Positions 1-64,000 of a stretch of DNA of 64,000 bases are shown one piece after another. Source of the stretch: Caldicellulosiruptor changbaiensis (lineage in GTDB: Bacteria > Bacillota > Thermoanaerobacteria > Caldicellulosiruptorales > Caldicellulosiruptoraceae); assembly GCF_003999255.1 (NCBI RefSeq), contig NZ_CP034791.1, forward strand, positions 1,218,501-1,282,500, in the 5' to 3' direction. Both the position numbers and the translations under genes were made by a program. The notes under the pieces were generated by a model that worked only from the letters and a program-made list of their open reading frames with translations, was not told the DNA's origin and ran no database searches. Every line of letters begins with the position of its first letter. Position 1 is the first letter of the stretch.

Positions 1-1
1 G

Positions 2-964
2 GTTATGGCAAGAACACTTGTTGCAGCAGGGGCAGATAAGCATTCATTTGTCCAGATTGCATATGGTTATGGACTTTTCACAGGTGGTCTTGGAGTACAC
101 TATGGTGCAGAGAGAATTGGTGCATCTGTCATACCAATTTCATCAGGCAATACAAAAAGACAGATTCAGCTAATGGTTGACTTTGGAACAACGCTTTTGG
201 CTTGTACACCATCTTACGCACTTTATCTTGCTGAAACAATGGAGGAAATGGGAATTGACAAGTCTCAATTGAAGCTCAAGTCAGGTGTATTTGGAGCAGA
301 GCCATGGTCTGAAAATATGAGAAAAGAGATAGAGTCAAAGCTCAATATTAAGGCATATGATATCTATGGGCTTTCTGAGATAATTGGCCCAGGTGTTGCT
401 TTTGAGTGCGAATACCAGTGTGGTATGCACATAAATGAAGATCATTTCTTACCTGAAATAATAAATCCTGAAACAGGAGAGGTATTAGGTGAGGGAGAGT
501 ATGGTGAGCTTGTATTTACTACAATAACAAAAGAGGGACTTCCTCTTATAAGATACAGAACAAGGGATATAACAGCTCTTCACTATGACAGGTGCAAATG
601 TGGCAGGACACTTGTTAGAATGGAAAAGGTTATTGGCAGAACTGATGACATGATAATAATAAGAGGTGTGAATGTTTTCCCATCTCAGATAGAAAGTGTT
701 TTGCTTGAGATGGGCGAGGTTGAACCTCATTATCAGTTAATTGTGGACAGGGTCAATAACCTTGATGTTTTAGAAGTTTTGGTAGAGGTTTCTGAAAGAA
801 TGTTCTCAGATGAGGTCAAAAAGCTTGAACAGCTTGAAAAGAAAATAACAAAAGCAATTGAAGATACACTTGGAATCTCTGTTAAGGTAAGGCTTGTTGA
901 GCCAAAGACAATTGAGCGAAGTGAAGGAAAGGCAAAAAGAGTAATTGACAAGAGAAAGATATAA
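2..964 (+). CDS. paaK: phenylacetate-CoA ligase family enzyme (5' end outside window)
   Basis: ANL-superfamily adenylate-forming enzyme that activates an aryl acid to its CoA thioester via an acyl-AMP. The frame is open to the window edge, so the first visible Met (nt 5) is internal: about 320 residues are present of the roughly 430 usual for PaaK. Counting from that Met, visible signatures are YGLSE (121-125), YRTRD (184-188), and [11 protein letters not shown] followed by NVFPSQIE (211-230), the hinge and start of the C-terminal AMP-binding subdomain. An ACT-domain gene follows 61 nt downstream; in related Clostridia this pair often sits behind indolepyruvate:ferredoxin oxidoreductase genes, which would suggest aryl acids from aromatic amino acid breakdown as substrates. 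That is inference, since the upstream genes are not in view. Confidence 0.9.
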
Positions 965-1025
965 ATAAATGGGTATTAATATAATTAGTAGGTGAGTTTG
1001 AAAATATTCAGGAGGGTTTTTAAGA

Positions 1026-1457
1026 ATGTATGTAAAGCAGATTTCTGTGTTTTTAGAAAACAAGTCAGGAAGACTTGCTGAGGTGACAAGTATTTTAGGG
1101 AAGAACAACATTGACATCTCAGCTCTCTCAATTGCTGATACAACAGACTTTGGTATTTTGAGACTAATTGTTAACAAGCCTGATTTAGCTTTGCAGGTTC
1201 TAAAAGAAAATGGATTTACAGTTTCTGCAACAGACGTGATTGCAATAGCTGTTGAAGACAAACCAGGCGGTCTTGCAAAAGTGCTTGATATTCTATATAA
1301 AAACGACATAGGAATTGAATACATGTATGCTTTTGTAGGAAAGATAACTGATGAAGCTCTTGTAATCTTGAAAGTTGAAAATGGCGATTATGCAGTAAAT
1401 GTCTTAAAAGAAAACAATGTTAGGATACTGTCAGCAAATGAGGTTTATTCTCTGTAA
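1026..1457 (+). CDS. tandem ACT-domain protein
   Basis: A 143-residue protein made of two ACT domains (about 1-68 and 70-143), each a small ligand-binding fold usually sensing amino acids. The first opens with [20 protein letters not shown], the second with [16 protein letters not shown]; the Gly-Arg/Gly-Gly-Leu-Ala turn is the typical ligand site. There is no fused catalytic domain. ATG start preceded by CAGGAGGG at about 1010. It follows the PaaK-type ligase and is probably co-transcribed, so a role in sensing aromatic or branched amino acids for that pathway is plausible but inferred. A strong hairpin terminator closes the unit. Confidence 0.85.
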
Positions 1458-1481
1458 GGAATTAATCTGAATAAGGTGAAA

Positions 1482-1513
1482 GGCAGAAGGGAATTTCCCT
1501 CTGCCGTTTTTTT
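1482..1513 (+). terminator. rho-independent terminator after ACT gene
   Basis: Inverted repeat GGCAGAAGGGAA / TTTCCCTCTGCC followed by a run of seven T. It lies between the ACT gene and the convergent spore-protein gene and may serve both. Confidence 0.85.
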
Positions 1514-1514
1514 G

Positions 1515-1712
1515 TTACTGCTGGTTCTTTGCCCTGTTTTGATAGTCCTGAATCATCTTTTTGACCATATATCCACCAACAGTTCCTGCTTGCTTTGTGG
1601 TAATGTTTGGATTGTAGTTGTCAAGAGTTACGCCAACCTCTTGGGCTGTTTCTTGTTTTAATTTATCCAGCTGAGGAGCAGCTTCTGGAACAAGCCTTTT
1701 TCTCCTTGGCAT
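1515..1712 (-). CDS. alpha/beta-type small acid-soluble spore protein
   Basis: A 65-residue basic protein of the alpha/beta SASP family, which coats DNA in dormant spores and is degraded on germination. The N-terminal half carries KLKQETAQEVGV (about 17-28), which fits the germination-protease cleavage region (ET-A-x-E-x-GV) of this family; the second conserved block is GTVGGYMVKKMI (about 43-54). The start is an ATG with AAGGAGGAAAAATTC upstream on the minus strand. It is a single-gene unit, convergent with the ACT gene and divergent from miaB. Cultured Caldicellulosiruptor are generally described as non-sporulating, so its presence is notable. Confidence 0.85.
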   Translation of the reverse strand: MPRRKRLVPEAAPQLDKLKQETAQEVGVTLDNYNPNITTKQAGTVGGYMVKKMIQDYQNRAKNQQ

Positions 1713-1836
1713 GAATTTTTCCTCCTTTTTTCTCGGTGATTATTTGAGATTTCAATATTAATTTTGTTCTGATTTTGCTCCAAATATTAAGAAAAAAATG
1801 GGACCATATGATATTATAATTCCATGTACAAAATGT

Positions 1837-1842
1837 TATAAT
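1837..1842 (+). promoter_or_regulatory. probable -10 element for the miaB operon
   Basis: A perfect TATAAT lies 40 nt upstream of the TTG start of miaB, in the AT-rich region divergent from the spore-protein gene. I see no good -35 at 17 bp, so only the -10 is called. Confidence 0.4.
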
Positions 1843-1881
1843 AAAGCTTGTTAAATGAAAAAACTTTGAGGGGGATAAAAC

Positions 1882-3297
1882 TTGGAAAATAGAGGAATTT
1901 ATTATATAGATTTTGGTACTCAAGCACACTTCATTGAAGAGATTGAAAAGATGAACTCAGAGTATTATTTTAAAAATGGGAAAAACAGAACATATCACAT
2001 TATAACTTATGGATGTCAAATGAATGTCCATGATTCTGAAAAATTAGCAGGAATGCTAAATGCAATGGGATATGTAGAGACTCAAAATGTCGAAGAAGCA
2101 GATCTTATCATTTTTAACACATGTGCTGTGAGAGAACATGCTGAGTCGAGAGTGTATGGTAATATTGGTCCTCTAAAGAGATTAAAGGACAAAAAACCAG
2201 ACTTGATAATAGGTGTATGTGGATGTATGCCTCAGCAACTTGAAGTTGCACAAAAGCTTGCTAAAATATTCCCCTTTTTAGATATAATCTTTGGTACAAA
2301 GAGCCTTCACAGGTTTCCTCAGCTTCTGTATAAGGCAATTACTACAAAAAAGACCGTAATTGATGTTGCAGAGGATGAAGATGTAGTTGTTGAAGGCATT
2401 CCAACTGCAAGAAGAGAAGGTGTCAGTGCCTTTGTCAATATAATCTATGGCTGTAACAATTTTTGTTCATATTGTATTGTGCCCTACGTAAGAGGGAGAG
2501 AAAGGAGTAGAAGACCTGAAGAGATTCTATTTGAAATTGAGCAGCTTGCAGCAAATGGAGTAAAAGAGGTCACACTACTGGGGCAGAACGTGAACTCTTA
2601 CGGTAAAGACTTGCCCGATGGAATTCCGTTTTATAAACTCCTTGAAAAGGTAAATAATATAAAAGGTATCGAGAGAATAAGGTTTGTGACCTCGCATCCA
2701 AAAGATTTGTCAGATGAGCTAATTTTTGCAATGAGGGACTTGGAGAAGGTGTGTGAGCATATACATCTACCAGTACAGTCGGGTTCAACAAGGATTTTAA
2801 GAGAGATGAACAGGCACTACACAAAAGAGGATTACCTGCGACTTGTTGAAAAGCTAAAAAACAACATTCCTGACATAGCAATTACAACAGACATTATAGT
2901 AGGATTTCCAGGCGAGACAGAAGAAGATTTTGAAGATACTTTGGATGTAGTCAGAAAAGTTGAGTTTGACTCAGCGTTTACTTTTATGTACTCCAAGAGA
3001 AAAGGAACAAAAGCAGCGCAAATGCCAAATCAGGTGCCTGATGAGGTAAAACATGAAAGATTTCAAAGACTTGTAAAATTAGTTGAGGAAATAGCTTTGA
3101 AAAAGAATCAGCAAATGCTTGGGAAAGTATATGAAATTCTCATAGACGGGTACTCGAAGAGGAATAATCTTCTTGAAGGAAGAACAAGAACTAACAAAGT
3201 AGTAAATGTGAAGTGTTCTTCTGAGTTTATGTACAAGTTTGTAAATGTAAAAATTTTGGAAGCCTCAAGGCATTGGCTTTATGGTGAGGTGATATGA
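1882..3297 (+). CDS. miaB: tRNA-2-methylthio-N6-dimethylallyladenosine synthase
   Basis: Radical-SAM methylthiotransferase that adds a methylthio group to i6A37 of tRNAs reading UNN codons. The 471-residue protein shows the UPF0004 domain with cluster cysteines C45 (YGCQMN), C81 (NTCAVREHAESR) and the later VCGCMPQQ, then the radical-SAM CxxxCxxC at C191/C195/C198 (GCNNFCSYCIVPYVRGRERS), and a C-terminal TRAM-like region. The start is TTG with GAGGGGG seven bases upstream; the first about 35 residues are a variable extension. The next gene, mutS, starts 3 nt after the stop, so it heads a miaB-mutS-mutL-miaA unit that also contains miaA, the enzyme making its i6A substrate. Confidence 0.96.
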   Translation: MENRGIYYIDFGTQAHFIEEIEKMNSEYYFKNGKNRTYHIITYGCQMNVHDSEKLAGMLNAMGYVETQNVEEADLIIFNTCAVREHAESRVYGNIGPLKRLKDKKPDLIIGVCGCMPQQLEVAQKLAKIFPFLDIIFGTKSLHRFPQLLYKAITTKKTVIDVAEDEDVVVEGIPTARREGVSAFVNIIYGCNNFCSYCIVPYVRGRERSRRPEEILFEIEQLAANGVKEVTLLGQNVNSYGKDLPDGIPFYKLLEKVNNIKGIERIRFVTSHPKDLSDELIFAMRDLEKVCEHIHLPVQSGSTRILREMNRHYTKEDYLRLVEKLKNNIPDIAITTDIIVGFPGETEEDFEDTLDVVRKVEFDSAFTFMYSKRKGTKAAQMPNQVPDEVKHERFQRLVKLVEEIALKKNQQMLGKVYEILIDGYSKRNNLLEGRTRTNKVVNVKCSSEFMYKFVNVKILEASRHWLYGEVI

Positions 3298-3300
3298 ACT

Positions 3301-5892
3301 ATGCAAGAGCTTACCCCAATGATGCAGCAGTACATGGAGATAAAACAAAGGGTAAAAGACTGTATTCTGTTTTTCAGGCTTGGGGACTTTTATGAGATGT
3401 TCTTTGACGATGCAATAATTGCTTCAAAAGAGCTTGAGATAGCCCTAACAGCAAGAGATTGTGGAAACAATGAAAAAGCACCTATGTGCGGGGTTCCTTA
3501 TCATTCCGCACATAGCTATATTGCAAAGCTTATTGAAAAAGGATACAAAGTAGCTATCTGTGAGCAGGTGGAAGATCCAAAGCTTGCAAAAGGTGTTGTG
3601 AAAAGAGAGATTACCAGGATTATCACACCAGGTACATTTATTGATGAAAGCTTTAGCAAGGCAAATAACTTTATCTGCTGTGTTGCAAGGGCTGAAACTA
3701 ATTTTGCTCTGACATTTGTTGATATATCAACAGGTGAAATGTATGCTTGTTTAATTGAAGATGATATCCAAAAGATGATAAATGAGATTAGTAAATATGC
3801 TCCAAGTGAAATTTTAGTTTCTCATTTGGATAATGACCTCTATGAACTTATTAGAGAAAACTACAACTCATTTGTTCAGAAAATAGAGTTTATTGACATT
3901 GATAGATGCTATGATTTAATAGATAAACAGATGCAAATCACCAATCTAAATGACAAAGTGGCACTGTCTGTTGGAAATTTACTTAATTATTTAGTGGATA
4001 CCCAAAAGATTTCATTTAACTATATAAAAAAGTTTGAGTTTTACAGAGTACAGAATTATCTTCAAATTGACCTCAGCACAAAAAGGAATTTGGAGTTGAC
4101 AGAGAGTATAATTGCTCGCTCAAAGAAAAATAGTCTTTTTGGAATCTTGGACCAGGCAAAAACGTCAATGGGCTCAAGACTAATTAAAAAATGGCTTGAA
4201 AGACCTTTAATTGATGTTGTTGAGATAAACAGAAGACTTGATGCAGTTGAAGAACTTTACAACAATTTTCCACTTTTAATGCAGATTGAAGGACTATTAG
4301 AAGGAATATATGACATTGAAAGACTATCTTCAAAGTTTGCTTACAAGAGCGTAAACGCAAAGGATTTGCTAAGTTTAAAAAAATCAATTGAGGTTTTACC
4401 GCAGCTAAAAGAACTCTTGAGAGAGTTTAAATCACCTTTGCTGAAAGAGCTTTATGATGGACTTGACACGTTAGAAGATGTATATAGTCTAATTGATTCT
4501 TCAATAAACGAAGATGCACCTGTAGGCCTGAAAGAAGGTGGGATTATAAAAGATGGATTTAATGACCATGTAGACAGGCTGAGAAATATTTCAAAGAACA
4601 GTAAAGAACTTCTTATTCAATATGAAGAAAAAGAAAGAAATTTGACAGGCATCAAAAATTTAAAAATAGGCTACAACAAGGTTTTTGGATATTACATTGA
4701 AGTAACTAAATCTAACTATTCACTTGTTCCCGAGCGCTATATAAGAAAACAGACTCTTGCAAACGCAGAAAGATATGTCACAGAAGAGCTGAAGAAGTTA
4801 GAAGATGAGATTGTAAATGCAGAACAAAAACTTGTTGAGCTTGAATATGAGCTTTTCTGTGAGATAAGAGACAAAGTAGAAAGCCAGATAGATAGAATTC
4901 AAAAAACAGCAAGTTGTATAGCTATAATTGACGCTCTTTGCTCATTTGCTCACATTGCTATTGACAACAGATATACAAAACCCACCGTTTATTTGGGCGA
5001 TAGAATCTATATAAAAAATGGTCGACATCCTGTTGTTGAAAAAATGATAGGCCATAGCAACTTTGTTCCAAATGACACAGAACTTGACAATGACCAAAAC
5101 AGAGTCTTGATAATTACAGGTCCTAACATGGCAGGGAAATCTACATACATGCGTCAGGTAGCACTAATTGTCATAATGGCGCAGATGGGCTGCTTTGTTC
5201 CAGCAGAAGAAGCGCAGATTGGTATAGTGGATAAGATTTTTTCACGAATTGGAGCATCAGATGACATCTCCTCTGGCCAGAGCACTTTTATGGTTGAGAT
5301 GAGTGAGGTTGCAAATATTTTGAAAAATGCAACGCCGAAAAGCCTTATAATATTTGATGAGGTGGGAAGAGGCACAAGCACATACGATGGGCTTTCAATT
5401 GCCTGGGCTGTTTTAGAATATGTTGCTGACAAATCTAAAATAGGTGCAAAGACTCTTTTTGCAACTCACTATCATGAACTTACAGAGCTTGAAGAGAGGA
5501 TTTCAGGTGTGAAAAATTATAGAGTTGATGTAAAAGAAGAAGGGAAAAACATTATCTTTTTGAGAAAGATTGTAAGGGGTGGCTGTGATTCGAGTTATGG
5601 CATTCATGTTGCAAGGCTTGCTGGTATTCCTGAAGAGGTTTTGCAAAGAGCAGAGCAAATCTTAAAAAAGCTTGAAGAGGCTGATATAAATCGGAAAGAG
5701 GCAAAGAGATTAAGAAAAGAGATAAAAAGAGAATTTACTGAGCAGATAGAGTTTTTTTCATACAAAAAAGATGAGATAATAGAGAAGATTGAAAACCTTG
5801 ACATTTTAAATATAACTCCAATTCAGGCACTAAACATTTTAAGCGAGTTGAAACATGAGATAATTAAAGCAAAAGAGAGGCAACTGTTATGA
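3301..5892 (+). CDS. mutS: DNA mismatch repair protein MutS
   Basis: Mismatch-recognition ATPase, 863 residues, normal for MutS1. The N-terminal mismatch-binding domain contains the FYEMF wedge motif (FRLGDFYEMFFDDA, about 24-37). The ABC-type ATPase has Walker A GPNMAGKS (about 607-614), the signature region DDISSGQSTFMVEMSEV, and Walker B FDEVGRGTSTYDG (about 685-697), followed by ATHYHEL. A helix-turn-helix dimerisation tail and an acidic/lysine-rich C-terminus complete it. The stop overlaps the mutL start by 4 nt (ATGA), implying translational coupling. Confidence 0.97.
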   Translation: MQELTPMMQQYMEIKQRVKDCILFFRLGDFYEMFFDDAIIASKELEIALTARDCGNNEKAPMCGVPYHSAHSYIAKLIEKGYKVAICEQVEDPKLAKGVVKREITRIITPGTFIDESFSKANNFICCVARAETNFALTFVDISTGEMYACLIEDDIQKMINEISKYAPSEILVSHLDNDLYELIRENYNSFVQKIEFIDIDRCYDLIDKQMQITNLNDKVALSVGNLLNYLVDTQKISFNYIKKFEFYRVQNYLQIDLSTKRNLELTESIIARSKKNSLFGILDQAKTSMGSRLIKKWLERPLIDVVEINRRLDAVEELYNNFPLLMQIEGLLEGIYDIERLSSKFAYKSVNAKDLLSLKKSIEVLPQLKELLREFKSPLLKELYDGLDTLEDVYSLIDSSINEDAPVGLKEGGIIKDGFNDHVDRLRNISKNSKELLIQYEEKERNLTGIKNLKIGYNKVFGYYIEVTKSNYSLVPERYIRKQTLANAERYVTEELKKLEDEIVNAEQKLVELEYELFCEIRDKVESQIDRIQKTASCIAIIDALCSFAHIAIDNRYTKPTVYLGDRIYIKNGRHPVVEKMIGHSNFVPNDTELDNDQNRVLIITGPNMAGKSTYMRQVALIVIMAQMGCFVPAEEAQIGIVDKIFSRIGASDDISSGQSTFMVEMSEVANILKNATPKSLIIFDEVGRGTSTYDGLSIAWAVLEYVADKSKIGAKTLFATHYHELTELEERISGVKNYRVDVKEEGKNIIFLRKIVRGGCDSSYGIHVARLAGIPEEVLQRAEQILKKLEEADINRKEAKRLRKEIKREFTEQIEFFSYKKDEIIEKIENLDILNITPIQALNILSELKHEIIKAKERQLL

Positions 5893-7688
5893 GAGAGTTA
5901 AATAGGTTATCTGAGGAGATTACTCACATTTTAGCAGCTGGTGAGGTTGTCGAAAGGCCTGCATCGTGCTTAAAAGAGGTAATTGAAAATTCCATTGATG
6001 CAGGAGCAAGTTTGATTGATATTAAATTAGAAAAAGGTGGTATAAAAAAAATTGAGGTTTATGACAATGGCAAAGGTATTCACTCTGATGACATTGAATA
6101 CGTTTTTGAGAGGCACACAACAAGTAAGATAAAATCGGTTGACGACATTTTTAAAATTACAACAATGGGTTTTAGAGGAGAGGCACTTTGTGCAATTTCA
6201 AGCGTCTCGAAGGTCACTCTTATCTCAAGGCACTATGAACAGGAACAAGGGTGTAAGGTAGAGGTTGAAGGTGGAAAAGTTCTTTCGAAAACCATATATC
6301 CTTTTGAAAAAGGGACAAAAATTACAATTGAAGACCTTTTTTATAATACACCAGCGAGGCTAAAATTTTTAAAATCACCTTCTACTGAGCAAAAATACTG
6401 TATTGAAGTTGTTGAAAAGATTTCAATCTGCTATCCAGAGATTTCTTTTAGGATGCAGGTAGACAATAAAAGGCAACTTTTTACACCAGGGGATAGTAAA
6501 GTAGAGTCTGCTATTGCCTCAGTTTTTGGGTCAGAGATTTTAAAAAACCTCATTGACTTTTCACACCAAGAAAAAGGTTTAAAAGTATGGGGCTTTTTTG
6601 TAAACCCAGTTTTGAGTAAGTCAACAAGAAGCGGTTATCACTTTTATGTCAATAGAAGATTTATAAGAAGCAAGCTTCTTTCCACTTGTATTGATGAGGC
6701 TTTTAAAAATTCAATTTTGACAGGTAGATTTCCCATTGTATTTTTGTTTATAGAAATAAATCCTGTTGACATTGATGTAAATGTTCACCCTGCAAAACTT
6801 GAGATAAAGTTCAGAGATGAAAGATATGTTTATAACACTGTATATAAGACAGTTTCAAGTGCACTTCAGTCAGAAAAAATGATTCCAAAACCTACTTTAG
6901 ATAGTCTTTATTTGCCCCAAACTTTACAAGATGTTAAAATGGTAAAAAAACTTTGGTCTTATACACAAGAACAACAAAGCGAAGAAAAAGCGTTTCAAGA
7001 AAATTTGAATGAATTTTTGAAAATTGAGGAACAACTTGATTTTTCGAAAGTAGAGGTAGAAAAAGAGAGCAAAGATGTCATAACTGTATTTTCAGAAGAG
7101 TTTAATGTTGAGACTTATAAGATAGTGGGATATGCTTTTGATACCTATATCATTGTACAAAAAGAGGATAGCCTTTATCTTATAGACCAGCATGCTGTTC
7201 ATGAAAGAAGATTGTTTGAAGTTTTGAAAGAAGAAATTCTTCAGAATAAAATCCAAAGACAGATACTGCTCTCTCCAATTATAGTTGAGCTTCCAATTTC
7301 TCAAAAAGAGTTTGTCTTAGAAAATGTCCACTTTTTCGAAAAACTTGGTTTTGAAATAGGTGATTTTGGGAAAAATGAAATAGTGGTAAGAACATATCCA
7401 CTTTTATTTAAAAGTGCAGTTGATAAGTTTTTCATAGGTGATATAATTGAGATGATTTACAATGAATCAGTAGCAGAGGGTATAACCCACTTTTCAGAGG
7501 AATTGCTCAAAAAGATAGCATGCAGAGCAGCAGTTAAAGGCAATATGAATATTTCAGATTTAGAAAAAGAAGAAATAGTAAAGCTTGTTCTTGTTGAGAA
7601 GAAGATATTCAACTGTCCTCATGGAAGGCCTGTTGTTGTTGAAATTCAAAAAAGGGATATTGAAAAGATGTTCAAAAGGATTGTTTGA
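5889..7688 (+). CDS. mutL: DNA mismatch repair endonuclease MutL
   Basis: GHKL ATPase that couples MutS recognition to strand incision; 599 residues. The N-terminal ATPase has ENSIDAGA (the catalytic E-N motif), DNGKGI and GFRGEAL. The C-terminal domain has the metal-binding endonuclease motif DQHAVHERRLFE (from about residue 433) and the CPHGRP motif near the end, so this is the nicking type of MutL found in organisms lacking MutH. Translationally coupled to mutS; miaA follows at once. Confidence 0.97.
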   Translation: MRELNRLSEEITHILAAGEVVERPASCLKEVIENSIDAGASLIDIKLEKGGIKKIEVYDNGKGIHSDDIEYVFERHTTSKIKSVDDIFKITTMGFRGEALCAISSVSKVTLISRHYEQEQGCKVEVEGGKVLSKTIYPFEKGTKITIEDLFYNTPARLKFLKSPSTEQKYCIEVVEKISICYPEISFRMQVDNKRQLFTPGDSKVESAIASVFGSEILKNLIDFSHQEKGLKVWGFFVNPVLSKSTRSGYHFYVNRRFIRSKLLSTCIDEAFKNSILTGRFPIVFLFIEINPVDIDVNVHPAKLEIKFRDERYVYNTVYKTVSSALQSEKMIPKPTLDSLYLPQTLQDVKMVKKLWSYTQEQQSEEKAFQENLNEFLKIEEQLDFSKVEVEKESKDVITVFSEEFNVETYKIVGYAFDTYIIVQKEDSLYLIDQHAVHERRLFEVLKEEILQNKIQRQILLSPIIVELPISQKEFVLENVHFFEKLGFEIGDFGKNEIVVRTYPLLFKSAVDKFFIGDIIEMIYNESVAEGITHFSEELLKKIACRAAVKGNMNISDLEKEEIVKLVLVEKKIFNCPHGRPVVVEIQKRDIEKMFKRIV

Positions 7689-7726
7689 TAAAAATAAGAT
7701 TTTGGGAAAAAGGTGAAATAAAGAAG

Positions 7727-8665
7727 ATGCAAAAAATTCCTTTGATTGTAATTGCAGGTCTTACTGCAACTGGAAAGACGGATGTTGCAATTGAGCTTGC
7801 TCAGCTGATAGATGGCGAAATTGTCTCTGCAGATTCTATGTGTGTCTATAAGTATATGGACATTGGCACTGCTAAACCAACCAAAGAGCAAAGACAAATA
7901 GTAAAACACTATGTGATTGACGTTGTCTACCCTGATGAAGATTACAATGTAGCGTTATTCCAAAAAGATGCAACAAAAGCAATAGATGAGATTTATCAAA
8001 AAGGCAAAATTCCGCTTCTTGTTGGTGGTACAGGATTTTATATAAAATCGATTGTGGATGAGATTGAGTTTCCTGAGATGGGGGACTCAAAACAGGTACG
8101 TCAAAACCTTTATAAAGAGCTTGATGAAAAGGGGAATATGTATCTTTATGAAATGCTTAAAAATATTGACAGCAAGGCTGCACAGTCTGTTCATCCGAAT
8201 AATGTAAAAAGGGTTATAAGGTATTTGGAAATTTACTTTCTCACTGGCAAAAAGCCGACAGATTTTTTGGACAAGGTGAGGAAAAAAGGTTCTAAAAAGT
8301 ATAATATACTACCTTTGTGTTTTGTGATGGAAAGGTCTCTTCTTAAAGAGAGAATTGATACAAGGGTTGAGAAAATGTTTAAAATGGGCCTTGTAAATGA
8401 GGTGAAGATGCTGCTTGAAATGGGGTATTCAAAGGACTTAAAGTCTATGCAAGGACTTGGATACAAGCAGGTAATACCATACATTGAAGGTAAGATTACT
8501 TTAGATGAGGCAAAAGAGGAGCTTAAACTGCGAACTAAACAGTTTGCAAAGAGGCAGAGTATTTGGTTTAAGTATCAAGGGGATTTTATATTCTTGGATG
8601 TAGGTAACCTTGAATTTAAAGAAGTTGTGAAAAAATGTTTTGAACTTTGCAAAAGTGTGGTATAA
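7727..8665 (+). CDS. miaA: tRNA dimethylallyltransferase
   Basis: Transfers a dimethylallyl group from DMAPP to the N6 of A37 in tRNA; its product is the substrate of MiaB, the first gene of this unit. The P-loop is GLTATGKT near the N-terminus, followed by DSMCVYKYMDIGTAKPT, LVGGTGFYIKS, and a C-terminal QFAKRQSIWFK, all typical of the family. An in-frame TTG at 7685 overlapping the mutL stop would add 14 residues (giving 326), but ATG 7727 (312 residues) has AAGGTGA upstream and begins with the usual MQKIPLIVIAG. I prefer 7727. Confidence 0.95.
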   Translation: MQKIPLIVIAGLTATGKTDVAIELAQLIDGEIVSADSMCVYKYMDIGTAKPTKEQRQIVKHYVIDVVYPDEDYNVALFQKDATKAIDEIYQKGKIPLLVGGTGFYIKSIVDEIEFPEMGDSKQVRQNLYKELDEKGNMYLYEMLKNIDSKAAQSVHPNNVKRVIRYLEIYFLTGKKPTDFLDKVRKKGSKKYNILPLCFVMERSLLKERIDTRVEKMFKMGLVNEVKMLLEMGYSKDLKSMQGLGYKQVIPYIEGKITLDEAKEELKLRTKQFAKRQSIWFKYQGDFIFLDVGNLEFKEVVKKCFELCKSVV

Positions 8666-8666
8666 T
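8640..8666 (+). promoter_or_regulatory. hfq promoter with extended -10
   Basis: TGGTATAAT (8658-8666) is a TGn-extended -10; a weak TTGAAC lies 15 bp upstream. It overlaps the last codons of miaA, so hfq probably has its own promoter besides read-through. Confidence 0.55.
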
Positions 8667-8729
8667 TTAAGAAAAACATATAAAAATTATAATATAAAAA
8701 ACTTTTAAGTTTGGGGAGGAATACATAAG

Positions 8730-9029
8730 GTGGCAAAAGGAAATTTGAACTTGCAGGATTTATTTTTGAACCAGCTTCGAAAAGAAAAAGTCAACGTTAC
8801 GATCTTTTTACTGAGTGGATTCCAACTGAAAGGAGTTATCAAAGGTTTTGATAACTTTACATTGGTGGTAGAGACAGAGAATAATAAACAGCAGCTTATT
8901 TACAAACATGCAATTTCATCTATTCTGCCATCAAAGCCAATAAACTACATGGCTCAAGCTCAAAACTCACAAGCGCAAAACACAGCTTCTCAGCAAAGTA
9001 ACACTAACCAAAATCAAGAGTCAAAATAA
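8730..9029 (+). CDS. hfq: RNA chaperone Hfq
   Basis: Hexameric Sm-like protein that binds sRNAs and AU-rich mRNA. Sm1 is visible in [20 protein letters not shown] with FTLVVE, and Sm2 in IYKHAISSI. After residue about 72 the protein ends in a disordered Gln/Asn/Ser-rich tail ([20 protein letters not shown]), longer than in Bacillus Hfq (about 73 residues). GTG start with GGGGAGG 11 nt upstream. The miaA-hfq order is widely conserved. A strong terminator follows. Confidence 0.96.
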
Positions 9030-9050
9030 AAAAGCGTAAAAAATCTCTTT

Positions 9051-9098
9051 AAAGAAAGCTCATGAGACTTTAAAATCATGAGCTTTCTTTAATTTTTT
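9051..9098 (+). terminator. rho-independent terminator after hfq
   Basis: Perfect 15-bp stem AAAGAAAGCTCATGA / TCATGAGCTTTCTTT with a 10-nt loop, then AATTTTTT. Confidence 0.9.
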
Positions 9099-9130
9099 AA
9101 AGCAAGTAAGTAAGAAGGGCGGGGCAAAAA

Positions 9131-10405
9131 TTGAAGGTTGACTTTGAGGCTTTGGGTAGATTTTTTAATTTTGACAAGGGACTAATCAATATAGCACAGC
9201 AAGCACTTGAAAGTGTAAAAGAGATTTTTGAAGAGATAGAGAAAATAAAATCATACAACCAGCTCAAAATCTTAAACGCATTTCAAAAAAATAAACTTTC
9301 TTATACACATTTGAACAAAACAGATGGTTATGGCTATTCAGACAGTGGTAGAGATGTAATTGAAAGAATATATTCTGATGTATTTGGCTGTGAGGATTCG
9401 CTTGTGAGAATTCAGTTTGTTTCAGGTACTCAGGCAATCTCAACAATGCTATTTGGAGTGCTGCGACCGAGCGATGTACTTTTGTCTATTTGTGGACAGC
9501 CTTATGACACACTTCAAAAGGTCATTGGGATAAAAAGTGGAGGTCATGGTACTCTTATTGATTTTGGCATAAGGTATGAAGAGATTGACTTAAAAAATAA
9601 TAGCTTTGACTTTGACAAAATTGAAAAGGTGCTAAAAGAAAGAAAAATAAAGGCAGTTTTTATCCAGCGCTCAAGAGGGTACTCTTTAAGAGAGTCAATC
9701 TCTGTTGAAAAGATAAAAGAAGTGACACGGTTTATAAAGAGAATTAGTCCTGATACCATCATAATGGTTGACAACTGTTATGGTGAGTTTGTGGAAAAGC
9801 TTGAACCAACAGAGGTTGGAGCAGATTTAATAGCAGGTTCACTCATTAAAAACCCGGGTGGAACAATTGCATCATGTGGAGGTTATATTGCCGGCAAAAA
9901 AGAGCTGGTTGAGATGTGTGCAGACAGGCTCAACACCCCTGGTATGGGCAAAGAGGTAGGACCTTCACTTGGCTTTAACAGAGAGATATTACAAGGGCTT
10001 CTATTTGCACCTCATATTGTTGCTGAGAGTTTAAAGGTTGCAGTTTTTACAGCTTATATTATGGAAAGGTTAGGCTTTAAGGTTTTACCACGGTACAACC
10101 AGTATAGAACAGACATAATTCAGTCAATTGTGTTTGGAAATGAAAAAGAATTGATTAGCTTTTGTCAGGGGATTCAAAAAGGCTGCCCTGTTGACAGCAA
10201 TGTTTTACCCGAGCCATGGGATATGCCAGGGTATTCTCACAAAGTAATAATGGCAGCAGGTGGATTTGTGCAGGGCACATCCTTAGAACTTTCATGTGAT
10301 GCACCGATAAGAGAACCTTATGTTGCATATCTGCAGGGTAGTTCTTCATTCGAAATAGGAGTTGTGGGGATTTTAAAGGCTATTGAGAGACTTAGGAGGA
10401 TGTAA
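9131..10405 (+). CDS. ynbB: methionine gamma-lyase-like PLP enzyme (aluminium-resistance family)
   Basis: A 424-residue fold-type-I PLP enzyme of the family annotated as methionine gamma-lyase or aluminium resistance protein (YnbB). Visible features are VSGTQAISTMLFGVL (cofactor-phosphate region), VDNCYGEF (the Asp that contacts the pyridine nitrogen), and AGSLIKNPGG, holding the Schiff-base lysine. The true substrate of the family is uncertain. TTG start with GGGCGGGG upstream. The hfq-ynbB-lexA neighbourhood is conserved in Firmicutes. The last codons lie in an inverted repeat shared with convergent lexA. Confidence 0.85.
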   Translation: MKVDFEALGRFFNFDKGLINIAQQALESVKEIFEEIEKIKSYNQLKILNAFQKNKLSYTHLNKTDGYGYSDSGRDVIERIYSDVFGCEDSLVRIQFVSGTQAISTMLFGVLRPSDVLLSICGQPYDTLQKVIGIKSGGHGTLIDFGIRYEEIDLKNNSFDFDKIEKVLKERKIKAVFIQRSRGYSLRESISVEKIKEVTRFIKRISPDTIIMVDNCYGEFVEKLEPTEVGADLIAGSLIKNPGGTIASCGGYIAGKKELVEMCADRLNTPGMGKEVGPSLGFNREILQGLLFAPHIVAESLKVAVFTAYIMERLGFKVLPRYNQYRTDIIQSIVFGNEKELISFCQGIQKGCPVDSNVLPEPWDMPGYSHKVIMAAGGFVQGTSLELSCDAPIREPYVAYLQGSSSFEIGVVGILKAIERLRRM

Positions 10406-10423
10406 ATTCTTACATCCTCCTAA
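10392..10423. terminator. inverted repeat joining ynbB and lexA 3' ends
   Basis: Perfect 14-bp arms TTAGGAGGATGTAA and TTACATCCTCCTAA with a 4-nt loop (ATTC). The left arm encodes the end and stop of ynbB and the right arm the end and stop of lexA. No T-tract follows on either strand, so terminator function is likely but not textbook. Confidence 0.55.
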
Positions 10424-11018
10424 TAAGTCCTATTACTTTTCCAAGGATTTTCACGTCTTTTACAATTATAGGGTCCATTGCTTTGTTTTCGGGTTGTAGC
10501 CTTATGTGATCACTTTCTTTAAAAAATCTTTTAACAGTTGCTTCCTCGTCAATTAATGCAACAACAATATCTCCATTTTCGGCAACATTTTGTCTTCTTA
10601 CAATTATAATATCATTGTCGAAAATTCCTGCATCAATCATACTATCTCCTTTAACTCTTAGCAAAAATGCATCTTCTGTTCCAACCAAGTCATAGGGTAG
10701 GGTTATAGTATCTTCGATGTTTTCAACAGCTAAGATGGGTTCACCTGCAGTGACTTTCCCAACAAGAGGGAGCTGAATGACATTTCTGTGGACATAAAAA
10801 TCGTCATCTACGATCTCAATTGCTCTTGGTTTTGAAGGATCGCGCCTTATATAGCCTTTTTTCTCTAAGCGGGTTAAGTGCCCATGTACAGTTGAAGTTG
10901 ATTTTAAGCCCGTTGCCTCACATATCTCTCTCACAGCAGGTGGATAGCCTTTTTCTTTAATTCTCTTTTTTATAAACTCTAATATTTCCTCTTGCTTTTT
11001 TGTAAGCTGTTTCTTCAT
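10410..11018 (-). CDS. lexA: SOS repressor LexA
   Basis: Repressor of the SOS regulon that self-cleaves when RecA filaments form. The 202-residue protein has an N-terminal winged helix-turn-helix (residues 1-65, [20 protein letters not shown]) and a C-terminal S24 peptidase domain with cleavage site Ala91-Gly92 (VTAGEPI), catalytic Ser126 (GDSMIDAG) and Lys163 (ATVKRFF). ATG start preceded by AAAGGGGATACTTTAA on the minus strand. Divergent from pta across about 200 bp, where a candidate LexA operator sits. Confidence 0.97.
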
Positions 11019-11082
11019 TTAAAGTATCCCCTTTTCAATTTGTTTATTTTAAATAGATTATAACATAAAAACATATATTCTT

Positions 11083-11097
11083 CAAACTTTTGTTTAG
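11083..11097. promoter_or_regulatory. candidate LexA operator
   Basis: CAAACTTTTGTTTAG contains AAAC-N4-GTTT, a variant of the Gram-positive SOS box GAAC-N4-GTTC with the outer G/C replaced by A/T. It lies about 65 bp upstream of lexA, where autorepression would be expected. The match is imperfect. Confidence 0.35.
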
Positions 11098-11141
11098 CAT
11101 TTTTCTTTGCAAAGAATCTCTAAATTCTTTTAAAATACTTC

Positions 11142-11171
11142 TTGTATACAAGATACAATTTGGTTTATAAT
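11142..11171 (+). promoter_or_regulatory. pta promoter region with overlapping inverted repeats
   Basis: TATAAT (11166-11171) is a good -10. Upstream, the perfect palindrome CTTGTATACAAG (11141-11152) overlaps a second inverted repeat, TTGTAT-N5-ATACAA (11142-11158). Its first TTGTAT lies 18 bp from the -10 and may be a weak -35, so a repressor bound here could compete with RNA polymerase. Confidence 0.45.
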
Positions 11172-11219
11172 ATATAGGGTGTAATAATGTTAAATAATAA
11201 ACGAAAGGGGCTTTTAAAG

Positions 11220-12218
11220 ATGGCATTTATTGATACAATAATAGAAAAGGCAAAGTCAAATATAAAAACAATTGTACTTCCTGAAAGCTATGAAGAGAGA
11301 AATTTAAAAGCCGCAAGTATTGTGTTGAAAGAGAAGATTGCAAAGATTGTTTTAATTGGTAAGGAAGATGAGATTAAAAAAGAAGCGACAAAGTTTGGTG
11401 CAAATGTGGATGATGCAATCTTTATTGACCCAGACAATTTTGATAGGTTTGATGAGTTTGTGAATGATTTTTATGAACTGAGAAAAAACAAAGGTGTGAC
11501 ACTTGAAGATGCGAGAAAGATCATGAAAGACCCAATGTACTTTGGCGTTATGCTGGTGTACAAGGGTTTAGCAGATGGAATGGTATCTGGTGCAATTCAC
11601 TCAACTGCGGATACACTGCGCCCAGCACTTCAAATCTTAAAAACAGCACCGGGTGTAAAGCTTGTTTCAAGCTTTTTTATTATGGTTGTTCCAAACTGCG
11701 AATATGGAGAAAATGGTGTATTTTTGTATGCTGACGCGGGCCTAAATCCAAATCCCAATGCTGAAGAGCTTGCTGATATTGCCATAACCTCTGCGAAGAG
11801 CTTTGAAGCCTTGGTTGGAAAGACTCCAAAGGTTGCAATGCTCTCATATTCAACAAAGGGTTCTGCAAAGTCAGAGATGGTTGACAAAGTTGTTGAGGCA
11901 ACAAGGATTGCAAAAGAGAAAGCACCAGATCTTTTGATAGATGGTGAACTTCAGGCAGACGCAGCACTTGTACCTTCTGTTGCAAAGTTAAAAGCACCAG
12001 GCAGCCCTGTTGCAGGCCAGGCAAATGTATTAATCTTCCCTGATCTTGATGCCGGCAATATTGCATACAAGCTGACAGAGAGACTTGCAAAAGCTGAGGC
12101 GTATGGACCTATTACCCAGGGAATAGCAAAGCCTGTAAATGACTTGTCAAGAGGTTGCAAAGCAGAAGACATTGTTGGTGTTGTTGCTATCACTGCTGTT
12201 CAGGCAATGATGAAATAA
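11220..12218 (+). CDS. pta: phosphate acetyltransferase
   Basis: Converts acetyl-CoA and phosphate to acetyl-phosphate, the first step of ATP-yielding acetate formation. Family signatures include LPESYEERNLKAA near the N-terminus, DGMVSGAIHSTADTLRPALQ (about 110-130), and GSPVAGQANVLIFPDLDAGN with YKLTERLAKAEAYGPITQG towards the C-terminus. An ATG at 11187 would add 11 residues, but ATG 11220 has GAAAGGGG at the right distance and gives the usual MAFIDTIIEKAK start (332 residues). ackA follows after 23 nt. Confidence 0.96.
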   Translation: MAFIDTIIEKAKSNIKTIVLPESYEERNLKAASIVLKEKIAKIVLIGKEDEIKKEATKFGANVDDAIFIDPDNFDRFDEFVNDFYELRKNKGVTLEDARKIMKDPMYFGVMLVYKGLADGMVSGAIHSTADTLRPALQILKTAPGVKLVSSFFIMVVPNCEYGENGVFLYADAGLNPNPNAEELADIAITSAKSFEALVGKTPKVAMLSYSTKGSAKSEMVDKVVEATRIAKEKAPDLLIDGELQADAALVPSVAKLKAPGSPVAGQANVLIFPDLDAGNIAYKLTERLAKAEAYGPITQGIAKPVNDLSRGCKAEDIVGVVAITAVQAMMK

Positions 12219-12241
12219 AAGATTAAAGGGGTAAGATAATA

Positions 12242-13441
12242 ATGAAGGTATTAGTATTAAATTCAGGAAGCTCGTCATTAAAATACCAGTTTATTGATAC
12301 TGAAACAGAGGTTGCTCTATGTAGAGGTGTTGTTGACAGAATTGGTTTGTCGGGAGCGTTTATAAGACACCAGAAAAATGGACAGGAGATTATAAAAGAG
12401 CAAGAGGTAAAAGACCACAATGTGGCAATAAAACTTGTTTTGGAGATGTTAACACATCCTCAGATGGGGATAATAAAGTCAATGGATGAGATTGATGCAA
12501 TTGGCCACAGAGTTGTTCATGGTGGGGAGTATTTTAGTGATGCTGTTGTTGTCAATGAAGATGTAAAAAAGGCAATAAAAGAGTGTATAGAGCTTGCTCC
12601 CCTTCACAACCCTGCAAACCTTACGGGAATTGAAGCGTGCGAAAAAGAAATTCCAGGGAAGCCAAACGTTGCTGTATTTGACACAGCTTTCCATCAAACA
12701 ATGCCAAAGTATGCTTACATGTATTCACTTCCATATGAGGTGTATGAGAAGTACAAGATTAGAAAATACGGATTTCATGGTACATCACACAAATATGTTG
12801 CGATAAAGGCAGCTGAGTACTTAAAGAGACCTTTAGAGGAACTAAAGCTTATAACATGCCACCTTGGAAATGGTTCAAGTGTTTGTGCAATAAAGTATGG
12901 TAAATCAGTTGACACAAGCATGGGCTTTACACCATTAGCTGGGCTTGCAATGGGTACAAGAAGTGGCACAATTGACCCTGCTGTTATTTTGTACCTTATG
13001 GAAAAAGAGAATATGGACGTTAAACAGATGAATGATTTTCTCAACAAAAAATCTGGAGTCTTAGGGATTTCTGGTGTTAGCAGTGACTTTAGGGATTTAG
13101 AGAAAGCTGCAAATGAAGGAAATGAACGGGCTCAGCTTGCAATTGATATGTTCTGCTATAGGGTAAAGAAATATATTGGAGAATATGCTGCAGTTTTAGG
13201 CGGTGTTGATGCAATAGTATTCACAGCAGGAATTGGTGAGAACAATCCAGTTGTTCGAGAAAAGTGTGTAACTGATTTAGAATACATGGGTGTTTTGTAT
13301 GATAAAGAGAAAAACTTTAACGCAGAGAAAGGCAAGGTATTTGAAATTAACAAACCAGAGAGTAAGGTAAAAGTTTTAATAGTCCCAACAAACGAAGAGC
13401 TAATGATTGCAAGAGAGACGAAGAGATTGTTAGAAAAGTAA
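12242..13441 (+). CDS. ackA: acetate kinase
   Basis: Transfers phosphate from acetyl-phosphate to ADP, giving acetate and ATP; partner of Pta. The 399-residue ASKHA-fold protein begins with [16 protein letters not shown] (the N7/S10/S12 nucleotide motif), then [10 protein letters not shown] (substrate-binding Arg), DTAFHQTMP (catalytic Asp), [19 protein letters not shown] and [13 protein letters not shown] start with GGGGTAAG upstream. Co-transcribed with pta and followed by a strong hairpin. Confidence 0.97.
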
Positions 13442-13455
13442 ATTGAAGAAAAAAG

Positions 13456-13496
13456 AGGGCTGCTTTGCCTAAATTTCAGCAGCCCTGTCTTTTTTA
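13456..13496. terminator. bidirectional terminator between ackA and superoxide reductase gene
   Basis: Stem AGGGCTGCT / AGCAGCCCT with a 13-nt loop, then GTCTTTTTT on the plus strand; on the minus strand the stem is followed by TCTTTTTTC. Confidence 0.85.
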
Positions 13497-13871
13497 TTCC
13501 TTTTTCCAAAGCCCGTGGAGATTGCAATATTCATATGCAACGAGCTTATCAGCAGATACATTAAAGAGTGCTTTTGGCTCATCACCAGGCTTTAAGAATT
13601 TTCTGTAGACAACATCTTCTGCTACAAGATCAATCCACATAATGTAGTGTTTTTCTTCCATTGGGTGTGGAACCTCTCCAACTTTTACCAAAATACCCTC
13701 TTCTGTTTTTTCAATAACTGGTACATGTTTCTCTAAACTCGCATCAACTGTGTTTGCCTCAAGTAAGGTCATTGGCTGACCGCAGCAAACAAGCTGTCCG
13801 CCACCTGCAGATAAGACCTCTACAATATTTCCGCAAACTTCACATTTATAAACATTTCCTCTTTTGACCAT
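13494..13871 (-). CDS. dfx: desulfoferrodoxin-type superoxide reductase
   Basis: Reduces superoxide to peroxide without making oxygen, as suits an anaerobe. This is the two-centre (desulfoferrodoxin) form: an N-terminal rubredoxin-like Fe(Cys)4 domain with C10, C13, C29 and C30 (YKCEVC, VCCGQPM), then the catalytic domain with [20 protein letters not shown] and C-terminal EYCNLHGLW, supplying the four His and one Cys of the active iron. It has 125 residues, as expected. ATG start with GGAGGTTACTTTAAA upstream. Rubredoxin, the usual electron donor, is encoded near the end of this window. Confidence 0.95.
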
Positions 13872-14024
13872 TTTAAAGTAACCTCCCTTGTAAAATTTAA
13901 ATTTTTAAATTACAATTACTTTATACCCATAAATTCAGATTCAAAAACATAAAGTTTGAAATAAAAATAATTTTGAAATAATATAAAAAGTGAAATTAAA
14001 ACTTTAAAAGGAGGATGAAAGAAG

Positions 14025-16649
14025 GTGCAAAAAGTTTACAATCCTCAAGAGGTTGAAGACAGGCTATATAAGATGTGGCTTGAAAAAAAATACTTTCATG
14101 CAAAGATTGACTATTCAAAAAAGCCTTTTACAATAGTAATCCCACCTCCAAATATTACAGGGCAACTACATATGGGACACGCTCTAAACAACACCATTCA
14201 GGATATTCTGATAAGATTTAAGAGGATGCAAGGATATTGCGCACTTTGGGTTCCTGGCACTGATCACGCAAGTATTGCAACAGAGGCAAAGATTGTTGAG
14301 AAGATGAAAGAAGAAGGCTTGACAAAAGAGATGATAGGAAGAGAAAAGTTTTTAGAACGTGCATGGGAGTGGAAGAGGGTCTATGGCGGAAGGATAATTG
14401 AGCAGCTTAAAAAACTCGGAGCTTCTTGCGATTGGGATAGAGAACGATTTACAATGGACGAAGGACTTTCTAATGCTGTAAAGGAAGTTTTTGTAAGACT
14501 TTATGAGAAAGGTTTAATCTATAAAGGCGAGAGAATGATTAACTGGTGTCCAACTTGCAAAACAACAATTTCGGATGCTGAGGTGGAGTATGAAGAAAAG
14601 AAAGGCAAGCTTTGGCACATTAAATATCCTGCAAAGGACAATTCTTTCTTCGTAGTTGTTGCTACAACAAGACCTGAGACAATGCTTGGTGACACTGCTG
14701 TTGCAGTAAATCCTAATGATGAAAGATACAAACACTTGATTGGAAAAACAGTTGTGCTGCCACTTGTGAATAGGGAAATACCAATTATTGCAGACGAGTA
14801 TGTAGATATGGAATTTGGAACAGGTGTTGTAAAGATTACACCTGCTCATGACCCGAACGACTTTGAAATAGGGCAAAGACATAATCTTCCAATGATACAA
14901 GTAATTGATACAAAAGGGTATATGAACGAAAATGCTGGTAAGTACGCGGGACAGGATAGGTATGAGGCAAGAAAGAATATTGTAAATGACCTAAAAGAAC
15001 TTGGACTTCTTGTCAAAGAAGAAGACTATACTCACAATGTAGGCCACTGTTACAGGTGCTCAACAGTAATTGAACCGCTTGTGTCAAAGCAATGGTTTGT
15101 CAAGATGAAGCCTTTAGCAGAACCTGCCATAAGGGTTGTAAAAGAAGGAAAGATAAAATTCATTCCAGAAAGATTTGAAAAGATATACTTTAACTGGATG
15201 GAAAATATAAAGGATTGGTGTATTTCAAGACAGCTTTGGTGGGGTCACAGAATTCCTGCATACTATTGTAAAGATTGTGACAATATGATGGTAAGCCGAG
15301 AAGAAGTAAAGGTGTGCTCAAAGTGTGGTTCCACAAATGTATATCAAGATGAAGACACTCTTGATACATGGTTTTCATCAGCACTCTGGCCGTTTTCAAC
15401 ATTAGGCTGGCCAGAAGAGACAGAAGATTTGAAGTATTTCTACCCGACAGATGTCCTTGTTACTGCATATGATATCATATTCTTCTGGGTTGCGAGAATG
15501 ATTTTCTCAGCAGTTGAGCACATGGGCAAAGAGCCGTTTAAGTATGTGTTAATTCACGGAATTGTAAGAGATGCCCAAGGCAGAAAGATGAGTAAATCAC
15601 TTGGAAATGGCATAGATCCGCTTGAGATAATAGAAAAATATGGTGCAGATGCACTGCGATTTACACTTGTCACAGGAATTTCACCTGGCAATGATACCAG
15701 ATTTCATATGGAAAAGGTTGAGGCAAACAGAAACTTTGCAAACAAGATTTGGAATGCGGCAAGGTTTGTAATAATGAACCTTGACATTGATACAAATTAC
15801 AAGCCTGATGAGAGTAAATTTACATTTAATGAAAGGTGGATTCTGTCAAGGTTAGATACTCTTATTAAAGAGGTCACTGAAAATCTTGAAAAGTTTGAAA
15901 TTGGTATTGCAGCTCAAAAACTTTATGACTTTATCTGGGATGAGTTTTGCGACTGGTATATTGAGATGTCAAAGCCCATACTCTATAACAAAGAAGCAGA
16001 GAATAACAAAGAGGTACAGTATGTCCTTCTAACAGTGCTCACGAATGTTTTAAAGCTCTTGCATCCATTTATGCCATTTGTAACAGAAGAGATTTATTTA
16101 AATCTTCCACATAGTGAAGAAAGCCTTGTTATATCTAAGTGGCCTGAGCCAATGGGATATAACTATGTTGAAGATATTTCAGTAGTTGAAAAGTTGATTG
16201 AACTTATAAGAAGCATCAGAAACTTAAGAGTTGAGAAAAATATACCTGCAAATATAAAGCCAAAGGTCTATATAAAGACTGATGACAACTCAATGATACA
16301 GCAAAAACAGCTATGGGAGATTTATGTAAAAAAACTTGCAAATATTGAAGAGGTAGTAGCATCTGAAGACATTCCAGAGGATAGTGTTTCACTTGTTCTT
16401 TCTTGGGGTGTTGCATATATTAAACTAAAAGAGATAATTGACATTGAGATGGAGCTTAAAAGACTTACTGAAGAAAGAGAAAGGCTACTAAAAGAGGTTG
16501 AGCGTTCTGAAAACCTGCTTGGAAACCAAAACTTTTTACAAAAGGCACCTCAAAAGGTTGTGAATGAAGAAAAAGAGAAGTACGAAAAATACAAACAGAT
16601 GCTAAAGTCTGTTGAAGACCAGCTTGAGAGAATTAAAAGCTTAAGGTGA
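14025..16649 (+). CDS. valS: valyl-tRNA synthetase
   Basis: Class I aminoacyl-tRNA synthetase charging tRNA-Val; 874 residues. The HIGH motif appears as GHALNN in [17 protein letters not shown]; the editing domain has [17 protein letters not shown]; zinc-binding-like cysteines occur around [23 protein letters not shown] split by 14 residues; KMSKS is in [16 protein letters not shown]-terminal coiled-coil arm (about 805-874) is typical of ValRS. GTG start behind AAGGAGG. The 150-nt leader is too short for a T-box and shows none of its motifs. folC follows after 7 nt. Confidence 0.97.
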
Positions 16650-16656
16650 TAGTGTC

Positions 16657-17952
16657 ATGTCAATGACTTATGAAGAAGCACTTGAATATATCCATGGGAC
16701 ATATAAGTTTGGAGTAAAACTTGGTCTTGAAAATATAAAAAGATTGCTTGAACTTATGGGAAATCCTCAAAAGGATTTGCGAATTATCCATGTTGCAGGA
16801 ACAAATGGCAAAGGGTCGACCTGTGCTTTTATAAATCAAATGTTGATTGAAGCGGGGTTTAAGGTGGGGCTTTACACCTCACCTTATTTAGAATTTTTTA
16901 ATGAGAGAATTAGAATAAATAACCTTCCTATAAGTGACGAGGAACTTGCGAAAATAACAAAGTATGTAAAAGATAAGATTGATTTAATGATAAGTCAGGG
17001 ATTTAACCATCCAACTGAATTTGAGATAGTCACTGCAATAGCCTTTGAGTATTTTAAAAGGATGAATGTGGATTTTGTTGTGTTAGAAGTTGGCCTTGGT
17101 GGAAGATTTGATGCAACAAATGTAATTGAAAATCCAGAGCTTTGTATTATAACCTCTATTGGCTATGACCATATGGATATCTTAGGGCAGACAATTGAGC
17201 AAATAGCATATGAAAAGGCTGGCATTATAAAAGAAGGCTCTACTGTAATCTTAGGGCTGCAACGTTATAAAGAAGCAATTGATGTTATCTCAAAAGTGTG
17301 TAAGCAAAAGAATGCCAATTTAGTTGAGGTGAGAAGTGATTATAAAATTGTAAAAAATACTCTTGACGGAGTTATATTTGATTGTATTACTCCAAAAGGT
17401 ATATATAAAAACCTTGAAATTAAGCTTTTAGGGGTGCATCAGGTTGAGAATGCCCTCAACTGCATATACGCATTTGAATACTTGAGTGATAAATATAATA
17501 TAGGTACTGGTGCCCTTGTAAAAGGACTTTTAAATGCCAAATGGAATGGCAGATTTGAAATTATCTCAAAAGAACCTCTTGTGATTTTAGACGGTGCTCA
17601 CAACATAGACGGCATGAAGGTACTTGTTGACAGCTGTAAGCAGTATCTGAAAGACAAAAAAATTAGTGCAGTTGTGGGGGTACTCAAAGACAAAGAGTAC
17701 CAAAAGATGCTCTCTGAGATAAAGGAAGTAACATCAGATGTGATATTTACGTTGGTACCATATCAAAAAAGAGCTTTTCTTGATAATGAGGCAAAAGAAA
17801 TTGCTTTAGATTATGGTTTTGACTTTATAAAAGATTTCAAAGAGGCAATTGATGTGAGCTTAAAAAAAGCAGAAAAAGATTCAGCCATTCTAATTTGTGG
17901 GTCTTTGTACTTAGTGGGACCTGCAAGAACATATCTTAAAAGCATTTTTTAG
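16657..17952 (+). CDS. folC: folylpolyglutamate / dihydrofolate synthase
   Basis: Mur-ligase-type enzyme that adds glutamate to folates. The P-loop is VAGTNGKGST (about 47-56), followed by TSPYLEFFNERIRIN, the GLGGRFDATNVI segment, SIGYDHMDILG and the C-terminal-domain start ILDGAHNIDGM. It has 431 residues, normal for FolC. The valS-folC order is common in Firmicutes. The start used is ATG 16657; ATG 16663, two codons later, is also possible. Confidence 0.95.
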   Translation: MSMTYEEALEYIHGTYKFGVKLGLENIKRLLELMGNPQKDLRIIHVAGTNGKGSTCAFINQMLIEAGFKVGLYTSPYLEFFNERIRINNLPISDEELAKITKYVKDKIDLMISQGFNHPTEFEIVTAIAFEYFKRMNVDFVVLEVGLGGRFDATNVIENPELCIITSIGYDHMDILGQTIEQIAYEKAGIIKEGSTVILGLQRYKEAIDVISKVCKQKNANLVEVRSDYKIVKNTLDGVIFDCITPKGIYKNLEIKLLGVHQVENALNCIYAFEYLSDKYNIGTGALVKGLLNAKWNGRFEIISKEPLVILDGAHNIDGMKVLVDSCKQYLKDKKISAVVGVLKDKEYQKMLSEIKEVTSDVIFTLVPYQKRAFLDNEAKEIALDYGFDFIKDFKEAIDVSLKKAEKDSAILICGSLYLVGPARTYLKSIF

Positions 17953-18028
17953 TTATTGTAATTATACAGCAATTGGTATAAAATAATAGTCGAAAAAATC
18001 TTAACTTAGAGAGAGGTGTTAGATCAAC

Positions 18029-18682
18029 ATGAAACTTTTTATTGACACTGCTAATATAAATGAGATTAAGGAAGCTTACTCTTGGGGAATAATTTGTGGT
18101 GTTACAACAAATCCGTCTCTAATTGCAAAAGAGGGTAGAGATTTTAAAGAGGTTGTAAATGAGATTTGTTCAATTGTAGACGGTCCAATCTCAGCCGAAG
18201 TCATTTCACTCAAAGCCGAAGGTATGATTGAAGAGGCAAGAGATTTAGCAAAAATCCATAAAAATGTTGTAATCAAAATTCCAATGACAGCAGAGGGTCT
18301 TAAGGCTGTATCAGTCTTGTCAAAAGAGGGTATAAAGACAAATGTCACACTCATATTCTCGGCAGCACAAGCACTTTTAGCAGCTAAGGCTGGAGCAACT
18401 TATGTCTCTCCATTTGTAGGAAGACTTGATGACATAGGACAAAATGGAATTGAGCTTATCAAAGAGATTGTTCAGATATTCAGAAATTATCCAGACATAA
18501 AAACAGAGATAATTGCAGCAAGCATAAGACATCCTATTCATGTGATTGAAGCTGCAAAAGCGGGAGCACACATCGCAACAGTTCCATTTAAGGTACTTGA
18601 ACAAATGACAAAGCATGCATTAACTGATGTTGGGATAGAAAGGTTCTTGAAAGATTGGGAAAAAGTACCTAAGAAGAACTAA
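18029..18682 (+). CDS. tal: small transaldolase / fructose-6-phosphate aldolase family
   Basis: Short (217-residue) TIM-barrel of the transaldolase MipB/FSA subfamily. Signatures are [16 protein letters not shown] (catalytic Asp), [16 protein letters not shown] (Schiff-base lysine), INVTLIF-type segment [20 protein letters not shown], and [13 protein letters not shown]. Many short homologues in Gram-positives act as true transaldolases in the non-oxidative pentose phosphate path, which would suit a pentose-fermenting organism; the choice between transaldolase and F6P aldolase cannot be settled from sequence alone. Monocistronic, with its own terminator. Confidence 0.9.
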
Positions 18683-18683
18683 A

Positions 18684-18713
18684 AGCAACCTCTTTGCAGG
18701 TTGCTATTTTTTT
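18684..18713 (+). terminator. rho-independent terminator after transaldolase gene
   Basis: Perfect stem AGCAACCT / AGGTTGCT with a 6-nt loop, then ATTTTTTT. Confidence 0.9.
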
Positions 18714-18736
18714 AGTTTTAATATTGGAGGTAGAAG

Positions 18737-19528
18737 ATGGCGTTTGAAAAGATATGTATAAACGGGCTTGAAATTCTTAGAGTTCCTGAGTTACAAAAAT
18801 ATGGTGTAGATGCGTTTTTTACAACAAGAAGATATATTAATTCAAATGATTTTAACCTGGGTTACAAATGGGCAAATTCAAAAGAGGAAGTTGACAAAAA
18901 TTTTCTCATTCTTTTTAAAAACTTAGAGATTGATTATAGAAATATTTACTATGCAAAACAGGTGCATAAAAATGATATAATAATTGTTGAGAAAGGATTT
19001 AATTTTTTTGAATATACTCAAGAGAATGAAGCAGATGGGCTTATAACTCAAAAAAGCGGAATTACGCTTATAACATTTCACGCAGATTGCATTCCGATTT
19101 ACATTTATGATAAAGAAAAGAAAATAATTGCCTTGATTCACTCTGGTTGGAGAGGAAGTTTGCAGCATATATCAAAAAGGGCTATAGATATATTAATTTC
19201 GCAATTTAAATGTAATATTTCAAACCTAATTGTAGTAATTGGTCCTGGTATATGCAAAGAGCATTTTGAAGTAGGGGAAGAAGTATATGATGCTTTTTTA
19301 CAAGAGTTTGGCAGTGATATTTGTATATACCATGAAGAGAGATATTATTTAGATTTGAAAAAGGCTATTGAAAAAGATTTGTTAGGAAATGGATTAAAGA
19401 AAGAACAGATTATAGTGTCAGACATGTGTACTTATGAAAAAGAGGATTTGTTCTTTTCATACAGAAGAGATTTTAAAAGTCCAGAGAAATTAGGTAGTAT
19501 GGTTGCCCTCATGAGGATGGTGGGATGA
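18737..19528 (+). CDS. pgeF: multicopper-polyphenol-oxidase-fold purine nucleoside phosphorylase (YlmD/LACC1 family)
   Basis: 263-residue member of the DUF152/YfiH family. Zinc/catalytic residues are visible in KQVHKNDI, HADCIPI and HSGWRGS, the His/Cys/His set of the family, and in VIGPGICKEHFEVG. Homologues have been reported to act on purine nucleosides (phosphorylase/deaminase) and to edit peptidoglycan precursors. ATG start with TTGGAGGTAG upstream. The stop overlaps the phoP start by 4 nt, so it is cotranscribed with phoPR; the link to phosphate control is unexplained, although phosphorolysis consumes phosphate. Confidence 0.88.
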   Translation: MAFEKICINGLEILRVPELQKYGVDAFFTTRRYINSNDFNLGYKWANSKEEVDKNFLILFKNLEIDYRNIYYAKQVHKNDIIIVEKGFNFFEYTQENEADGLITQKSGITLITFHADCIPIYIYDKEKKIIALIHSGWRGSLQHISKRAIDILISQFKCNISNLIVVIGPGICKEHFEVGEEVYDAFLQEFGSDICIYHEERYYLDLKKAIEKDLLGNGLKKEQIIVSDMCTYEKEDLFFSYRRDFKSPEKLGSMVALMRMVG

Positions 19529-20226
19529 TGAAAAATATCTTGATTGTGGATGATGAACCTCATATCGTGGAACTAATTAAATTCAATCTTCAAAAAGAAG
19601 GCTATAATACTTTTGAAGCTGAAAATGGCAACACAGCTTTGGATATTATCAAAAATAACAGGATTGACCTGGTGATACTTGATATAATGATGAGTGATAA
19701 GGACGGATATGAGGTTTTAAAAGAGATTAGGTTTAACAAAGAAACAAAAAACCTTCCTGTTATCTTGCTTTCTGCAAAGTCAGAAGAAATTGACAGAATA
19801 TTAGGTCTTGAGCTTGGAGCAGATGATTACATAACAAAACCATTTAGTGTAAAAGAACTTGTTGCAAGAGTAAAAGCACTTTTTAGGAGAATTGAAAGCT
19901 TAAAACCTGATGTTGAAGAAAAAATTAGATTTGGGGATGTTGAAGTGGATTTTACAAAAAGAAGTGTGAAAAAAAGAAATCAAGAAGTTAGCCTTTCTTT
20001 TAAGGAATTCGAGCTTTTAAAGCTGCTGATAGAAAACAGAGGAAGAGTTTTGGACAGAGATTTCATTTTGCAGAGAGTATGGGGATATGAGTTTGATGGT
20101 GATACTCGAACAGTTGATGTGCATATAAGATTTTTGAGAAGAAAACTTGAAGATGACGAGAAGAATCCAAGGTATATTGAGACAGTAAGAGGAGTTGGCT
20201 ACAGATTTAGAGAAGGGTCTGACTAA
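19525..20226 (+). CDS. phoP: PhoP/PhoB-type response regulator
   Basis: OmpR/PhoB-family regulator, 233 residues. The receiver domain (1-120) has the acidic pocket VDDEP, phospho-acceptor Asp53 (VILDIMM), Ser84-region LLSAKSEE and switch lysine in YITKPFS. The DNA-binding winged helix (about 135-230) includes LSFKEFELLKLLIENRG and DTRTVDVHIRFLRRKL. It is followed 3 nt later by a cognate histidine kinase. Position next to PiT, pstB and phoU genes and a matching 11-bp-phased Pho box at 23718 supports control of phosphate genes. Confidence 0.93.
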   Translation: MMKNILIVDDEPHIVELIKFNLQKEGYNTFEAENGNTALDIIKNNRIDLVILDIMMSDKDGYEVLKEIRFNKETKNLPVILLSAKSEEIDRILGLELGADDYITKPFSVKELVARVKALFRRIESLKPDVEEKIRFGDVEVDFTKRSVKKRNQEVSLSFKEFELLKLLIENRGRVLDRDFILQRVWGYEFDGDTRTVDVHIRFLRRKLEDDEKNPRYIETVRGVGYRFREGSD

Positions 20227-20229
20227 GAA

Positions 20230-21927
20230 ATGAGAACAAAGATATTTGGTTACACCATTTTAGTTATAGTTATTATAAGCTTTTTACAGGGAATTTTTTC
20301 ATATGAGGTGTATAAAAATATTTATCTTGAAGAAAATAAGAAGCAGCTTGAAGTAATGGTAAGCGAGGTTGAAAGATATATAAATAACTTTGATATTCAA
20401 TCACTTTATAAAGTGTACAAAAAAAGTTATTTTAGAGTTACAATTGTTGACAATAAAGGGATTGTGCTTTATGATTCTGAAGCTGATAAGAATAAAATGG
20501 AAAATCATTCAAAAAGACCTGAAATTGTAGAGGCAAATAAATATTCGGGAAAGATTTGCTTCTCGATGCGAAAAAGCAAGACACTTAATAATTTTTTTCT
20601 CTATGCGGCAAAGAAGGTAGAAATTGACAACAAATCTATATTTATTCGAGTCTCTGTTTTACTTGATAAAATTGATGTGATTCTGAAAAAGGCTTTGATT
20701 CAGACACTAAAGTTTGGGCTGATATGTATAGTTTTTGGGATGATACTTACAATTGGCATATCTTCGCTTTTGTATCAGCCTCTCAAGGGGTTAATTTCAC
20801 TCATTACAGAGGGACTAAAAAAATTTGATATAGTTGAACTCAAAGAAAAAGAGGATTTGAAGTGGCTGAGTCTTAGCTTTACGAGATTATATCACCTTTT
20901 AGAAGAGAAGATTAACGAAGTAAATAGTCTCAACTATAGGCTTAGTGCTTTGTTAAACTCAATCGAACTTGGAATAATTTTTTTTGACAACAAAAAGAGG
21001 ATACTTATGTTTAACCAACAGGCTGAAGAGATATTTGCGACAAAGCTTAAAAATGGTACAAGTTTACTTGAGTGCATTCGAATATATGAACTTTTTGAAT
21101 TCCTATATGATGAAAATGCCTTTGAAAAAGAATTTGAGGTAACAGTTAATGGCCAAAATAAAATATTTAAAGTTACTAAAAAGAGAGTAAAATATGATGA
21201 AGGTAAAGAAGGAATATTATTAATTGTAAGTGATATTACGTTCATTAAAAAACTTGAAAAAATCAGGTCTGATTTTGTTGCAAATGTTTCTCATGAACTA
21301 AAAACTCCTTTAACTTCTATAAAAGGTTTTGTAGAGACACTGAAGGATGGTGCAATTGAAGATAGAGAAGTTGCTGAAAAATTTCTTAACATTATCGAGG
21401 TAGAAGTTGAAAGACTTGTTCGACTAATAAATGACTTGCTGTATTTGTCTGAGATAGAAAATGCAAAGATCCAGGTTACCGAAGATGAGGTCAATGTGAA
21501 AGAAGTAGTAGAGGAATGTGTTGAGCTTTTAAGATTTAAAGCTGAGGGCAAAAATGTAAAGATACACCTTAAGTTGGATGATAAGCTTAAAGTAAAGATT
21601 CACAAAGATTGGTTGAAACAGATTTTCATAAACCTCATAGACAACGCAATTGTATACAACAAGGAAAATGGTGAGGTCATTATAGAGGTAGAGAGATTAG
21701 ACGAGAAAATAGCGATAAGAGTAAAAGATACAGGTATTGGTATTCCACAAGATGAGATAGAAAGAATATTCGAAAGATTTTATCGAGTGGATAAAGGGCG
21801 TTCCCGAAAACTCGGAGGTACAGGTTTAGGACTTTCGATAGTCAAACACATTGTTGAACTTTACAATGGAAAGATTTACGTGACAAGTGAAGTTGGCAAA
21901 GGAAGTGAATTTACTATTGTAATATAA
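20230..21927 (+). CDS. phoR: PhoR-type sensor histidine kinase
   Basis: 565-residue membrane kinase. A TM helix near residues 5-25, an extracytoplasmic domain, and a second TM about 160-182 are followed by a linker and a PAS-like domain (about 235-340). The dimerisation/phosphoacceptor motif is ANVSHELKTPLTSIKGFVET with His355; the ATPase shows IFINLIDNAIVYN (N box), VKDTGIGIP (G1), FERFYRVDKGRSR (F box) and GGTGLGLSIVKHI (G2). Paired with the upstream regulator. A strong terminator follows. Confidence 0.93.
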   Translation: MRTKIFGYTILVIVIISFLQGIFSYEVYKNIYLEENKKQLEVMVSEVERYINNFDIQSLYKVYKKSYFRVTIVDNKGIVLYDSEADKNKMENHSKRPEIVEANKYSGKICFSMRKSKTLNNFFLYAAKKVEIDNKSIFIRVSVLLDKIDVILKKALIQTLKFGLICIVFGMILTIGISSLLYQPLKGLISLITEGLKKFDIVELKEKEDLKWLSLSFTRLYHLLEEKINEVNSLNYRLSALLNSIELGIIFFDNKKRILMFNQQAEEIFATKLKNGTSLLECIRIYELFEFLYDENAFEKEFEVTVNGQNKIFKVTKKRVKYDEGKEGILLIVSDITFIKKLEKIRSDFVANVSHELKTPLTSIKGFVETLKDGAIEDREVAEKFLNIIEVEVERLVRLINDLLYLSEIENAKIQVTEDEVNVKEVVEECVELLRFKAEGKNVKIHLKLDDKLKVKIHKDWLKQIFINLIDNAIVYNKENGEVIIEVERLDEKIAIRVKDTGIGIPQDEIERIFERFYRVDKGRSRKLGGTGLGLSIVKHIVELYNGKIYVTSEVGKGSEFTIVI

Positions 21928-21970
21928 AAAGGGCAACATTACTATCACTTTTCTAATGTTGCCCTTTTCT
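21927..21970. terminator. bidirectional terminator between phoR and pit
   Basis: Perfect 15-bp stem AAAAGGGCAACATTA / TAATGTTGCCCTTTT with a 12-nt loop between convergent genes. Confidence 0.9.
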
Positions 21971-21977
21971 TTGTGTG

Positions 21978-22976
21978 TTAAACAATTAGATTAATAACCC
22001 ATGCAATCACTCCGCCAATTAAACTGCACATAGGGATTGTCAAAATCCAAGCAATCACAATATTTTTGGCAATTCCCCATCTTACGGCTGAAAATTTTTT
22101 ACATGCACCAACTCCCATAATTGAAGATGAAATTACATGTGTTGTTGAGACAGGTGCACCAATATGGGTTGCAAACTGAATTGTAAGTGCTGCTCCTGTT
22201 TCTGCAGCAAAACCATTGATGGGTGCTAATTTTATTATCTTAATACCCATCGTCTTTATTATTCTCCAGCCACCAAAAGAAGTGCCAAGTGCCATTGCAA
22301 GTGCACAAGCAAATTTTACCCAATCAGGCACCACAAAGTTATTTAAAATCCCTGCGCTCACAAGAGCCATTGTAATTATTCCCATTGATTTTTGAGCGTC
22401 ATTTGAACCGTGACTATATGCCATCCACATCGCAGAGAGTATTTGTAGTTTTGAAAAATATTTATTTACAATATTAGGATGAACCTTAGCAAATACTATG
22501 TAAAGAATCATCATAAACAAGTATCCAAAAACAAAACCTAACACAGGCGAGATAATGAGTGGCAGTACTATTTTTTTGACAAATCCTATCCAGTTTATAT
22601 CAGAGAGTGATTTTGTAGTAACAATTGCAGCGCCAATCAGACCACCTATTATCGCATGTGATGAAGAGGAAGGTATTCCCCACCACCAGGTAAGTAAATC
22701 CCAAACAATTGCTGCGATAACAGCCGCAAGCACGAGGTATTCTGTTACAAACTTTGGGTTCACTATTCCATGGCCTATAGTTTTTGCAACCTCTGTGTTA
22801 ATCATTGCGCCAAAGAAGTTAAGAACTGCTGACATAAATATTGCGGCTCTTGGTGTCAAAACACGTGTTGACACAGACGTTGCAATAGCGTTAGCTGTAT
22901 CATGAAACCCATTTATAAAATCAAAAGTCAAAGCCAGGATGATTATCAGAAGAAGATTTAATGGAATGCTATGCAT
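21978..22976 (-). CDS. pit: PiT-family inorganic phosphate transporter
   Basis: 332-residue membrane protein of the PiT (PHO4) family, which imports phosphate with protons or cations. The two inverted-repeat signatures are DFINGFHDTANAIAT near the N-terminus and AYSHGSNDAQKSMGIITMAL in the second half; about ten hydrophobic helices are evident, including GIPSSSSHAIIGGLIGA and GAPVSTTHVISSSIMG. Its start overlaps the end of the DUF47 gene by 8 nt, the usual pit accessory arrangement. Convergent with phoPR. Confidence 0.95.
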   Translation of the reverse strand: MHSIPLNLLLIIILALTFDFINGFHDTANAIATSVSTRVLTPRAAIFMSAVLNFFGAMINTEVAKTIGHGIVNPKFVTEYLVLAAVIAAIVWDLLTWWWGIPSSSSHAIIGGLIGAAIVTTKSLSDINWIGFVKKIVLPLIISPVLGFVFGYLFMMILYIVFAKVHPNIVNKYFSKLQILSAMWMAYSHGSNDAQKSMGIITMALVSAGILNNFVVPDWVKFACALAMALGTSFGGWRIIKTMGIKIIKLAPINGFAAETGAALTIQFATHIGAPVSTTHVISSSIMGVGACKKFSAVRWGIAKNIVIAWILTIPMCSLIGGVIAWVINLIV

Positions 22977-23595
22977 TTTTTGTCACGACTCCTTCTATTA
23001 CATTTGCAACATCTTCACAGGCATCTAAGGTATCTTCTAAAAAGCCAAATATTTCTTTCCAGATGATGACCTCAATTGGCTTGTCCCTGTTTTCTGAAAA
23101 TAATTTTTTTATTGCATTTCTATAGACAATATCACCCTCATCCTCAATTCTATTGACCTCGATTATCTTTTCTTTAATTGATTTTGTGTTTTTCAAATCT
23201 TTTAGGTTTTCCACAACACTTTTTAACTCTTTTGTGCAATTAATTATCATTTCAGAAAGAATCTTAGCTTCAGGCTTTATTTGGTTAACATTGTAAATTT
23301 CGAATCTGTGTGCCACGGTCTCAAGTGCATCAACAATGTTGTCAATTTCTTTTATGATTGCAAACAAATCCTCTCTGTCAAGAGGGGTAATGAAAGTTCT
23401 GTTGAGAAGTTCAATTACCTGATGTGTAATATCATCGCCTCTATTCTCAGCTTTTTCGAGCTCTGCAAGGTATTTACTCATATTTGAAAGATTATTAATG
23501 AGTTGATTTAACATTACTGCTGATTGATAAGCATTTTCAATTGCATTGTTCAGGAGAACAAAAAATTGATTTTCTTTTGGGATAATACTCCACAT
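22969..23595 (-). CDS. DUF47 / PhoU-like Pit accessory protein
   Basis: 208-residue all-helical protein of the DUF47 (TIGR00153/Pit accessory) family, distantly PhoU-like. Typical are the acidic, metal-binding-type motifs EKAENRGDDITHQVIELLNR and REDLFAIIKEIDNIVDALE in the first half and NRIEDEGDIVYRNAI with CEDVANVIEGVVTKNA in the second. It nearly always precedes a PiT carrier, and the pair is overlapped here; it probably modulates the transporter. ATG start with AAAGGGGTTG upstream on the minus strand. Divergent from pstB, sharing the Pho-box region. Confidence 0.9.
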   Translation of the reverse strand: MWSIIPKENQFFVLLNNAIENAYQSAVMLNQLINNLSNMSKYLAELEKAENRGDDITHQVIELLNRTFITPLDREDLFAIIKEIDNIVDALETVAHRFEIYNVNQIKPEAKILSEMIINCTKELKSVVENLKDLKNTKSIKEKIIEVNRIEDEGDIVYRNAIKKLFSENRDKPIEVIIWKEIFGFLEDTLDACEDVANVIEGVVTKNA

Positions 23596-23717
23596 TCTTC
23601 TACAACCCCTTTTTAAAGTTTTGTCACAAAGTCCATTTTAATAGAAAAGGCGTCTATGCTTCAATGGGAAGAATTTTATAAAAAGCTTTTACATTGCACA
23701 AAGAATATTATATAATA

Positions 23718-23772
23718 TTTAACACAGTTTTAACATACATTAAATAAAAATTTAAAATCATGAGTGTATAAT
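23718..23772 (+). promoter_or_regulatory. Pho box and pstB promoter
   Basis: Four repeats in exact 11-bp phase begin at 23718, 23729, 23740 and 23751: TTTAACA, TTTAACA, TTAAATA, TTTAAAA. This matches the Gram-positive PhoP box (TTAACA-type hexamers separated by 5 bp). A perfect -10 TATAAT lies at 23767-23772, so the box takes the place of a -35, as in PhoP-activated promoters. It lies upstream of pstB-phoU and in the divergent region before DUF47-pit. Confidence 0.8.
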
Positions 23773-23817
23773 TTATTGGTTGTAGTATTAAAATGGGTAG
23801 GGAGAGGTTGTTTTAAC

Positions 23818-24567
23818 ATGGTTATTATAGAGACAAAAGATTTAAATTTGTACTATGGTGACAATCATGCCCTTAAAGATGTAAACATAAGGATAAATGA
23901 AAAATCCATTACAGCTTTGATTGGTCCATCTGGTTGTGGAAAATCTACATTTTTGAGAACTCTTAACCGCATGAATGACCTTATTGAAAATGTGAGAATA
24001 GAAGGTAAGGTCTATTTTGAAAACAAGGATATTTATAAAGACATTGATGTTATAAGCCTCAGAAAAAAGATTGGAATGGTATTTCAAAAGCCAAATCCTT
24101 TCCCAATGAGTATATATGACAATGTGGCGTACGGTCCCAGAATACATGGGATTAAGAAAAAGGAGATACTTGATGAGATTGTAGAGAACAGTTTAAGAAA
24201 AGCATACCTTTGGGAAGAGGTAAAAGATAGGCTAAAAAAAAGTGCGTTTTCATTATCTGGAGGTCAGCAGCAAAGACTGTGTATTGCAAGAGTTTTGGCA
24301 GTGGAACCTGAGGTCATTTTACTTGATGAACCAACTTCTGCACTTGACCCAATTTCCACTTTAAAAATAGAAGAGCTGTTAGAGGAACTCAAGAAAAATT
24401 ATACAATTGTAATAGTCACTCACAATATGCAACAAGCGGCAAGAATATCTGACTGGACAGGATTTTTCCTAAATGGTGAACTTATCGAATATGATAGGAC
24501 AATTACTATTTTTAACACACCAAAGGATAAGAGAACTGAGGATTATATAACAGGCAGATTCGGATAA
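23818..24567 (+). CDS. pstB: phosphate ABC transporter ATP-binding protein PstB
   Basis: ABC ATPase of the Pst phosphate importer, 249 residues from ATG 23818 (GGGAGAGG upstream); the frame also opens at GTG 23764, but that would lie over the -10. Walker A is [10 protein letters not shown]-loop [19 protein letters not shown] (the PstB-specific wording), signature [16 protein letters not shown], Walker [14 protein letters not shown], and H-loop VTHNM. PstS, PstC and PstA are not next to it, which is unusual; phoU follows directly. It either serves permease genes elsewhere or acts in signalling. Confidence 0.95.
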
Positions 24568-24594
24568 TAATAAGTGCGAGGTGATTTTTAAAAG

Positions 24595-25257
24595 ATGACA
24601 AGACCAACATTTGAAAATGAACTAAAAGAGTTACACTTAGATATCCTGAAGATGGGGGCAATGGCTGAGGAGGCAATTGACAAAGCAATACATGCCTTAA
24701 AGACTAAAGATATTGATCTTGCGCAAAAGATTATTGAAAATGATGACAAGATTGATACTCTTACTGAAGAGATAGAGAAAAAGTGTGCTATCGTAATTGC
24801 AACTCAGCAGCCTCTTGCAAGCGACCTGAGGCTTATAATCACTGCTATGAGGATTGCCACAGACATTGAGAGAATTGCGGACCATGCAGAAGATATTTCC
24901 CAAATAACAATTAAATTAGCAAAAGAATCGTATATAAAGCCTCTTATTGATATTCCAAAGATGGCAGATATTACTCGTTCTATGTTAAAAGATGCGCTTG
25001 ATTCTTACGTAAATTCTGATATAGATCTTGCAAAATCTGTTGTGAAAAGAGATGACGTAGTAGACCAGATGTATCAAAGTTTAATAGATGAATTAGAACA
25101 GATAATGAAAGAAAATTCAGATGCTATTTCACAGTGTATACAATTTTTACTTGTTATAAAATATTTAGAGAGGATAGCAGACCACTCAACCAATATAGCT
25201 GAATGGGTGGTTTATAAAATAACAGGAATGCACAAGCACGATTGGGAGACAAAGTAG
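24595..25257 (+). CDS. phoU: phosphate signalling protein PhoU
   Basis: 220-residue helical protein with two PhoU repeats (about 1-115 and 116-220). Metal-binding-type motifs are seen in RIATDIERIADHAEDI and YLERIADHSTNIAEWVVY, the paired E-R-I-A-D-H signatures of PhoU. It down-regulates Pho signalling through the Pst complex and PhoR when phosphate is plentiful. ATG start 27 nt after pstB with a GCGAGGTG site. Here it sits with PstB and a PhoR gene in one neighbourhood, but without PstSCA. Confidence 0.94.
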   Translation: MTRPTFENELKELHLDILKMGAMAEEAIDKAIHALKTKDIDLAQKIIENDDKIDTLTEEIEKKCAIVIATQQPLASDLRLIITAMRIATDIERIADHAEDISQITIKLAKESYIKPLIDIPKMADITRSMLKDALDSYVNSDIDLAKSVVKRDDVVDQMYQSLIDELEQIMKENSDAISQCIQFLLVIKYLERIADHSTNIAEWVVYKITGMHKHDWETK

Positions 25258-25271
25258 GAGGAGCCAAATTG

Positions 25272-25802
25272 ATGAAAAAAATTAACCTTCTGGTTATTGC
25301 AAGGGCAGCATTGATTGCTGCACTTTATTTTGTTTTGACCTCATTTTTACCTGCGATATCTTACGGACCCATACAAGTAAGAATTTCTGAGGCTTTGACT
25401 CTTCTTCCTGCTCTGATGCCAGTATCCGCAACTATTGGACTTTTTGTAGGCTGCTTTTTAGCAAATCTTTATGGAATGGTAATGAGCATAACTGGAATAT
25501 ATGATGTTATATTTGGGTCTCTGGCCACTTTGCTTGCTGCTATAATAACAACTAAAATTAAGAAAAGAGCATTTTTACCCTTACCGACAATAATTGTGAA
25601 TGCCATAGTGGTTTCGAGTTATATTTGGTACTATTTTATAAACAGCTTGAAAATAGAGTGGTTAAAAAACTTGAACCCTATTTTGAGATATCTATTTACT
25701 ATACTTTCCATCGGAACCGGTGAGGCAATTGCAACGTATATTTTAGGACTACCCTTGTTCATAGCTGTTGAAAAACAGCTTAGAGGTAAAAAACTACTCT
25801 AA
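25272..25802 (+). CDS. queT: QueT-family membrane protein (ECF S component)
   Basis: 176-residue hydrophobic protein with about five to six TM helices, matching the QueT family, the substrate-capture subunit of energy-coupling-factor transporters predicted to import queuosine precursors. The diagnostic N-terminal stretch is YGPIQVRISEALTLLPALMP; GLFVGCFLANLYG and IYDVIFGSLATLLAA follow. An in-frame TTG at 25242 exists, but ATG 25272 has AGGAGGAG eight bases upstream. No preQ1 riboswitch precedes it; the gene starts 14 nt after phoU, so it is likely read from the Pho promoter as well. Confidence 0.85.
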   Translation: MKKINLLVIARAALIAALYFVLTSFLPAISYGPIQVRISEALTLLPALMPVSATIGLFVGCFLANLYGMVMSITGIYDVIFGSLATLLAAIITTKIKKRAFLPLPTIIVNAIVVSSYIWYYFINSLKIEWLKNLNPILRYLFTILSIGTGEAIATYILGLPLFIAVEKQLRGKKLL

Positions 25803-25806
25803 ATAC

Positions 25807-25837
25807 AAAAGTGGGGCCATTTTGGCTCCACTTTTTT
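25807..25837 (+). terminator. rho-independent terminator after queT
   Basis: Stem AAAAGTGGGGCC / GGCTCCACTTTT (one G-T pair) with a 5-nt loop and a T run. Confidence 0.88.
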
Positions 25838-25838
25838 G

Positions 25839-25867
25839 TTGCTTTTTTTCGGCTTTTGTAATATAAT
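25839..25867 (+). promoter_or_regulatory. probable his operon promoter
   Basis: TTGCTT (25839-25844), a 17-bp spacer and a perfect TATAAT (25862-25867). The leader to hisZ is about 50 nt, with no T-box or His-rich leader peptide; a short inverted repeat GTGAT-N8-ATCAC lies in it. Confidence 0.55.
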
Positions 25868-25922
25868 ATATCGTGATATTTATTCATCACTTCATCATGA
25901 TAAAGCAAAGAAGGGAAGAAAA

Positions 25923-27095
25923 ATGAGTAAAAAATTTGTGGATTACTATCCTTTGACAAGTGAGCTGTTAGAAGAAATACGAAGAAAGACATTGTATTTA
26001 TTTAAAAAATTTGGCTATCAACTAATAGAACCGTCTATGTTTGAAGAATATGAAAAATCAAGAAGTTTAAATGGGCAAAATTCAATAAAATTTATGGACA
26101 GTGATGGAACAATTATATCTCTAAGAAGTGAATTTACACCAAAAGTAGCAGAGATTGGAGCTAAAAATGGAGGGGAAATTTATCCCATTAAATACTGCTA
26201 CTTTGGAAGAGCCTTTCAGTTTCTGCAACAGGAGGCTGGGGACCTAAGAGAGTTTTACCAAGCTGGGGTTGAAAACTTTCATACATCGGACAGTTATTAC
26301 ATAGATTTAGAAATTTTGATTTTGGCAATTGAAAGTCTTTTGCAGCTGGGAGTTGACAATTTCACAATTGATATTGGAGAGGTCAACTTTTTTAAAGGAA
26401 TAGCAGCGGACTACGGAATAGACGATGCTTCAGCAGAAATTTTGTGTAAGTTGGTAGATAAAAAGGATTATATTGGAATCGAGAATTTCTTGATAAAGAA
26501 AGGAATTTCAGAGAAGGTAATAGATGTTTTTAGAAACCTTACTCGATTGTATGGTAAAAAAGATAAGATAAACGATGCTTATAAGTTTGCTAAGAATGAA
26601 ATCTCAAAATCTGCAATAGAGAGGTTAAAGGAAATATTTGATAAACTAAGTAACCTGGGGTATGAAAAATACATTTCAATTGACTTTGGAATGGTAAAGC
26701 ATTTAAACTATTACACAGGAATAATATTTTCTGGCTATCTTCCTAAATTAGGGTATCCAGTTTTGAATGGAGGAAGGTATGACAACTTATGTGAAACATT
26801 TGGTAAGAAATTGTATGCTATTGGGTTTGCACTGGGAGTGGACAGAATTTTAAACTGCCTGATGAGAGGCGGTAAGGCGAAAGTTAAACTTTACAAAGCT
26901 GCTTTATTTTATAAAGAAGGATTTTTTGAGATTGCAATTGAAAAACTTTTGAGGCTTGAAAAAGAGGTTTATTTTTGTAGCAATCCAATTGATATTCAAC
27001 AAGCTTTCAATATAAGCAAAGAACTCAAAATAGGTGAATTTTACTATATTGATGAAGAGGGAATAAAAAGATATGATGTGGAGGATCAGAAATGA
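25923..27095 (+). CDS. hisZ: ATP phosphoribosyltransferase regulatory subunit HisZ
   Basis: HisRS-like paralogue that forms an octamer with short HisG and confers histidine feedback. 390 residues from ATG 25923 (AAGGGAAG upstream); the longer frame from TTG 25836 would start before the promoter and is rejected. Class II synthetase-like motifs are visible: LRSEFTPKVAEI (motif 2 region), FYQAGVENF, and the C-terminal LNGGRYDNLCETFG with GFALGVDRIL (motif 3). No anticodon-binding domain is apparent, as expected for HisZ. First gene of the his operon; overlaps hisG by 4 nt. Confidence 0.93.
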   Translation: MSKKFVDYYPLTSELLEEIRRKTLYLFKKFGYQLIEPSMFEEYEKSRSLNGQNSIKFMDSDGTIISLRSEFTPKVAEIGAKNGGEIYPIKYCYFGRAFQFLQQEAGDLREFYQAGVENFHTSDSYYIDLEILILAIESLLQLGVDNFTIDIGEVNFFKGIAADYGIDDASAEILCKLVDKKDYIGIENFLIKKGISEKVIDVFRNLTRLYGKKDKINDAYKFAKNEISKSAIERLKEIFDKLSNLGYEKYISIDFGMVKHLNYYTGIIFSGYLPKLGYPVLNGGRYDNLCETFGKKLYAIGFALGVDRILNCLMRGGKAKVKLYKAALFYKEGFFEIAIEKLLRLEKEVYFCSNPIDIQQAFNISKELKIGEFYYIDEEGIKRYDVEDQK

Positions 27096-27721
27096 TAACA
27101 ATAGCATTGCCAAAGGGAAGATTAACCGAAGAGGCAACTGAGCTCTTTCAAAGATCTTCTCTTATTTCCATTGATATCTCTCAAGAGACAAGGAAACTTG
27201 TACTTGAGGACCCACGTGGTAATCTTCGATTTTTAATGGTAAAACCCTTTGATGTTCCCACATATGTAGAATATGGAATTGCTGACATGGGAATTGTAGG
27301 CAAAGATGTTTTACTTGAGGTAAACAAAAAGGTATATGAGCTCTTAGATCTGAAAATTGGAAAGTGCTTTATTGCATTAGCAGGTCCAAAAGGCTTGAGA
27401 GAAGAGCTTTTAAAAAAGTCAGAAAAGATAATAGCTACAAAGTTTCCTAATATAACAAAAGAATATTTTGAAAATGTCCTTGGCGAAGATGTGCAGATAA
27501 TAAAGCTCAATGGTTCTGTAGAGCTTGCTCCTATTTTGGGACTTTCTGACATGATAGTGGACATTGTTGAGAGTGGGAGAACTCTCAGAGAAAATGGACT
27601 TGAGGTGTATGAAAAGCTCTATGATATAAGTGCGCGTTTGATTATAAACAGAGCAAGTCTTAAATTAAAGAGTGAAATAGAAGGAGTTGTAAATTGTTTA
27701 GAAAGGATGATATTGCAGTGA
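27092..27721 (+). CDS. hisG: ATP phosphoribosyltransferase catalytic subunit (short form)
   Basis: Joins ATP and PRPP in the first step of histidine synthesis. The 209-residue length marks the short HisG_S form that needs HisZ, encoded just upstream. Signatures: MITIALPKGRLTEEA, YGIADMGIVGKDVL, and the PRPP-binding SDMIVDIVESGRTLRENGL. Coupled to hisZ by an ATGA overlap. Confidence 0.96.
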   Translation: MITIALPKGRLTEEATELFQRSSLISIDISQETRKLVLEDPRGNLRFLMVKPFDVPTYVEYGIADMGIVGKDVLLEVNKKVYELLDLKIGKCFIALAGPKGLREELLKKSEKIIATKFPNITKEYFENVLGEDVQIIKLNGSVELAPILGLSDMIVDIVESGRTLRENGLEVYEKLYDISARLIINRASLKLKSEIEGVVNCLERMILQ

Positions 27722-29013
27722 AGATATTAAAAGATAATAAAGAATTAGAACAATTTTTAAGCAATTTAAATTCTATTGGTTATCAGGCTGTTGAGGAGAT
27801 AGAAGACAAAGTTAAAAAAATAATTGCAGACGTGAAATTAAAAAAAGATGAAGCTGTTTTGGGTTATACAAGACTTTTTGACTGTAAAGAATTTGATCTT
27901 GAGGATTTAATTGTAAAAGAGGAAGAAATTGATAGAGCTTTTTTTGAATGCCAAAAAGAGGATGAGAAATTTGTGCAAGCTTTAAAATTGACTTATGAAA
28001 ATATCTATCAATATCACTTAAAACAAAAAGAAGAGACTTGGATTTTTACTAAAGATGATACAATCTTGGGTCAGATAGTGCGGCCGTTAGAAAGAGTTGG
28101 AATTTATGTACCAGGTGGTAATGGTTCATACCCTTCAACCGTTTTGATGAATTCTATTCCTGCAAAGGTAGCAGGTGTAAAGGAAATAATTATGGTGACT
28201 CCTCCAGACAAAGAGAAGAAGATAAATAAATATACCTTGGCAGCTGCCAAAATATGTGGAGTAAATAAAATTTTTAAAGTTGGAGGAGCGCAAGCAATTG
28301 CTGCACTTGCTTTTGGGACAGAGTTGATTCCAAAAGTAGATAAAATTGTTGGACCAGGAAATATTTATGTTGCTATTGCTAAAAAAATTTTGTTTGGAAA
28401 TGTGGACATTGACTCCATTGCAGGTCCGAGTGAGGTTTTGATTATTGCAGACAGCTTTGCAAACCCCAAATATGTGGCAGCAGATTTGCTATCTCAGGCA
28501 GAGCATGACACAATGGCAAGAAGTATTTTAATAACAACTTCTCAAGACCTCGCCCTTGAGGTAAATAAAAAAGTAGATGAGATGTTAAAAGCAAATCCAA
28601 ACCAAATAGCTGCTCAGTCTATTGAAAGAAATGGTGTAATAATAATAGTTGAGGATTTAGATGATGCGGTTGAGATTGCAAATAGAATTTGTCCTGAGCA
28701 TCTTGAGCTTTGCTGCAAAAATCCAGAAGATTTAATCTTTAAAATAAAGAATGCAGGTGCAATCTTTGTTGGAGAATTTTCACCGGAACCAATTGGTGAC
28801 TATATCGCAGGACCAAATCATGTGCTGCCTACATCTGGTACTGCTCGATTTTTCTCGCCTCTTGGCGTTTATGATTTTGTCAAGAGAATTAGTTTGATAA
28901 AATATTCGAAAGAACAATTTTTAAAGGATGCACCATTTGCAATTGAAATTGCAGAAAAAGAAAGGTTTTTATTTCACGCAAACTCTTTGAAAGTGAGGTT
29001 AGAAGATGTTTAG
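27718..29013 (+). CDS. hisD: histidinol dehydrogenase
   Basis: Oxidises histidinol to histidine in two NAD-dependent steps. Family blocks include PLERVGIYVPGGNGSYPSTV, KVGGAQAIAALAFGT, VGPGNIYVAIAKK, GPSEVLIIAD, LLSQAEHD (zinc/catalytic) and GPNHVLPTSGTARF. I take GTG 27718, giving a 4-nt GTGA overlap with the hisG stop and an AAGGA site 10 nt upstream (431 residues), over TTG 27694, which would overlap hisG by 28 nt. Confidence 0.96.
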   Translation: MKILKDNKELEQFLSNLNSIGYQAVEEIEDKVKKIIADVKLKKDEAVLGYTRLFDCKEFDLEDLIVKEEEIDRAFFECQKEDEKFVQALKLTYENIYQYHLKQKEETWIFTKDDTILGQIVRPLERVGIYVPGGNGSYPSTVLMNSIPAKVAGVKEIIMVTPPDKEKKINKYTLAAAKICGVNKIFKVGGAQAIAALAFGTELIPKVDKIVGPGNIYVAIAKKILFGNVDIDSIAGPSEVLIIADSFANPKYVAADLLSQAEHDTMARSILITTSQDLALEVNKKVDEMLKANPNQIAAQSIERNGVIIIVEDLDDAVEIANRICPEHLELCCKNPEDLIFKIKNAGAIFVGEFSPEPIGDYIAGPNHVLPTSGTARFFSPLGVYDFVKRISLIKYSKEQFLKDAPFAIEIAEKERFLFHANSLKVRLEDV

Positions 29014-30055
29014 AGCAAAATTAGATTCATTTTCTAATTACTCAACCCCAATTTTTGAGCATCTTGTAAAAGCTGATGCAAATGAAAACCTCTTGGACTA
29101 TCCTGAAGATCTAAAAGTTCTTATAAATTATGCTTTGCAAGAACATATTAAAAGTTTGTGTTTTTATCCGGAGATAAATTCGCAGCCTTTAAAAGAAGAA
29201 CTTGCAAAGTTCTACGGTCTTGAAAAAGAAAACTTTATAATCGGAAACGGCTCAGACCAGCTTATTCAACTCATTATCCAAGCCGCTTGTGAAAAGGATG
29301 ATTTTATCTTCACACTCTATCCGTCCTTTACAATGTACAAAATTACAGCTGAGCTATTTGATGTAAACCATAGTTTTATAGATATTACACAAAATTGGGA
29401 AATCGATGTCGAAAAGGTTATTAAAAAGATAGGTCAAAATGACAAAATTAAAGTAGTTTTCATTGATACACCAAACAACCCAACAGGTATAGCATTGGAG
29501 TATGAAAAGCTCAAGCTGATTGCAGAATCCTTTCCAGAAAGATTAATTATAATTGACAATGCGTATGGTGAATACTGTGATATTGATTATCTTGATTTAG
29601 TTCTCAAAAATAAAAATGTGATACTGTTAAAGACATTTTCTAAAATAGGATTTGCAGGAATAAGATGTGGGTATGGGATTGCAAATGAGAAGATTATTGA
29701 AAATTTACATAAAGTCAAACCACCTTATAATGTAAATACCTTGACACAACAAATTGCAATAACAGTCTTAGAAAATTTTAACAAACTAAAAGATAACATT
29801 GAGCTTATAAAAAGTGAAAGGCTAAGGATGACAAGAAGCTTACAAGAATTTTACTTCATTTTGCCATCCCAAGCAAACTTTATATCAATAGTAGATGAGG
29901 AAGCTGACTCTATTTTTGACTATTTGAAGGAAAAAAAGATTCTTGTCAAAAAGTTTAATATGGGGGACAAAAAGCTTCTGAGAATTACATTGGGCAAACC
30001 TAAAGATAATGATATAATATTAGAAAACCTTATCAGTTACAGGAGAGGTAAATAA
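29006..30055 (+). CDS. hisC: histidinol-phosphate aminotransferase
   Basis: PLP-dependent aminotransferase making histidinol phosphate from imidazole acetol phosphate. 349 residues, fold type I: GNGSDQLIQLI, DTPNNPTG, IDNAYGEYCD, and the Schiff-base motif LKTFSKIGFAGIRCGYG. Overlaps hisD by 8 nt and is followed 2 nt later by hisB. Confidence 0.95.
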   Translation: MFRAKLDSFSNYSTPIFEHLVKADANENLLDYPEDLKVLINYALQEHIKSLCFYPEINSQPLKEELAKFYGLEKENFIIGNGSDQLIQLIIQAACEKDDFIFTLYPSFTMYKITAELFDVNHSFIDITQNWEIDVEKVIKKIGQNDKIKVVFIDTPNNPTGIALEYEKLKLIAESFPERLIIIDNAYGEYCDIDYLDLVLKNKNVILLKTFSKIGFAGIRCGYGIANEKIIENLHKVKPPYNVNTLTQQIAITVLENFNKLKDNIELIKSERLRMTRSLQEFYFILPSQANFISIVDEEADSIFDYLKEKKILVKKFNMGDKKLLRITLGKPKDNDIILENLISYRRGK

Positions 30056-30057
30056 CC

Positions 30058-30642
30058 ATGAGCCCACGCATTGGTGAAGTTCAAAGAAAAACTAAAGAGA
30101 CAGAAATCAGGATAGTTTTGAACATTGACGGTGATGGAGATTATAAAATTTCAACAGGGATAGGTTTTTTTGACCATATGCTACAGCTATTTTCCCATCA
30201 TGGCAAATTTAACATTCAGCTTGAAGCAAAAGGTGATCTTTATATTGACGACCATCACACAATTGAAGATGTGGGTATAGTGTTAGGGCAGGCATTTTTA
30301 AAAGCCGTTTCGGACAAGAGAGGCATAAAAAGGTACTCTCATATAATCTTGCCAATGGATGAAGCACTTGTTATGGTTGCTATTGATATCTCTGGAAGGC
30401 CTTATTTAGCTTTTGATGTAGATTTTAGATTACCAAAAATTGGTGAGATGACATCCCAAATGGTGGTTGAATTTTTCAGAGCGTTTGTCTCTTCTGCCAA
30501 AGTAACTCTTCACATAAAGAAAATATCAGGTGAGAACGATCATCACGTTTGTGAGGCAATTTTCAAAGCGTTTGGCAGAGTTTTAAAAGATGCTTGTACA
30601 ATTGTTGATGACAAAATACCATCTTCAAAGGGAGTGCTGTGA
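30058..30642 (+). CDS. hisB: imidazoleglycerol-phosphate dehydratase
   Basis: Dehydrates imidazoleglycerol phosphate. 194 residues, the single-function form with no phosphatase domain. Manganese-binding repeats are DDHHTIEDVGI and ENDHHVCEAIFKAFGRV; IGFFDHMLQLFSHHG is also diagnostic. Because there is no phosphatase domain, histidinol-phosphate phosphatase must come from another locus. Confidence 0.97.
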   Translation: MSPRIGEVQRKTKETEIRIVLNIDGDGDYKISTGIGFFDHMLQLFSHHGKFNIQLEAKGDLYIDDHHTIEDVGIVLGQAFLKAVSDKRGIKRYSHIILPMDEALVMVAIDISGRPYLAFDVDFRLPKIGEMTSQMVVEFFRAFVSSAKVTLHIKKISGENDHHVCEAIFKAFGRVLKDACTIVDDKIPSSKGVL

Positions 30643-31250
30643 ATTTGAAAAGGATTTGTATTGTAGACTATGGAATGGGTAACTTGAGAAGTGTACAAAA
30701 GGCTTTTGAGTACTTGGGGTTTAATCCTATTGTCACTTCAAACAAAGATGAAGTAGAAATGTGTGAAGCAATCGTATTGCCTGGAGTAGGTGCGTTTGAC
30801 GTAGCTTATGAGAACCTTGAAAAGCTTGACTTGGTTGATGTTCTGAAAAGAAAGCTAAATGACGCTATTTTCCTTGGGATATGCTTGGGGTATCAACTTC
30901 TTTATGAATTCAGTGAAGAAGGAAATTGTGAAGGACTAAAGGTTTTAGAAGGCAAAGTAAAAAAGTTTCCTAAAAAGGACACTATTAAGATTCCTCATAT
31001 GGGGTGGAATAAGATAAAGGTAAAAAATAGCTCAAAACTTTTAAAAGGGTTAGATGGACAGTATGTTTACTTTGTTCACTCATACTATGTTGACAACAAG
31101 GACAAAGAGATAGTCTCATCTACATGTGAACATGGAATAGAGTTTGACTCTTCTATTGAAAAAGGAAATATCTTTGCGACACAATTTCATCCAGAAAAAA
31201 GTGGTGAGGTTGGGCTTGAAATCTTAAGAAATTTTGGGGGATTGATATGA
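30639..31250 (+). CDS. hisH: imidazole glycerol phosphate synthase glutaminase subunit
   Basis: Class I glutamine amidotransferase that feeds ammonia to HisF. 203 residues: DYGMGNLRSVQKAF, the nucleophile elbow GICLGYQLLYE, YFVHSYYVD and the triad end TQFHPEKSG. GTG start overlapping the hisB stop (GTGA) with GGAG upstream; TTG two codons on is an alternative. Confidence 0.96.
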   Translation: MNLKRICIVDYGMGNLRSVQKAFEYLGFNPIVTSNKDEVEMCEAIVLPGVGAFDVAYENLEKLDLVDVLKRKLNDAIFLGICLGYQLLYEFSEEGNCEGLKVLEGKVKKFPKKDTIKIPHMGWNKIKVKNSSKLLKGLDGQYVYFVHSYYVDNKDKEIVSSTCEHGIEFDSSIEKGNIFATQFHPEKSGEVGLEILRNFGGLI

Positions 31251-31960
31251 TTGTAATACCTGCAATAGACATAATTGACGGTAAGTGTGTGAGACTTACC
31301 CAAGGAGATTACAATAAAATCCATGAATACAATTCAGATCCTGTTGAGCAGGCAAGGTACTTTGAAAAAGAGGGGGCGCGGTATCTTCATGTAGTTGATT
31401 TAGACGGTGCAAAGAAAGGGAGTCCAGTTAATTTTGAAGTGATAAAGAGAATAAAAGAAGGTACAAGTTTGACTATAGAATGTGGTGGAGGTATAAGAGA
31501 TAAAAAGACAATAAATGATTACCTTTTGGCGGGGATTGACTATATCATTTTGGGTTCTATTATCTTTAAAAATCCTGAGTTTGTAAAAGATGCTATAAAA
31601 AAGTTTGGGAATGAAAAGTTTATAGCGTCACTTGACTTTGAAGATGGGTTTGTAAAGCTTTCTGGCTGGCAAGAAGCAACTCGAATTTCAATAGAAGAAG
31701 GAATTTTGCATATTAAAAAGCTGGGTTTTCAAAAACTTATATATACTGACATAAAAACTGACGGAATGTTAAAAGGTCACAACTTTGAAGCTGCAAAATA
31801 TATTCGAAGTTTATTTGAGGGATTTTTAATCTCTTCAGGTGGGATTTCCTCTAAGGATGATGTTTTGAGATTGAAAGATATAGGAGTTGACGGTGTAATT
31901 ATAGGTAAAGCTCTTTACACAGGACACGTTAAGCTAAATGAAATAATTAATTTAGTTTAA
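31247..31960 (+). CDS. hisA: ProFAR isomerase
   Basis: TIM-barrel isomerase opening the ribose of ProFAR. 237 residues: [18 protein letters not shown] (catalytic Asp8), [26 protein letters not shown] (second catalytic Asp) and [11 protein letters not shown] with [11 protein letters not shown]. Coupled to hisH by an ATGA overlap. Confidence 0.97.
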
Positions 31961-31984
31961 AAGCAAAAAGGGAGAAGATGGCTA

Positions 31985-32737
31985 ATGGTTGCAAAGAGAA
32001 TTATTCCCTGTCTTGATGTTAATAGAGGAAGAGTTGTGAAAGGCATAAATTTTATAAACCTTGTTGATGCAGGAGACCCTGTTGAATGTGCCCAAAAATA
32101 TAACCAGCTTGGTGCAGATGAGCTTGTATTTTTGGACATTACAGCCTCACATGAAGAAAGGAATATAATGATTGATGTTGTAAAAAAGGTTGCAGAAAGA
32201 GTATTCATTCCTTTTACAGTAGGGGGTGGTATAAGGAATATAGAAGATATCCGAAATTTACTGTTAGCAGGTGCTGATAAAGTTTCAATAAACTCAGCAG
32301 CTGTGAAAAATCCTGATTTGATAAATGAATCTGCAAAAATCTTCGGTTCTCAGTGTATTGTTGTTGCAATAGATGCAAAGAGGCACAAAGATGGTTTTCA
32401 TGTGTACATAAACGGGGGCAGGATTGATACAGGTCTTGATGCTATAAAATGGGCAAGAGAAGTGGAAAGAAGAGGAGCTGGTGAAATTCTTTTGACTTCA
32501 ATGGACAGAGATGGAACAAAAGCTGGCTATGATTTAGAGTTAACAGAAGCTGTGTGCTCAGCTGTTAATATTCCTGTTATTGCTTCAGGAGGTGCTGGCA
32601 GACCTCAGGACTTTTTAGAAGTTTTCAAAGTAGGTGCTGAGGCGGCACTGGCTGCGTCAGTTTTTCATTTTGGTGAGATTTTAATTAGTGATCTGAAGCA
32701 GTTTTTGAAAAATCATAATATTGAGGTGAGAACATAA
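31985..32737 (+). CDS. hisF: imidazole glycerol phosphate synthase cyclase subunit
   Basis: Cyclase that forms imidazoleglycerol phosphate and AICAR with ammonia from HisH. 250 residues, half-barrel repeats visible: [18 protein letters not shown] (catalytic Asp11), [31 protein letters not shown] (second Asp) and [13 protein letters not shown] paralogue of HisA. AICAR released here can enter the purine pathway, whose late genes lie 20 kb on. Confidence 0.97.
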
Positions 32738-32738
32738 G

Positions 32739-33356
32739 ATGTTGGATTTATCAGCACTCAAATTTGACAAGAACGGACTTATTCCTGTAGTTGTCCAAGA
32801 TTTCAATACAAACGAAATCTTGATGTTGGCTTACATGAATAAAGAGAGTATAAACCTTACAATTGAGACAGGATATATGCACTATTTTAGCAGAAGTAGA
32901 AATAAAATATGGAAAAAAGGCGAGACATCTGGAAATTTTCAGAAAGTAAAGGCGTTGTATCTTGATTGTGATGGCGATGCTATATTAGCAATTGTTGAGC
33001 AAACAGGTGTGGCATGTCATACTGGAAGTAAGACTTGCTTTTTTACAAACATTTTTGGAGAAGACAAGAAGAGTAAGGTTGATATTCTTTTTAAACTGAT
33101 TGAGACAATAAATGACAGAAAGAAAAACAAGGTTGAAGGTTCATACACCTGTTACTTGTTTGAAAAAGGCCTTGACAAAATTCTCAAAAAAGTTGGCGAA
33201 GAGGCCACAGAGGTAGTAATAGCTGCTAAGAATGGCTCGAAGGAAGAAGTTATATATGAAGTCTCAGACCTCATTTATCATTTGAGCGTGCTACTTTCAT
33301 ATTTTGATATGGACTGGAGTGATATATTCAAAAGTTTAGAACAGAGAAGGAAATAG
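32739..33356 (+). CDS. hisIE: bifunctional phosphoribosyl-AMP cyclohydrolase / phosphoribosyl-ATP pyrophosphatase
   Basis: Catalyses steps 2 and 3 of histidine synthesis. The HisI domain (about 1-115) has metal-binding residues in LDCDGDAILAIVEQTGVACH and SKTCFF; the HisE domain (about 118-205) has KILKKVGEEATEVVIAAKNG and EVSDLIYHLSVLL. Last gene of the operon. No clear terminator hairpin is seen in the next 100 nt, so read-through into manC is possible. Confidence 0.96.
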   Translation: MLDLSALKFDKNGLIPVVVQDFNTNEILMLAYMNKESINLTIETGYMHYFSRSRNKIWKKGETSGNFQKVKALYLDCDGDAILAIVEQTGVACHTGSKTCFFTNIFGEDKKSKVDILFKLIETINDRKKNKVEGSYTCYLFEKGLDKILKKVGEEATEVVIAAKNGSKEEVIYEVSDLIYHLSVLLSYFDMDWSDIFKSLEQRRK

Positions 33357-33409
33357 TTAAATTTTTTAAAGCTTTGGATCTTTTCTGTTTTAAAACCTGA
33401 AAAATATTG

Positions 33410-33415
33410 TATAAT
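33410..33415 (+). promoter_or_regulatory. probable -10 for manC-murJ
   Basis: Perfect TATAAT 48 nt upstream of manC; the -35 position shows only TGTTTT. The start is preceded by a strong AAAGGAGG. Confidence 0.4.
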
Positions 33416-33462
33416 ATAAATGTCAAAGCTTATTTTATTTTGCTTAAAGGAGGGGTTTAAAA

Positions 33463-34542
33463 ATGCAGAAATTTGCAGTAGTTATGGCAGGTGGTGGTGG
33501 CACAAGGTTTTGGCCTTTATCAAGGAGTTCATCACCTAAGCAGTTTTTAAACCTCTCTGGAAATGACATATTAATAAATGAGACTATTGATAGAATATCT
33601 AAGATAATTCCAAAGAAAAATATATTTATTGTGACAAATATAAACCAGAAAGAGATGATAGAAAAGGTTTTAGATAGCGAGGTTGATAGGGACAATATCA
33701 TCTATGAGCCAATAGGCAGAAATACAGCTGCATGTATTTTATATGCAGCACTGAAAATTAAAAAGCTACATGAAGATGGAATTATGTGTGTATTCCCTTC
33801 TGACCACTATATAAAGGACAATGACGGATTTGCTGAGGTTTTAAATACCTGTATTGAGATTGCAGAAAAGACTGATAAACTAATAACAATTGGAATTAAT
33901 CCAACATTCCCTTCAACGGGATATGGATATATCAAGTTTGATAAAGACTCGCAGGACAAGTATGACAAAAAAGCATATGAGGTTTTGGAATTTGTGGAAA
34001 AACCGTCATTTGACAAGGCAAAATCTTATATAAAAAGTGGTAACTATCTGTGGAACAGTGGTATGTTTGTGTGGAAGCTTGACACAATTATTCAGAATTT
34101 TAACAGATTTTTGCCAAGGATATACAATAAATTTTACTCTATATATGAATACCTATGGTCAGAAGAGGAATTCAAATATGTAAGTGAGATATATCCAAGT
34201 TTGCAGGATATCTCAATTGACTATGGTATAATGGAAAGAGCTGATGAGGTTGTTGTTGTACCTGGGGATTTTGGTTGGAATGATGTGGGTTCATGGGACT
34301 CCTTAGGTGCAATTTTCCCACCAGATGAGGACGGAAACATTATCAAGGCGTTGCATGTTGGTATAGATACACGCGACTGTATAATTTACGGGAATAATAG
34401 ACTTATTGCTACCATCAATGTTTCAGACGTTATTATTGCAGAGACAGAGGATGCTGTTTTGGTTTGTGCAAAAAACAGAGCTCAGGATGTCAAGAAGATA
34501 GTTGAGATGCTCAAAGAAAAGAAATTGGACAAGTTCATATAA
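33463..34542 (+). CDS. manC: mannose-1-phosphate guanylyltransferase
   Basis: Nucleotidyltransferase making GDP-mannose. 359 residues: signature AGGGGTRFWPLSRSSSPKQF, then PIGRNTAACILYAAL, FPSDHYI, GYGYIKF, EFVEKP, WNSGMFVWK and PGDFGWNDVGSWDSL. No C-terminal cupin isomerase domain, so it is the monofunctional form. Placed before murJ, suggesting a cell-surface glycan role; I infer no more than that. Confidence 0.9.
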   Translation: MQKFAVVMAGGGGTRFWPLSRSSSPKQFLNLSGNDILINETIDRISKIIPKKNIFIVTNINQKEMIEKVLDSEVDRDNIIYEPIGRNTAACILYAALKIKKLHEDGIMCVFPSDHYIKDNDGFAEVLNTCIEIAEKTDKLITIGINPTFPSTGYGYIKFDKDSQDKYDKKAYEVLEFVEKPSFDKAKSYIKSGNYLWNSGMFVWKLDTIIQNFNRFLPRIYNKFYSIYEYLWSEEEFKYVSEIYPSLQDISIDYGIMERADEVVVVPGDFGWNDVGSWDSLGAIFPPDEDGNIIKALHVGIDTRDCIIYGNNRLIATINVSDVIIAETEDAVLVCAKNRAQDVKKIVEMLKEKKLDKFI

Positions 34543-34562
34543 AGTAAGAAAGGCGGTCTTGT

Positions 34563-36134
34563 ATGTCTGACAATACAAAAAGGATTACAAAAGCGACCTT
34601 TTTGGTGATAATGGCAACAATATTGTCAAAGTTATTTGGATTTTTTCGTGAGGTTGTATTAGGGGCGTTTTACGGAACAAGCTATAAATTGGATTCACTA
34701 ATTGCTGCCCAGCTGTTGCCGGGCGTTTTTTTTGCAAGTATATTGGCCTCGTTTTCAACAACATTTATACCAATTTACAATGAAATAGTAGTAAAAGAAG
34801 GAAGACAAAGAGCAAATAGGTTTGTAAATAAAGCCCTTTTTTTAATTGTTGCTTCTGCTCTTTTTATTGCAATTATTGGCTTTATTTTTTCACCTTTTAT
34901 AGTTGACATAATATTTAAGGGTTTTGATTTGCCAAAAAAGCAGCTTACTTCACAGCTTATGAGGATTACTTTCTTTTATATAATCTTTTTAGGAGCTAAT
35001 TATATATTCCAAGGTTTTCTACAATCAAATGAAAATTTTGTTATTCCAGTATTGGTGGGACTTCCTTTTAATGCAATAATCATTCTTTCTGCTTTCCTCA
35101 AAGATTTGTTCGATATATACGCTGTTGCAATTGCCTTTGTTTTAGGATATCTTTCAATGGTGATATTTCAAATACCATTTGCCAAGAAAAAAGGCTTTAA
35201 ATGGGAACTTAATTTTAATATAAACGATGAATATCTACAAAAAATGTTTAAACTTGTCTTGCCAGTTTTTATTGGTTCATCTGTGATGTCATTAAACTCT
35301 TTTGTGGATAGGTATTTAGCTTCATATTTGCAAGAAGGAAGTATTTCAGCATTAAACTATGCTGATAAACTCAACGGCTTAGTTTATGGCATCTTTAGTG
35401 CTTCAATTTCAGCAGTTATTTACCCTTATCTCTCACGGTTTTTTTCAAGTAGCCAACAAGAAGAGTTTAAAAAGTATTTGATACTCTCAATTAACTCTCT
35501 AATTTTGATAATGATTCCGATTACATTCGGAGTTTTTATTCTTAGCAATGAAATAGTCCAAGTTGTCTACGAAAGAGGAGCGTTTAATAAAAAGTCTACA
35601 TATCTTACAAGTGGTGCACTCATGTTTTTCTCCTTAGGATATTTAGGGTATGCAGTAAGAGATATACTTAGCAGGACATTTTATTCAATCCAAGATACGT
35701 TGACACCTATGAAAAACGGGATATTTGCTGTTGCTGTTAACATTATTTTAAATGTAATTCTTGTTAAATTTTTACAGCACAGAGGTTTAGCTCTTGGGAC
35801 AAGTATTGTGGCATATGTCTCGGTATTTTTACTTTTAAAGAGCTTAATTAAGAGAATAGGGAAAATAGATTTAAAAAATTCGTTAATTGTCCTTTTAAAA
35901 GCAATTTTTGCATCAGTGTGTATGTTAATAGCTATTATTCTTGCAAAGAGATTTGTGTATATAACAACACCTCATTTGTTTTTAACACGAACAATAAATT
36001 TAGCGATCCAGATATTTTGTGGAGTAATTTCATATTCAATTGTGATTTATCTTTTAAAGGTCAATGAAGTCAAGTGGCTCTTTGAAAACTCAAAGCTTGT
36101 GTTAAGCAAATTCAGAGATTTAGTTGCAAAATAA
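34563..36134 (+). CDS. murJ: lipid II flippase MurJ
   Basis: Polytopic MOP-superfamily membrane protein (523 residues, about 14 TM helices) that flips lipid II across the membrane. Typical are FGFFREVVLGAFYGTSYKLD near the N-terminus, the LNYADKLNGLVYGIFSASIS segment, and YERGAFNKKSTYLTSGALMF. The 3' end overlaps the convergent acetyltransferase gene by 23 nt. Confidence 0.93.
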   Translation: MSDNTKRITKATFLVIMATILSKLFGFFREVVLGAFYGTSYKLDSLIAAQLLPGVFFASILASFSTTFIPIYNEIVVKEGRQRANRFVNKALFLIVASALFIAIIGFIFSPFIVDIIFKGFDLPKKQLTSQLMRITFFYIIFLGANYIFQGFLQSNENFVIPVLVGLPFNAIIILSAFLKDLFDIYAVAIAFVLGYLSMVIFQIPFAKKKGFKWELNFNINDEYLQKMFKLVLPVFIGSSVMSLNSFVDRYLASYLQEGSISALNYADKLNGLVYGIFSASISAVIYPYLSRFFSSSQQEEFKKYLILSINSLILIMIPITFGVFILSNEIVQVVYERGAFNKKSTYLTSGALMFFSLGYLGYAVRDILSRTFYSIQDTLTPMKNGIFAVAVNIILNVILVKFLQHRGLALGTSIVAYVSVFLLLKSLIKRIGKIDLKNSLIVLLKAIFASVCMLIAIILAKRFVYITTPHLFLTRTINLAIQIFCGVISYSIVIYLLKVNEVKWLFENSKLVLSKFRDLVAK

Positions 36135-36600
36135 CAACATCTAAATATCTGCCAAATTTATAACCTACATTATATAGTTTCCCAACCTCAACAAATCCTA
36201 AGGATTTGTGCAAGTTAAGACTTGGTTGATTTTCAGTACAGATTTTGGCAATGATATTTTTAAATCCATTTTCTCTTCCCTTTTCAATCAAAAATTTTAA
36301 AAGCATTTTGCCAATACCTTTTCCTCTGTGAAGATGGTGGATATATATAGAATCTTCTACAGTAATAGAATATCCCTCTTTATCAGAAAAAGGTGATAGA
36401 CAACCATAACCAATTATTAATTTTGAACTATCTTCAACTACATAAATTGGGTATTTAAAACTGTGTAGGTCAAAGAATTTTAAAAAGTCCTCGGTAGATT
36501 TTGGCCGAGTATCAAATGTTGAGGATGAGTTTAAAACTTCGTAGTTATAAATTGATAAAATTTGTGGTATGTCAGAGATTGTAGCCTTCCTGATAATCAT
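36112..36600 (-). CDS. GNAT family N-acetyltransferase (phosphinothricin acetyltransferase-like)
   Basis: 162-residue GNAT enzyme. It starts MIIRKATISDIPQILSIYN and has STFDTRPKS (as in phosphinothricin/methionine-sulfoximine acetyltransferases), the acetyl-CoA loop HRGKGIGKMLLKFLIE and SLGFVEVGKLYNVGYKFGRYLD near the end. ATG 36600 has AGGAGGTTTAAAG upstream; upstream in-frame starts up to 36663 would only add a poor extension. Substrate uncertain. Convergent with murJ and divergent from nth. Confidence 0.88.
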   Translation of the reverse strand: MIIRKATISDIPQILSIYNYEVLNSSSTFDTRPKSTEDFLKFFDLHSFKYPIYVVEDSSKLIIGYGCLSPFSDKEGYSITVEDSIYIHHLHRGKGIGKMLLKFLIEKGRENGFKNIIAKICTENQPSLNLHKSLGFVEVGKLYNVGYKFGRYLDVVILQLNL

Positions 36601-36665
36601 CTTTAAACCTCCTCCTTTTTTGGTCATTTTTAAATATCTAAAAAACAAATAGGGAGTGAACAAAG

Positions 36666-37322
36666 ATTACAAAAACACAAAAGGCAATATACGTAATAAA
36701 AAAACTTTTAGAGATTTATCCAGAACCAAAGTGTACCTTAGATTATGATAAACCATATGAGCTTTTAATAGCAACAATTTTAGCAGCCCAGAGTACTGAT
36801 GAACGTGTAAATAAGATAACGCCTAAGCTTTTCAAAAAGTATCCTACGCTTGAACACTTTGCAAATGCTAATTTAGAAGAATTGGAAAGAGATATAAAAC
36901 CTGTTGGGTTTTATAAAAACAAAGCAAAGAGTATAAAAGAAACAGCAAAGATTCTCATCGAAAAGTACAATGGCGTTTTGCCAGATAGCATTGAAGCGTT
37001 AACAAAGCTGAAAGGTGTGGGAAGAAAAACAGCAAATGTCATAATGGCAAACATCTTTGGAGTACCTTCCATAATAGTTGACACACATTGTATGAGACTT
37101 TCAAACAGAATTGGTTTTGTGAAAAGCAAAGACCCTGATAAGATAGAGTTTGAACTGAGAGAAATAGTTCCTTTTGACATGTACACTATATTTAGCAATC
37201 TCATGGTTTATCATGGAAGGGCTACATGCAAAGCAAGAAAACCCAAGTGCAGTGAATGCATTATAAACAATGTATGCGACTTTTACAAGAGGTTGTCTAA
37301 TGACATAATTCTAAATGTTTGA
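36666..37322 (+). CDS. nth: endonuclease III, with ATT start codon
   Basis: Bifunctional DNA glycosylase/AP lyase for oxidised pyrimidines. Homology runs upstream of the first conventional start (TTG 36882) through IYPEPKCTLDYDKPYELL and LAAQSTDERVNK, which holds the conserved Gln. An in-frame TGA at 36657 leaves ATT 36666 as the only sensible start; AGGGAG lies 9 nt before it. The resulting 218 residues put catalytic Lys at 121 (GVGRKTAN) and Asp at 139 (VDTHC), one off E. coli K120/D138. The FeS loop is C-x6-C-x2-C-x5-C in CKARKPKCSECIINNVC. Confidence 0.93.
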   Translation: MTKTQKAIYVIKKLLEIYPEPKCTLDYDKPYELLIATILAAQSTDERVNKITPKLFKKYPTLEHFANANLEELERDIKPVGFYKNKAKSIKETAKILIEKYNGVLPDSIEALTKLKGVGRKTANVIMANIFGVPSIIVDTHCMRLSNRIGFVKSKDPDKIEFELREIVPFDMYTIFSNLMVYHGRATCKARKPKCSECIINNVCDFYKRLSNDIILNV

Positions 37323-37373
37323 AACCATAACCTACAATGCAGAAAAAGTGAATAAACCTCTAAATATTGAAGG

Positions 37374-37418
37374 TAAGGGGCTGTCAGTTTATCTTTTGGG
37401 GCAGTCCCTTATTTTTTT
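37374..37418 (+). terminator. rho-independent terminator after nth
   Basis: Stem TAAGGGGCTG / CAGTCCCTTA (one G-T pair) with an 18-nt loop, then TTTTTTT. Confidence 0.85.
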
Positions 37419-37495
37419 GTATTTTCTAAGGTGAATATGGGGATAATATGTAAATAGTCGATTAGAAATAGAAGATTAAAAAGGAGAAGAGAAAC

Positions 37496-38428
37496 ATGAA
37501 AATAGGAATTCCAAATAGCTTTTGTTATATGGGAATGGAAAAATTTTTGGCTAATTTTCTCTCAAAAATATCTGATGAGTCAGAAGTAATCTTCTCTGGG
37601 CCTACAACAAACGAGATGGTAGAGTTTGGAGTACAAAATAGTATAGAAGAGATTTGTATGCCCGCAAAGGCATTCATTGGTCACGTTGAATACTTAGCAA
37701 AATACCAAAAAGTTGATGCTATTTTACTGCCAAGGCTGACCTCATTGAGGTATAGAACATATTCATGTCCGAAAATTATTGGAATTCCTGACTTAGTAAA
37801 AACACATTATGCTAACATGAGGATAATCTCACCAGAGCTAAACTTAAGAAATGGGATGTCTTATGTAAATGATTTTTTAGTAGAACTGGGCAAACATTTT
37901 ACAAATGATAAAAGACGATTGAAAAAGATTGTAGAAGGCTTTACTAATAGTGAACTTTTAGAATATTTTCCGCCAATTGTAAAAGACAAAAAGAATATTT
38001 TAGTCTTAGGGCACAGTTATGTCATCTTTGACAATAATCTCAACAAAGGAATTCTGCAAATTATAAAGGATAGTGGCTATAATCCAATCTATCCTTTATA
38101 CCACCACATTTCAGACAAAGACATTACACTTGAGTTACCAAAACCTTTCTTTTGGTCAACTGCTCAAAACATTTATGAATATTTTTATTGGGCTCAGAAA
38201 AATTTAAAACTTGACGGTGTTGTATATCTTATGACATTTGGCTGTGGAATAGATTCCATTTTAGAAGAGGTAATTAGGAGAAGTTGCAAGATATTGAATT
38301 TGCCTTATCTTTGTATTACTTTAGATGAACATTCTGCCAACGTCGGAATTCAGACAAGAATAGAAGCTTTTATTGACATGATTGGATGGAGGAGAGAGAA
38401 TGAAGATTACATTTCCACACATGGGTAA
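37496..38428 (+). CDS. 2-hydroxyacyl-CoA dehydratase-related protein, DUF2229 type (first subunit)
   Basis: 310-residue protein resembling the DUF2229/COG3580 part of large acyl-CoA dehydratase-activase-related proteins. Conserved cysteines suited to an Fe-S cluster are C10 (NSFCYMGM), C54 (EEICMPAKAF) and C91 (YSCPKIIGIPD), with a later TFGCGID. The C-terminus (TLDEHSANVGIQTRIEAFID) mirrors that of the next gene (VVDEMESDVGLKTRLEAFLD), so the two are probably paralogous halves. In many Clostridia these parts and the ATPase are fused in one long protein; here they are separate. Natural substrate unknown. ATG with AAAGGAGAAG upstream. Confidence 0.75.
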   Translation: MKIGIPNSFCYMGMEKFLANFLSKISDESEVIFSGPTTNEMVEFGVQNSIEEICMPAKAFIGHVEYLAKYQKVDAILLPRLTSLRYRTYSCPKIIGIPDLVKTHYANMRIISPELNLRNGMSYVNDFLVELGKHFTNDKRRLKKIVEGFTNSELLEYFPPIVKDKKNILVLGHSYVIFDNNLNKGILQIIKDSGYNPIYPLYHHISDKDITLELPKPFFWSTAQNIYEYFYWAQKNLKLDGVVYLMTFGCGIDSILEEVIRRSCKILNLPYLCITLDEHSANVGIQTRIEAFIDMIGWRRENEDYISTHG

Positions 38429-39494
38429 TCTCTATATGATTGCAAAACCACTTTTTGAAGAGCTTGGATTTGAAGTCATTGTCCCGCCACCGAATAACAG
38501 AAAGACTTTGGAGATTGGGAAAAACTACTCACCTGAATTTATATGTATGCCATTTAAGCTCAACATAGGAAACTTTGTTCAGGCAATTGAAATGGGTGCT
38601 GATACAATTGTGATGTTTGGTGGATGTGGTCCGTGCAGGTTTGGATACTATGGTGCACTTCAAAAGGAGATTTTAAAAGACGCTGGATTTGACGTTCAGA
38701 TGATTGTAATTGAACCACTTCATTATGGAATTGAAAATTTTTTATCTGAAGCAGGGAAGGTCTTTGCCAAGAAAAACTTAATTGGTATTTTGCCTAAAAT
38801 CTATAGTTTGGCAAAGATGATTGACAGGATTGAAAAAAGAGTGCATTTTCTAAGACCTAGGGAAATGGTAAAAGGAAATGTTGATAGGATATATAATCGA
38901 TTTAGAATTGAGGCTTTGAAAACAAAAGGTATTGAACAGATGAAAAAGTTAACAGAAGCAACTACTGTACTTTTAGATAATGTGTATGTAGTAGATGAGA
39001 ATGTAAAAAAGATTGGAATTGTAGGAGAGATATATACTATTATAGATGACTTTGCAAATCTCAATATTGAAAAGATAATAGGAGACATGGGATATGAGGT
39101 GGAGAGAAATTTATATATTTCATACTGGATCGACAATCATTTGATATATCCATTGCTAAGAAAAAAAGACCTAGTTGTAAAAAGATATTCAAAAGACATA
39201 ATGGAGAATCTGATTGGTGGTCATGCAAGAGAGACAATTGCCTACGCGAAATGGTTTGAAAGTAAGTATTTTGCCGGTATTGTTCATGTCTTTCCTCTCA
39301 CATGTATGCCAGAGATAGTAGCAAAGTCTGTATTGGCCGATCTCAGAAATGAACTTAGAGTGCCTCTATTGCACATTGTTGTAGATGAAATGGAAAGTGA
39401 TGTGGGGCTAAAAACGCGTTTAGAGGCCTTTTTAGATTTAATCGAGTCAAGGAGTGAAAAAAGTGGACAAGCTAAACTGCTTTCTTGGAATTGA
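38400..39494 (+). CDS. 2-hydroxyacyl-CoA dehydratase-related protein, COG3581 type (second subunit)
   Basis: 364-residue partner of the preceding protein. Cluster-type cysteines: C49 (EFICMPFKLNIGN), C76 and C79 (GGCGPCRFGYYG) and a later PLTCMPE. ATG 38400 has GGAGAGA upstream and lies inside the previous gene (29-nt overlap), so translation is coupled; TTG 38382 is a less likely start. With the downstream ATPase it resembles ATP-driven low-potential reductases such as double-cubane-cluster proteins or dehydratase components; which of these applies is not decidable here. Confidence 0.75.
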   Translation: MKITFPHMGNLYMIAKPLFEELGFEVIVPPPNNRKTLEIGKNYSPEFICMPFKLNIGNFVQAIEMGADTIVMFGGCGPCRFGYYGALQKEILKDAGFDVQMIVIEPLHYGIENFLSEAGKVFAKKNLIGILPKIYSLAKMIDRIEKRVHFLRPREMVKGNVDRIYNRFRIEALKTKGIEQMKKLTEATTVLLDNVYVVDENVKKIGIVGEIYTIIDDFANLNIEKIIGDMGYEVERNLYISYWIDNHLIYPLLRKKDLVVKRYSKDIMENLIGGHARETIAYAKWFESKYFAGIVHVFPLTCMPEIVAKSVLADLRNELRVPLLHIVVDEMESDVGLKTRLEAFLDLIESRSEKSGQAKLLSWN

Positions 39495-40458
39495 TATAGG
39501 CTCTGTTAGTACAAACGTGGTATTGCTTGACGAGAATAACAACATTGTAGAAAGTATATATGTAAGAACAGAGGGCAGACCAATTGAAGTTTTGCAAAAA
39601 GTGCTTGCACAGCTTTATCAGAAGTATGAGGAGAGGTTAAAAATCTCAGGAGTTGGGGCAACAGGATCTGGTCGTAATCTTGCTGCAATAATGGTTGGAG
39701 CAGATACTGTAAAAAATGAGATTACAGCACATGCAAAGGCAGCAATTCATTTTATTCCAAATGTGAGAACAGTAATTGAGATAGGTGGACAGGACTCAAA
39801 GATAATTTTGATAAAAAACGAAATTGTAGTTGACTTTGCAATGAACACTATCTGTGCTGCAGGGACAGGTTCATTTTTGGACAGGCAAGCAGAGAGGCTA
39901 AACATTCCTATAGAAAGGCTTGGAGAGATAGCAATAAAATCTAAAAATCCTGTGAGGATTGCGGGAAGGTGTGCTGTGTTTGCAGAATCTGACATGATTC
40001 ACAAACAACAGCTTGGACATCTTTCCGAAGATATCCTTTTTGGACTTTGTTTAGCGCTTGCAAGAAATTATATCTCAAACGTTGCAAAAGGTAAGACAAT
40101 TGAAGAGCCTATTATATTTCAAGGTGGAGTTGCTGCAAACATCGCAATGAAAAAGGCGTTTGAACAGGTTTTGCAAAAAGAGATTGTTGTTCCTCAGTAT
40201 TTTAATGTCATGGGAGCAATAGGTATAGCCCTTTTAGCAAAAGAGAAGACAAAGGGGCTTATAAGTAACTTTAAAGGGTTTGATTGTATCAACAACAGCA
40301 AGTTTGAAACAAGGGGATTTGAATGCAAAGAGTGTTCTAATAACTGTGAAGTAGTAGAATTTTACAACAATAATAACTTAGTTGCTACGTGGGGTGACAG
40401 GTGTCAGAGATACTCAAGTAGCAAAAATCACCATGTTGAAAAGTCGAAGAATCTGTGA
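39463..40458 (+). CDS. BadF/BadG/HgdC-type activating ATPase
   Basis: ASKHA-fold ATPase that drives electrons onto a partner Fe-S protein at ATP cost (activator of 2-hydroxyacyl-CoA dehydratase or benzoyl-CoA reductase). GIDIGSVSTNVVLLDE and EIGGQDSKIILI are nucleotide-binding; NTICAAGTGSFLDRQAERL and AGRCAVFAESDMIHKQQ carry the two cysteines that hold the dimer-bridging [4Fe-4S]. Unlike short activators it has a Cys-rich C-terminal extension (FECKECSNNCEVVE ... GDRCQRY) that may bind a further cluster. GTG 39463 has GGAG 8 nt upstream; GTG 39454 is the alternative and sits inside the Shine-Dalgarno. Overlaps the previous gene by 32 nt. Confidence 0.85.
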   Translation: MDKLNCFLGIDIGSVSTNVVLLDENNNIVESIYVRTEGRPIEVLQKVLAQLYQKYEERLKISGVGATGSGRNLAAIMVGADTVKNEITAHAKAAIHFIPNVRTVIEIGGQDSKIILIKNEIVVDFAMNTICAAGTGSFLDRQAERLNIPIERLGEIAIKSKNPVRIAGRCAVFAESDMIHKQQLGHLSEDILFGLCLALARNYISNVAKGKTIEEPIIFQGGVAANIAMKKAFEQVLQKEIVVPQYFNVMGAIGIALLAKEKTKGLISNFKGFDCINNSKFETRGFECKECSNNCEVVEFYNNNNLVATWGDRCQRYSSSKNHHVEKSKNL

Positions 40459-40464
40459 TATATT
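40436..40464 (+). promoter_or_regulatory. promoter for the 6S-like RNA
   Basis: TTGAAA (40436-40441), 17-bp spacer, TATATT (40459-40464). It lies over the last codons of the ATPase gene and predicts a start near 40471. Confidence 0.6.
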
Positions 40465-40484
40465 TAAATTAGAAAAGAAAGTAG

Positions 40485-40710
40485 CCCAAAAAGGAACTCT
40501 GCCGTGTGCGTTACAAGATGGTGAAGTTCCAGGCCAACACCATCATAAAAGGGAATCCGGAGTCCAATAGTGGCGCATAGGCTTCCCACCCAAGATTTTG
40601 TTTGGGTGACAAACAGGAAGTAATGCAAAGCTATTGGCAGGATACCCACCTGCTGAGGCAGGGTCTGGGAAACTCCCTGAGGACGGCATGGTGGAGTTCC
40701 TGAACAAAAT
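40485..40710 (+). ncRNA. ssrS: probable 6S RNA
   Basis: The 341-nt gap between the ATPase gene and tcdA holds a highly folded RNA. Ends pair: AGGAACTC (40492-40499) with GAGTTCCT (40694-40701), then GCCG with CGGC. Inside is a long terminal rod: CCAATAG/CTATTGG, GCAT/ATGC, CTTCC/GGAAG and CACCCAA/TTGGGTG, plus side hairpins GATGGTG/CACCATC and CAGGG/CCCTG on the two sides of an open centre. A single closed rod with a central bubble, about 215 nt, is the 6S plan. The 3' CCTGAGGACGGCATGGTGGAG resembles E. coli 6S CCUGCGGCGGCAUCUCGGAG, and 5' CTCTGCCGTGTGCG resembles CUCUGAGAUGUUCG. Promoter and terminator flank it. Boundaries are estimates; another structured RNA remains possible. Confidence 0.65.
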
Positions 40711-40725
40711 GAAAAGAAAGTGTAC

Positions 40726-40760
40726 AAAGGCCCATGAATTTAAATGGGTCTTTTATTTTT
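40726..40760 (+). terminator. rho-independent terminator of the 6S-like RNA
   Basis: Stem AAAGGCCCAT / ATGGGTCTTT (one G-T pair) with an 8-nt loop, then TATTTTT. Confidence 0.85.
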
Positions 40761-40799
40761 ATCTTAATTCTCATTTTTGAATTTGAAAGGAGAGTTGAA

Positions 40800-41522
40800 G
40801 TGGATACAGTGGATATATTTCAAAGGACAATGATGCTAATAGGGGAGGATGGACTTAAGAAATTGTCAAACGTAAACATTGCTGTATGTGGTCTTGGTGG
40901 AGTTGGAAGCTTTGCTTTTGAAGCACTTGTAAGATGCGGAATACAAAATTTTGTGATACTCGACAAGGATAAGGTTTCAGTTTCAAATTTAAATAGACAA
41001 TTAATAGCTACTATATCAAATATAGGTAAATCAAAGGTTGATATTGCATATGAAAGAGCTTTAGATATAAATCCTTTTGTAAATGTGGTGAAGGTTCCGA
41101 AAGAAATTAATCCAGAAAATGTTGAAGAGTTACTTGGCAATACAAAGATAGATTACATAGTTGATGCAATTGATGATGTCTCTGCAAAGATTGCATTAAT
41201 TAAATTTGCAATTTCAAGAGAGATAAAAATTATCAGTAGTATGGGCATGGGGAATAGGTTAAATCCATCTTTACTGAGAATTTCTGATATCTACTCTACA
41301 AAAAACTGTCCACTTGCTAAAAAGATAAGAAGTATACTGAGAAAGGAAGGAATAAAAAAACTAAAAGTGGTCTACTCCGAAGAAAAACCTCTCAAGCCTG
41401 ATTACAAGTTTTTAAAGGAAAAAACGCAAAAGGCTCATGTGCCAGGCAGTATTTCATTTGTTCCACCTGTTGCCGGATTTTTAATGGCTTATGAGGTTGT
41501 GAAAGATCTACTTGGGTGGTAA
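40800..41522 (+). CDS. tcdA: tRNA threonylcarbamoyladenosine dehydratase (TcdA/YgdL)
   Basis: E1/MoeB-like ATPase that cyclises t6A37 of tRNA to ct6A. 240 residues from GTG 40800 (GGAGAG five bases upstream); the frame opens earlier at 40734, but that segment lies in the terminator and AT-rich leader. Nucleotide motif CGLGGVGSFAFEALVRCG, then DKDKVSVSNLNRQLIAT, DAIDDVSAKIALI and the C-terminal VPGSISFVPPVAGFLMAYEVV. Lacks the zinc cysteines of ThiF/MoeB, as in TcdA. Confidence 0.9.
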   Translation: MDTVDIFQRTMMLIGEDGLKKLSNVNIAVCGLGGVGSFAFEALVRCGIQNFVILDKDKVSVSNLNRQLIATISNIGKSKVDIAYERALDINPFVNVVKVPKEINPENVEELLGNTKIDYIVDAIDDVSAKIALIKFAISREIKIISSMGMGNRLNPSLLRISDIYSTKNCPLAKKIRSILRKEGIKKLKVVYSEEKPLKPDYKFLKEKTQKAHVPGSISFVPPVAGFLMAYEVVKDLLGW

Positions 41523-41600
41523 CCAAATTTGTTGTACAAAGAGCTGTTTTTTGTGTTAAAATATCAAAAAAGGATTGTAAAATGGAGGATACATAAGAAA

Positions 41601-42044
41601 ATGAGTACCTACAAATTTGCAAGAGCGTTTAGAGGATTCAAGCCAAGCTCTGTAATTGAATATCTCAATAACCTTGAGAAAACATACGAAAAGGAAATAA
41701 AAGAAAAACAAGAGACAATTGTAGAACTTCAAAGAGAAAATGAGGAATTGAAAAAGAAGCTTAGCAAGCTTGAAGAGGAGTTTTCAAAATTAAGTGAACA
41801 AAAGATTAAAATTGCAGAGCTACTGATTATTGCCCAGGAAAAGGCAGAGAGTATTGTTTCAAAGGCTATAGAAGAAGGAGAAAATAAAAAGAAAGCGTTG
41901 CTTGAGGAGATTGAAGAGCATGAAAAGACATTGCAAGGTTTAAAAGAAGAAATAAAAAGGATAAAGAGCGAGCTTCAGTCTGTGATAAGCAAGTTTGAAA
42001 ATGAAACAGGAAATAAAGGCGAAGAAGAGGAGAGTTCAGATTGA
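41601..42044 (+). CDS. DivIVA-like coiled-coil protein
   Basis: 147-residue protein. The N-terminus FARAFRGFKPSSVIEYLNNL resembles the membrane-targeting DivIVA motif (F-RGY/F-x-x-x-x-V-x-x-FL). The rest, about 30-135, is a continuous heptad-rich coiled coil of Glu/Lys/Leu, ending in an acidic tail (GEEEESSD). DivIVA proteins mark curved membrane and division sites; this is a short relative, not the main DivIVA by any evident sign. ATG 41601 with TGGAGG 12 nt upstream; an earlier in-frame TTG at 41529 gives an unlikely hydrophobic/basic leader. Its stop codon lies within the terminator hairpin. Confidence 0.6.
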   Translation: MSTYKFARAFRGFKPSSVIEYLNNLEKTYEKEIKEKQETIVELQRENEELKKKLSKLEEEFSKLSEQKIKIAELLIIAQEKAESIVSKAIEEGENKKKALLEEIEEHEKTLQGLKEEIKRIKSELQSVISKFENETGNKGEEEESSD

Positions 42045-42067
42045 GATATTTTGAGCTCTCCTTTTTT
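42028..42067 (+). terminator. terminator overlapping the coiled-coil gene stop
   Basis: Stem AGGAGAG / CTCTCCT extended by TC/GA after a mismatch, then TTTTTT; the TGA stop is in the loop. Confidence 0.75.
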
Positions 42068-42126
42068 GCATATTGTTTTCCTATCTTTCATAAACTTACT
42101 GTAGAAAAATTATTTTAAAGTGAAGG

Positions 42127-42903
42127 ATGATAAAGGTCATTAATATCTCAAGGATTGTGAGAGTGTCATTTTATTTTATCCTTATAGTGTTTCTTGCAAG
42201 TTGTATTTACATCTATTCAGAAGTTGCAATAGAAGTTATAAACCAGAAAAAACTTCTTCCCATCTATTGTGTTGCAAGAAATGATAATAAAATTGCAATT
42301 ACATTTGATGCTGCTTGGGGTAATGATGATACAAAAGATCTTCTCAAGATTTTAAAACAGTATAAAGCAAAAGCTACGTTTTTCTTGGTAGGTTTTTGGG
42401 TGGAGAGATATCCGAACGATGTACTTGAGATTTGCAAAGAGGGACATGAGATTGGAAGTCACTCTGACAAACATTTACACATGTCTAAACTATCAGAAAC
42501 AGCTATTGTAGAAGACATAAAAAGTTGTGAAGAAAAGATTTCAAAGCTAATTGGCAAAAGACCAGTTGTATTTAGAGCTCCCTATGGCGATTATAACAAT
42601 ACTCTAATCGAAACCCTCACTTCCTTAGGCTATTATGTAATCCAATGGGATGTTGATTCACTTGATTGGAAAGACTTGCCTGAAGATGATATAGCACAAA
42701 GAGTATTAAGGAGAGTAAAGAGTGGATCAATAATTTTATTTCACAATAACGCAAAGAACACAAAGTATGCACTTCCAAAGATATTAGGTGAGCTTTCAAA
42801 AAGAGGATACCAGTTTGTAACAGTTTCTGAATTAATATACAAAAATAACTATTATATTGATCACCAAGGTATACAAAGAAAGTTAGAAAATACAGTTAAA
42901 TAA
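42127..42903 (+). CDS. polysaccharide deacetylase (PdaB-like)
   Basis: 258-residue NodB-homology carbohydrate esterase (CE4) with one N-terminal TM or signal anchor (about 10-32). All five motifs are seen: TFDAAWG, HSDKHLH (metal His-Ser/Thr-x-x-His), RAPYGDYN, DVDSLDW and LFHNN. The TFDxxWG wording is that of the sporulation protein PdaB group. Substrate probably peptidoglycan or chitin-like glycan. An in-frame TGA ends 4 nt before ATG 42127, so this is the first possible start, although GAAGG abuts the ATG too closely for a normal Shine-Dalgarno; GTG 42157 is an alternative. Confidence 0.85.
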   Translation: MIKVINISRIVRVSFYFILIVFLASCIYIYSEVAIEVINQKKLLPIYCVARNDNKIAITFDAAWGNDDTKDLLKILKQYKAKATFFLVGFWVERYPNDVLEICKEGHEIGSHSDKHLHMSKLSETAIVEDIKSCEEKISKLIGKRPVVFRAPYGDYNNTLIETLTSLGYYVIQWDVDSLDWKDLPEDDIAQRVLRRVKSGSIILFHNNAKNTKYALPKILGELSKRGYQFVTVSELIYKNNYYIDHQGIQRKLENTVK

Positions 42904-42960
42904 ATTAAAACCGCACGGGTCACACTAATATATACACTTCATTTTAGACGAGGAAATGTT

Positions 42961-43548
42961 ATGACAAGAGTGTATGTACTGTCAAACAGTGTGCAATTAA
43001 AAGAGTTATTTAAAAATAACTTTGTTGATGTTATCAAAAAAAAGGGTAAAAAAATATTAGAGATAGATTTGGCAAAGAACCGTAATAAAAAAGAAAACCT
43101 TGTATTATTAGTATCACAACTCAAATTGCTTTTTGATTATATCATTTTGTACTCAGATTGTCCAGAGCAGACTGCAAAGATTTGTGATATAATAATTGTC
43201 TTACAAAATGAGCTTTTAGATGGGCTGTCAAGTGTGTTAAATAAACAACAAGTGGTTTTGCTTTTTTCAGATGACACAGCTAATAGAAATCTCAATGGTA
43301 TCAGTTCAAAGATTATAGATATAGGTTTTTCGCCACAAAACACTGTAAACATTACCCATTTAGAATATGGACACGACAATAAAGTAACTTTTAATCTATT
43401 TTTTCAAAGAGCTGTTGAAGATATTGAAGGAAATTTTGTTATTGAGAAAGAAATAACAGAACATTGCGTATATACCTTAATAGACTATGAACTTTTGTAT
43501 GTGTATCCTCTTATTACTACATTGAAGGTTTTGTTTCAATTAATTTGA
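42961..43548 (+). CDS. uncharacterised protein, possibly a Mur-ligase-like domain
   Basis: 195-residue protein I cannot assign firmly. Hydrophobic beta-strand-like segments alternate with helices (LLFDYIILYSD, ICDIIIVLQNEL, QQVVLLFSDD). The stretch DIGFSPQNTVNITHLEYG then VTFNLFFQRAVEDIEGNFV and EKEI recalls the central-domain end of Mur-ligase-like Clostridial orphans (Y/D-GF-x-x-x-x-T-V/I ... Q-R ... G-x-x-I-E). No P-loop or metal motif is visible, so enzymatic activity is doubtful. ATG with GACGAGG upstream; probably cotranscribed with the deacetylase (57-nt gap). Confidence 0.6.
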   Translation: MTRVYVLSNSVQLKELFKNNFVDVIKKKGKKILEIDLAKNRNKKENLVLLVSQLKLLFDYIILYSDCPEQTAKICDIIIVLQNELLDGLSSVLNKQQVVLLFSDDTANRNLNGISSKIIDIGFSPQNTVNITHLEYGHDNKVTFNLFFQRAVEDIEGNFVIEKEITEHCVYTLIDYELLYVYPLITTLKVLFQLI

Positions 43549-43618
43549 AAGTCTAAAAACGCAACTTTTTGAATAGGATAAAAATAAGCTAAAAAAATAC
43601 GAAGGGATGAGATTAATT

Positions 43619-44263
43619 ATGCCTCAAAATCCTTTAGATAATAATAGAGTTTACTTATGTGGCAAGGTAGCAACTCCACTTAATTTTAGCCATGAGAGTT
43701 TTGGTGAGAAATTTTTCACATTTAAGCTTGAAGTACCAAGGCTTTCTCAGCAAAAGGATGTATTGCTTGTTACAATTTCAGAGAGACTTTTGATTAACGT
43801 GAACCTTGATGAAGGAAGCCTTATAGAAGTAATTGGCCAGTTTAGATCTTATAATAATCCTTCAAATGTTGGTAATAGGCTTATTCTCACTATTTTTGCA
43901 AGAGATATAAAAAATGTAGAGACCATTGACCCAACCAGAAATATAAATGAGATATTCCTAAATGGGTATGTATGTAAAAAACCTCAATATAGAACAACTC
44001 CATTGGGCAGAGAGATAACTGACATATTACTGGCTGTAAACAGGCTTTATGGCAAATCAGATTATATTCCCTGTATTGCGTGGGGTAGAAATGCAAAATA
44101 TGCAAGTACCTTCCAAATAGGTGATAATATAAAAGTATGGGGAAGAGTCCAGAGTAGAGATTATCAGAAAAGATTAGAAACTGGCGAAGTTGAGACAAGA
44201 ACTGCCTATGAAGTCTCTATATTCAAGCTCGAAAAGGTAGAAAATGAGCAGCAAAAAAGCTAA
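43619..44263 (+). CDS. tandem OB-fold single-stranded DNA-binding-like protein
   Basis: 214-residue protein with two SSB/PriB-like OB folds: about 8-105 (NRVYLCGKVATPLNFSHESF ... FFTFKLEVPRLS) and about 112-205 (NEIFLNGYVCKKPQYRTTPL ... ITDILLAVNRLYGKSDYIPC followed by IAWGRNAKYA). The second fold matches bacterial SSB closely (PxYRTTPxG, DYIPCIAWGR). It lacks the acidic tail and DDDIPF-type tip that recruits partners in housekeeping SSB; it ends EKVENEQQKS. Such tandem proteins occur beside normal SSB in Clostridia. ATG 43619 has GAAGGGATGAG upstream; ATG 43607 would lie inside that site. Confidence 0.75.
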   Translation: MPQNPLDNNRVYLCGKVATPLNFSHESFGEKFFTFKLEVPRLSQQKDVLLVTISERLLINVNLDEGSLIEVIGQFRSYNNPSNVGNRLILTIFARDIKNVETIDPTRNINEIFLNGYVCKKPQYRTTPLGREITDILLAVNRLYGKSDYIPCIAWGRNAKYASTFQIGDNIKVWGRVQSRDYQKRLETGEVETRTAYEVSIFKLEKVENEQQKS

Positions 44264-44268
44264 GCATT

Positions 44269-44286
44269 TCAAAAAGGCCTTTTTGA
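44269..44286. terminator. perfect palindrome between SSB-like gene and pgsA
   Basis: TCAAAAAGGCCTTTTTGA is an 18-bp perfect palindrome 5 nt after the stop. It could fold as a weak terminator in either direction, but has no loop-free GC stem, so function is uncertain. Confidence 0.4.
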
Positions 44287-44355
44287 TATGGATATTCTCA
44301 TAAAAATGTGATAAAATCTTAAAAAGTGACAAAAGAGAATAAAGAGGTGTATTTA

Positions 44356-44892
44356 TTGAACCTTCCCAATGTGCTTACTATTTTAAGATTCTTTTTAATT
44401 CCTCTTTTTGTTTTAGTCTTTTTCTCAAGCGTTAAATACAACTATTTGATAGCAATAGGAGTATTTTTGCTCTCAGGTCTTACTGACGTCTTAGACGGGT
44501 TTATTGCTCGTCGTTATAATATGGTAACAGAATTTGGAAAGCTGTTTGACCCACTGGCTGATAAGCTTATGATACTTACCGTTTTATGGTGCTTGGCCTA
44601 CAAGGGTTATGTTCCTTCTATTGTTTTTTACATTATACTGTTTAAAGAACTCTTTATGATTGTAGGCTCAGTCATTTTATATGGAAGAATAAAGATTGTT
44701 GTTTCAGCTAACATATATGGAAAGATTGCTACTGTTTTGCTTTACATTGCTATAATATCTCTTCTCTTGAATATGAAAATATCACTCTACATTTTGATGA
44801 TAGCAGTGGTATTTGCAATATTTGCGCTTATAGTATACACAGTGAAATATCTAAGTGAATATAAAAAGCTCAAGAGCACCTCCAATGAATAA
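44356..44892 (+). CDS. pgsA: CDP-diacylglycerol-glycerol-3-phosphate 3-phosphatidyltransferase
   Basis: Membrane enzyme making phosphatidylglycerol phosphate. The CDP-alcohol phosphatidyltransferase motif DG-x2-AR-x8-G-x3-D-x3-D is in DGFIARRYNMVTEFGKLFD with PLAD following; N-terminal NLPNVLTILRFFLIP is standard. 178 residues from TTG 44356, which has AGAGGTG 6 nt upstream; the frame also opens at GTG 44326, but the leader TKENKEVYL is atypical. About five TM helices. Its 3' end contains the left arm of an inverted repeat that covers the next gene's ribosome site. Confidence 0.93.
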   Translation: MNLPNVLTILRFFLIPLFVLVFFSSVKYNYLIAIGVFLLSGLTDVLDGFIARRYNMVTEFGKLFDPLADKLMILTVLWCLAYKGYVPSIVFYIILFKELFMIVGSVILYGRIKIVVSANIYGKIATVLLYIAIISLLLNMKISLYILMIAVVFAIFALIVYTVKYLSEYKKLKSTSNE

Positions 44893-44938
44893 GAAATTAA
44901 CAAACGTGAAAAGCTACAAATAGGGAGGTGCTTTTGTT

Positions 44939-45298
44939 ATGAGTGAAAAAAGAGAGAGAAGATATGCAAGCTGGCTTGGTATCATAGTGAGGTTTGTTGT
45001 TGCTTCTTTTATGATGCTCTTAATGCAAATAATCTATCCAAATTTTGTTTTTAGCAACTGGATGGTTGGAATAGCTTTAATTGCTGCGATATCTGTGGTA
45101 ACATATATAATTGAGAGGATTACTACATTGTACAGAACACCAATAGGAAGAGGGATTATTGCTTTTTTGGTAACTTTTGCTATCTTATATTTTGCCAATA
45201 TGTCAGTCCCTGGAATAAAGGTACCTTTTGTTGCAAATTTAATAACCTCTTTCGTAGTTGGAATGTTTGATATATTTTTGCCTGACAGAGTATTTTAA
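44939..45298 (+). CDS. small integral membrane protein (holin-4/DUF2512-like)
   Basis: 119 residues with a basic N-terminus (SEKRERRYASW) and four hydrophobic helices (about 13-33, 41-60, 72-88, 94-115). The layout and ending FVVGMFDIFLPDRVF recall DUF2512/YndM or the holin 4-2 family of small membrane proteins; I cannot choose between them. Despite family names there are no phage genes around. The strong site GGGAGGTG sits 9 nt before ATG. Confidence 0.65.
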   Translation: MSEKRERRYASWLGIIVRFVVASFMMLLMQIIYPNFVFSNWMVGIALIAAISVVTYIIERITTLYRTPIGRGIIAFLVTFAILYFANMSVPGIKVPFVANLITSFVVGMFDIFLPDRVF

Positions 45299-45323
45299 TT
45301 TTGACCAAAAGGGGGTCTTTTGT

Positions 45324-46301
45324 TTGAAAATAGGAAAAATTCCTATTGAAATATTAAAGGAGCATGTGTTTGACCAAAAACCGGAAAGAAGTGATATTCT
45401 TCTTGCACCAGCTATTGGAGAAGACTCAGCAGCAGTTGATATTAAAAGTGATATTGCTGTTATCACAATGGATCCAATAACAGCAGCAGGCAGTATGATT
45501 GGATATCTTTCAGTTGTTGTGGTTTGTAATGATTTGGCTGCAGCAGGTGCTGAGCCAATAGGAGTGCTATGTACCGTCCTTATGCCACCAGAAAGTAGCC
45601 AAGAAGAGTTTATTCAAATTTTGCAGGATATAAAAGAGGCTTGCAAAAGGTTTAATATACAACTTTTAGGTGGTCACAGTGAAGTATCGCCCGTTGTTAC
45701 AAAGCCTTTAATTGTGTCAACAGGTTTTGGTAAGGTACAAAGGGACATGCTCATCTCTACCAGTAAAGCAAAAGTGGGTGATAAGATTATCATCACAAAG
45801 ACATTGGGAATAGAAGGCACATTTATACTTTATAATGAAAAAAAAGAAAAGCTAAAAACATTTCTAACTCCAGAGGAAGTTTCAGAAATAGAGAATTATA
45901 TCAACAAATTAAGTGTAATTGAAGAAGGCTTGGTTGCAAGAAAATATGCAAGTTCTATGCACGACATCACCGAAGGTGGTCTTTTTGGAGCAATTTATGA
46001 GGTTTGCAACGCTGCAAGAAAAGGCGCGAGAATCTATGAGGAAAAAATTGTGTTGAGTAGCAGTGTTAAGAAGGTTTCTTCTTTTTATAATTTAAATCCG
46101 TATAAGCTTATCTCAAGTGGAAGTATGTTGATTACTACTGATAAAGAAAATGAGCTTATCTATGAGCTCAAAGAAAAAGGGATTGATTGCTGCGTTGTTG
46201 GAGAGATTATTGAAGAACCAAAGATAGAGTTTATAAGTTCAAGCGGTGAGATTATACTTATAGATGAACTACCAATTGATGAAATCTATAAAGTGGTGTA
46301 G
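45324..46301 (+). CDS. AIR-synthase/HypE-like ATP-binding protein
   Basis: 325-residue member of the PurM/HypE/ThiL/SelD superfamily. The N-terminal AIRS domain has PAIGEDSAAVDI, TMDPITAAG, VVCNDLAAAGAEPIGVLCTVLMP and LLGGHSEVS; the C-terminal domain has MHDITEGGLFGAIYEVC and the Gly-rich SSGSMLITT. It lacks the HypE C-terminal Cys that is carbamoylated (C-terminus ends PIDEIYKVV), so it is not HypE itself. COG1973-type hydrogenase-maturation-like proteins of this length occur in many anaerobes; true role unknown. TTG start with GGGGGT 7 nt upstream. Confidence 0.75.
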   Translation: MKIGKIPIEILKEHVFDQKPERSDILLAPAIGEDSAAVDIKSDIAVITMDPITAAGSMIGYLSVVVVCNDLAAAGAEPIGVLCTVLMPPESSQEEFIQILQDIKEACKRFNIQLLGGHSEVSPVVTKPLIVSTGFGKVQRDMLISTSKAKVGDKIIITKTLGIEGTFILYNEKKEKLKTFLTPEEVSEIENYINKLSVIEEGLVARKYASSMHDITEGGLFGAIYEVCNAARKGARIYEEKIVLSSSVKKVSSFYNLNPYKLISSGSMLITTDKENELIYELKEKGIDCCVVGEIIEEPKIEFISSSGEIILIDELPIDEIYKVV

Positions 46302-46317
46302 AAGGGGTAGGAATGAA

Positions 46318-46989
46318 ATGAAGATATTAGTCATTGATGATGATGTAAAGATTTGTGAGGTTATTAAACTGTATTTAGAAAAAGAAGGTTTTGAAGTTGT
46401 AATTGCCCACAATGGCAGCGACGGTATGACCATGTTCAAACACGAGATGCCGGATTTAGTCATACTGGATATTATGCTCCCTAAGAAAGATGGGTATGAA
46501 GTATGCAGAGAAATCAGAAAAATCAGTAATATTCCAATTATAATGCTCACTGCAAAAGGTGAAACATTTGATAAAGTGTTGGGTTTAGAGCTTGGAGCAG
46601 ATGATTATATTGTCAAGCCATTTGACCCAAAAGAGCTCATTGCGAGAATAAAGGCTGTTTTAAGACGAACTCAAGGTGAAGTAAATGATGAGAAGGTGGT
46701 TGTTTATCCTAACCTTACCATCAATTTAACTACATACGAGGTAAAGCTTGAGGACAAGATTATAGAGATGCCGCCAAAAGAGATAGAGCTTTTATATTTT
46801 TTAGCATCTCATCCTAATAAGGTATTTACACGTGAACAGCTTCTTGACCACATATGGGGTTATAATTTTATGGGCGATACCAGAACTGTTGATGTCCATA
46901 TTAAAAGGATTAGGGAAAAAATAGAAAAAGATAAATACCCTTGGCGTATCAAAACTGTTTGGGGTGTGGGTTATAAATTTGAGATTTAA
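46318..46989 (+). CDS. OmpR-family response regulator
   Basis: 223 residues from ATG 46318 (AAGGGGTAGG upstream); the open frame from 46264 overlaps the previous gene and is rejected. Receiver: VIDDD pocket, phospho-acceptor Asp51 (VILDIMLP), LTAKGE, YIVKPFD. DNA-binding domain: EMPPKEIELLYFLASHPN and DTRTVDVHIKRIREKI with VWGVGYKFEI. Wording is close to WalR/ResD/PhoP-class regulators. Cognate kinase follows; htrA behind it carries 11-bp-phased repeats that fit an OmpR-family site. Confidence 0.92.
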   Translation: MKILVIDDDVKICEVIKLYLEKEGFEVVIAHNGSDGMTMFKHEMPDLVILDIMLPKKDGYEVCREIRKISNIPIIMLTAKGETFDKVLGLELGADDYIVKPFDPKELIARIKAVLRRTQGEVNDEKVVVYPNLTINLTTYEVKLEDKIIEMPPKEIELLYFLASHPNKVFTREQLLDHIWGYNFMGDTRTVDVHIKRIREKIEKDKYPWRIKTVWGVGYKFEI

Positions 46990-47014
46990 ATTTGCCTTAA
47001 GGGTGTGAATTAAA

Positions 47015-48418
47015 TTGAAATCTATATACTTTAAGTTTGTTACTATCTACACGATTATAATTGTCATGGGTTTTCTAATATTTGGGACAATACTTAACAA
47101 TCTTACTGAAAATTATTTTATATCACAAAAACAGACTCAGCTTGTCCGTGAAGCTGAAAAGATTGCAACAGGTCTTGCTCTTTGGTATATCACAGGCTTT
47201 TTAGAAAGGGATAGGCTTAGATTTGAGATAAATTTTTTACGTGACTATTTAAATGCCTCAATATTAATGATAAACAGAAATGCAAATGTTGTACTAAATT
47301 CAGATGAACAAGTTTTTATAAATGATTCAATTCTTCAAAGGATTAGAGATAAGGTATTCAGTGGTAATATCGCTGTTGAGAAGACATTGATAGGAGCTAT
47401 CGTAAAGAAAGAATATCTTATAATTGGGTATCCTGTTGTAATAAATAATCAAGTGGTTTCTGGACTTTTGCTTATCACATCAACAGACGATATTCGGCAA
47501 ACACTTAGGATGTACAATAGAATAATATGGCTTATTACATTGTTTGAGGTAATTCTTGTGTTGATTATAACCTATGCGCTTACACAGAAAATTATCACCC
47601 CAATAAAAAAGCTTGCAACTGTTTCAAGAAAAATTGCAGAAGGAGATTTTTCAGAAAAGATTCCTATACCGCTAAACAGCAATGATGAGATTGGGGAGCT
47701 TATAGCTTCTTTTAATTACATGACAGAAAAGTTAGAAAACTTAGAGATGATGAGGAAAAGTTTTATATCAAATGTTTCTCATGAGCTCAGATCTCCGCTT
47801 ACATCTATAAGAGGTTTTATTGAAGGTATACTTGACAGGACAATTCCTGATGACAAAAGAGATTTTTATTTAAACTTAGTGAAAGAAGAGGTTATAAAAC
47901 TTAACAACTTAATAAATCAACTTTTAGAATTGTCAAGACTTGAGTGGGGGAAGATAAATTTAAATTTGAGCACATTTAAGATTTATTCTGTTATAGCAGA
48001 AGAACTGATTAAGTTTGAACAGCGAATTGAAGAGAAAAAGATAGAAGTATTTTTGGAAGTAGATGAAAATCTTGTGGTTAAGGCAGATAGGGATTTGATT
48101 AGCAGGGTAGTTCACAACCTTTTGGACAATGCGATAAAATACAATAAAGTCGGGGGTAAGATATATATATATTCCGAAGTTGAAAATGGCAAAGCATATA
48201 TCACAATTCAAGACACGGGCATTGGCATACCTGAAAAGCTTCAAAAACTCATATGGGAAAGATTTTACAAGGTTGATGAGTCGCGCAGCCTTGAAAAGGG
48301 CGTAGGTTTGGGACTTTCTATAGTAAAGGAGATTATAAAGCTCCATAAGCAGAATATCTGGGTTGAAAGTGAAGAGGGTGTGGGTACAAAGTTTACATTT
48401 ACGCTTGATTTAAAATAA
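47015..48418 (+). CDS. sensor histidine kinase with HAMP domain
   Basis: 467-residue kinase partner of the preceding regulator. TM1 about 8-28, an extracytoplasmic loop with a single-Cache/PAS-like length (30-165), TM2 about 170-190, HAMP (about 192-245, including FSEKIPIPLNSNDEIGEL), HisKA with His256 in SNVSHELRSPLTSIRGFIEG, then N box VVHNLLDNAIKYN, G1 IQDTGIGIP, F box WERFYKVDESRS and G2 GVGLGLSIVKEI. TTG start with AAGGGTGTG upstream. Envelope-stress sensing would fit the adjacent protease; this is inference. Confidence 0.92.
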   Translation: MKSIYFKFVTIYTIIIVMGFLIFGTILNNLTENYFISQKQTQLVREAEKIATGLALWYITGFLERDRLRFEINFLRDYLNASILMINRNANVVLNSDEQVFINDSILQRIRDKVFSGNIAVEKTLIGAIVKKEYLIIGYPVVINNQVVSGLLLITSTDDIRQTLRMYNRIIWLITLFEVILVLIITYALTQKIITPIKKLATVSRKIAEGDFSEKIPIPLNSNDEIGELIASFNYMTEKLENLEMMRKSFISNVSHELRSPLTSIRGFIEGILDRTIPDDKRDFYLNLVKEEVIKLNNLINQLLELSRLEWGKINLNLSTFKIYSVIAEELIKFEQRIEEKKIEVFLEVDENLVVKADRDLISRVVHNLLDNAIKYNKVGGKIYIYSEVENGKAYITIQDTGIGIPEKLQKLIWERFYKVDESRSLEKGVGLGLSIVKEIIKLHKQNIWVESEEGVGTKFTFTLDLK

Positions 48419-48431
48419 TTTTTATTATTTG

Positions 48432-48459
48432 TTAACAGTTCGTTAAAAATTTTTTCAAA
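48432..48459 (+). promoter_or_regulatory. 11-bp-phased direct repeats upstream of htrA
   Basis: TTAACA (48432), TTAAAA (48443) and TTCAAA (48454) are spaced exactly 11 bp, each separated by 5 bp, the geometry of OmpR/PhoP-family sites. TTATAA follows at 48474-48479. The likely binder is the regulator encoded just upstream or PhoP. Confidence 0.5.
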
Positions 48460-48512
48460 AACAAGAGGTAAAATTATAAGTGAAAAAATAAAGTATAAGA
48501 GGTGAGGATAAG

Positions 48513-49736
48513 ATGTCTGATAAATTTGATTTCGAAACACCAAATTATCAACCTTCTTACAGTCCTATTAACTTTGAGATTCCAAGAACTATAAAGAAAA
48601 AGAAATCTTTAAAAGGGTACTTATTTGCAGGCTTCATTGGCGGTTTGATTGGCGCACTATTGGTTTCAATAATATTTATGGGATATTTTGGTGTTAACTT
48701 TGCTAACTTCAAAAACGATGTAAACTCAGCTATAAGCGGTCTTAACTTGGAGAGTTCAAATAATTTAGAACCTGTCACAAGGACAGTTGTTTTGAATTCT
48801 GGTAACGATTCATTTGTCACAGATGTTGCAAAAAAAGTTGGTCCGGCAGTTGTTGGAATCAAGAACAAAAGCACAGCCTACAACTGGTGGACTGATGAGA
48901 CGCAAGAAGTTACAATTGGTGAGGGCTCAGGTGTTATTATTAGCAAGGACGGTTATATTGTTACAAATAACCATGTTGTATCGGGTGCACGCAGCATTTC
49001 AGTAATTCTATCGGGTGAAAAGGAAGTTCCAGCAACAATTGTTGGAACAGATGCACTCAGTGACATTGCAGTTATAAAGATTGATCAAAAATATGTAACA
49101 TCTGTTGCACCACTTGGAGACTCTTCAAAGGTTAAGGTGGGTGAGTTTGTTGTTGCAATAGGGAATCCGTTAGGTCAGGAGTTTGCTGGTACTGTTACAT
49201 TTGGTGTTGTAAGTGCTGTCAATAGAAAACTTGACGTGGGAAATGGTGTACAGATACCCTTGATACAAACAGATGCGGCAATAAACCCCGGAAACAGTGG
49301 TGGAGCACTTGTAAATAGCAGTGGACAGGTAATAGGTATAAACACTGCTAAGATATCTCAAACAGGCGTTGAAGGAATGGGGTTTGCTATACCAATCAAC
49401 TATGTAAAGCCAATTGTAAATGACTTGATTAAATACAAAAAGGTTTTAAGGCCAACAATAGGTATATCTGTTATGGAGTACTACGACAGAGCTGGGAATA
49501 TAGTAGGTTTATATATCTCAAAAGTATATTCAGGCACAGGCGCAGCAAAGGCAGGACTGAAAGAGGGAGATTTGATTCTCCAGATAGATGGTAAAAAGGT
49601 AACCACATTTTCAGATATTCAATCAATACTTTCTACTCATAAGATTGGAGATGTGATTACTATAAGGGTATTGCGTGATGGACAAACTAAAGATTTTAAA
49701 GTAACACTTGGTGCACCAATAAATACAAACGATTAA
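48513..49736 (+). CDS. htrA: HtrA/DegP-type serine protease
   Basis: Membrane-anchored S1C protease for misfolded envelope proteins. 407 residues: cytoplasmic N-terminus (1-33, ending IKKKKSLKG), one TM (about 34-56), protease domain with His154 (VTNNHVVSG), Asp184 (SDIAVIKID) and Ser262 (GNSGGAL), and one PDZ domain (about 310-400, GLKEGDLILQIDGKKV). Order TCS-htrA and the phased repeats before it suggest control by that two-component system. ATG with AGAGGTGAGG upstream; strong terminator after. Confidence 0.95.
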   Translation: MSDKFDFETPNYQPSYSPINFEIPRTIKKKKSLKGYLFAGFIGGLIGALLVSIIFMGYFGVNFANFKNDVNSAISGLNLESSNNLEPVTRTVVLNSGNDSFVTDVAKKVGPAVVGIKNKSTAYNWWTDETQEVTIGEGSGVIISKDGYIVTNNHVVSGARSISVILSGEKEVPATIVGTDALSDIAVIKIDQKYVTSVAPLGDSSKVKVGEFVVAIGNPLGQEFAGTVTFGVVSAVNRKLDVGNGVQIPLIQTDAAINPGNSGGALVNSSGQVIGINTAKISQTGVEGMGFAIPINYVKPIVNDLIKYKKVLRPTIGISVMEYYDRAGNIVGLYISKVYSGTGAAKAGLKEGDLILQIDGKKVTTFSDIQSILSTHKIGDVITIRVLRDGQTKDFKVTLGAPINTND

Positions 49737-49762
49737 CAATAAGTGTATAATAAATTGCCAAA

Positions 49763-49804
49763 AAAGAGGCCATCACCAGAGGAAAGATGATGGTCTCTTT
49801 TTTT
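49763..49804 (+). terminator. rho-independent terminator after htrA
   Basis: 13-bp stem AAAGAGGCCATCA / TGATGGTCTCTTT (one G-T pair), 12-nt loop, T run. Confidence 0.9.
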
Positions 49805-49862
49805 GTAAATAATCATTCCGAATATTATAAATAACTTTTTTAAATTTGTTCACAATTAATTA

Positions 49863-49892
49863 TTGACACTACGGTAACTGCTTTGATAATAT
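49863..49892 (+). promoter_or_regulatory. promoter for the purine permease gene
   Basis: Consensus TTGACA (49863-49868) and TAATAT (49887-49892) with an 18-bp spacer. No purine riboswitch aptamer is present in the leader. Confidence 0.6.
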
Positions 49893-49959
49893 GTATTTGT
49901 AATGTCCAAACATTCGGATTTACAATTATAAAAATGTTCGAAGAAAGGTGGTATGATTT

Positions 49960-51348
49960 GTGTTAGAAAACTTATTTAAGCTGAAAGAGAGAAAAACTGA
50001 TGTAAAAACAGAAGTGATAGCAGGTTTTACAACGTTTATAACAATGGCTTACATAATATTTGTCAACCCCACAATCCTCAGTACAACCGGTCTTGACAAG
50101 CAGGCAGTGTTTTTTGCAACATGTATTGGGGCTGCTGTCGGTACACTTATAATGGCACTCTATGCAAATCTTCCATTTGCTTTGGCACCGGGAATGGGGC
50201 TTAATGCATTTTTCACATATACAGTGTGCCTCCAGATGAAATACACTCCTCAACAAGCTCTTGCTGCAGTGTTTATATCAGGTATAATATTTGTTCTAAT
50301 AACTGCTGTAGGTTTGCGACAAGCAATAGTAAAGTCAATTCCACAGTCCTTAAAACATGCAATGACTGCAGGTATAGGACTGTTTATTGCTTTTATAGGG
50401 TTTATCAACAGTGGAATAGTGGTTATTGACCCGGGTTCGAAACTGCCAAAGTTTGGTGATTTTACTGCAGCATTCAATTCTTTTACAAATAATCCTGATA
50501 TAAACAAGAGTATAATAGCTTCACGTGGTGCACTTGTTGCTGTAATTGGACTTTTGATAATTGGAATTTTGATTGCAAGAAGAGTAAAAGGTGCAATAAT
50601 AATTGGGATTATAATTACCACAATAATCAGCTTTCCACTGAAGATTGTTGACCTTTCAAAGTTTAAATTTAGTTTAGAAGCATTCAAGGTTTCTGCTTTC
50701 AACTTTGATTTTGCAGGACTGTTTTCTGCGCATAACCAAGGTGGAGGAATTGGAGCTGTACTTTTGAGCTTGTTTGCAATAATTTTGACATTTACACTCA
50801 TTGACATGTTTGATAGTATTGGTACCTTTGTTGGACTTGCTGACAAAGCAGGTATGCTTGACGAAAAAGGTGATATTCCTAATATGGACAGAGCACTTAT
50901 GTCAGATGCGATAGCAACAATTGTTGGAGCTATATTTGGTACCTCTACTGTAACAACCTATATCGAAAGTGCTGCAGGTATAGAAGAAGGTGGAAGAACT
51001 GGTCTTACTTCTCTTGTGACAGGACTTCTGTTTATCCTTGCACTGATTATTGCTCCATTTATCGGGCTTGTTCCATCCCAGGCTACAGCTCCAGCTCTTA
51101 TTGCTGTTGGTGTTATGATGATAAGCTCAATAAAGAAGATTGATTTTAACGACTTTGAAGAAGCTCTACCAGCATTTCTGACAATAGTGATAATGCCATT
51201 TACCTACAGCATTGCAAATGGTATTTCAGCTGGTATTATATTCTACGTTTTGGTTAAACTTTTAAGAGGGAAAGCAAAAGAGGTTCACCCAATTACTTAT
51301 GTGCTTGCTATTCTGTTCATCTTAAGATTTATGGTCATCGCCCATTAG
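49960..51348 (+). CDS. NCS2-family purine permease
   Basis: 462-residue, about 12-TM nucleobase permease of the AzgA-like (adenine/guanine/hypoxanthine) branch. Markers: AGFTTFITMAYIIFVNPTIL, the ALAPGMGLNAFFTYTV segment, GIGLFIAFIGFINSG, FTLIDMFDSIGTFVGLAD and GTSTVTTYIESAAGIEEGG. Similar to PbuG/PbuO of Bacillus. GTG start with AAAGGTGG upstream. It has its own promoter and terminator and lies next to the pur operon, consistent with purine salvage. Confidence 0.92.
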   Translation: MLENLFKLKERKTDVKTEVIAGFTTFITMAYIIFVNPTILSTTGLDKQAVFFATCIGAAVGTLIMALYANLPFALAPGMGLNAFFTYTVCLQMKYTPQQALAAVFISGIIFVLITAVGLRQAIVKSIPQSLKHAMTAGIGLFIAFIGFINSGIVVIDPGSKLPKFGDFTAAFNSFTNNPDINKSIIASRGALVAVIGLLIIGILIARRVKGAIIIGIIITTIISFPLKIVDLSKFKFSLEAFKVSAFNFDFAGLFSAHNQGGGIGAVLLSLFAIILTFTLIDMFDSIGTFVGLADKAGMLDEKGDIPNMDRALMSDAIATIVGAIFGTSTVTTYIESAAGIEEGGRTGLTSLVTGLLFILALIIAPFIGLVPSQATAPALIAVGVMMISSIKKIDFNDFEEALPAFLTIVIMPFTYSIANGISAGIIFYVLVKLLRGKAKEVHPITYVLAILFILRFMVIAH

Positions 51349-51351
51349 AAA

Positions 51352-51382
51352 AAAAGGGGAGCAAAGATGATGCTCCCCTTTT
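51352..51382 (+). terminator. rho-independent terminator after purine permease gene
   Basis: Perfect 12-bp stem AAAAGGGGAGCA / TGCTCCCCTTTT with a 7-nt loop. Confidence 0.88.
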
Positions 51383-51412
51383 AAAACTTAAAATTTTGAA
51401 TAATTATACATT

Positions 51413-51441
51413 TTGAAATATCAATAATCAGAGTCTAATAT
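51413..51441 (+). promoter_or_regulatory. pur operon promoter
   Basis: TTGAAA (51413-51418), 17-bp spacer, TAATAT (51436-51441), 32 nt before purC. No riboswitch and no PurR CCGAAC box is seen here. Confidence 0.55.
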
Positions 51442-51473
51442 CTGCCAACAGAACTTTAGGAGGTTTTATAATT

Positions 51474-52184
51474 ATGAGTTATCAAATAAAAGGATTGTTA
51501 TATGAGGGAAAGGCAAAAAAGATTTATGAGACAGACGTTGATGACATTGTTATAATTGAATATAAGGATGATGCAACTGCTTTTGATGGTACAAAAAGAG
51601 GTATAATTAATGAAAAAGGTATAGTAAACAACAAAATTTCAAACCATCTTTTCAAACTTTTAGAATCTAAAGGGATTCCTACACATTTTATTGAGCAGAT
51701 AGACGAAAGAAGGACAGCTGTAAAGAAAGTGGAGATAATTCCTGTAGAGGTCATTGTGAGAAACATTGCAGCAGGTTCACTTTGCAAAAGGCTTGGGCTT
51801 GAAGAAGGAACAGCCCTAAAAAGGCCAGTTTTAGAGTTTTGCTATAAAAATGATGCACTTCATGACCCTCAAATAAATGAGTATCACATCTTGGCTTTAG
51901 AGCTTGCAACAGAAGAGGAAATTAACAAAATTGTAGAATATTCATTTAAAATCAATCAGATTCTGAGGGAGTATTTGAAAAAGGTAAATATTGATTTGAT
52001 TGATTTTAAGCTGGAATTTGGAAGATACAAAGGCAGTATAATATTAGCCGATGAAATCTCACCAGATACATGTAGATTTTGGGATATGAACACAAAAGAG
52101 AAATTAGACAAGGATAGATTCAGAAGAGACCTTGGAAATGTTGAAGAGGCTTACAAAGAGGTTTTGAAAAGACTTGGGTTGTAA
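51474..52184 (+). CDS. purC: SAICAR synthetase
   Basis: Joins aspartate to CAIR with ATP. 236 residues: [47 protein letters not shown] and [13 protein letters not shown]. First gene of purCSQLFMNHD. ATG with AGGAGG 9 nt upstream. purE and purB, normally neighbours, are not in this operon. Confidence 0.97.
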
Positions 52185-52222
52185 AATACAAGTTTTTTAA
52201 AGAAAGGAGATGCAATAAAAAG

Positions 52223-52471
52223 GTGCTTAAAGCAGAGATTTTTGTATATTTAAAGAAATCTATTTCAGATCCCCCAGGCATTGCTGTTTTGAACTCTTTA
52301 AAGAGTTTGGGATTTGAGAATGTTGAAAAGGTTAGGATGGGCAAGTATATAGTTGTATACTTAAATGAAAATGACATTGAAAAGGCAAAAGAAGAGGTAA
52401 AACTCATGTGCGAAAAGCTTTTGTGTAATCCTGTGATGGAAGAGTATAAGTTTAATATTTCGGAGGAGTAG
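52223..52471 (+). CDS. purS: FGAM synthase subunit PurS
   Basis: 82-residue subunit bridging PurL and PurQ. KAEIFVYLKKSISDPPGIAV with LGFENVEKVRMGKY is standard PurS. GTG start; AAAGGAGA lies 14 nt upstream, a slightly long spacing. Present because PurL here is the small form. Confidence 0.95.
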   Translation: MLKAEIFVYLKKSISDPPGIAVLNSLKSLGFENVEKVRMGKYIVVYLNENDIEKAKEEVKLMCEKLLCNPVMEEYKFNISEE

Positions 52472-52474
52472 ACG

Positions 52475-53170
52475 ATGAAGTTTGGTGTTGTAGTCTTCCC
52501 AGGCTCAAATTGTGACAGTGACTGCTATCATGTTATCAAAGATGTAATAAATGAACATGTTGAATATATATGGCATGATTATAATGAAAAATTAGATTTT
52601 GACTGCATAATTCTGCCCGGTGGTTTTTCCTATGGAGATTATTTAAGAGCAGGGGCAATAGCACGGTTTTCAAAAGTGATGCCGAGAATAGAAGAATTTG
52701 CTCAAAATGGAGGTCTTGTTATAGGGATTTGCAATGGGTTTCAGATTTTGACAGAAAGTCATCTTCTGCCAGGTGCTCTGATTAGGAACAAAAACTTAAA
52801 ATTTATATGTTCCGACCAGTATGTTAAAGTTGTTAACAACAAAACTCCATTTACTAACCTTTATAAAGAAAATGAAGTAATAAACCTGCCAATTGCTCAC
52901 GGTGAAGGGAATTATGTGGTAGATGAAGCTACTTTACAAGAAATGATAGAGAATGAACAAATAGTCCTACAGTACTGTGACAAAAATGGCAATGTAAATG
53001 AAGACACAAACCCAAATGGTTCCATTTTGAACATTGCAGGGATATGCAACAAGGAAAAGAATGTATTTGGACTCATGCCCCATCCAGAGAGAAGTAGTGA
53101 AAAGCTTTTGGGTTGTGAGGATGGGAAAAGAGTATTTTTGAGCATCATCAATTATCTGAGGTCGAGGTGA
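52475..53170 (+). CDS. purQ: FGAM synthase glutaminase subunit PurQ
   Basis: Class I amidotransferase, 231 residues: [32 protein letters not shown], nucleophile [22 protein letters not shown] and triad end [11 protein letters not shown]. Starts 3 nt after purS with TCGGAGGAG upstream. Confidence 0.97.
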
Positions 53171-53176
53171 GATATT

Positions 53177-55369
53177 TTGAAAAAACACCTATATGAAGAG
53201 GTTGGGTTGACATATGAAGAATACAAAATGATTATAGATATTTTAGGAAGAGAACCAAATGAATTAGAACTTAATCTTTTTGGTGTTATGTGGTCTGAAC
53301 ACTGCGGATACAAAAATTCAAAGGCGCTTTTAAAACATCTTCCCACAAAAGGGGAGCATATTTTACAAGGACCAGGAGAAAATGCGGGTATTGTTGACAT
53401 TGGTGATGGATATGCAGTGTGTTTTAAGGTTGAAAGCCACAATCATCCGTCAGCTGTTGAGCCATATGAAGGAGCAGCCACTGGTGTTGGGGGTATAATT
53501 CGTGATATATTCACAATGGGTGCAAGGCCAATTGCGCTTTTGGACTCACTAAAGTTTGGTAAACTTGAAGATAGTAGAACTAAGTACTTATTTGAAGGAG
53601 TTGTTTCAGGAATTGCAGGTTATGGTAATTGTGTAGGTATTCCAACTGTTGGTGGAGAGACAACTTTTGACCCCATCTATAAAAACAACATCCTTGTAAA
53701 TGTTATGTGCGTTGGTATTATGAAAAAGGACAAAATCTTTAAAGGTGTTGCACAGGGTGTTGGAAATTCTGTCTTTTACGTTGGGCATACAACAGGAAGA
53801 GATGGTATGGGCGGTGCTACATTTGCATCAGCTGACCTTACACAGGAGTCAGAAGAAAAAAGGTCTGCTGTGCAAGTTGGCGACCCGTTTATGGAAAAGC
53901 TACTGCTTGAGGCATGCTTAGAGCTTTTCCAAACAGATGCTGTTGTTGGAATTCAAGATATGGGTGCAGCTGGGTTGACCTCATCTACATGCGAGACAGC
54001 TGCAAGAGCAGGAACGGGAATTGAAATAGATGTAGCACTTGTTCCAAAAAGAGAAGAGGGTATGAACCCAATTGAGGTTATGCTTTCTGAGTCGCAAGAG
54101 AGAATGCTTGTTATTGTAAAAAAAGAAAAGGAAGAAGAAGTTTATAAGATATTTGAAAAATGGGGACTTCATGCTGTCAAGATAGGAAGAGTAACAGGTG
54201 ACGGGATGTTAAGAATCCTTGACAATGGAAATGTTGTTGCAGAGGTTCCTGCAAAAGCACTTGCACATGCACCAGCTTATGTAAGAGAGACAAAAGAACC
54301 AGAGATTGTAAAAATATCCCAACGGTTTGACATTTATTCCCTTCCTCAGCCTCAAGATTTAAATGAGGCCATATTGAAGATGATTTCCAATCCAAACCTT
54401 GCAAGCAAGGAATATATTTATAGGCAGTACGATTACATGGTAAGAACTGATACAGTCATAAGGCCAGGTCATGATGCAAGCTTGCTGAGAATCAAAGGTA
54501 CCAAGAAAGGTATTGCTGTTACAATTGACAGTAATGGCCGATATTGTTATTTAAATCCTTATGAAGGAGTTCAGCTTGTGTTGGCAGAAAGCTATAGGAA
54601 TATAGTAGCGGTAGGCGCAAAACCCCTTGCTATTACAGATGGACTAAATTTTGGTAATCCACTCTATCCAGAAATTTACTACCAATTTGTAAAGACAATT
54701 GAAGGTTTAAAAGTTGCATGTGAATATTTTGGGACACCAGTTACAGGTGGAAATGTGTCTTTTTACAACCAATCTGAAGAAGGTGCGATTTATCCAACAC
54801 CAGTAATTGGAATGGTAGGAGTTATTGAAGATGTTGAGAAGGCTGTAGACATATCCTTCAAGGAAGAGGGAGATGTCATTGCGATAATAGGCAAGACTTT
54901 AGATGATATAGGTGCGTCAGAGTATTTAAGTTTTTACCATGGAATTGTTTCTGGAAGAGTACCAAAGCTTGATTTAAAAAAACACAGAGAAACATGTGAC
55001 AAGGTCTTAGAATGTATCAATCAAGGTTTATTTAAATCTGTTCATGATATCTCAGATGGTGGATTTGTAATTGCTCTTTTAGAAAGTGCTTTAAAAGGTA
55101 AAAAAGGTGCAGGGATTAAAGTAAATACTTCTTTGAGGGAAGACTTTTACCTATTTAGCGAGACACCAGGGCGATTCTTAGTGACATTTAAAGAAGAGAA
55201 TCTTCCAAGGATAAGGGAAATTTTAAACGGTATTGAATTAGAAATAGTTGGTGAAGTAACAGAGAAGTTTGAAATACTTGGGCAAATAAATGACAAAAAA
55301 CTAAAATTAGATTTGAATGAAGTTGAGAGGATATATCAGGAGGCAATACCATGTGTTTTAAAGAAATAG
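53177..55369 (+). CDS. purL: FGAM synthase synthetase subunit (small PurL)
   Basis: 730-residue ATP-dependent FGAR amidotransferase subunit working with PurQ and PurS. Signatures: [34 protein letters not shown] then [48 protein letters not shown] and [13 protein letters not shown] start with GAGGTGAG upstream. Overlaps purF by 19 nt. Confidence 0.97.
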
Positions 55370-56775
55370 AAGAGTCCTTTAAAGACCACTGTGGTATATT
55401 TGGAATATACCGTACTGATAAAAAGCAAGATAGTGCCAAAATTACCTATTTTGGACTCTATGCTCTTCAGCATAGAGGTCAAGAGAGTAGCGGTATTGCT
55501 GTAAATGATTCAGGGAATATCATTTATCACAAAGACAATGGACTTGTTAATGAAGTATTTAATGAGGTGGTTTTAAACCACCTCAAAGGGCACTCAGCAA
55601 TCGGTCATGTTCGATACTCAACAACAGGAAAAAGTGATAGAGAAAATGCTCAACCACTTGTTGTAAAATACAGAAAAGGCCATATGGCACTTGCTCACAA
55701 TGGAAATTTAGTAAACGCACATATTATCAGAGAGAAACTTGAACAAGAAGGTGTTATTTTCCAAACTACTATTGATTCTGAGGTAATTGCCAATTTGATT
55801 TCACGAAACAGAATAAACTCGGAGAATATAGAAGAGGCCATACTCAAAACAATGGATGAGATAAAAGGCGCGTATTCACTTTTGATATTGACGCCAAACA
55901 AACTGATTGCGGTAAGAGACCCATATGGGCTGCGGCCGCTTGTTATGGGCAAAATAAACAACAATATTTGTTTTGCGTCAGAGACATGTGCTTTAGATAC
56001 AGTAGGCGCTGAGTATATAAGAGATGTAGAGCCAGGTGAAATAGTTAGTGTAACTAAGGATGGAATTAAGAGTATAAAGTATAGGCAAAGTTTCAAACAC
56101 TTGTGCGTATTTGAATTTATCTACTTTGCAAGAGCTGATTCGTATCTTGACGGTATTAGTGTTTATGAAATCAGGAAGAAACTTGGGAAACAACTTTGTA
56201 AAGAATCTTATGTTGAGTGTGATATTGTAATAGGAGTTCCAGACTCAGGTACAACCGCTGCTATTGGATTTGCAGAAGAAGCTAAAATACCTTTCTCAGA
56301 AGGTTTTATAAAAAATAGGTACATTGGAAGGACGTTTATAAAACCTGAACAAAGCCAAAGAGAGATAGCTGTCAGGCTAAAACTAAATCCACTAAAGAGC
56401 AATGTGACTGGAAAGAGAGTTGTACTCATTGATGACTCAATAGTTAGGGGCACAACCTCAAGGAAGATAATAAAAATGTTAAGAGACGCAGGTGCGCGTG
56501 AGGTACACCTTAGGATAAGCTCACCGCCTGTCCTCTTTCCATGTTACTATGGGATTGATACACCAGATAGGAATGAGCTAATTGCAGCAAACTACACTCC
56601 TCAGGAAATTGCCAAGATTTTAGGTGCTGATTCGCTCGAATATCTCAGTTTAGAAGGCCTAAATAGCGTATTTGACAATAAGCTGCAAAACTTTTGTACA
56701 GCTTGTTTTAGTGGTAAGTATGTTACCGAATTACCAGAGAATTTTAATAAATATATCTTCGAAGAGGGTGTTTGA
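55351..56775 (+). CDS. purF: amidophosphoribosyltransferase
   Basis: Commits PRPP to purine synthesis. 474 residues with a 13-residue propeptide before the nucleophile Cys14 (DHCGIFGIY); [20 protein letters not shown], and the PRPP motif [17 protein letters not shown]. Cysteines for the structural [4Fe-4S] are near the C-terminus (CFPC-type [11 protein letters not shown] and [11 protein letters not shown]), as in Bacillus PurF. Confidence 0.97.
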
Positions 56776-56777
56776 AA

Positions 56778-57803
56778 ATGACCACCTACAAGGATGCAGG
56801 TGTTAATATTGAAGAGGGTTATAAAGCAGTAAACCTTATAAAAAACATAGCAAAAGAGACATTTGATTTAAATGTTATAACTGATATTGGCTCATTTGGA
56901 AGTATGTATTTGTTAAATATAGAGAATTCAGATTATATCTTGGTTTCAGGAACAGATGGAGTAGGGACAAAGCTAAAGATTGCTTTTTACATGGACAAGC
57001 ATGATACTGTTGGAATTGATTGTGTTGCAATGTGTGTGAATGATATCTTGTGCCACGGAGCAAAACCTCTTTTCTTTTTGGATTACATTGCTTGTGGTAA
57101 GCTGAAAAGTGAAAAGGTGGCAACTATAGTAAAAGGTATAGCAGAGGGCTGCAAAATTGCAGGCTGTTCGCTTGTTGGTGGTGAGACTGCTGAAATGCCT
57201 GGTTTTTATCGGGAGGAAGAGTATGATTTAGCAGGTTTTGCAGTAGGTCTTGTAAAAAAAGACTCAGCAATTTGTGGTCAAGATGTAAAGGAAGGAGATA
57301 TTCTAATTGGGCTTGCCTCAAGTGGTGTCCACAGTAACGGTTATTCGCTTGTGAGAAAGGTCTTTGGCATAGATGAGAATCCTAAAGTCCTTACAAAGGT
57401 TTCTGAAGAACTGGGTTTAAGCCTTGGTGAAGAGCTTTTAAAACCAACCAGAATCTACGTAAAGCCGGTTTTAAAGGTGTTAGAAAAAGTAAAGGTGAAA
57501 GGAATTGCTCATATCACAGGCGGAGGATTTTTTGAAAACATACCAAGAGCTTTTCCAAAAGAGCTTGTGGCAGTAATTGAAAAAGGATCATGGGAGATCT
57601 TGCCTATATTCAGATTGATTCAACAATATGGAAAAGTCGACGAAAATGAAATGTTTTCCACATTCAATATGGGCATTGGAATGGTTTTAATAGTTTCTAA
57701 GGACGATGTTGAGACAGCGATGAAGATTTTAAAAGAAGAAAATATTAGTTCGTATATAATAGGTACAATTGAAAAAGGCGAAGGCGGAGTTGTTCTAAGA
57801 TGA
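56778..57803 (+). CDS. purM: AIR synthetase
   Basis: Cyclises FGAM to AIR. 341 residues from ATG 56778 (GAAGAGGG upstream), just after the purF stop; TTG 56772 is a less likely start. [59 protein letters not shown] and [13 protein letters not shown] are diagnostic. Stop overlaps purN by 4 nt. Confidence 0.96.
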
Positions 57804-58456
57804 AGAAGTTAGCTGTGTTTGTATCAGGTTCAGGTTCTAATCTACAGGCAATTATAGATGCTATCAAAAATGGCGAGATTTGTGCACAAATCTCTTGTGT
57901 AATCTCAAATAAAAAGAATGCTTATGCACTTGAGAGGGCAAGACAAAACCGAATAGAAGCATATTATATCTCTAAAAAGGATTTTCCAAATGAAATTGAG
58001 TATGAAAAGTATCTCGTCAATTTTCTAAAATCAAGAGAAATTGACTATATTATCTTGGCAGGATTTTTGTATATTTTCTCTGAATATTTTGTAGAAGAGT
58101 TCAAAAATCGCATTATAAATATTCATCCATCCCTTCTTCCTGCCTTTGGCGGCAAAGGAATGTATGGACTCAATGTCCACAAAAGTGTGATAGAATATGG
58201 AATGAAAGTGACAGGTGCTACAGTCCATTTTGTTGATTCTACTACAGACGGCGGACCCATAATATTGCAAAAGGCCATATATGTAAGAGATGATGACACC
58301 CCTGAAAGTTTGCAAAAAAGGGTTTTAGAAGAGGTGGAGTGGAAGATATACCCTGTAGCGATTAAACTTCTTTGTGAGGATAAAATAGAAGTCATTGGAA
58401 GAAAGGTTATTATTAAAGACAAAGAAATCTTAAAGAAGGTGGGAATTGAGACATGA
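57800..58456 (+). CDS. purN: phosphoribosylglycinamide formyltransferase
   Basis: Transfers formyl from 10-formyl-THF to GAR. 218 residues: [33 protein letters not shown], the catalytic [18 protein letters not shown] (Asn and His) and [17 protein letters not shown] with the catalytic Asp. Coupled to purM and purH by 4-nt overlaps. Confidence 0.97.
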
Positions 58457-59994
58457 CTAAGAAAGCTATTATAAGTGTTTATAACAAAGATGGTATTTTG
58501 GAGTTTGCTAAAGAACTAAAAAATCTCGGATACGAAATTATTTCAACCGGCGGAACAATGAAGTATCTAAAAGAAAATGGCGTTGATGTAATAAATATAA
58601 GTGATGTTACAAATTTTCCAGAGATTTTAGACGGAAGAGTAAAGACACTTCACCCAAATATTCATGCAGGAATTCTTGCAATAAAGGACAATAGTGAGCA
58701 TGTCAAGACGTTAAACGAGCTATATATATCACCAATTGACATGGTTGTGGTTAACCTTTACCCTTTCAAGGAGACCATTTTCAGGGAAAATGTAGCATTT
58801 GAAGATGTGATAGAAAATATTGACATTGGTGGTCCTACCATGCTTCGCGCTGCAGCCAAGAATTTCAAATATACAACTGTCATAATAGACCCTGCTGACT
58901 ATGGACTTGTATTAAAAGAGATAAAGGAAAATGGTGATGTCTCATTTGATACAAGGTTTTATCTTGCAACAAAGGTATTTGAATACACTTCGTACTACGA
59001 TTCTATGATTTTTAACTACTTCAGATTTGTAAGAAAAGATAATTCTTTCCCCAAGCAACTTACAGTTCCACTTGAGAAGGCTAAGCAACTAAGATATGGT
59101 GAGAATCCTCATCAGCAGGCAAGTTTTTATAAAATAACTTTGCCGTTTATTGAAAAGTCCAATATAGTAAATGCTGAGCAGCTTCATGGTAAGGATCTTT
59201 CGTATAACAATATTCTTGACAGTGATAGTGCTATTGAACTTTTAAAAGAGTTTGATGAGCCAACATGTATTGCAATAAAACACAATAATCCCTGTGGTGT
59301 TGCATCAGGTGACAATATCTTTGAGGCATATAAGAAAGTATACAATAGCGACCCAGTGTCTATATTTGGGGGAATAGTTGCATTTAATAGGAAGGTAGAT
59401 AGACAAACGGCTGAGGAGCTAAAAAAGATATTCCTTGAGATAGTGATTGCTCCTGACTTTGATGAAGATGCCCTATCTTTGCTTTCTACAAAAAAGGACC
59501 TTCGGATATTGAAACTTCCAACTTTGGATAAGGAAAATGTATATTATGATCTCAAATCAGTAAATGGTGGAATGCTTGTACAGGAAAAAGACAGGAAATT
59601 ACTCAATGAAGATTACCAAGTTGTAACAGAAAGAAGGCCAACAGAAAAGGAAATAGAAGACTTGATATTTGCCTGGAAGGTTGTAAAACATGTAAAGTCA
59701 AATGCAATAGTTATTGCAAAGGACAAAATGACATTGGGGATAGGTATGGGACAGACAAATAGAATCTGGGCTGTTGAACATGCAATCTCACGTTCAAGAT
59801 TTGATTTGAATGGAGCAGTACTTGCGTCAGATGCTTTCTTCCCATTTTCTGATAGTGTTGAAGCAGCAGGCAAAGCGGGAGTTACAGCTATCATTCAGCC
59901 TGGCGGGTCTATTAGAGATAAAGAGTCAATTGATGCTGCAAACAAATATAACATTGCTATGATATTTACGGGTATAAGGCATTTTAGGCACTAA
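58453..59994 (+). CDS. purH: bifunctional AICAR transformylase / IMP cyclohydrolase
   Basis: Last two steps to IMP. 513 residues: the IMPCH domain (1-200; [44 protein letters not shown]) and the AICARFT domain ([23 protein letters not shown], the GMGQTNR motif and [18 protein letters not shown] with [11 protein letters not shown]). Also recovers AICAR made by the his operon. Confidence 0.97.
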
Positions 59995-60026
59995 TTTTAG
60001 ACACTAAAAAAGAGGTGTTTCAAAAG

Positions 60027-61289
60027 ATGAGAATCCTGATTGTAGGAAATGGTGGGCGTGAACATGCCATCGCATGGAAGATTTATAATGAAGGTTACAA
60101 AGACTTGTTCTGTGCACCTGGAAATGCAGGGATTTGTGAGATTGCAACTTGTGTTGATATAAAGGTAAATGAATTTAGTAAGCTAAAAGACTTTTGCATA
60201 GAAAAAGAGATAGACTTTGTAATTGTCGGTCCGGACAATCCGCTTGCAGACGGAATTGTTGATTATCTTGAATCGTTTGGAATAAAGACATTTGGTCCAA
60301 CAAAAGATGCTGCAATGATAGAAAGCAGCAAGGTGTTTGCAAAAGACCTGATGAAAAAGTACGGTATAAAGACAGCAAGATACAATGTGTTCTACAGCTA
60401 TGAAGAGGCTTTAACTTTTGTAAATCAAAACGACAAGTATCCTCTTGTAATAAAGGCAGATGGTCTTGCATTGGGCAAAGGAGTGATAATTGCTCAAGAC
60501 AAACTTGAGGCTTTGAATGCCCTCAATCTTATGATGAAAGAAAAGGTATTTGGTAAAGCAGGGGAAAAGATTGTCATTGAAGACTATTTAAAAGGTGAAG
60601 AAGTATCAGTTTTTGTCATCTCAGACGGTAAAGACATTGTGCCTTTGACAGTTGCACGAGACCATAAAAAAGCGTTTGACGGTGACAAAGGACCAAATAC
60701 AGGTGGAATGGGAGCCTTTTCGCCATCAAGGCTTGTTGATAAAAAGCTTTTTGAAGACATCATTGAGAATATCATGCTAAAAGCAATATATGGGATGAGA
60801 AAAGAAGGAAGACCGTTTAAGGGTGTACTATATGGCGGATTAATCTTAACAGAAGAGGGGCCAATGGTTTTAGAGTTCAACTCCAGATTCGGCGACCCTG
60901 AAGCACAAGCTGTTTTACCACTTATGAAAAGTGAGCTTTTAGAAGTTATGGTAAAAGCTGCAGAAGGCAATTTGAAAGGCGTTGAGGCACGGTTTTCAGA
61001 TTACTATTCAATTTGTGTTGTGCTTGCTTCAAAAGGCTATCCAGAAAAGTACGAGACTGGTTTTGTTATTGAAGGACTTGAAAAGGTTGAAAGTGACACA
61101 GTGGTATTTCACGCCAACACAAAGATTGAGGATGGCAAGATAAAAACAGCAGGTGGCAGAGTACTAAACATTGTAAGAGTTAACAAGACGTTAAAAGATG
61201 CAAAAGCAAAGGTGTATGAGGAAATTAAGAAGATTAACTTTGGGAATATGTTTTACAGAACTGATATAGGTGACAAAGAAATTTTTTAA
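60027..61289 (+). CDS. purD: phosphoribosylamine-glycine ligase
   Basis: ATP-grasp ligase making GAR. 420 residues from ATG 60027 (AGAGGTG upstream); GTG 60015 falls within that site. MRILIVGNGGREHAIAWK, VGPDNPLADGIVD, IKADGLALGKGVIIA, GPNTGGMGAFSP and LEFNSRFGDPEAQAVLPL are diagnostic. Last gene of the operon. Confidence 0.97.
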   Translation: MRILIVGNGGREHAIAWKIYNEGYKDLFCAPGNAGICEIATCVDIKVNEFSKLKDFCIEKEIDFVIVGPDNPLADGIVDYLESFGIKTFGPTKDAAMIESSKVFAKDLMKKYGIKTARYNVFYSYEEALTFVNQNDKYPLVIKADGLALGKGVIIAQDKLEALNALNLMMKEKVFGKAGEKIVIEDYLKGEEVSVFVISDGKDIVPLTVARDHKKAFDGDKGPNTGGMGAFSPSRLVDKKLFEDIIENIMLKAIYGMRKEGRPFKGVLYGGLILTEEGPMVLEFNSRFGDPEAQAVLPLMKSELLEVMVKAAEGNLKGVEARFSDYYSICVVLASKGYPEKYETGFVIEGLEKVESDTVVFHANTKIEDGKIKTAGGRVLNIVRVNKTLKDAKAKVYEEIKKINFGNMFYRTDIGDKEIF

Positions 61290-61369
61290 AACACCTGTTT
61301 AGGAAGGTTTGGAGTGAGGTATAAATAATTTGTCAAAAAATTTTTAAAAGTAAGGAGTGAAGGTCTAAA

Positions 61370-61528
61370 TTGGATATTTGGGTTTGTACTATATGCGGCT
61401 ATGAGTATGATCCACAAAAAGGTGATCCAGAAAACGACATTCAACCAGGAACAAGGTTTGAAGACTTACCTGATGATTGGGTTTGTCCTATTTGTGGCGT
61501 TGGTAAGGATATGTTCGAGAAAAAATAA
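61370..61528 (+). CDS. rub: rubredoxin
   Basis: 52-residue Fe(Cys)4 electron carrier. The two knuckles are VCTICGY and VCPICGVGK, with the conserved aromatic core (W4, Y11, Y13, F30, W37). TTG start preceded by AAGGAGTGAAGG. It lies 80 nt after purD and is followed by a strong terminator. Natural electron donor to superoxide reductase, encoded at 13.5-13.9 kb. Confidence 0.95.
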
Positions 61529-61547
61529 AAAAAGCTTCTAAAACTTG

Positions 61548-61589
61548 TGCCCTAAGTCGTTTTAAAGTTTGATGACTTAGGGCATTTTT
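61548..61589 (+). terminator. rho-independent terminator after rubredoxin gene
   Basis: Perfect 11-bp stem TGCCCTAAGTC / GACTTAGGGCA with a 15-nt loop, then TTTTT. Confidence 0.9.
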
Positions 61590-61636
61590 ATGGTATATAA
61601 TAGTTAATATAAACAGGTAGAAGGACAAAGAGAGGA

Positions 61637-62935
61637 ATGGTACTTGAAAATCACAGTTATATAGGGATTGATGAGCAAATAAAGAGATTAGGGGAAAAGC
61701 TTGAAAAGATCTCATATGAGTTTTTATTTTTTCAAAATGGTTTGAGTGTGAATATAAATTTTAAAGAATCTACCCAAATAAATAACATAGCAGTGGCAGT
61801 AAATATAAAAGATTTTGAAGTCTTGTTCATGCCAAAACTTCAAAAAGGCCAAAACGGTCTTGTCTTTTCACATTCTAATTCCCAGATAGTAGTTTTGAAA
61901 AAGGGAAAGAAGTATTTTCTATTAAAAATCTCTGGGTCTTCAACTATAAACAATGTGTACTTTAGGTTTTGTACTAAAGTAAAAGATGGTCTTTTGTATA
62001 TAGGATTTTTCAACTCATTTGCAATTGACGATGATATAACATGCTTTTACTATCAAAATTTGTTGACATCTGTACCTGTTAAAGAAGGTTCAAAAATTAA
62101 TATAAACATTGAGATTTTCGAGAGAAATTCACTATATGAGTGTATTTTAAAATCAAATAATATTGTAAAGCATTGTGATATAAAATATGAAGTTCTCCAA
62201 AAACCATCTAAAAATTTATTTAAAGCAATAGATATCGCCAAATACTCAGGAAATGACATTGCTAAAAAGTATAAAATGTCTGCTATAATACCGAGTAGAA
62301 TATATAAGCTATTTTTTCTATATTTCCCCAAAAACCTAACTAATTTTTACTCTGTCTATACATCTACACTACAGACATCAAGTATGTATTATTTAAACCT
62401 TTTAAAAAGTTATAAGGTAGCAGCTAAGGACTTAGCTTATCTCAAAAAACAGATAGAAGAACTCATTTTAAACCAGAATGTTTACTATAACTTTTACCGT
62501 AAAAATATTATGTTAACTGGATTGAGGACATATTATCAACTGCCTTATATTTTATTTTTGTATTTTCAGCTTTGCCTTTTGGGAGGAGAAGAGCCAGCTA
62601 CACATTTGCAAAGAATAATAGAAGAAATTGAATACAATATCGTAAGACCATATAAATTTTTTTCCGATCGAACTTTAATCAATATTGAGAATTTTGAAAC
62701 ACGATTTGACAATCTTCTCTTTGCTCAAGAGACAATGACAATTTATATCTGTTACGAACTTTATAAAATACTTTTTAAATACTGCGAACGCTTAGATTGT
62801 CAAAGAATAGCTGAGGATTTAAAAAGTTTGCTGATTTTGAACTATAATTTTAATGAGGGATACTTTTATATGAATAACTATTCATATAAAAAGGAAGAGA
62901 CAATTAAACTAATTGAAAGGGTAGATAAGAAATGA
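61637..62935 (+). CDS. uncharacterised 432-residue protein upstream of polA
   Basis: I do not recognise this protein. The first half (1-190) looks beta-rich, with alternating hydrophobic strands such as YIGFFNSFAIDDDITCFYYQ and SKININIEIFERNS; the second half (about 195-432) is helical and rich in Tyr, Phe, Lys and Asn (YYNFYRKNIMLTGLRTYYQL). No signal peptide, TM helix or catalytic motif stands out. A beta-sandwich followed by an alpha-helical toroid is possible but unproven. ATG with AAGGACAAAGAGAGG upstream. Its stop overlaps the polA start (ATGA), so expression is coupled. Confidence 0.75.
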   Translation: MVLENHSYIGIDEQIKRLGEKLEKISYEFLFFQNGLSVNINFKESTQINNIAVAVNIKDFEVLFMPKLQKGQNGLVFSHSNSQIVVLKKGKKYFLLKISGSSTINNVYFRFCTKVKDGLLYIGFFNSFAIDDDITCFYYQNLLTSVPVKEGSKININIEIFERNSLYECILKSNNIVKHCDIKYEVLQKPSKNLFKAIDIAKYSGNDIAKKYKMSAIIPSRIYKLFFLYFPKNLTNFYSVYTSTLQTSSMYYLNLLKSYKVAAKDLAYLKKQIEELILNQNVYYNFYRKNIMLTGLRTYYQLPYILFLYFQLCLLGGEEPATHLQRIIEEIEYNIVRPYKFFSDRTLINIENFETRFDNLLFAQETMTIYICYELYKILFKYCERLDCQRIAEDLKSLLILNYNFNEGYFYMNNYSYKKEETIKLIERVDKK

Positions 62936-64000
62936 AATTAGTTATTTTTGATGGGAATAGTATTCTTTATAGAGCCTTTTTTGCCTTACCAGAGTTGACA
63001 ACATCCAATAATATCCCTACAAACGCTATATATGGCTTTTTAAATGTACTCTTAAAATACTTAGATTCAGAAAAACCAGATTATGTAGCAGTAGCGTTTG
63101 ACAAAAAAGGCAGAGCTGCTCGGAAAAGTGAATATGAAGAGTACAAAGCCAATCGAAAGCCAATGCCAGATTCTCTACAAATACAGATACCTTATGTGAG
63201 AGAAATAATTAGCGCTCTTAACATTCCTGTATTGGAATACGAAGGATATGAAGCTGATGACGTTATAGGCACACTTGTAAATAGACTCAAAGACCAGAAT
63301 TTAGATATTGTGATAATAACTGGAGACAGAGATACCCTTCAGCTACTTGATAAAAATGTAATTGTCAAGATAGTCACAACAAGGTTTGACAAGACAACTG
63401 AAGATTTGTATACTGTTGAAAATGTAAAAGAAAAATATGGTGTCTTTGCGCATCAAGTTGTTGACTACAAAGCTTTAGTGGGCGATGCATCAGACAACAT
63501 ACCTGGTGTTAAAGGGATTGGAGACAAAACGGCTATAAAGCTTTTAGAAGAATACCAGACCTTAGAGAATATATACCAAAATCTAAAAAACATTAAAGAC
63601 TCTCTAAGAGAAAAGTTAGAAGCAGGTAAAGATATGGCGTTTTTGTCAAAAAGGTTGGCAACTATTATATGCGATTTACCAATTGAAGTAACTCTTGAAG
63701 AGTTAAAAACAAGAGAATGGGATAAGAAAAAACTATATCAAATTTTACTTCAGCTTGAGTTTAAAAGTTTCATAAAAAGACTTGGCTTTTCAGAGGAGAT
63801 TGAGGAGATAAAACAAGCCGTTCAGCTTCCAAAATTTAATATGAAAAAACTATGTGATATCTCTGAGATAAAGGGCAAAGAAATTTATTTGTTATACTCA
63901 GGTGATGAAGGACTTTTTTACATCTATGATCAACTAAGTTCCGCTGTCTTTACAACAGCTGACAAAGGAATTGTTGAAAAGCTACTAAAAGACCAAGGTA
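62932..64000 (+). CDS. polA: DNA polymerase I (3' end outside window)
   Basis: About 356 residues are visible of roughly 850. The N-terminal 5'-3' exonuclease domain is complete: LVIFDGNSILYRAFFALP, AVAFDKKGRAARKSEYEEYK, EGYEADDVIGTL, ITGDRDTLQLL, and the helix-hairpin-helix GDASDNIPGVKGIGDKTA. These retain the acidic metal ligands, so the flap nuclease should be active. From about residue 300 the proofreading-like domain begins; its state cannot be judged from the part in view. Starts inside the stop of the preceding gene. Confidence 0.96.
   Translation, partial: MKLVIFDGNSILYRAFFALPELTTSNNIPTNAIYGFLNVLLKYLDSEKPDYVAVAFDKKGRAARKSEYEEYKANRKPMPDSLQIQIPYVREIISALNIPVLEYEGYEADDVIGTLVNRLKDQNLDIVIITGDRDTLQLLDKNVIVKIVTTRFDKTTEDLYTVENVKEKYGVFAHQVVDYKALVGDASDNIPGVKGIGDKTAIKLLEEYQTLENIYQNLKNIKDSLREKLEAGKDMAFLSKRLATIICDLPIEVTLEELKTREWDKKKLYQILLQLEFKSFIKRLGFSEEIEEIKQAVQLPKFNMKKLCDISEIKGKEIYLLYSGDEGLFYIYDQLSSAVFTTADKGIVEKLLKDQG

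Follow-up and report, generated by a model that had tools for sequence, protein, structure and literature searches.

The stretch of DNA analysed here (the window) comprises 64,000 nucleotides, bases 1218501–1282500 of the single-contig, 2,905,633-bp genome of Caldicellulosiruptor changbaiensis (G000 in our set), which has been described as 2.91 Mb with 35.1% G+C (PMC10434631). The genes fsa and pgeF are followed by genes for a PhoP-type response regulator and a PhoR-type kinase, by pit and a PhoU_div gene on the opposite strand, and then by pstB and phoU. In window coordinates, the features are as follows:

19525–20226, + strand: phoP-type response regulator gene (receiver and winged-helix domains, PF00072 and PF00486), the presumed binder of the box
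20230–21927, + strand: phoR-type sensor kinase gene (PnpS model 398.4 bits, cut-off 400; PhoR model 327.5 bits, cut-off 334.2)
21978–22976, − strand: pit, low-affinity phosphate transporter gene (PF01384, 347.8 bits)
22969–23595, − strand: pitR-type gene (PhoU_div/DUF47; PF01865, 106.7 bits), adjoining pit and divergent from pstB
23688–23716, + strand: P1, a sigma-A-like promoter with TTTACA (23688–23693), 17 bp and TATAAT (23711–23716), matching 11 of 12 consensus bases
23718–23757, + strand: Pho box of four 7-bp units in 11-bp steps (direct reading, matrix scan, conservation)
23718–23724, + strand: Pho box unit R1, TTTAACA (direct reading)
23729–23735, + strand: Pho box unit R2, TTTAACA (direct reading)
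23740–23746, + strand: Pho box unit R3, TTAAATA (direct reading)
23751–23757, + strand: Pho box unit R4, TTTAAAA (direct reading)
23767–23772, + strand: TATAAT, the −10 element of P2, 9 bp 3′ of R4 and without a recognizable −35 (direct reading)
23818–24567, + strand: pstB, phosphate ABC transporter ATPase gene (TIGR00972, 427.3 bits, cut-off 343.2)
24595–25257, + strand: phoU, phosphate signalling protein gene (TIGR02135, 228 bits, cut-off 130.25)

The pstB gene is unique in this genome (one match at E≤1e-60). For the kinase, the PnpS and PhoR models were the top two matches, each slightly below its curated cut-off. The order fsa-pgeF-phoP-phoR-(pit-pitR)-pstB-phoU is conserved in G007 and in G012, a member of another genus of the same family. 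The proteins of the G012 locus are 44–88% identical to their G000 counterparts, and its pstB is preceded by four units, 9 bp and TATCAT. We also looked for the divergent promoter of pit-pitR. The palindromic AATATTATATAATATT was rejected for this role, as no −35 accompanies it on that strand. A better candidate is TTGAAG-18-TAAAAT at 23664–23635, which stays unproven because conservation of this block across the 12 genomes of the genus is poor (6 of 30 positions are invariant).

The original prediction had placed four repeats in exact 11-bp phase nine bases before a perfect TATAAT, and direct reading of the sequence agreed with this to the base. TTTAACA, TTTAACA, TTAAATA and TTTAAAA span 23718–23757 in exact 11-bp steps, and the spacer between R4 and TATAAT consists of the nine bases 23758–23766. 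The hexamer located 17 bp 5′ of this −10, ATAAAA, is unlike TTGACA. It had further been proposed that the Pho box replaces the −35 of pstB-phoU. This description fits the downstream promoter P2 only, since the ordinary-looking promoter P1 directly upstream of the array had been overlooked.

In a genome with 35% G+C, short TTTAA words are common, and the array might be a chance cluster of AT-rich words. We scored the site with matrices that were trained on five other promoters of the same genome and from which the pstB-phoU site was left out; the −10 matrix additionally included three hand-entered consensus-like hexamers. Chance was modelled by 200 first-order Markov simulations of the 64-kb window, taking both strands. 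The site obtained a composite score of 40.5. The runners-up on the + strand were a position one unit upstream within the array itself (13.8) and the next independent site, at 48420 (12.8); the best position on the − strand scored 11.4, and the maxima of the simulated windows had a mean of 7.0 and a highest value of 20.8. With the box alone, the score was 32.8, compared with simulated maxima of 9.8 (mean) and 26.8 (highest). High scores were confined to a period of 11; periods 8–10 and 12–14 gave at most 13.2 on the + strand. Among gaps of 5–14 bp between box and −10, a gap of 9 bp scored best at this site. A weak array of TTTAA/GTTAACA words at 48409–48458, readable on both strands, lies within the simulated chance range and about 2 kb from an MtrA-like response regulator gene (46321).

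The same architecture was found elsewhere in the genome, where six separate promoter loci, pstB-phoU included, share box, 9 bp and −10. The genes pstS, pstC and pstA lie apart from pstB (1686342–1688931, minus strand), and upstream of pstS we read TTTAACA TAGA TTTAACG TTCA TTTTAAA TTGA TTTAACA, nine bases and TAGAAT. Four units and nine bases precede TATAAT at a GDPD gene, TAAAAT at a chemoreceptor gene and TACATT at a ugpAEB-like operon, the best family matches of which are UgpA, UgpE and UgpB, all three below the curated cut-offs. Eight units, nine bases and TATACT were found upstream of a PstS2-alkaline phosphatase operon (L158 12151–15114), in which the genes behind the eight-unit box encode a PstS-family protein, which contains a Big_5 domain, and an alkaline phosphatase; a gene beside it resembles ParA/Soj by eye.

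For comparison across the genus, we used a composite pattern of units 1, 2 and 4, nine bases and the −10, with the reversed pattern as control. At ≤1 mismatch, it gave 52 matches, with 3–6 in every one of the 12 genomes of the genus; the control gave none. In G000, the boxes of pstSCA, GDPD, the chemoreceptor and PstS2-alkaline phosphatase matched at this level and that of the ugpAEB-like operon with two mismatches. We were able to assign 48 of the 52 matches to phosphate-type or chemoreceptor genes (39 of 52 when the chemoreceptor is not counted): 12 precede pstB, 12 pstS, nine the chemoreceptor gene, seven PstS2 (with alkaline phosphatase behind in the six examined, G011 being the seventh), three a second pstB, two ugpA, two a metallophosphoesterase gene (one by Pfam, one by similar start only) and one GDPD. 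The four matches without explanation are G010 2517248, G006 1191465 (before a BtrH_N gene), G007 1863159 and G008 717097. The enrichment of the motif before phosphate genes, which had been suggested as a check, was thus borne out. When two mismatches were allowed, the signal was diluted by many chance matches (94, control 34). The 12 genomes are not mutually independent, and the six promoters in one genome are separate loci.

The spacing was equally sharp at ≤1 mismatch, with 52 matches at 9 bp, one at 8 bp and eight at 10 bp, all eight of which also matched at 9 bp. At ≤2 mismatches, 8 bp gave 35 matches (control 39) and 10 bp gave 60 (control 22), 41 of the 60 being sites listed at 9 bp. Within the array, R1, R2 and the spacers after them are invariant in the 12 genomes, as are six of seven positions in R3 and five of seven in R4. 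An unbroken invariant run of 41 bp (23704–23744) extends from the −10 of P1 into R3. The −10 of P2 is TATAAT or TAAAAT in 12 of 12 genomes (five of six positions invariant), and the spacer before it is free (one of nine positions invariant).

Clustering by chance is made conceivable by the A+T-rich composition and by the chance matches that appear at two mismatches. Against it, none of the 200 simulations reached the score of the site, 52 matches stood against no control match at ≤1 mismatch, and the site is conserved in 12 genomes. The simulations, the control and the conservation have already refuted this explanation, to which we give practically no weight.

The array has the traits of a Pho box: direct repeats of seven conserved and four free bases with a period of 11 bp, a position in the −35 region at a fixed short distance to the −10 (9 bp here, at the five other promoters of the genome and in all 12 genomes of the genus, not at pstC outside the family) and recurrence before phosphate-acquisition genes. 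The proposal of a PhoP-type Pho box is supported by genome-wide and comparative evidence, as textbook phosphate-scavenging genes are preceded by an array of this kind, likewise spaced 9 bp from the −10. In the literature, the PHO box is defined by 11-nt direct repeats with seven conserved and four free bases, the units being CTGTCAT in E. coli and GTTCACC in S. coelicolor (PMC4415409). The boxes of E. coli, B. subtilis and Streptomyces are likewise head-to-tail 11-nt units (PMC4415409) and stand before pst and other scavenging genes; in contrast to the E. coli and S. coelicolor boxes, the unit here is TTTAACA, in arrays of four or eight. The PhoP boxes of Bacillus phyL/phyC have the sequence TT(T/A/C)ACA, and their tandem repeats overlap the sigma-A −35 region (PMC6327384). 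A TTNACA-like core is also present in TTTAACA. The locus differs from Bacillus in the unit itself, in the degenerate R3 and R4, in the split of pst into pstSCA and pstB-phoU and in the separate promoter that abuts the array. PhoP boxes of the TT(T/A/C)ACA type are also found at B. subtilis pstS. Because both the 7+4 direct repeats and the Bacillus boxes have been described before, the box itself is a very clean case of a known kind. In S. aureus, PitR is encoded beside PitA and PhoU beside the Pst genes, and both are reported to be accessory regulators of PhoPR (PMC13170248). As in S. aureus, pitR here adjoins pit and phoU a Pst gene; unlike there, pit-pitR stands back to back with pstB-phoU and beside the response regulator and kinase genes.

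The regulator that binds the box was the next question. The local response regulator contains PF00072 and PF00486 above cut-off (receiver and OmpR/PhoB winged helix), and its best sequence match among solved structures is RegX3 (2oqr). A real direct-repeat operator could also belong to another member of the OmpR/PhoB family, such as the WalR/YycF-like protein (G000 2811294) or the MtrA-like protein (window position 46321), whose regulon would then extend beyond the phosphate genes. The genome contains at least eight full-length OmpR-type candidates, and two other regulators resemble the local one. The local regulator scored 246.1 bits with the PhoB equivalog model (TIGR02154, cut-off 296.2) and 250.7 bits with that of YycF (NF040534, cut-off 340). 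Because both cut-offs were missed, we call it PhoP-type by context. The WalR motif consists of TGTWAH repeats, unlike TTTAACA. Moreover, a much better WalR candidate (337.8 bits to YycF, cut-off 340) sits far from phosphate genes, whereas the regulator beside pstB holds its position in another genus and the targets are a textbook phosphate set. We therefore consider another regulator unlikely. The box very probably belongs to a PhoP-type regulator, and most likely to the one encoded 3.5 kb away, as judged by gene neighbourhood and target set. The identification of the local regulator as PhoP held as far as context goes, its gene neighbours being the same in another species and in another genus, but not by the PhoB and YycF models. 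No Pho box for phoPR was found within the window, and autoregulation of the usual type was not seen there.

P1 ends 1 bp before R1. Its sequence agrees with TTGACA-17±1-TATAAT at 11 of 12 bases, and the window contains only eight sites with at least 11 of 12 on both strands (spacing 16–18). Both hexamers of P1 are invariant (6/6 each) throughout the 12 genomes of the genus. No match as good as P1 precedes any of the five remaining boxes of G000, where the best within 60 bp upstream is 8–9 of 12. These properties allow for the alternative that P1 alone drives pstB-phoU, with the array as a repressor site or roadblock and TATAAT at 23767 unused. P1 is close to the consensus, its hexamers are conserved as well as R1 and R2, and the title of a study of phyC names both positive and negative action of PhoP~P at one promoter (Makarewicz 2006, cited in PMC6327384). 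The fixed 9-bp spacing to a −10, however, recurs at promoters without a comparable P1, and all 12 genomes retain either TATAAT or TAAAAT as the −10 at 23767 despite the free spacer before it. We regard transcription from P1 alone as very improbable.

Taken together, these data make it highly probable that the array is the operator of a phosphate-starvation regulon, in which PhoP~P would drive P2 of pstB-phoU and the other boxed genes, with P1 as the likely source of basal expression. The sequences and how well they are conserved, the architecture common to the promoters and the genes behind them lead us to infer the following course of phosphorylation, binding and activation. When phosphate is scarce, the PhoR-type kinase (20230–21927) would phosphorylate the PhoP-type regulator (19525–20226). 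PhoP~P would then occupy the four direct repeats head to tail, in place of the missing −35, and bring sigma-A RNA polymerase to the −10 of P2 (23767–23772). This would raise expression of pstB-phoU together with the pstSCA, ugpAEB-like, GDPD, PstS2-phosphatase and chemoreceptor genes.

In the Pho system, PstB and PhoU are required in phosphate-rich cells to restrain the kinase. In such cells, P1 (23688–23716) may provide basal PstB and PhoU, which would hold the kinase off. A start about 7 bp past the −10 of P1 would fall inside R1; therefore, a regulator on R1–R3 should block P1. PhoP~P bound to R1–R3 would thus cover the P1 start and shut P1. We tentatively propose, at somewhat less than even odds, that pstB-phoU contains a built-in promoter exchange: P1 would keep PstB and PhoU present at high phosphate, and PhoP~P would extinguish P1 and fire P2. 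The kinase would then never lack its brake, which would rise with the response. Under the same tentative proposal, the operator places a chemoreceptor gene of a thermophile under phosphate control. What is new in our reading is the P1/P2 switch, together with the Pho-linked chemoreceptor. The abutting P1 lets one ask how the PhoU/PstB brake can be subject to the very response that it restrains and still not be lost.

The chemoreceptor gene stands directly behind its Pho box and was identified by composite match and domain search:

L158 4552–2422 (G000 2882551–2880421), minus strand: chemoreceptor gene

The protein has 678 aa and contains dCache_3 by Pfam. Its box is present in 11 of the 12 genomes examined in the genus, including two at two mismatches (G004 and G007), and an orthologue stands behind the box in ten genomes besides G000 (53–98% identical by tblastn over the stretch compared). 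In G006, neither the box nor, at E≤1e-60, a relative of the protein was found, the protein search having had no positive control. The dCache_3, HAMP and MCP signalling domains were detected in the proteins of G000 and G008; that of G007 gave no dCache match and an MCP score of 33.7 (cut-off 34.6). The Pho box would suggest a role in phosphate taxis, by which starving cells may retune their swimming. Expression of CtpL, a chemoreceptor of Pseudomonas aeruginosa, goes up as phosphate falls, and CtpL acts through PstS (PMC4926252). The receptor here would share with CtpL the link to phosphate, which in its case is predicted from the Pho box.

Among the best-ranked literature matches listed (titles and abstract openings, with subscription papers mostly outside the search), no account of a Caldicellulosiruptor phosphate regulon was present. 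Published transcription-start data exist for C. bescii (PMC8579813); in the main text of that regulon paper, the terms 'phop' and 'pst' are absent. For the genus as a whole, a group of thermophiles that degrade plant biomass, the present data provide a sharp operator rule (units of 11 bp, with 9 bp before the −10) and predict a small phosphate regulon.

We also searched 13 of 29 genomes from outside the genus (G012 of the family and 12 outside it) with a three-unit pattern at ≤3 mismatches and obtained 89 matches, compared with 33 for the control. In 10 of the 13, all ten outside the family, pstB has a same-strand box no more than ~3.2 kb upstream. At seven scanned promoters near pst, the next gene encodes a BPD_transp_1 permease in five cases and a PstS-type protein in two; by its place, the permease is probably PstC. 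The 9-bp spacing is retained at pstS of G022 and G027. At pstC outside the family, the −10 lies 19–23 bp past the fourth unit, is ambiguous and is not at 9 bp. A 9+11 rule for these pstC promoters was dropped, as the choice of −10 within 19–23 bp is ambiguous. Beyond the genus, the exact composite pattern showed no clear enrichment (matches in 7 of 25 genomes, control 4 of 25). G012 (L245) contains an eight-unit array, nine bases and TACAAT before a gene for a PstS-like protein with a Big_5 domain. The eight-unit operator may therefore predate the genus, as G012 belongs to another one.

Several further sites were noted within the genus. In G000, three units, 9 bp and TATAAT at 1755357 (L160 4858–4907) lie between, and partly in, the opposite-strand ORFs L160 4630–4854 and 4870–7143, over the apparent ribosome-binding site of the former. 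On its own strand, no ORF of at least 115 aa starts within 500 bp downstream, and no phosphate gene was seen nearby. All 12 genomes of the genus have a match at a comparable place, with conservation equal to that of the real boxes. We set this site aside as a Pho operator, with some doubt; conservation on account of the two genes themselves is more probable than a three-unit operator. The weak three-unit matches at 586604, 600027, 1064418, 2362642 and 2576878 were rejected on reading their surroundings by eye. Only 2576878 overlaps a composite match (2576839–2576893, two mismatches); a similar sequence was also matched in G004, G005, G007, G008 and G009, and no ORF of at least 60 aa lies on its strand within 2.5 kb downstream. 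The remaining G000 match with two mismatches, 164680, ends 9 bp before a 135-aa ORF. Both 2576878 and 164680 were left out of the count of six promoters.

In G004 and G007, the PstS2-alkaline phosphatase gene pair is present and no composite match was found before it at two mismatches. In G005, pstB is broken into two reading frames (L202 3431–4176, C1 ~1287930–1288675), its Pho box and P1 being intact; a further pstB in this genome (L183) is whole and has a box of its own. In G009 (L199 1087–1421), an 82-codon, remnant-like second pstB has a Pho box that fits 8-bp spacing better than 9. A repeated AT-rich sequence (TTTAACAAATATTTTACATGATTTTTATTTAG...), possibly a repeat element, partly matches the box pattern at G008 717097 and 717916, G011 439842 and 2003803, G007 1674927 and G004 275024.

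Two observations concern other genomes outside the genus. In G013 (L257 1501–2672), four units, 9 bp and TATAAT precede a gene for an MGDG-synthase-like glycosyltransferase, which suggests phosphate-controlled lipid replacement in a relative. In G022 (L221; C1 1719096–1719150), a Pho-like array stands before a UDP-glucose dehydrogenase gene and is reminiscent of the teichuronic acid genes of B. subtilis, which are phosphate-controlled.

Follow-up and report, generated by a model that had tools for sequence, protein, structure and literature searches.

Near-cognate start codons are normally rejected by IF3. To our knowledge, conserved AUU starts have been documented for few genes of bacteria, and these encode mostly regulators or translation factors. 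For pcnB of E. coli it is known that an AUU start limits a nucleic-acid enzyme. As start codon, infC has ATT in B. subtilis (PMC6097659), AUA in S. aureus (PMC13009471) and, in E. coli and Streptomyces, ATT and ATC, respectively (PMC5472188). Streptomyces sigR, with a GTC start, is repressed by IF3 (PMC5472188). In poor medium, S. aureus reporters starting at AUU and AUA reached about 10% of the level obtained with AUG (PMC13009471). With rcsD-HPt of Y. pestis, exchange of AUU for GGU abolished the function, and exchange for AUG raised it (PMC10191623). PncA of Borrelia burgdorferi (BBE22) was reported to start at AUU, and its database sequence is truncated (PMC13398362). For nth, the gene of endonuclease III, no report of an AUU start was found in the open-licence literature.

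Sequences and comparison set

The window is the whole analysed stretch of 64,000 nucleotides, positions 1,218,501-1,282,500 of the complete one-contig chromosome (2,905,633 bases, about 2.9 Mb) of Caldicellulosiruptor changbaiensis. The comparison set comprised 12 genomes of the genus, the window's own (G000) included. Start-codon census and Shine-Dalgarno (SD) statistics were obtained from a 464 kb sample of the window's genome. The features are listed in Table 1.

Table 1 Features of the nth locus (window positions) and the infC start of the same genome
Feature	Position	Strand	Basis or remark
Putative GNAT-like acetyltransferase, divergent, ATG 36600-36598	36112..36600	-	ORF list; name from motif by eye
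SD GGGAG; GGAG end 9 nt before ATT	36652..36656	+	Predicted anti-SD duplex; GGAG in 12/12
In-frame TGA stop, 2 codons ahead of ATT, closing the nth frame	36657..36659	+	TGA in 11/12 genus genomes
Proposed ATT initiation codon	36666..36668	+	ATT at this codon in all 12 genus genomes; homologous codon in G012 also ATT
nth, endonuclease III, 218 aa from the proposed ATT to TGA 37320-37322	36666..37322	+	TIGR01083, Pfam domains; intact in 12/12 genus genomes
TTG, first standard start in the nth frame	36882..36884	+	Position varies among relatives
Catalytic Lys codon, K121 from ATT (E. coli K120)	37026..37028	+	Alignments
Catalytic Asp codon, D139 from ATT (E. coli D138)	37080..37082	+	Alignments
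4Fe-4S cluster C-X6-C-X2-C-X5-C: C188, C195, C198, C204	37227..37277	+	PF10576 match and sequence
infC ATA start (outside the window)	G000:C1 ~1526957-1526955	-	Loci L108-L119

Protein and reading frame

The identification as endonuclease III in the original prediction agrees with the TIGR01083 equivalog model, for which the product scores 255 bits at a cut-off of 211.7. The nearest solved structures are 1p59/1orn (E ~1e-54), and E. coli 2abk was also matched. The Pfam domains HhH-GPD and EndIII_4Fe-2S (PF10576), the motif LKGVGRKTA with the catalytic lysine, VDTH with the catalytic aspartate and the canonical spacing of the four cluster cysteines were all found. Judged by these features, the protein is an ordinary Nth. 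Residues 5-208 of 2abk align to 8-211 of the query, numbered from ACA 36660, and Met1 of the E. coli enzyme falls one residue after the isoleucine encoded by ATT. Counted from ATT, the catalytic residues lie within one position of their E. coli counterparts, as had been described.

The frame is open from the upstream TGA to the TGA at its end. The sequence was confirmed to continue after the upstream stop with ACA AAG ATT ACA AAA ACA CAA AAG GCA ATA. AGGGAG (36651-36656) is located 9 nt before ATT. The homology had been estimated to extend about 70 residues upstream of the first in-frame ATG, GTG or TTG; the distance from ATT to this codon, TTG 36882, is 72 codons, and the TTG lies inside the conserved protein. 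The HhH-GPD match begins well ahead of TTG 36882, and a protein started there would therefore be devoid of part of the catalytic domain.

The stretch ahead of the first standard start was compared for nucleotide changes over codons 2-72 (71 codons). Between the window's nth and G008, 6/1/25 changes were counted at codon positions 1/2/3; the counts were 9/0/26 for G007 and 12/3/22 for G005. By this pattern the stretch evolves as coding sequence. When 287 coding-like ORFs of the 464 kb sample were scanned for codon usage, nth ranked first for coding sequence upstream of the first standard start, with 74 coding-like codons counted from the stop. As ATG, GTG and TTG make up 4.4% of the internal codons in this sample, a single run of 72 codons free of them has a probability of about 0.04, which is not striking by itself. 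What goes beyond chance is the stop directly before the homology, together with the same arrangement in all 12 genomes. Two further ORFs from the same genome, L155:8746-9597 (-) and L148:12264-13334 (-), in which 30-40 coding-like codons precede the first standard start, lack an SD at the 5' end; they are likely frameshifted or truncated genes.

Conservation in the genus

Each of the 12 genomes has one nth orthologue, with 75-97% identity to that of the window. ATT was found at exactly the same codon in every genome, and an in-frame stop lies two to three codons upstream of it (TGA in 11 genomes; in G007 a TAA that is nearer by one codon). Between this stop and the conserved protein neither ATG nor GTG nor TTG occurs in any of them. 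The first in-frame standard start is at codon 72, 69, 103, 16, 9, 33 or 38, depending on the genome, and no such position is common to all. The proposal of an ATT start is thereby supported at the level of sequence, since ATT, SD and upstream in-frame stop occur together throughout the genus.

The identical codon, taken alone, is weak evidence for a start. Ten isoleucine columns are invariant in the 12 proteins, and four of these, the start column included, use a single codon throughout. The constancy of the third base was therefore dropped as proof of selection at the nucleotide level.

In G007 an additional base is present between the SD and the ATT. The upstream frame is altered by it, and both SD and ATT are kept; thus, the bases upstream of ATT would be leader and not codons. 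This pattern is predicted by a leader followed by an ATT start and not by an overlooked upstream start.

Ribosome-binding site and upstream region

GGAG was present in 12 of 12 genomes, as GGGAG in most, and ends 9 nt before ATT (10 nt in G007). For pairing with the anti-SD, energies between -6.8 and -8.2 kcal/mol were predicted across the 12 genomes, the distance from the scored segment being 7-9 nt. In the 464 kb sample the commonest distance of GGAG from the chosen starts is 8-9 nt, with which the spacing of 9-10 nt in nth is consistent, and GGAG stands 8-10 nt before only 0.9% of the internal isoleucine codons.

The divergent GNAT-like gene and the ATT are separated by 65 bp, which can be aligned across the genus. 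Directly upstream of nth no gene on the same strand is available for coupling. A promoter scan of nth gave as best hit a 9-of-12 match at 36569-36597, which is chance level, and RNA structure around the start was not above that of shuffled sequence (z -0.38 to 1.14).

Other readings of the start

Initiation elsewhere in the frame, giving a shorter protein, is an unlikely reading. The start would then be a nearby near-cognate codon (ACA or AAG before ATT, ATA at codon 8, codons 10-11) or the first internal standard start. In five of the 12 genomes codon 10 is GTG, and a gene caller would pick it; the alignments to TIGR01083 and the PDB structures begin only after the first 6-7 residues of Nth. 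However, the remaining genomes have GTA or GTT at this place, and ATA at codon 8 is replaced by Asn or Ser in the other clade. The two codons before ATT also vary (ACA, CCA, ATA, ACG or a stop; AAG, AAA or GAG). The first standard start, moreover, ranges from codon 9 to codon 103 and often lies deep within the HhH-GPD domain. None of all these codons is served by an SD at the right distance.

Still less probable is a start at the GTG contained in the SD (36656-36658), followed either by a +1 frameshift into the nth frame or by termination of a small ORF and reinitiation at ATT. This GTG stands 10-11 nt before ATT in all 12 genomes, and in several of them it opens an ORF of five codons with TAA just past ATT. 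It belongs, however, to the SD element GGAGTGA, and no separate SD lies before it at a suitable spacing. In G007 it stands in a different frame (offset -11 instead of -10), and its ORF has between 5 and 30 codons depending on the genome, so that conservation is seen for neither a shift site nor a stop. GGAGTGA also serves ahead of ordinary starts, being found 8-10 nt before four other genes with standard starts, one of them inside the window. Thus, the GTG is explained as part of the SD. At about 39463 of the window GGAGTGA stands 8 nt before the GTG start of a 331-codon ORF listed at 39454-40458 (+); the listed GTG 39454 is probably three codons too early.

A sequencing error that masks an ATG, or an nth in decay as a pseudogene, can practically be dismissed: lone ATT changes do occur in this genome, as in a secreted-protein-like ORF with ATT where two relatives have ATG, but for nth the search for a hidden ATG, GTG or TTG in the relatives returned ATT in 12 of 12, which excludes both a base error and a start peculiar to one strain, and the frames are open to the end, under purifying selection and with intact active-site residues.

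The secreted-protein-like ORF, L151:10942-11568 (-), corresponding to G000:C1:2260942-2261568, was considered as a second conserved ATT start and rejected, as ATT is found only in the window's genome and ATG in G005 and G001. Its ATT follows AGGAGG and represents, unlike that of nth, a lone start-codon change or a base error. Only broken pieces of this ORF were detected in G011.

Starts of nth outside the genus

In the one other genome of the family (G012), ATT is found at the homologous codon after a GAGGTGATC element. An in-frame GTG is present within this element, three codons before ATT. Therefore, G012 is ambiguous and gives no independent support for the ATT start. Most relatives in the class (loci L120-L133) have TTG-(AGA/CAA/AGG)-ATA-ACN-AAR, with an apparent TTG start two codons earlier. 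These relatives keep the isoleucine at the homologous place as ATA, and no ATT was found there in the sampled relatives outside the family. In a simple history that we propose, the ancestor started at TTG, this codon was lost, and the isoleucine codon close by took over as start. The isoleucine may thus be kept partly as an amino acid from a formerly internal position. All 80 of the more distant nth loci sampled offer a standard start no later than residue 14, by a lenient test that a chance upstream codon passes. Weak starts seem habitual for nth across the wider class, as most of the relatives have TTG.

A second Nth-like HhH-GPD protein (27-31% identical) is encoded in every genome of the genus (G000:C1:2370426-2371061; L014-L024). 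This paralogue was dropped as a further ATT case, its starts being standard ATG codons.

Discussion

The comparison within the genus lets us strongly infer initiation at the ATT codon of nth. Very probably, translation of nth begins at an AUU codon throughout the genus, with fMet-tRNA and driven by the SD; its efficiency would be low and IF3-sensitive. GGAG, 9-10 nt upstream, would position the 30S subunit on AUU, where the initiator fMet-tRNA would be accepted despite the mismatch at the third position. The resulting Nth would begin with fMet-Thr-Lys. By the S. aureus reporters, its output would be low, about a tenth of that from AUG, and would rise when IF3 is scarce relative to the 30S subunits.

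The infC genes of the genus bear on the role of IF3. In 12 of 12 genomes no standard start was found at the SD of infC; ATA stands 9 nt after AGGAGG (GGGAGG in G008) and is probably the usual autoregulatory start of IF3. Hence, discrimination or proofreading by IF3 probably operates in this genus.

Like nth, infC has a conserved near-cognate start behind a good SD. It encodes the discriminating factor itself, which results in a feedback loop, whereas nth stands outside the translation machinery. The closest parallels to the nth start appear to be sigR and Borrelia PncA. sigR of Streptomyces is likewise a gene of the damage or stress response with a non-standard start conserved in the genus and a strong SD, and it is misannotated by gene callers. 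It differs in its GTC codon and in encoding a sigma factor, for which the ratio to the anti-sigma factor matters; the effect of IF3 is experimental for sigR, whereas nth is known from sequence. Borrelia PncA is, as Nth, an enzyme with an AUU start, and its database sequence is without a necessary N-terminal part. In this case only one organism was reported, and 24 residues are lost compared with 72 for nth in the window's genome.

Starts conserved at the genus level and preceded by an SD are also described for Firmicutes, with cvfC1 (AUU) and ccpN (AUA) of staphylococci and bacilli (PMC13009471). These have strong SDs, were mapped by initiation profiling and give, in poor medium, about 10% of what AUG yields (PMC13009471). 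In contrast to nth they encode regulators or small proteins, and their SD is extended, that is longer and closer, compared with the ordinary GGAG at 9-10 nt. The enzyme encoded by pcnB acts on nucleic acid and starts at AUU like Nth, but it is unrelated and comes from Gammaproteobacteria. In general, the nth start adds to the small known set of conserved AUU starts; the mechanism is not new.

By analogy with these genes, initiation at the AUU of nth would be weak and limit expression, and the cell probably keeps Nth scarce. Tuning by IF3 is suggested by sigR, infC, cvfC1 and ccpN. As an alternative to such tuning, the weak start may just fix a low dose of Nth. That selection maintains the AUU to let IF3 set the dose of Nth, tying the repair capacity to the state of translation throughout the genus, is a tentative idea which we consider possible and rather doubtful.

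For annotation, a gene caller limited to ATG, GTG and TTG would likely place the start of the window's nth at TTG 36882, with a loss of 72 codons. In every sequenced species of the genus such callers would truncate an active enzyme, and the cut would fall at places that are not homologous, from 9 to 103 codons into the gene. The test for a stop just upstream together with a conserved SD is usable on other genes to count such starts. Furthermore, as a core DNA-repair enzyme with an AUU start throughout the genus, Nth offers a test case for control by IF3 beyond infC. If it is true that IF3 sets the dose of Nth, this would be the DNA-repair counterpart of sigR in Streptomyces.
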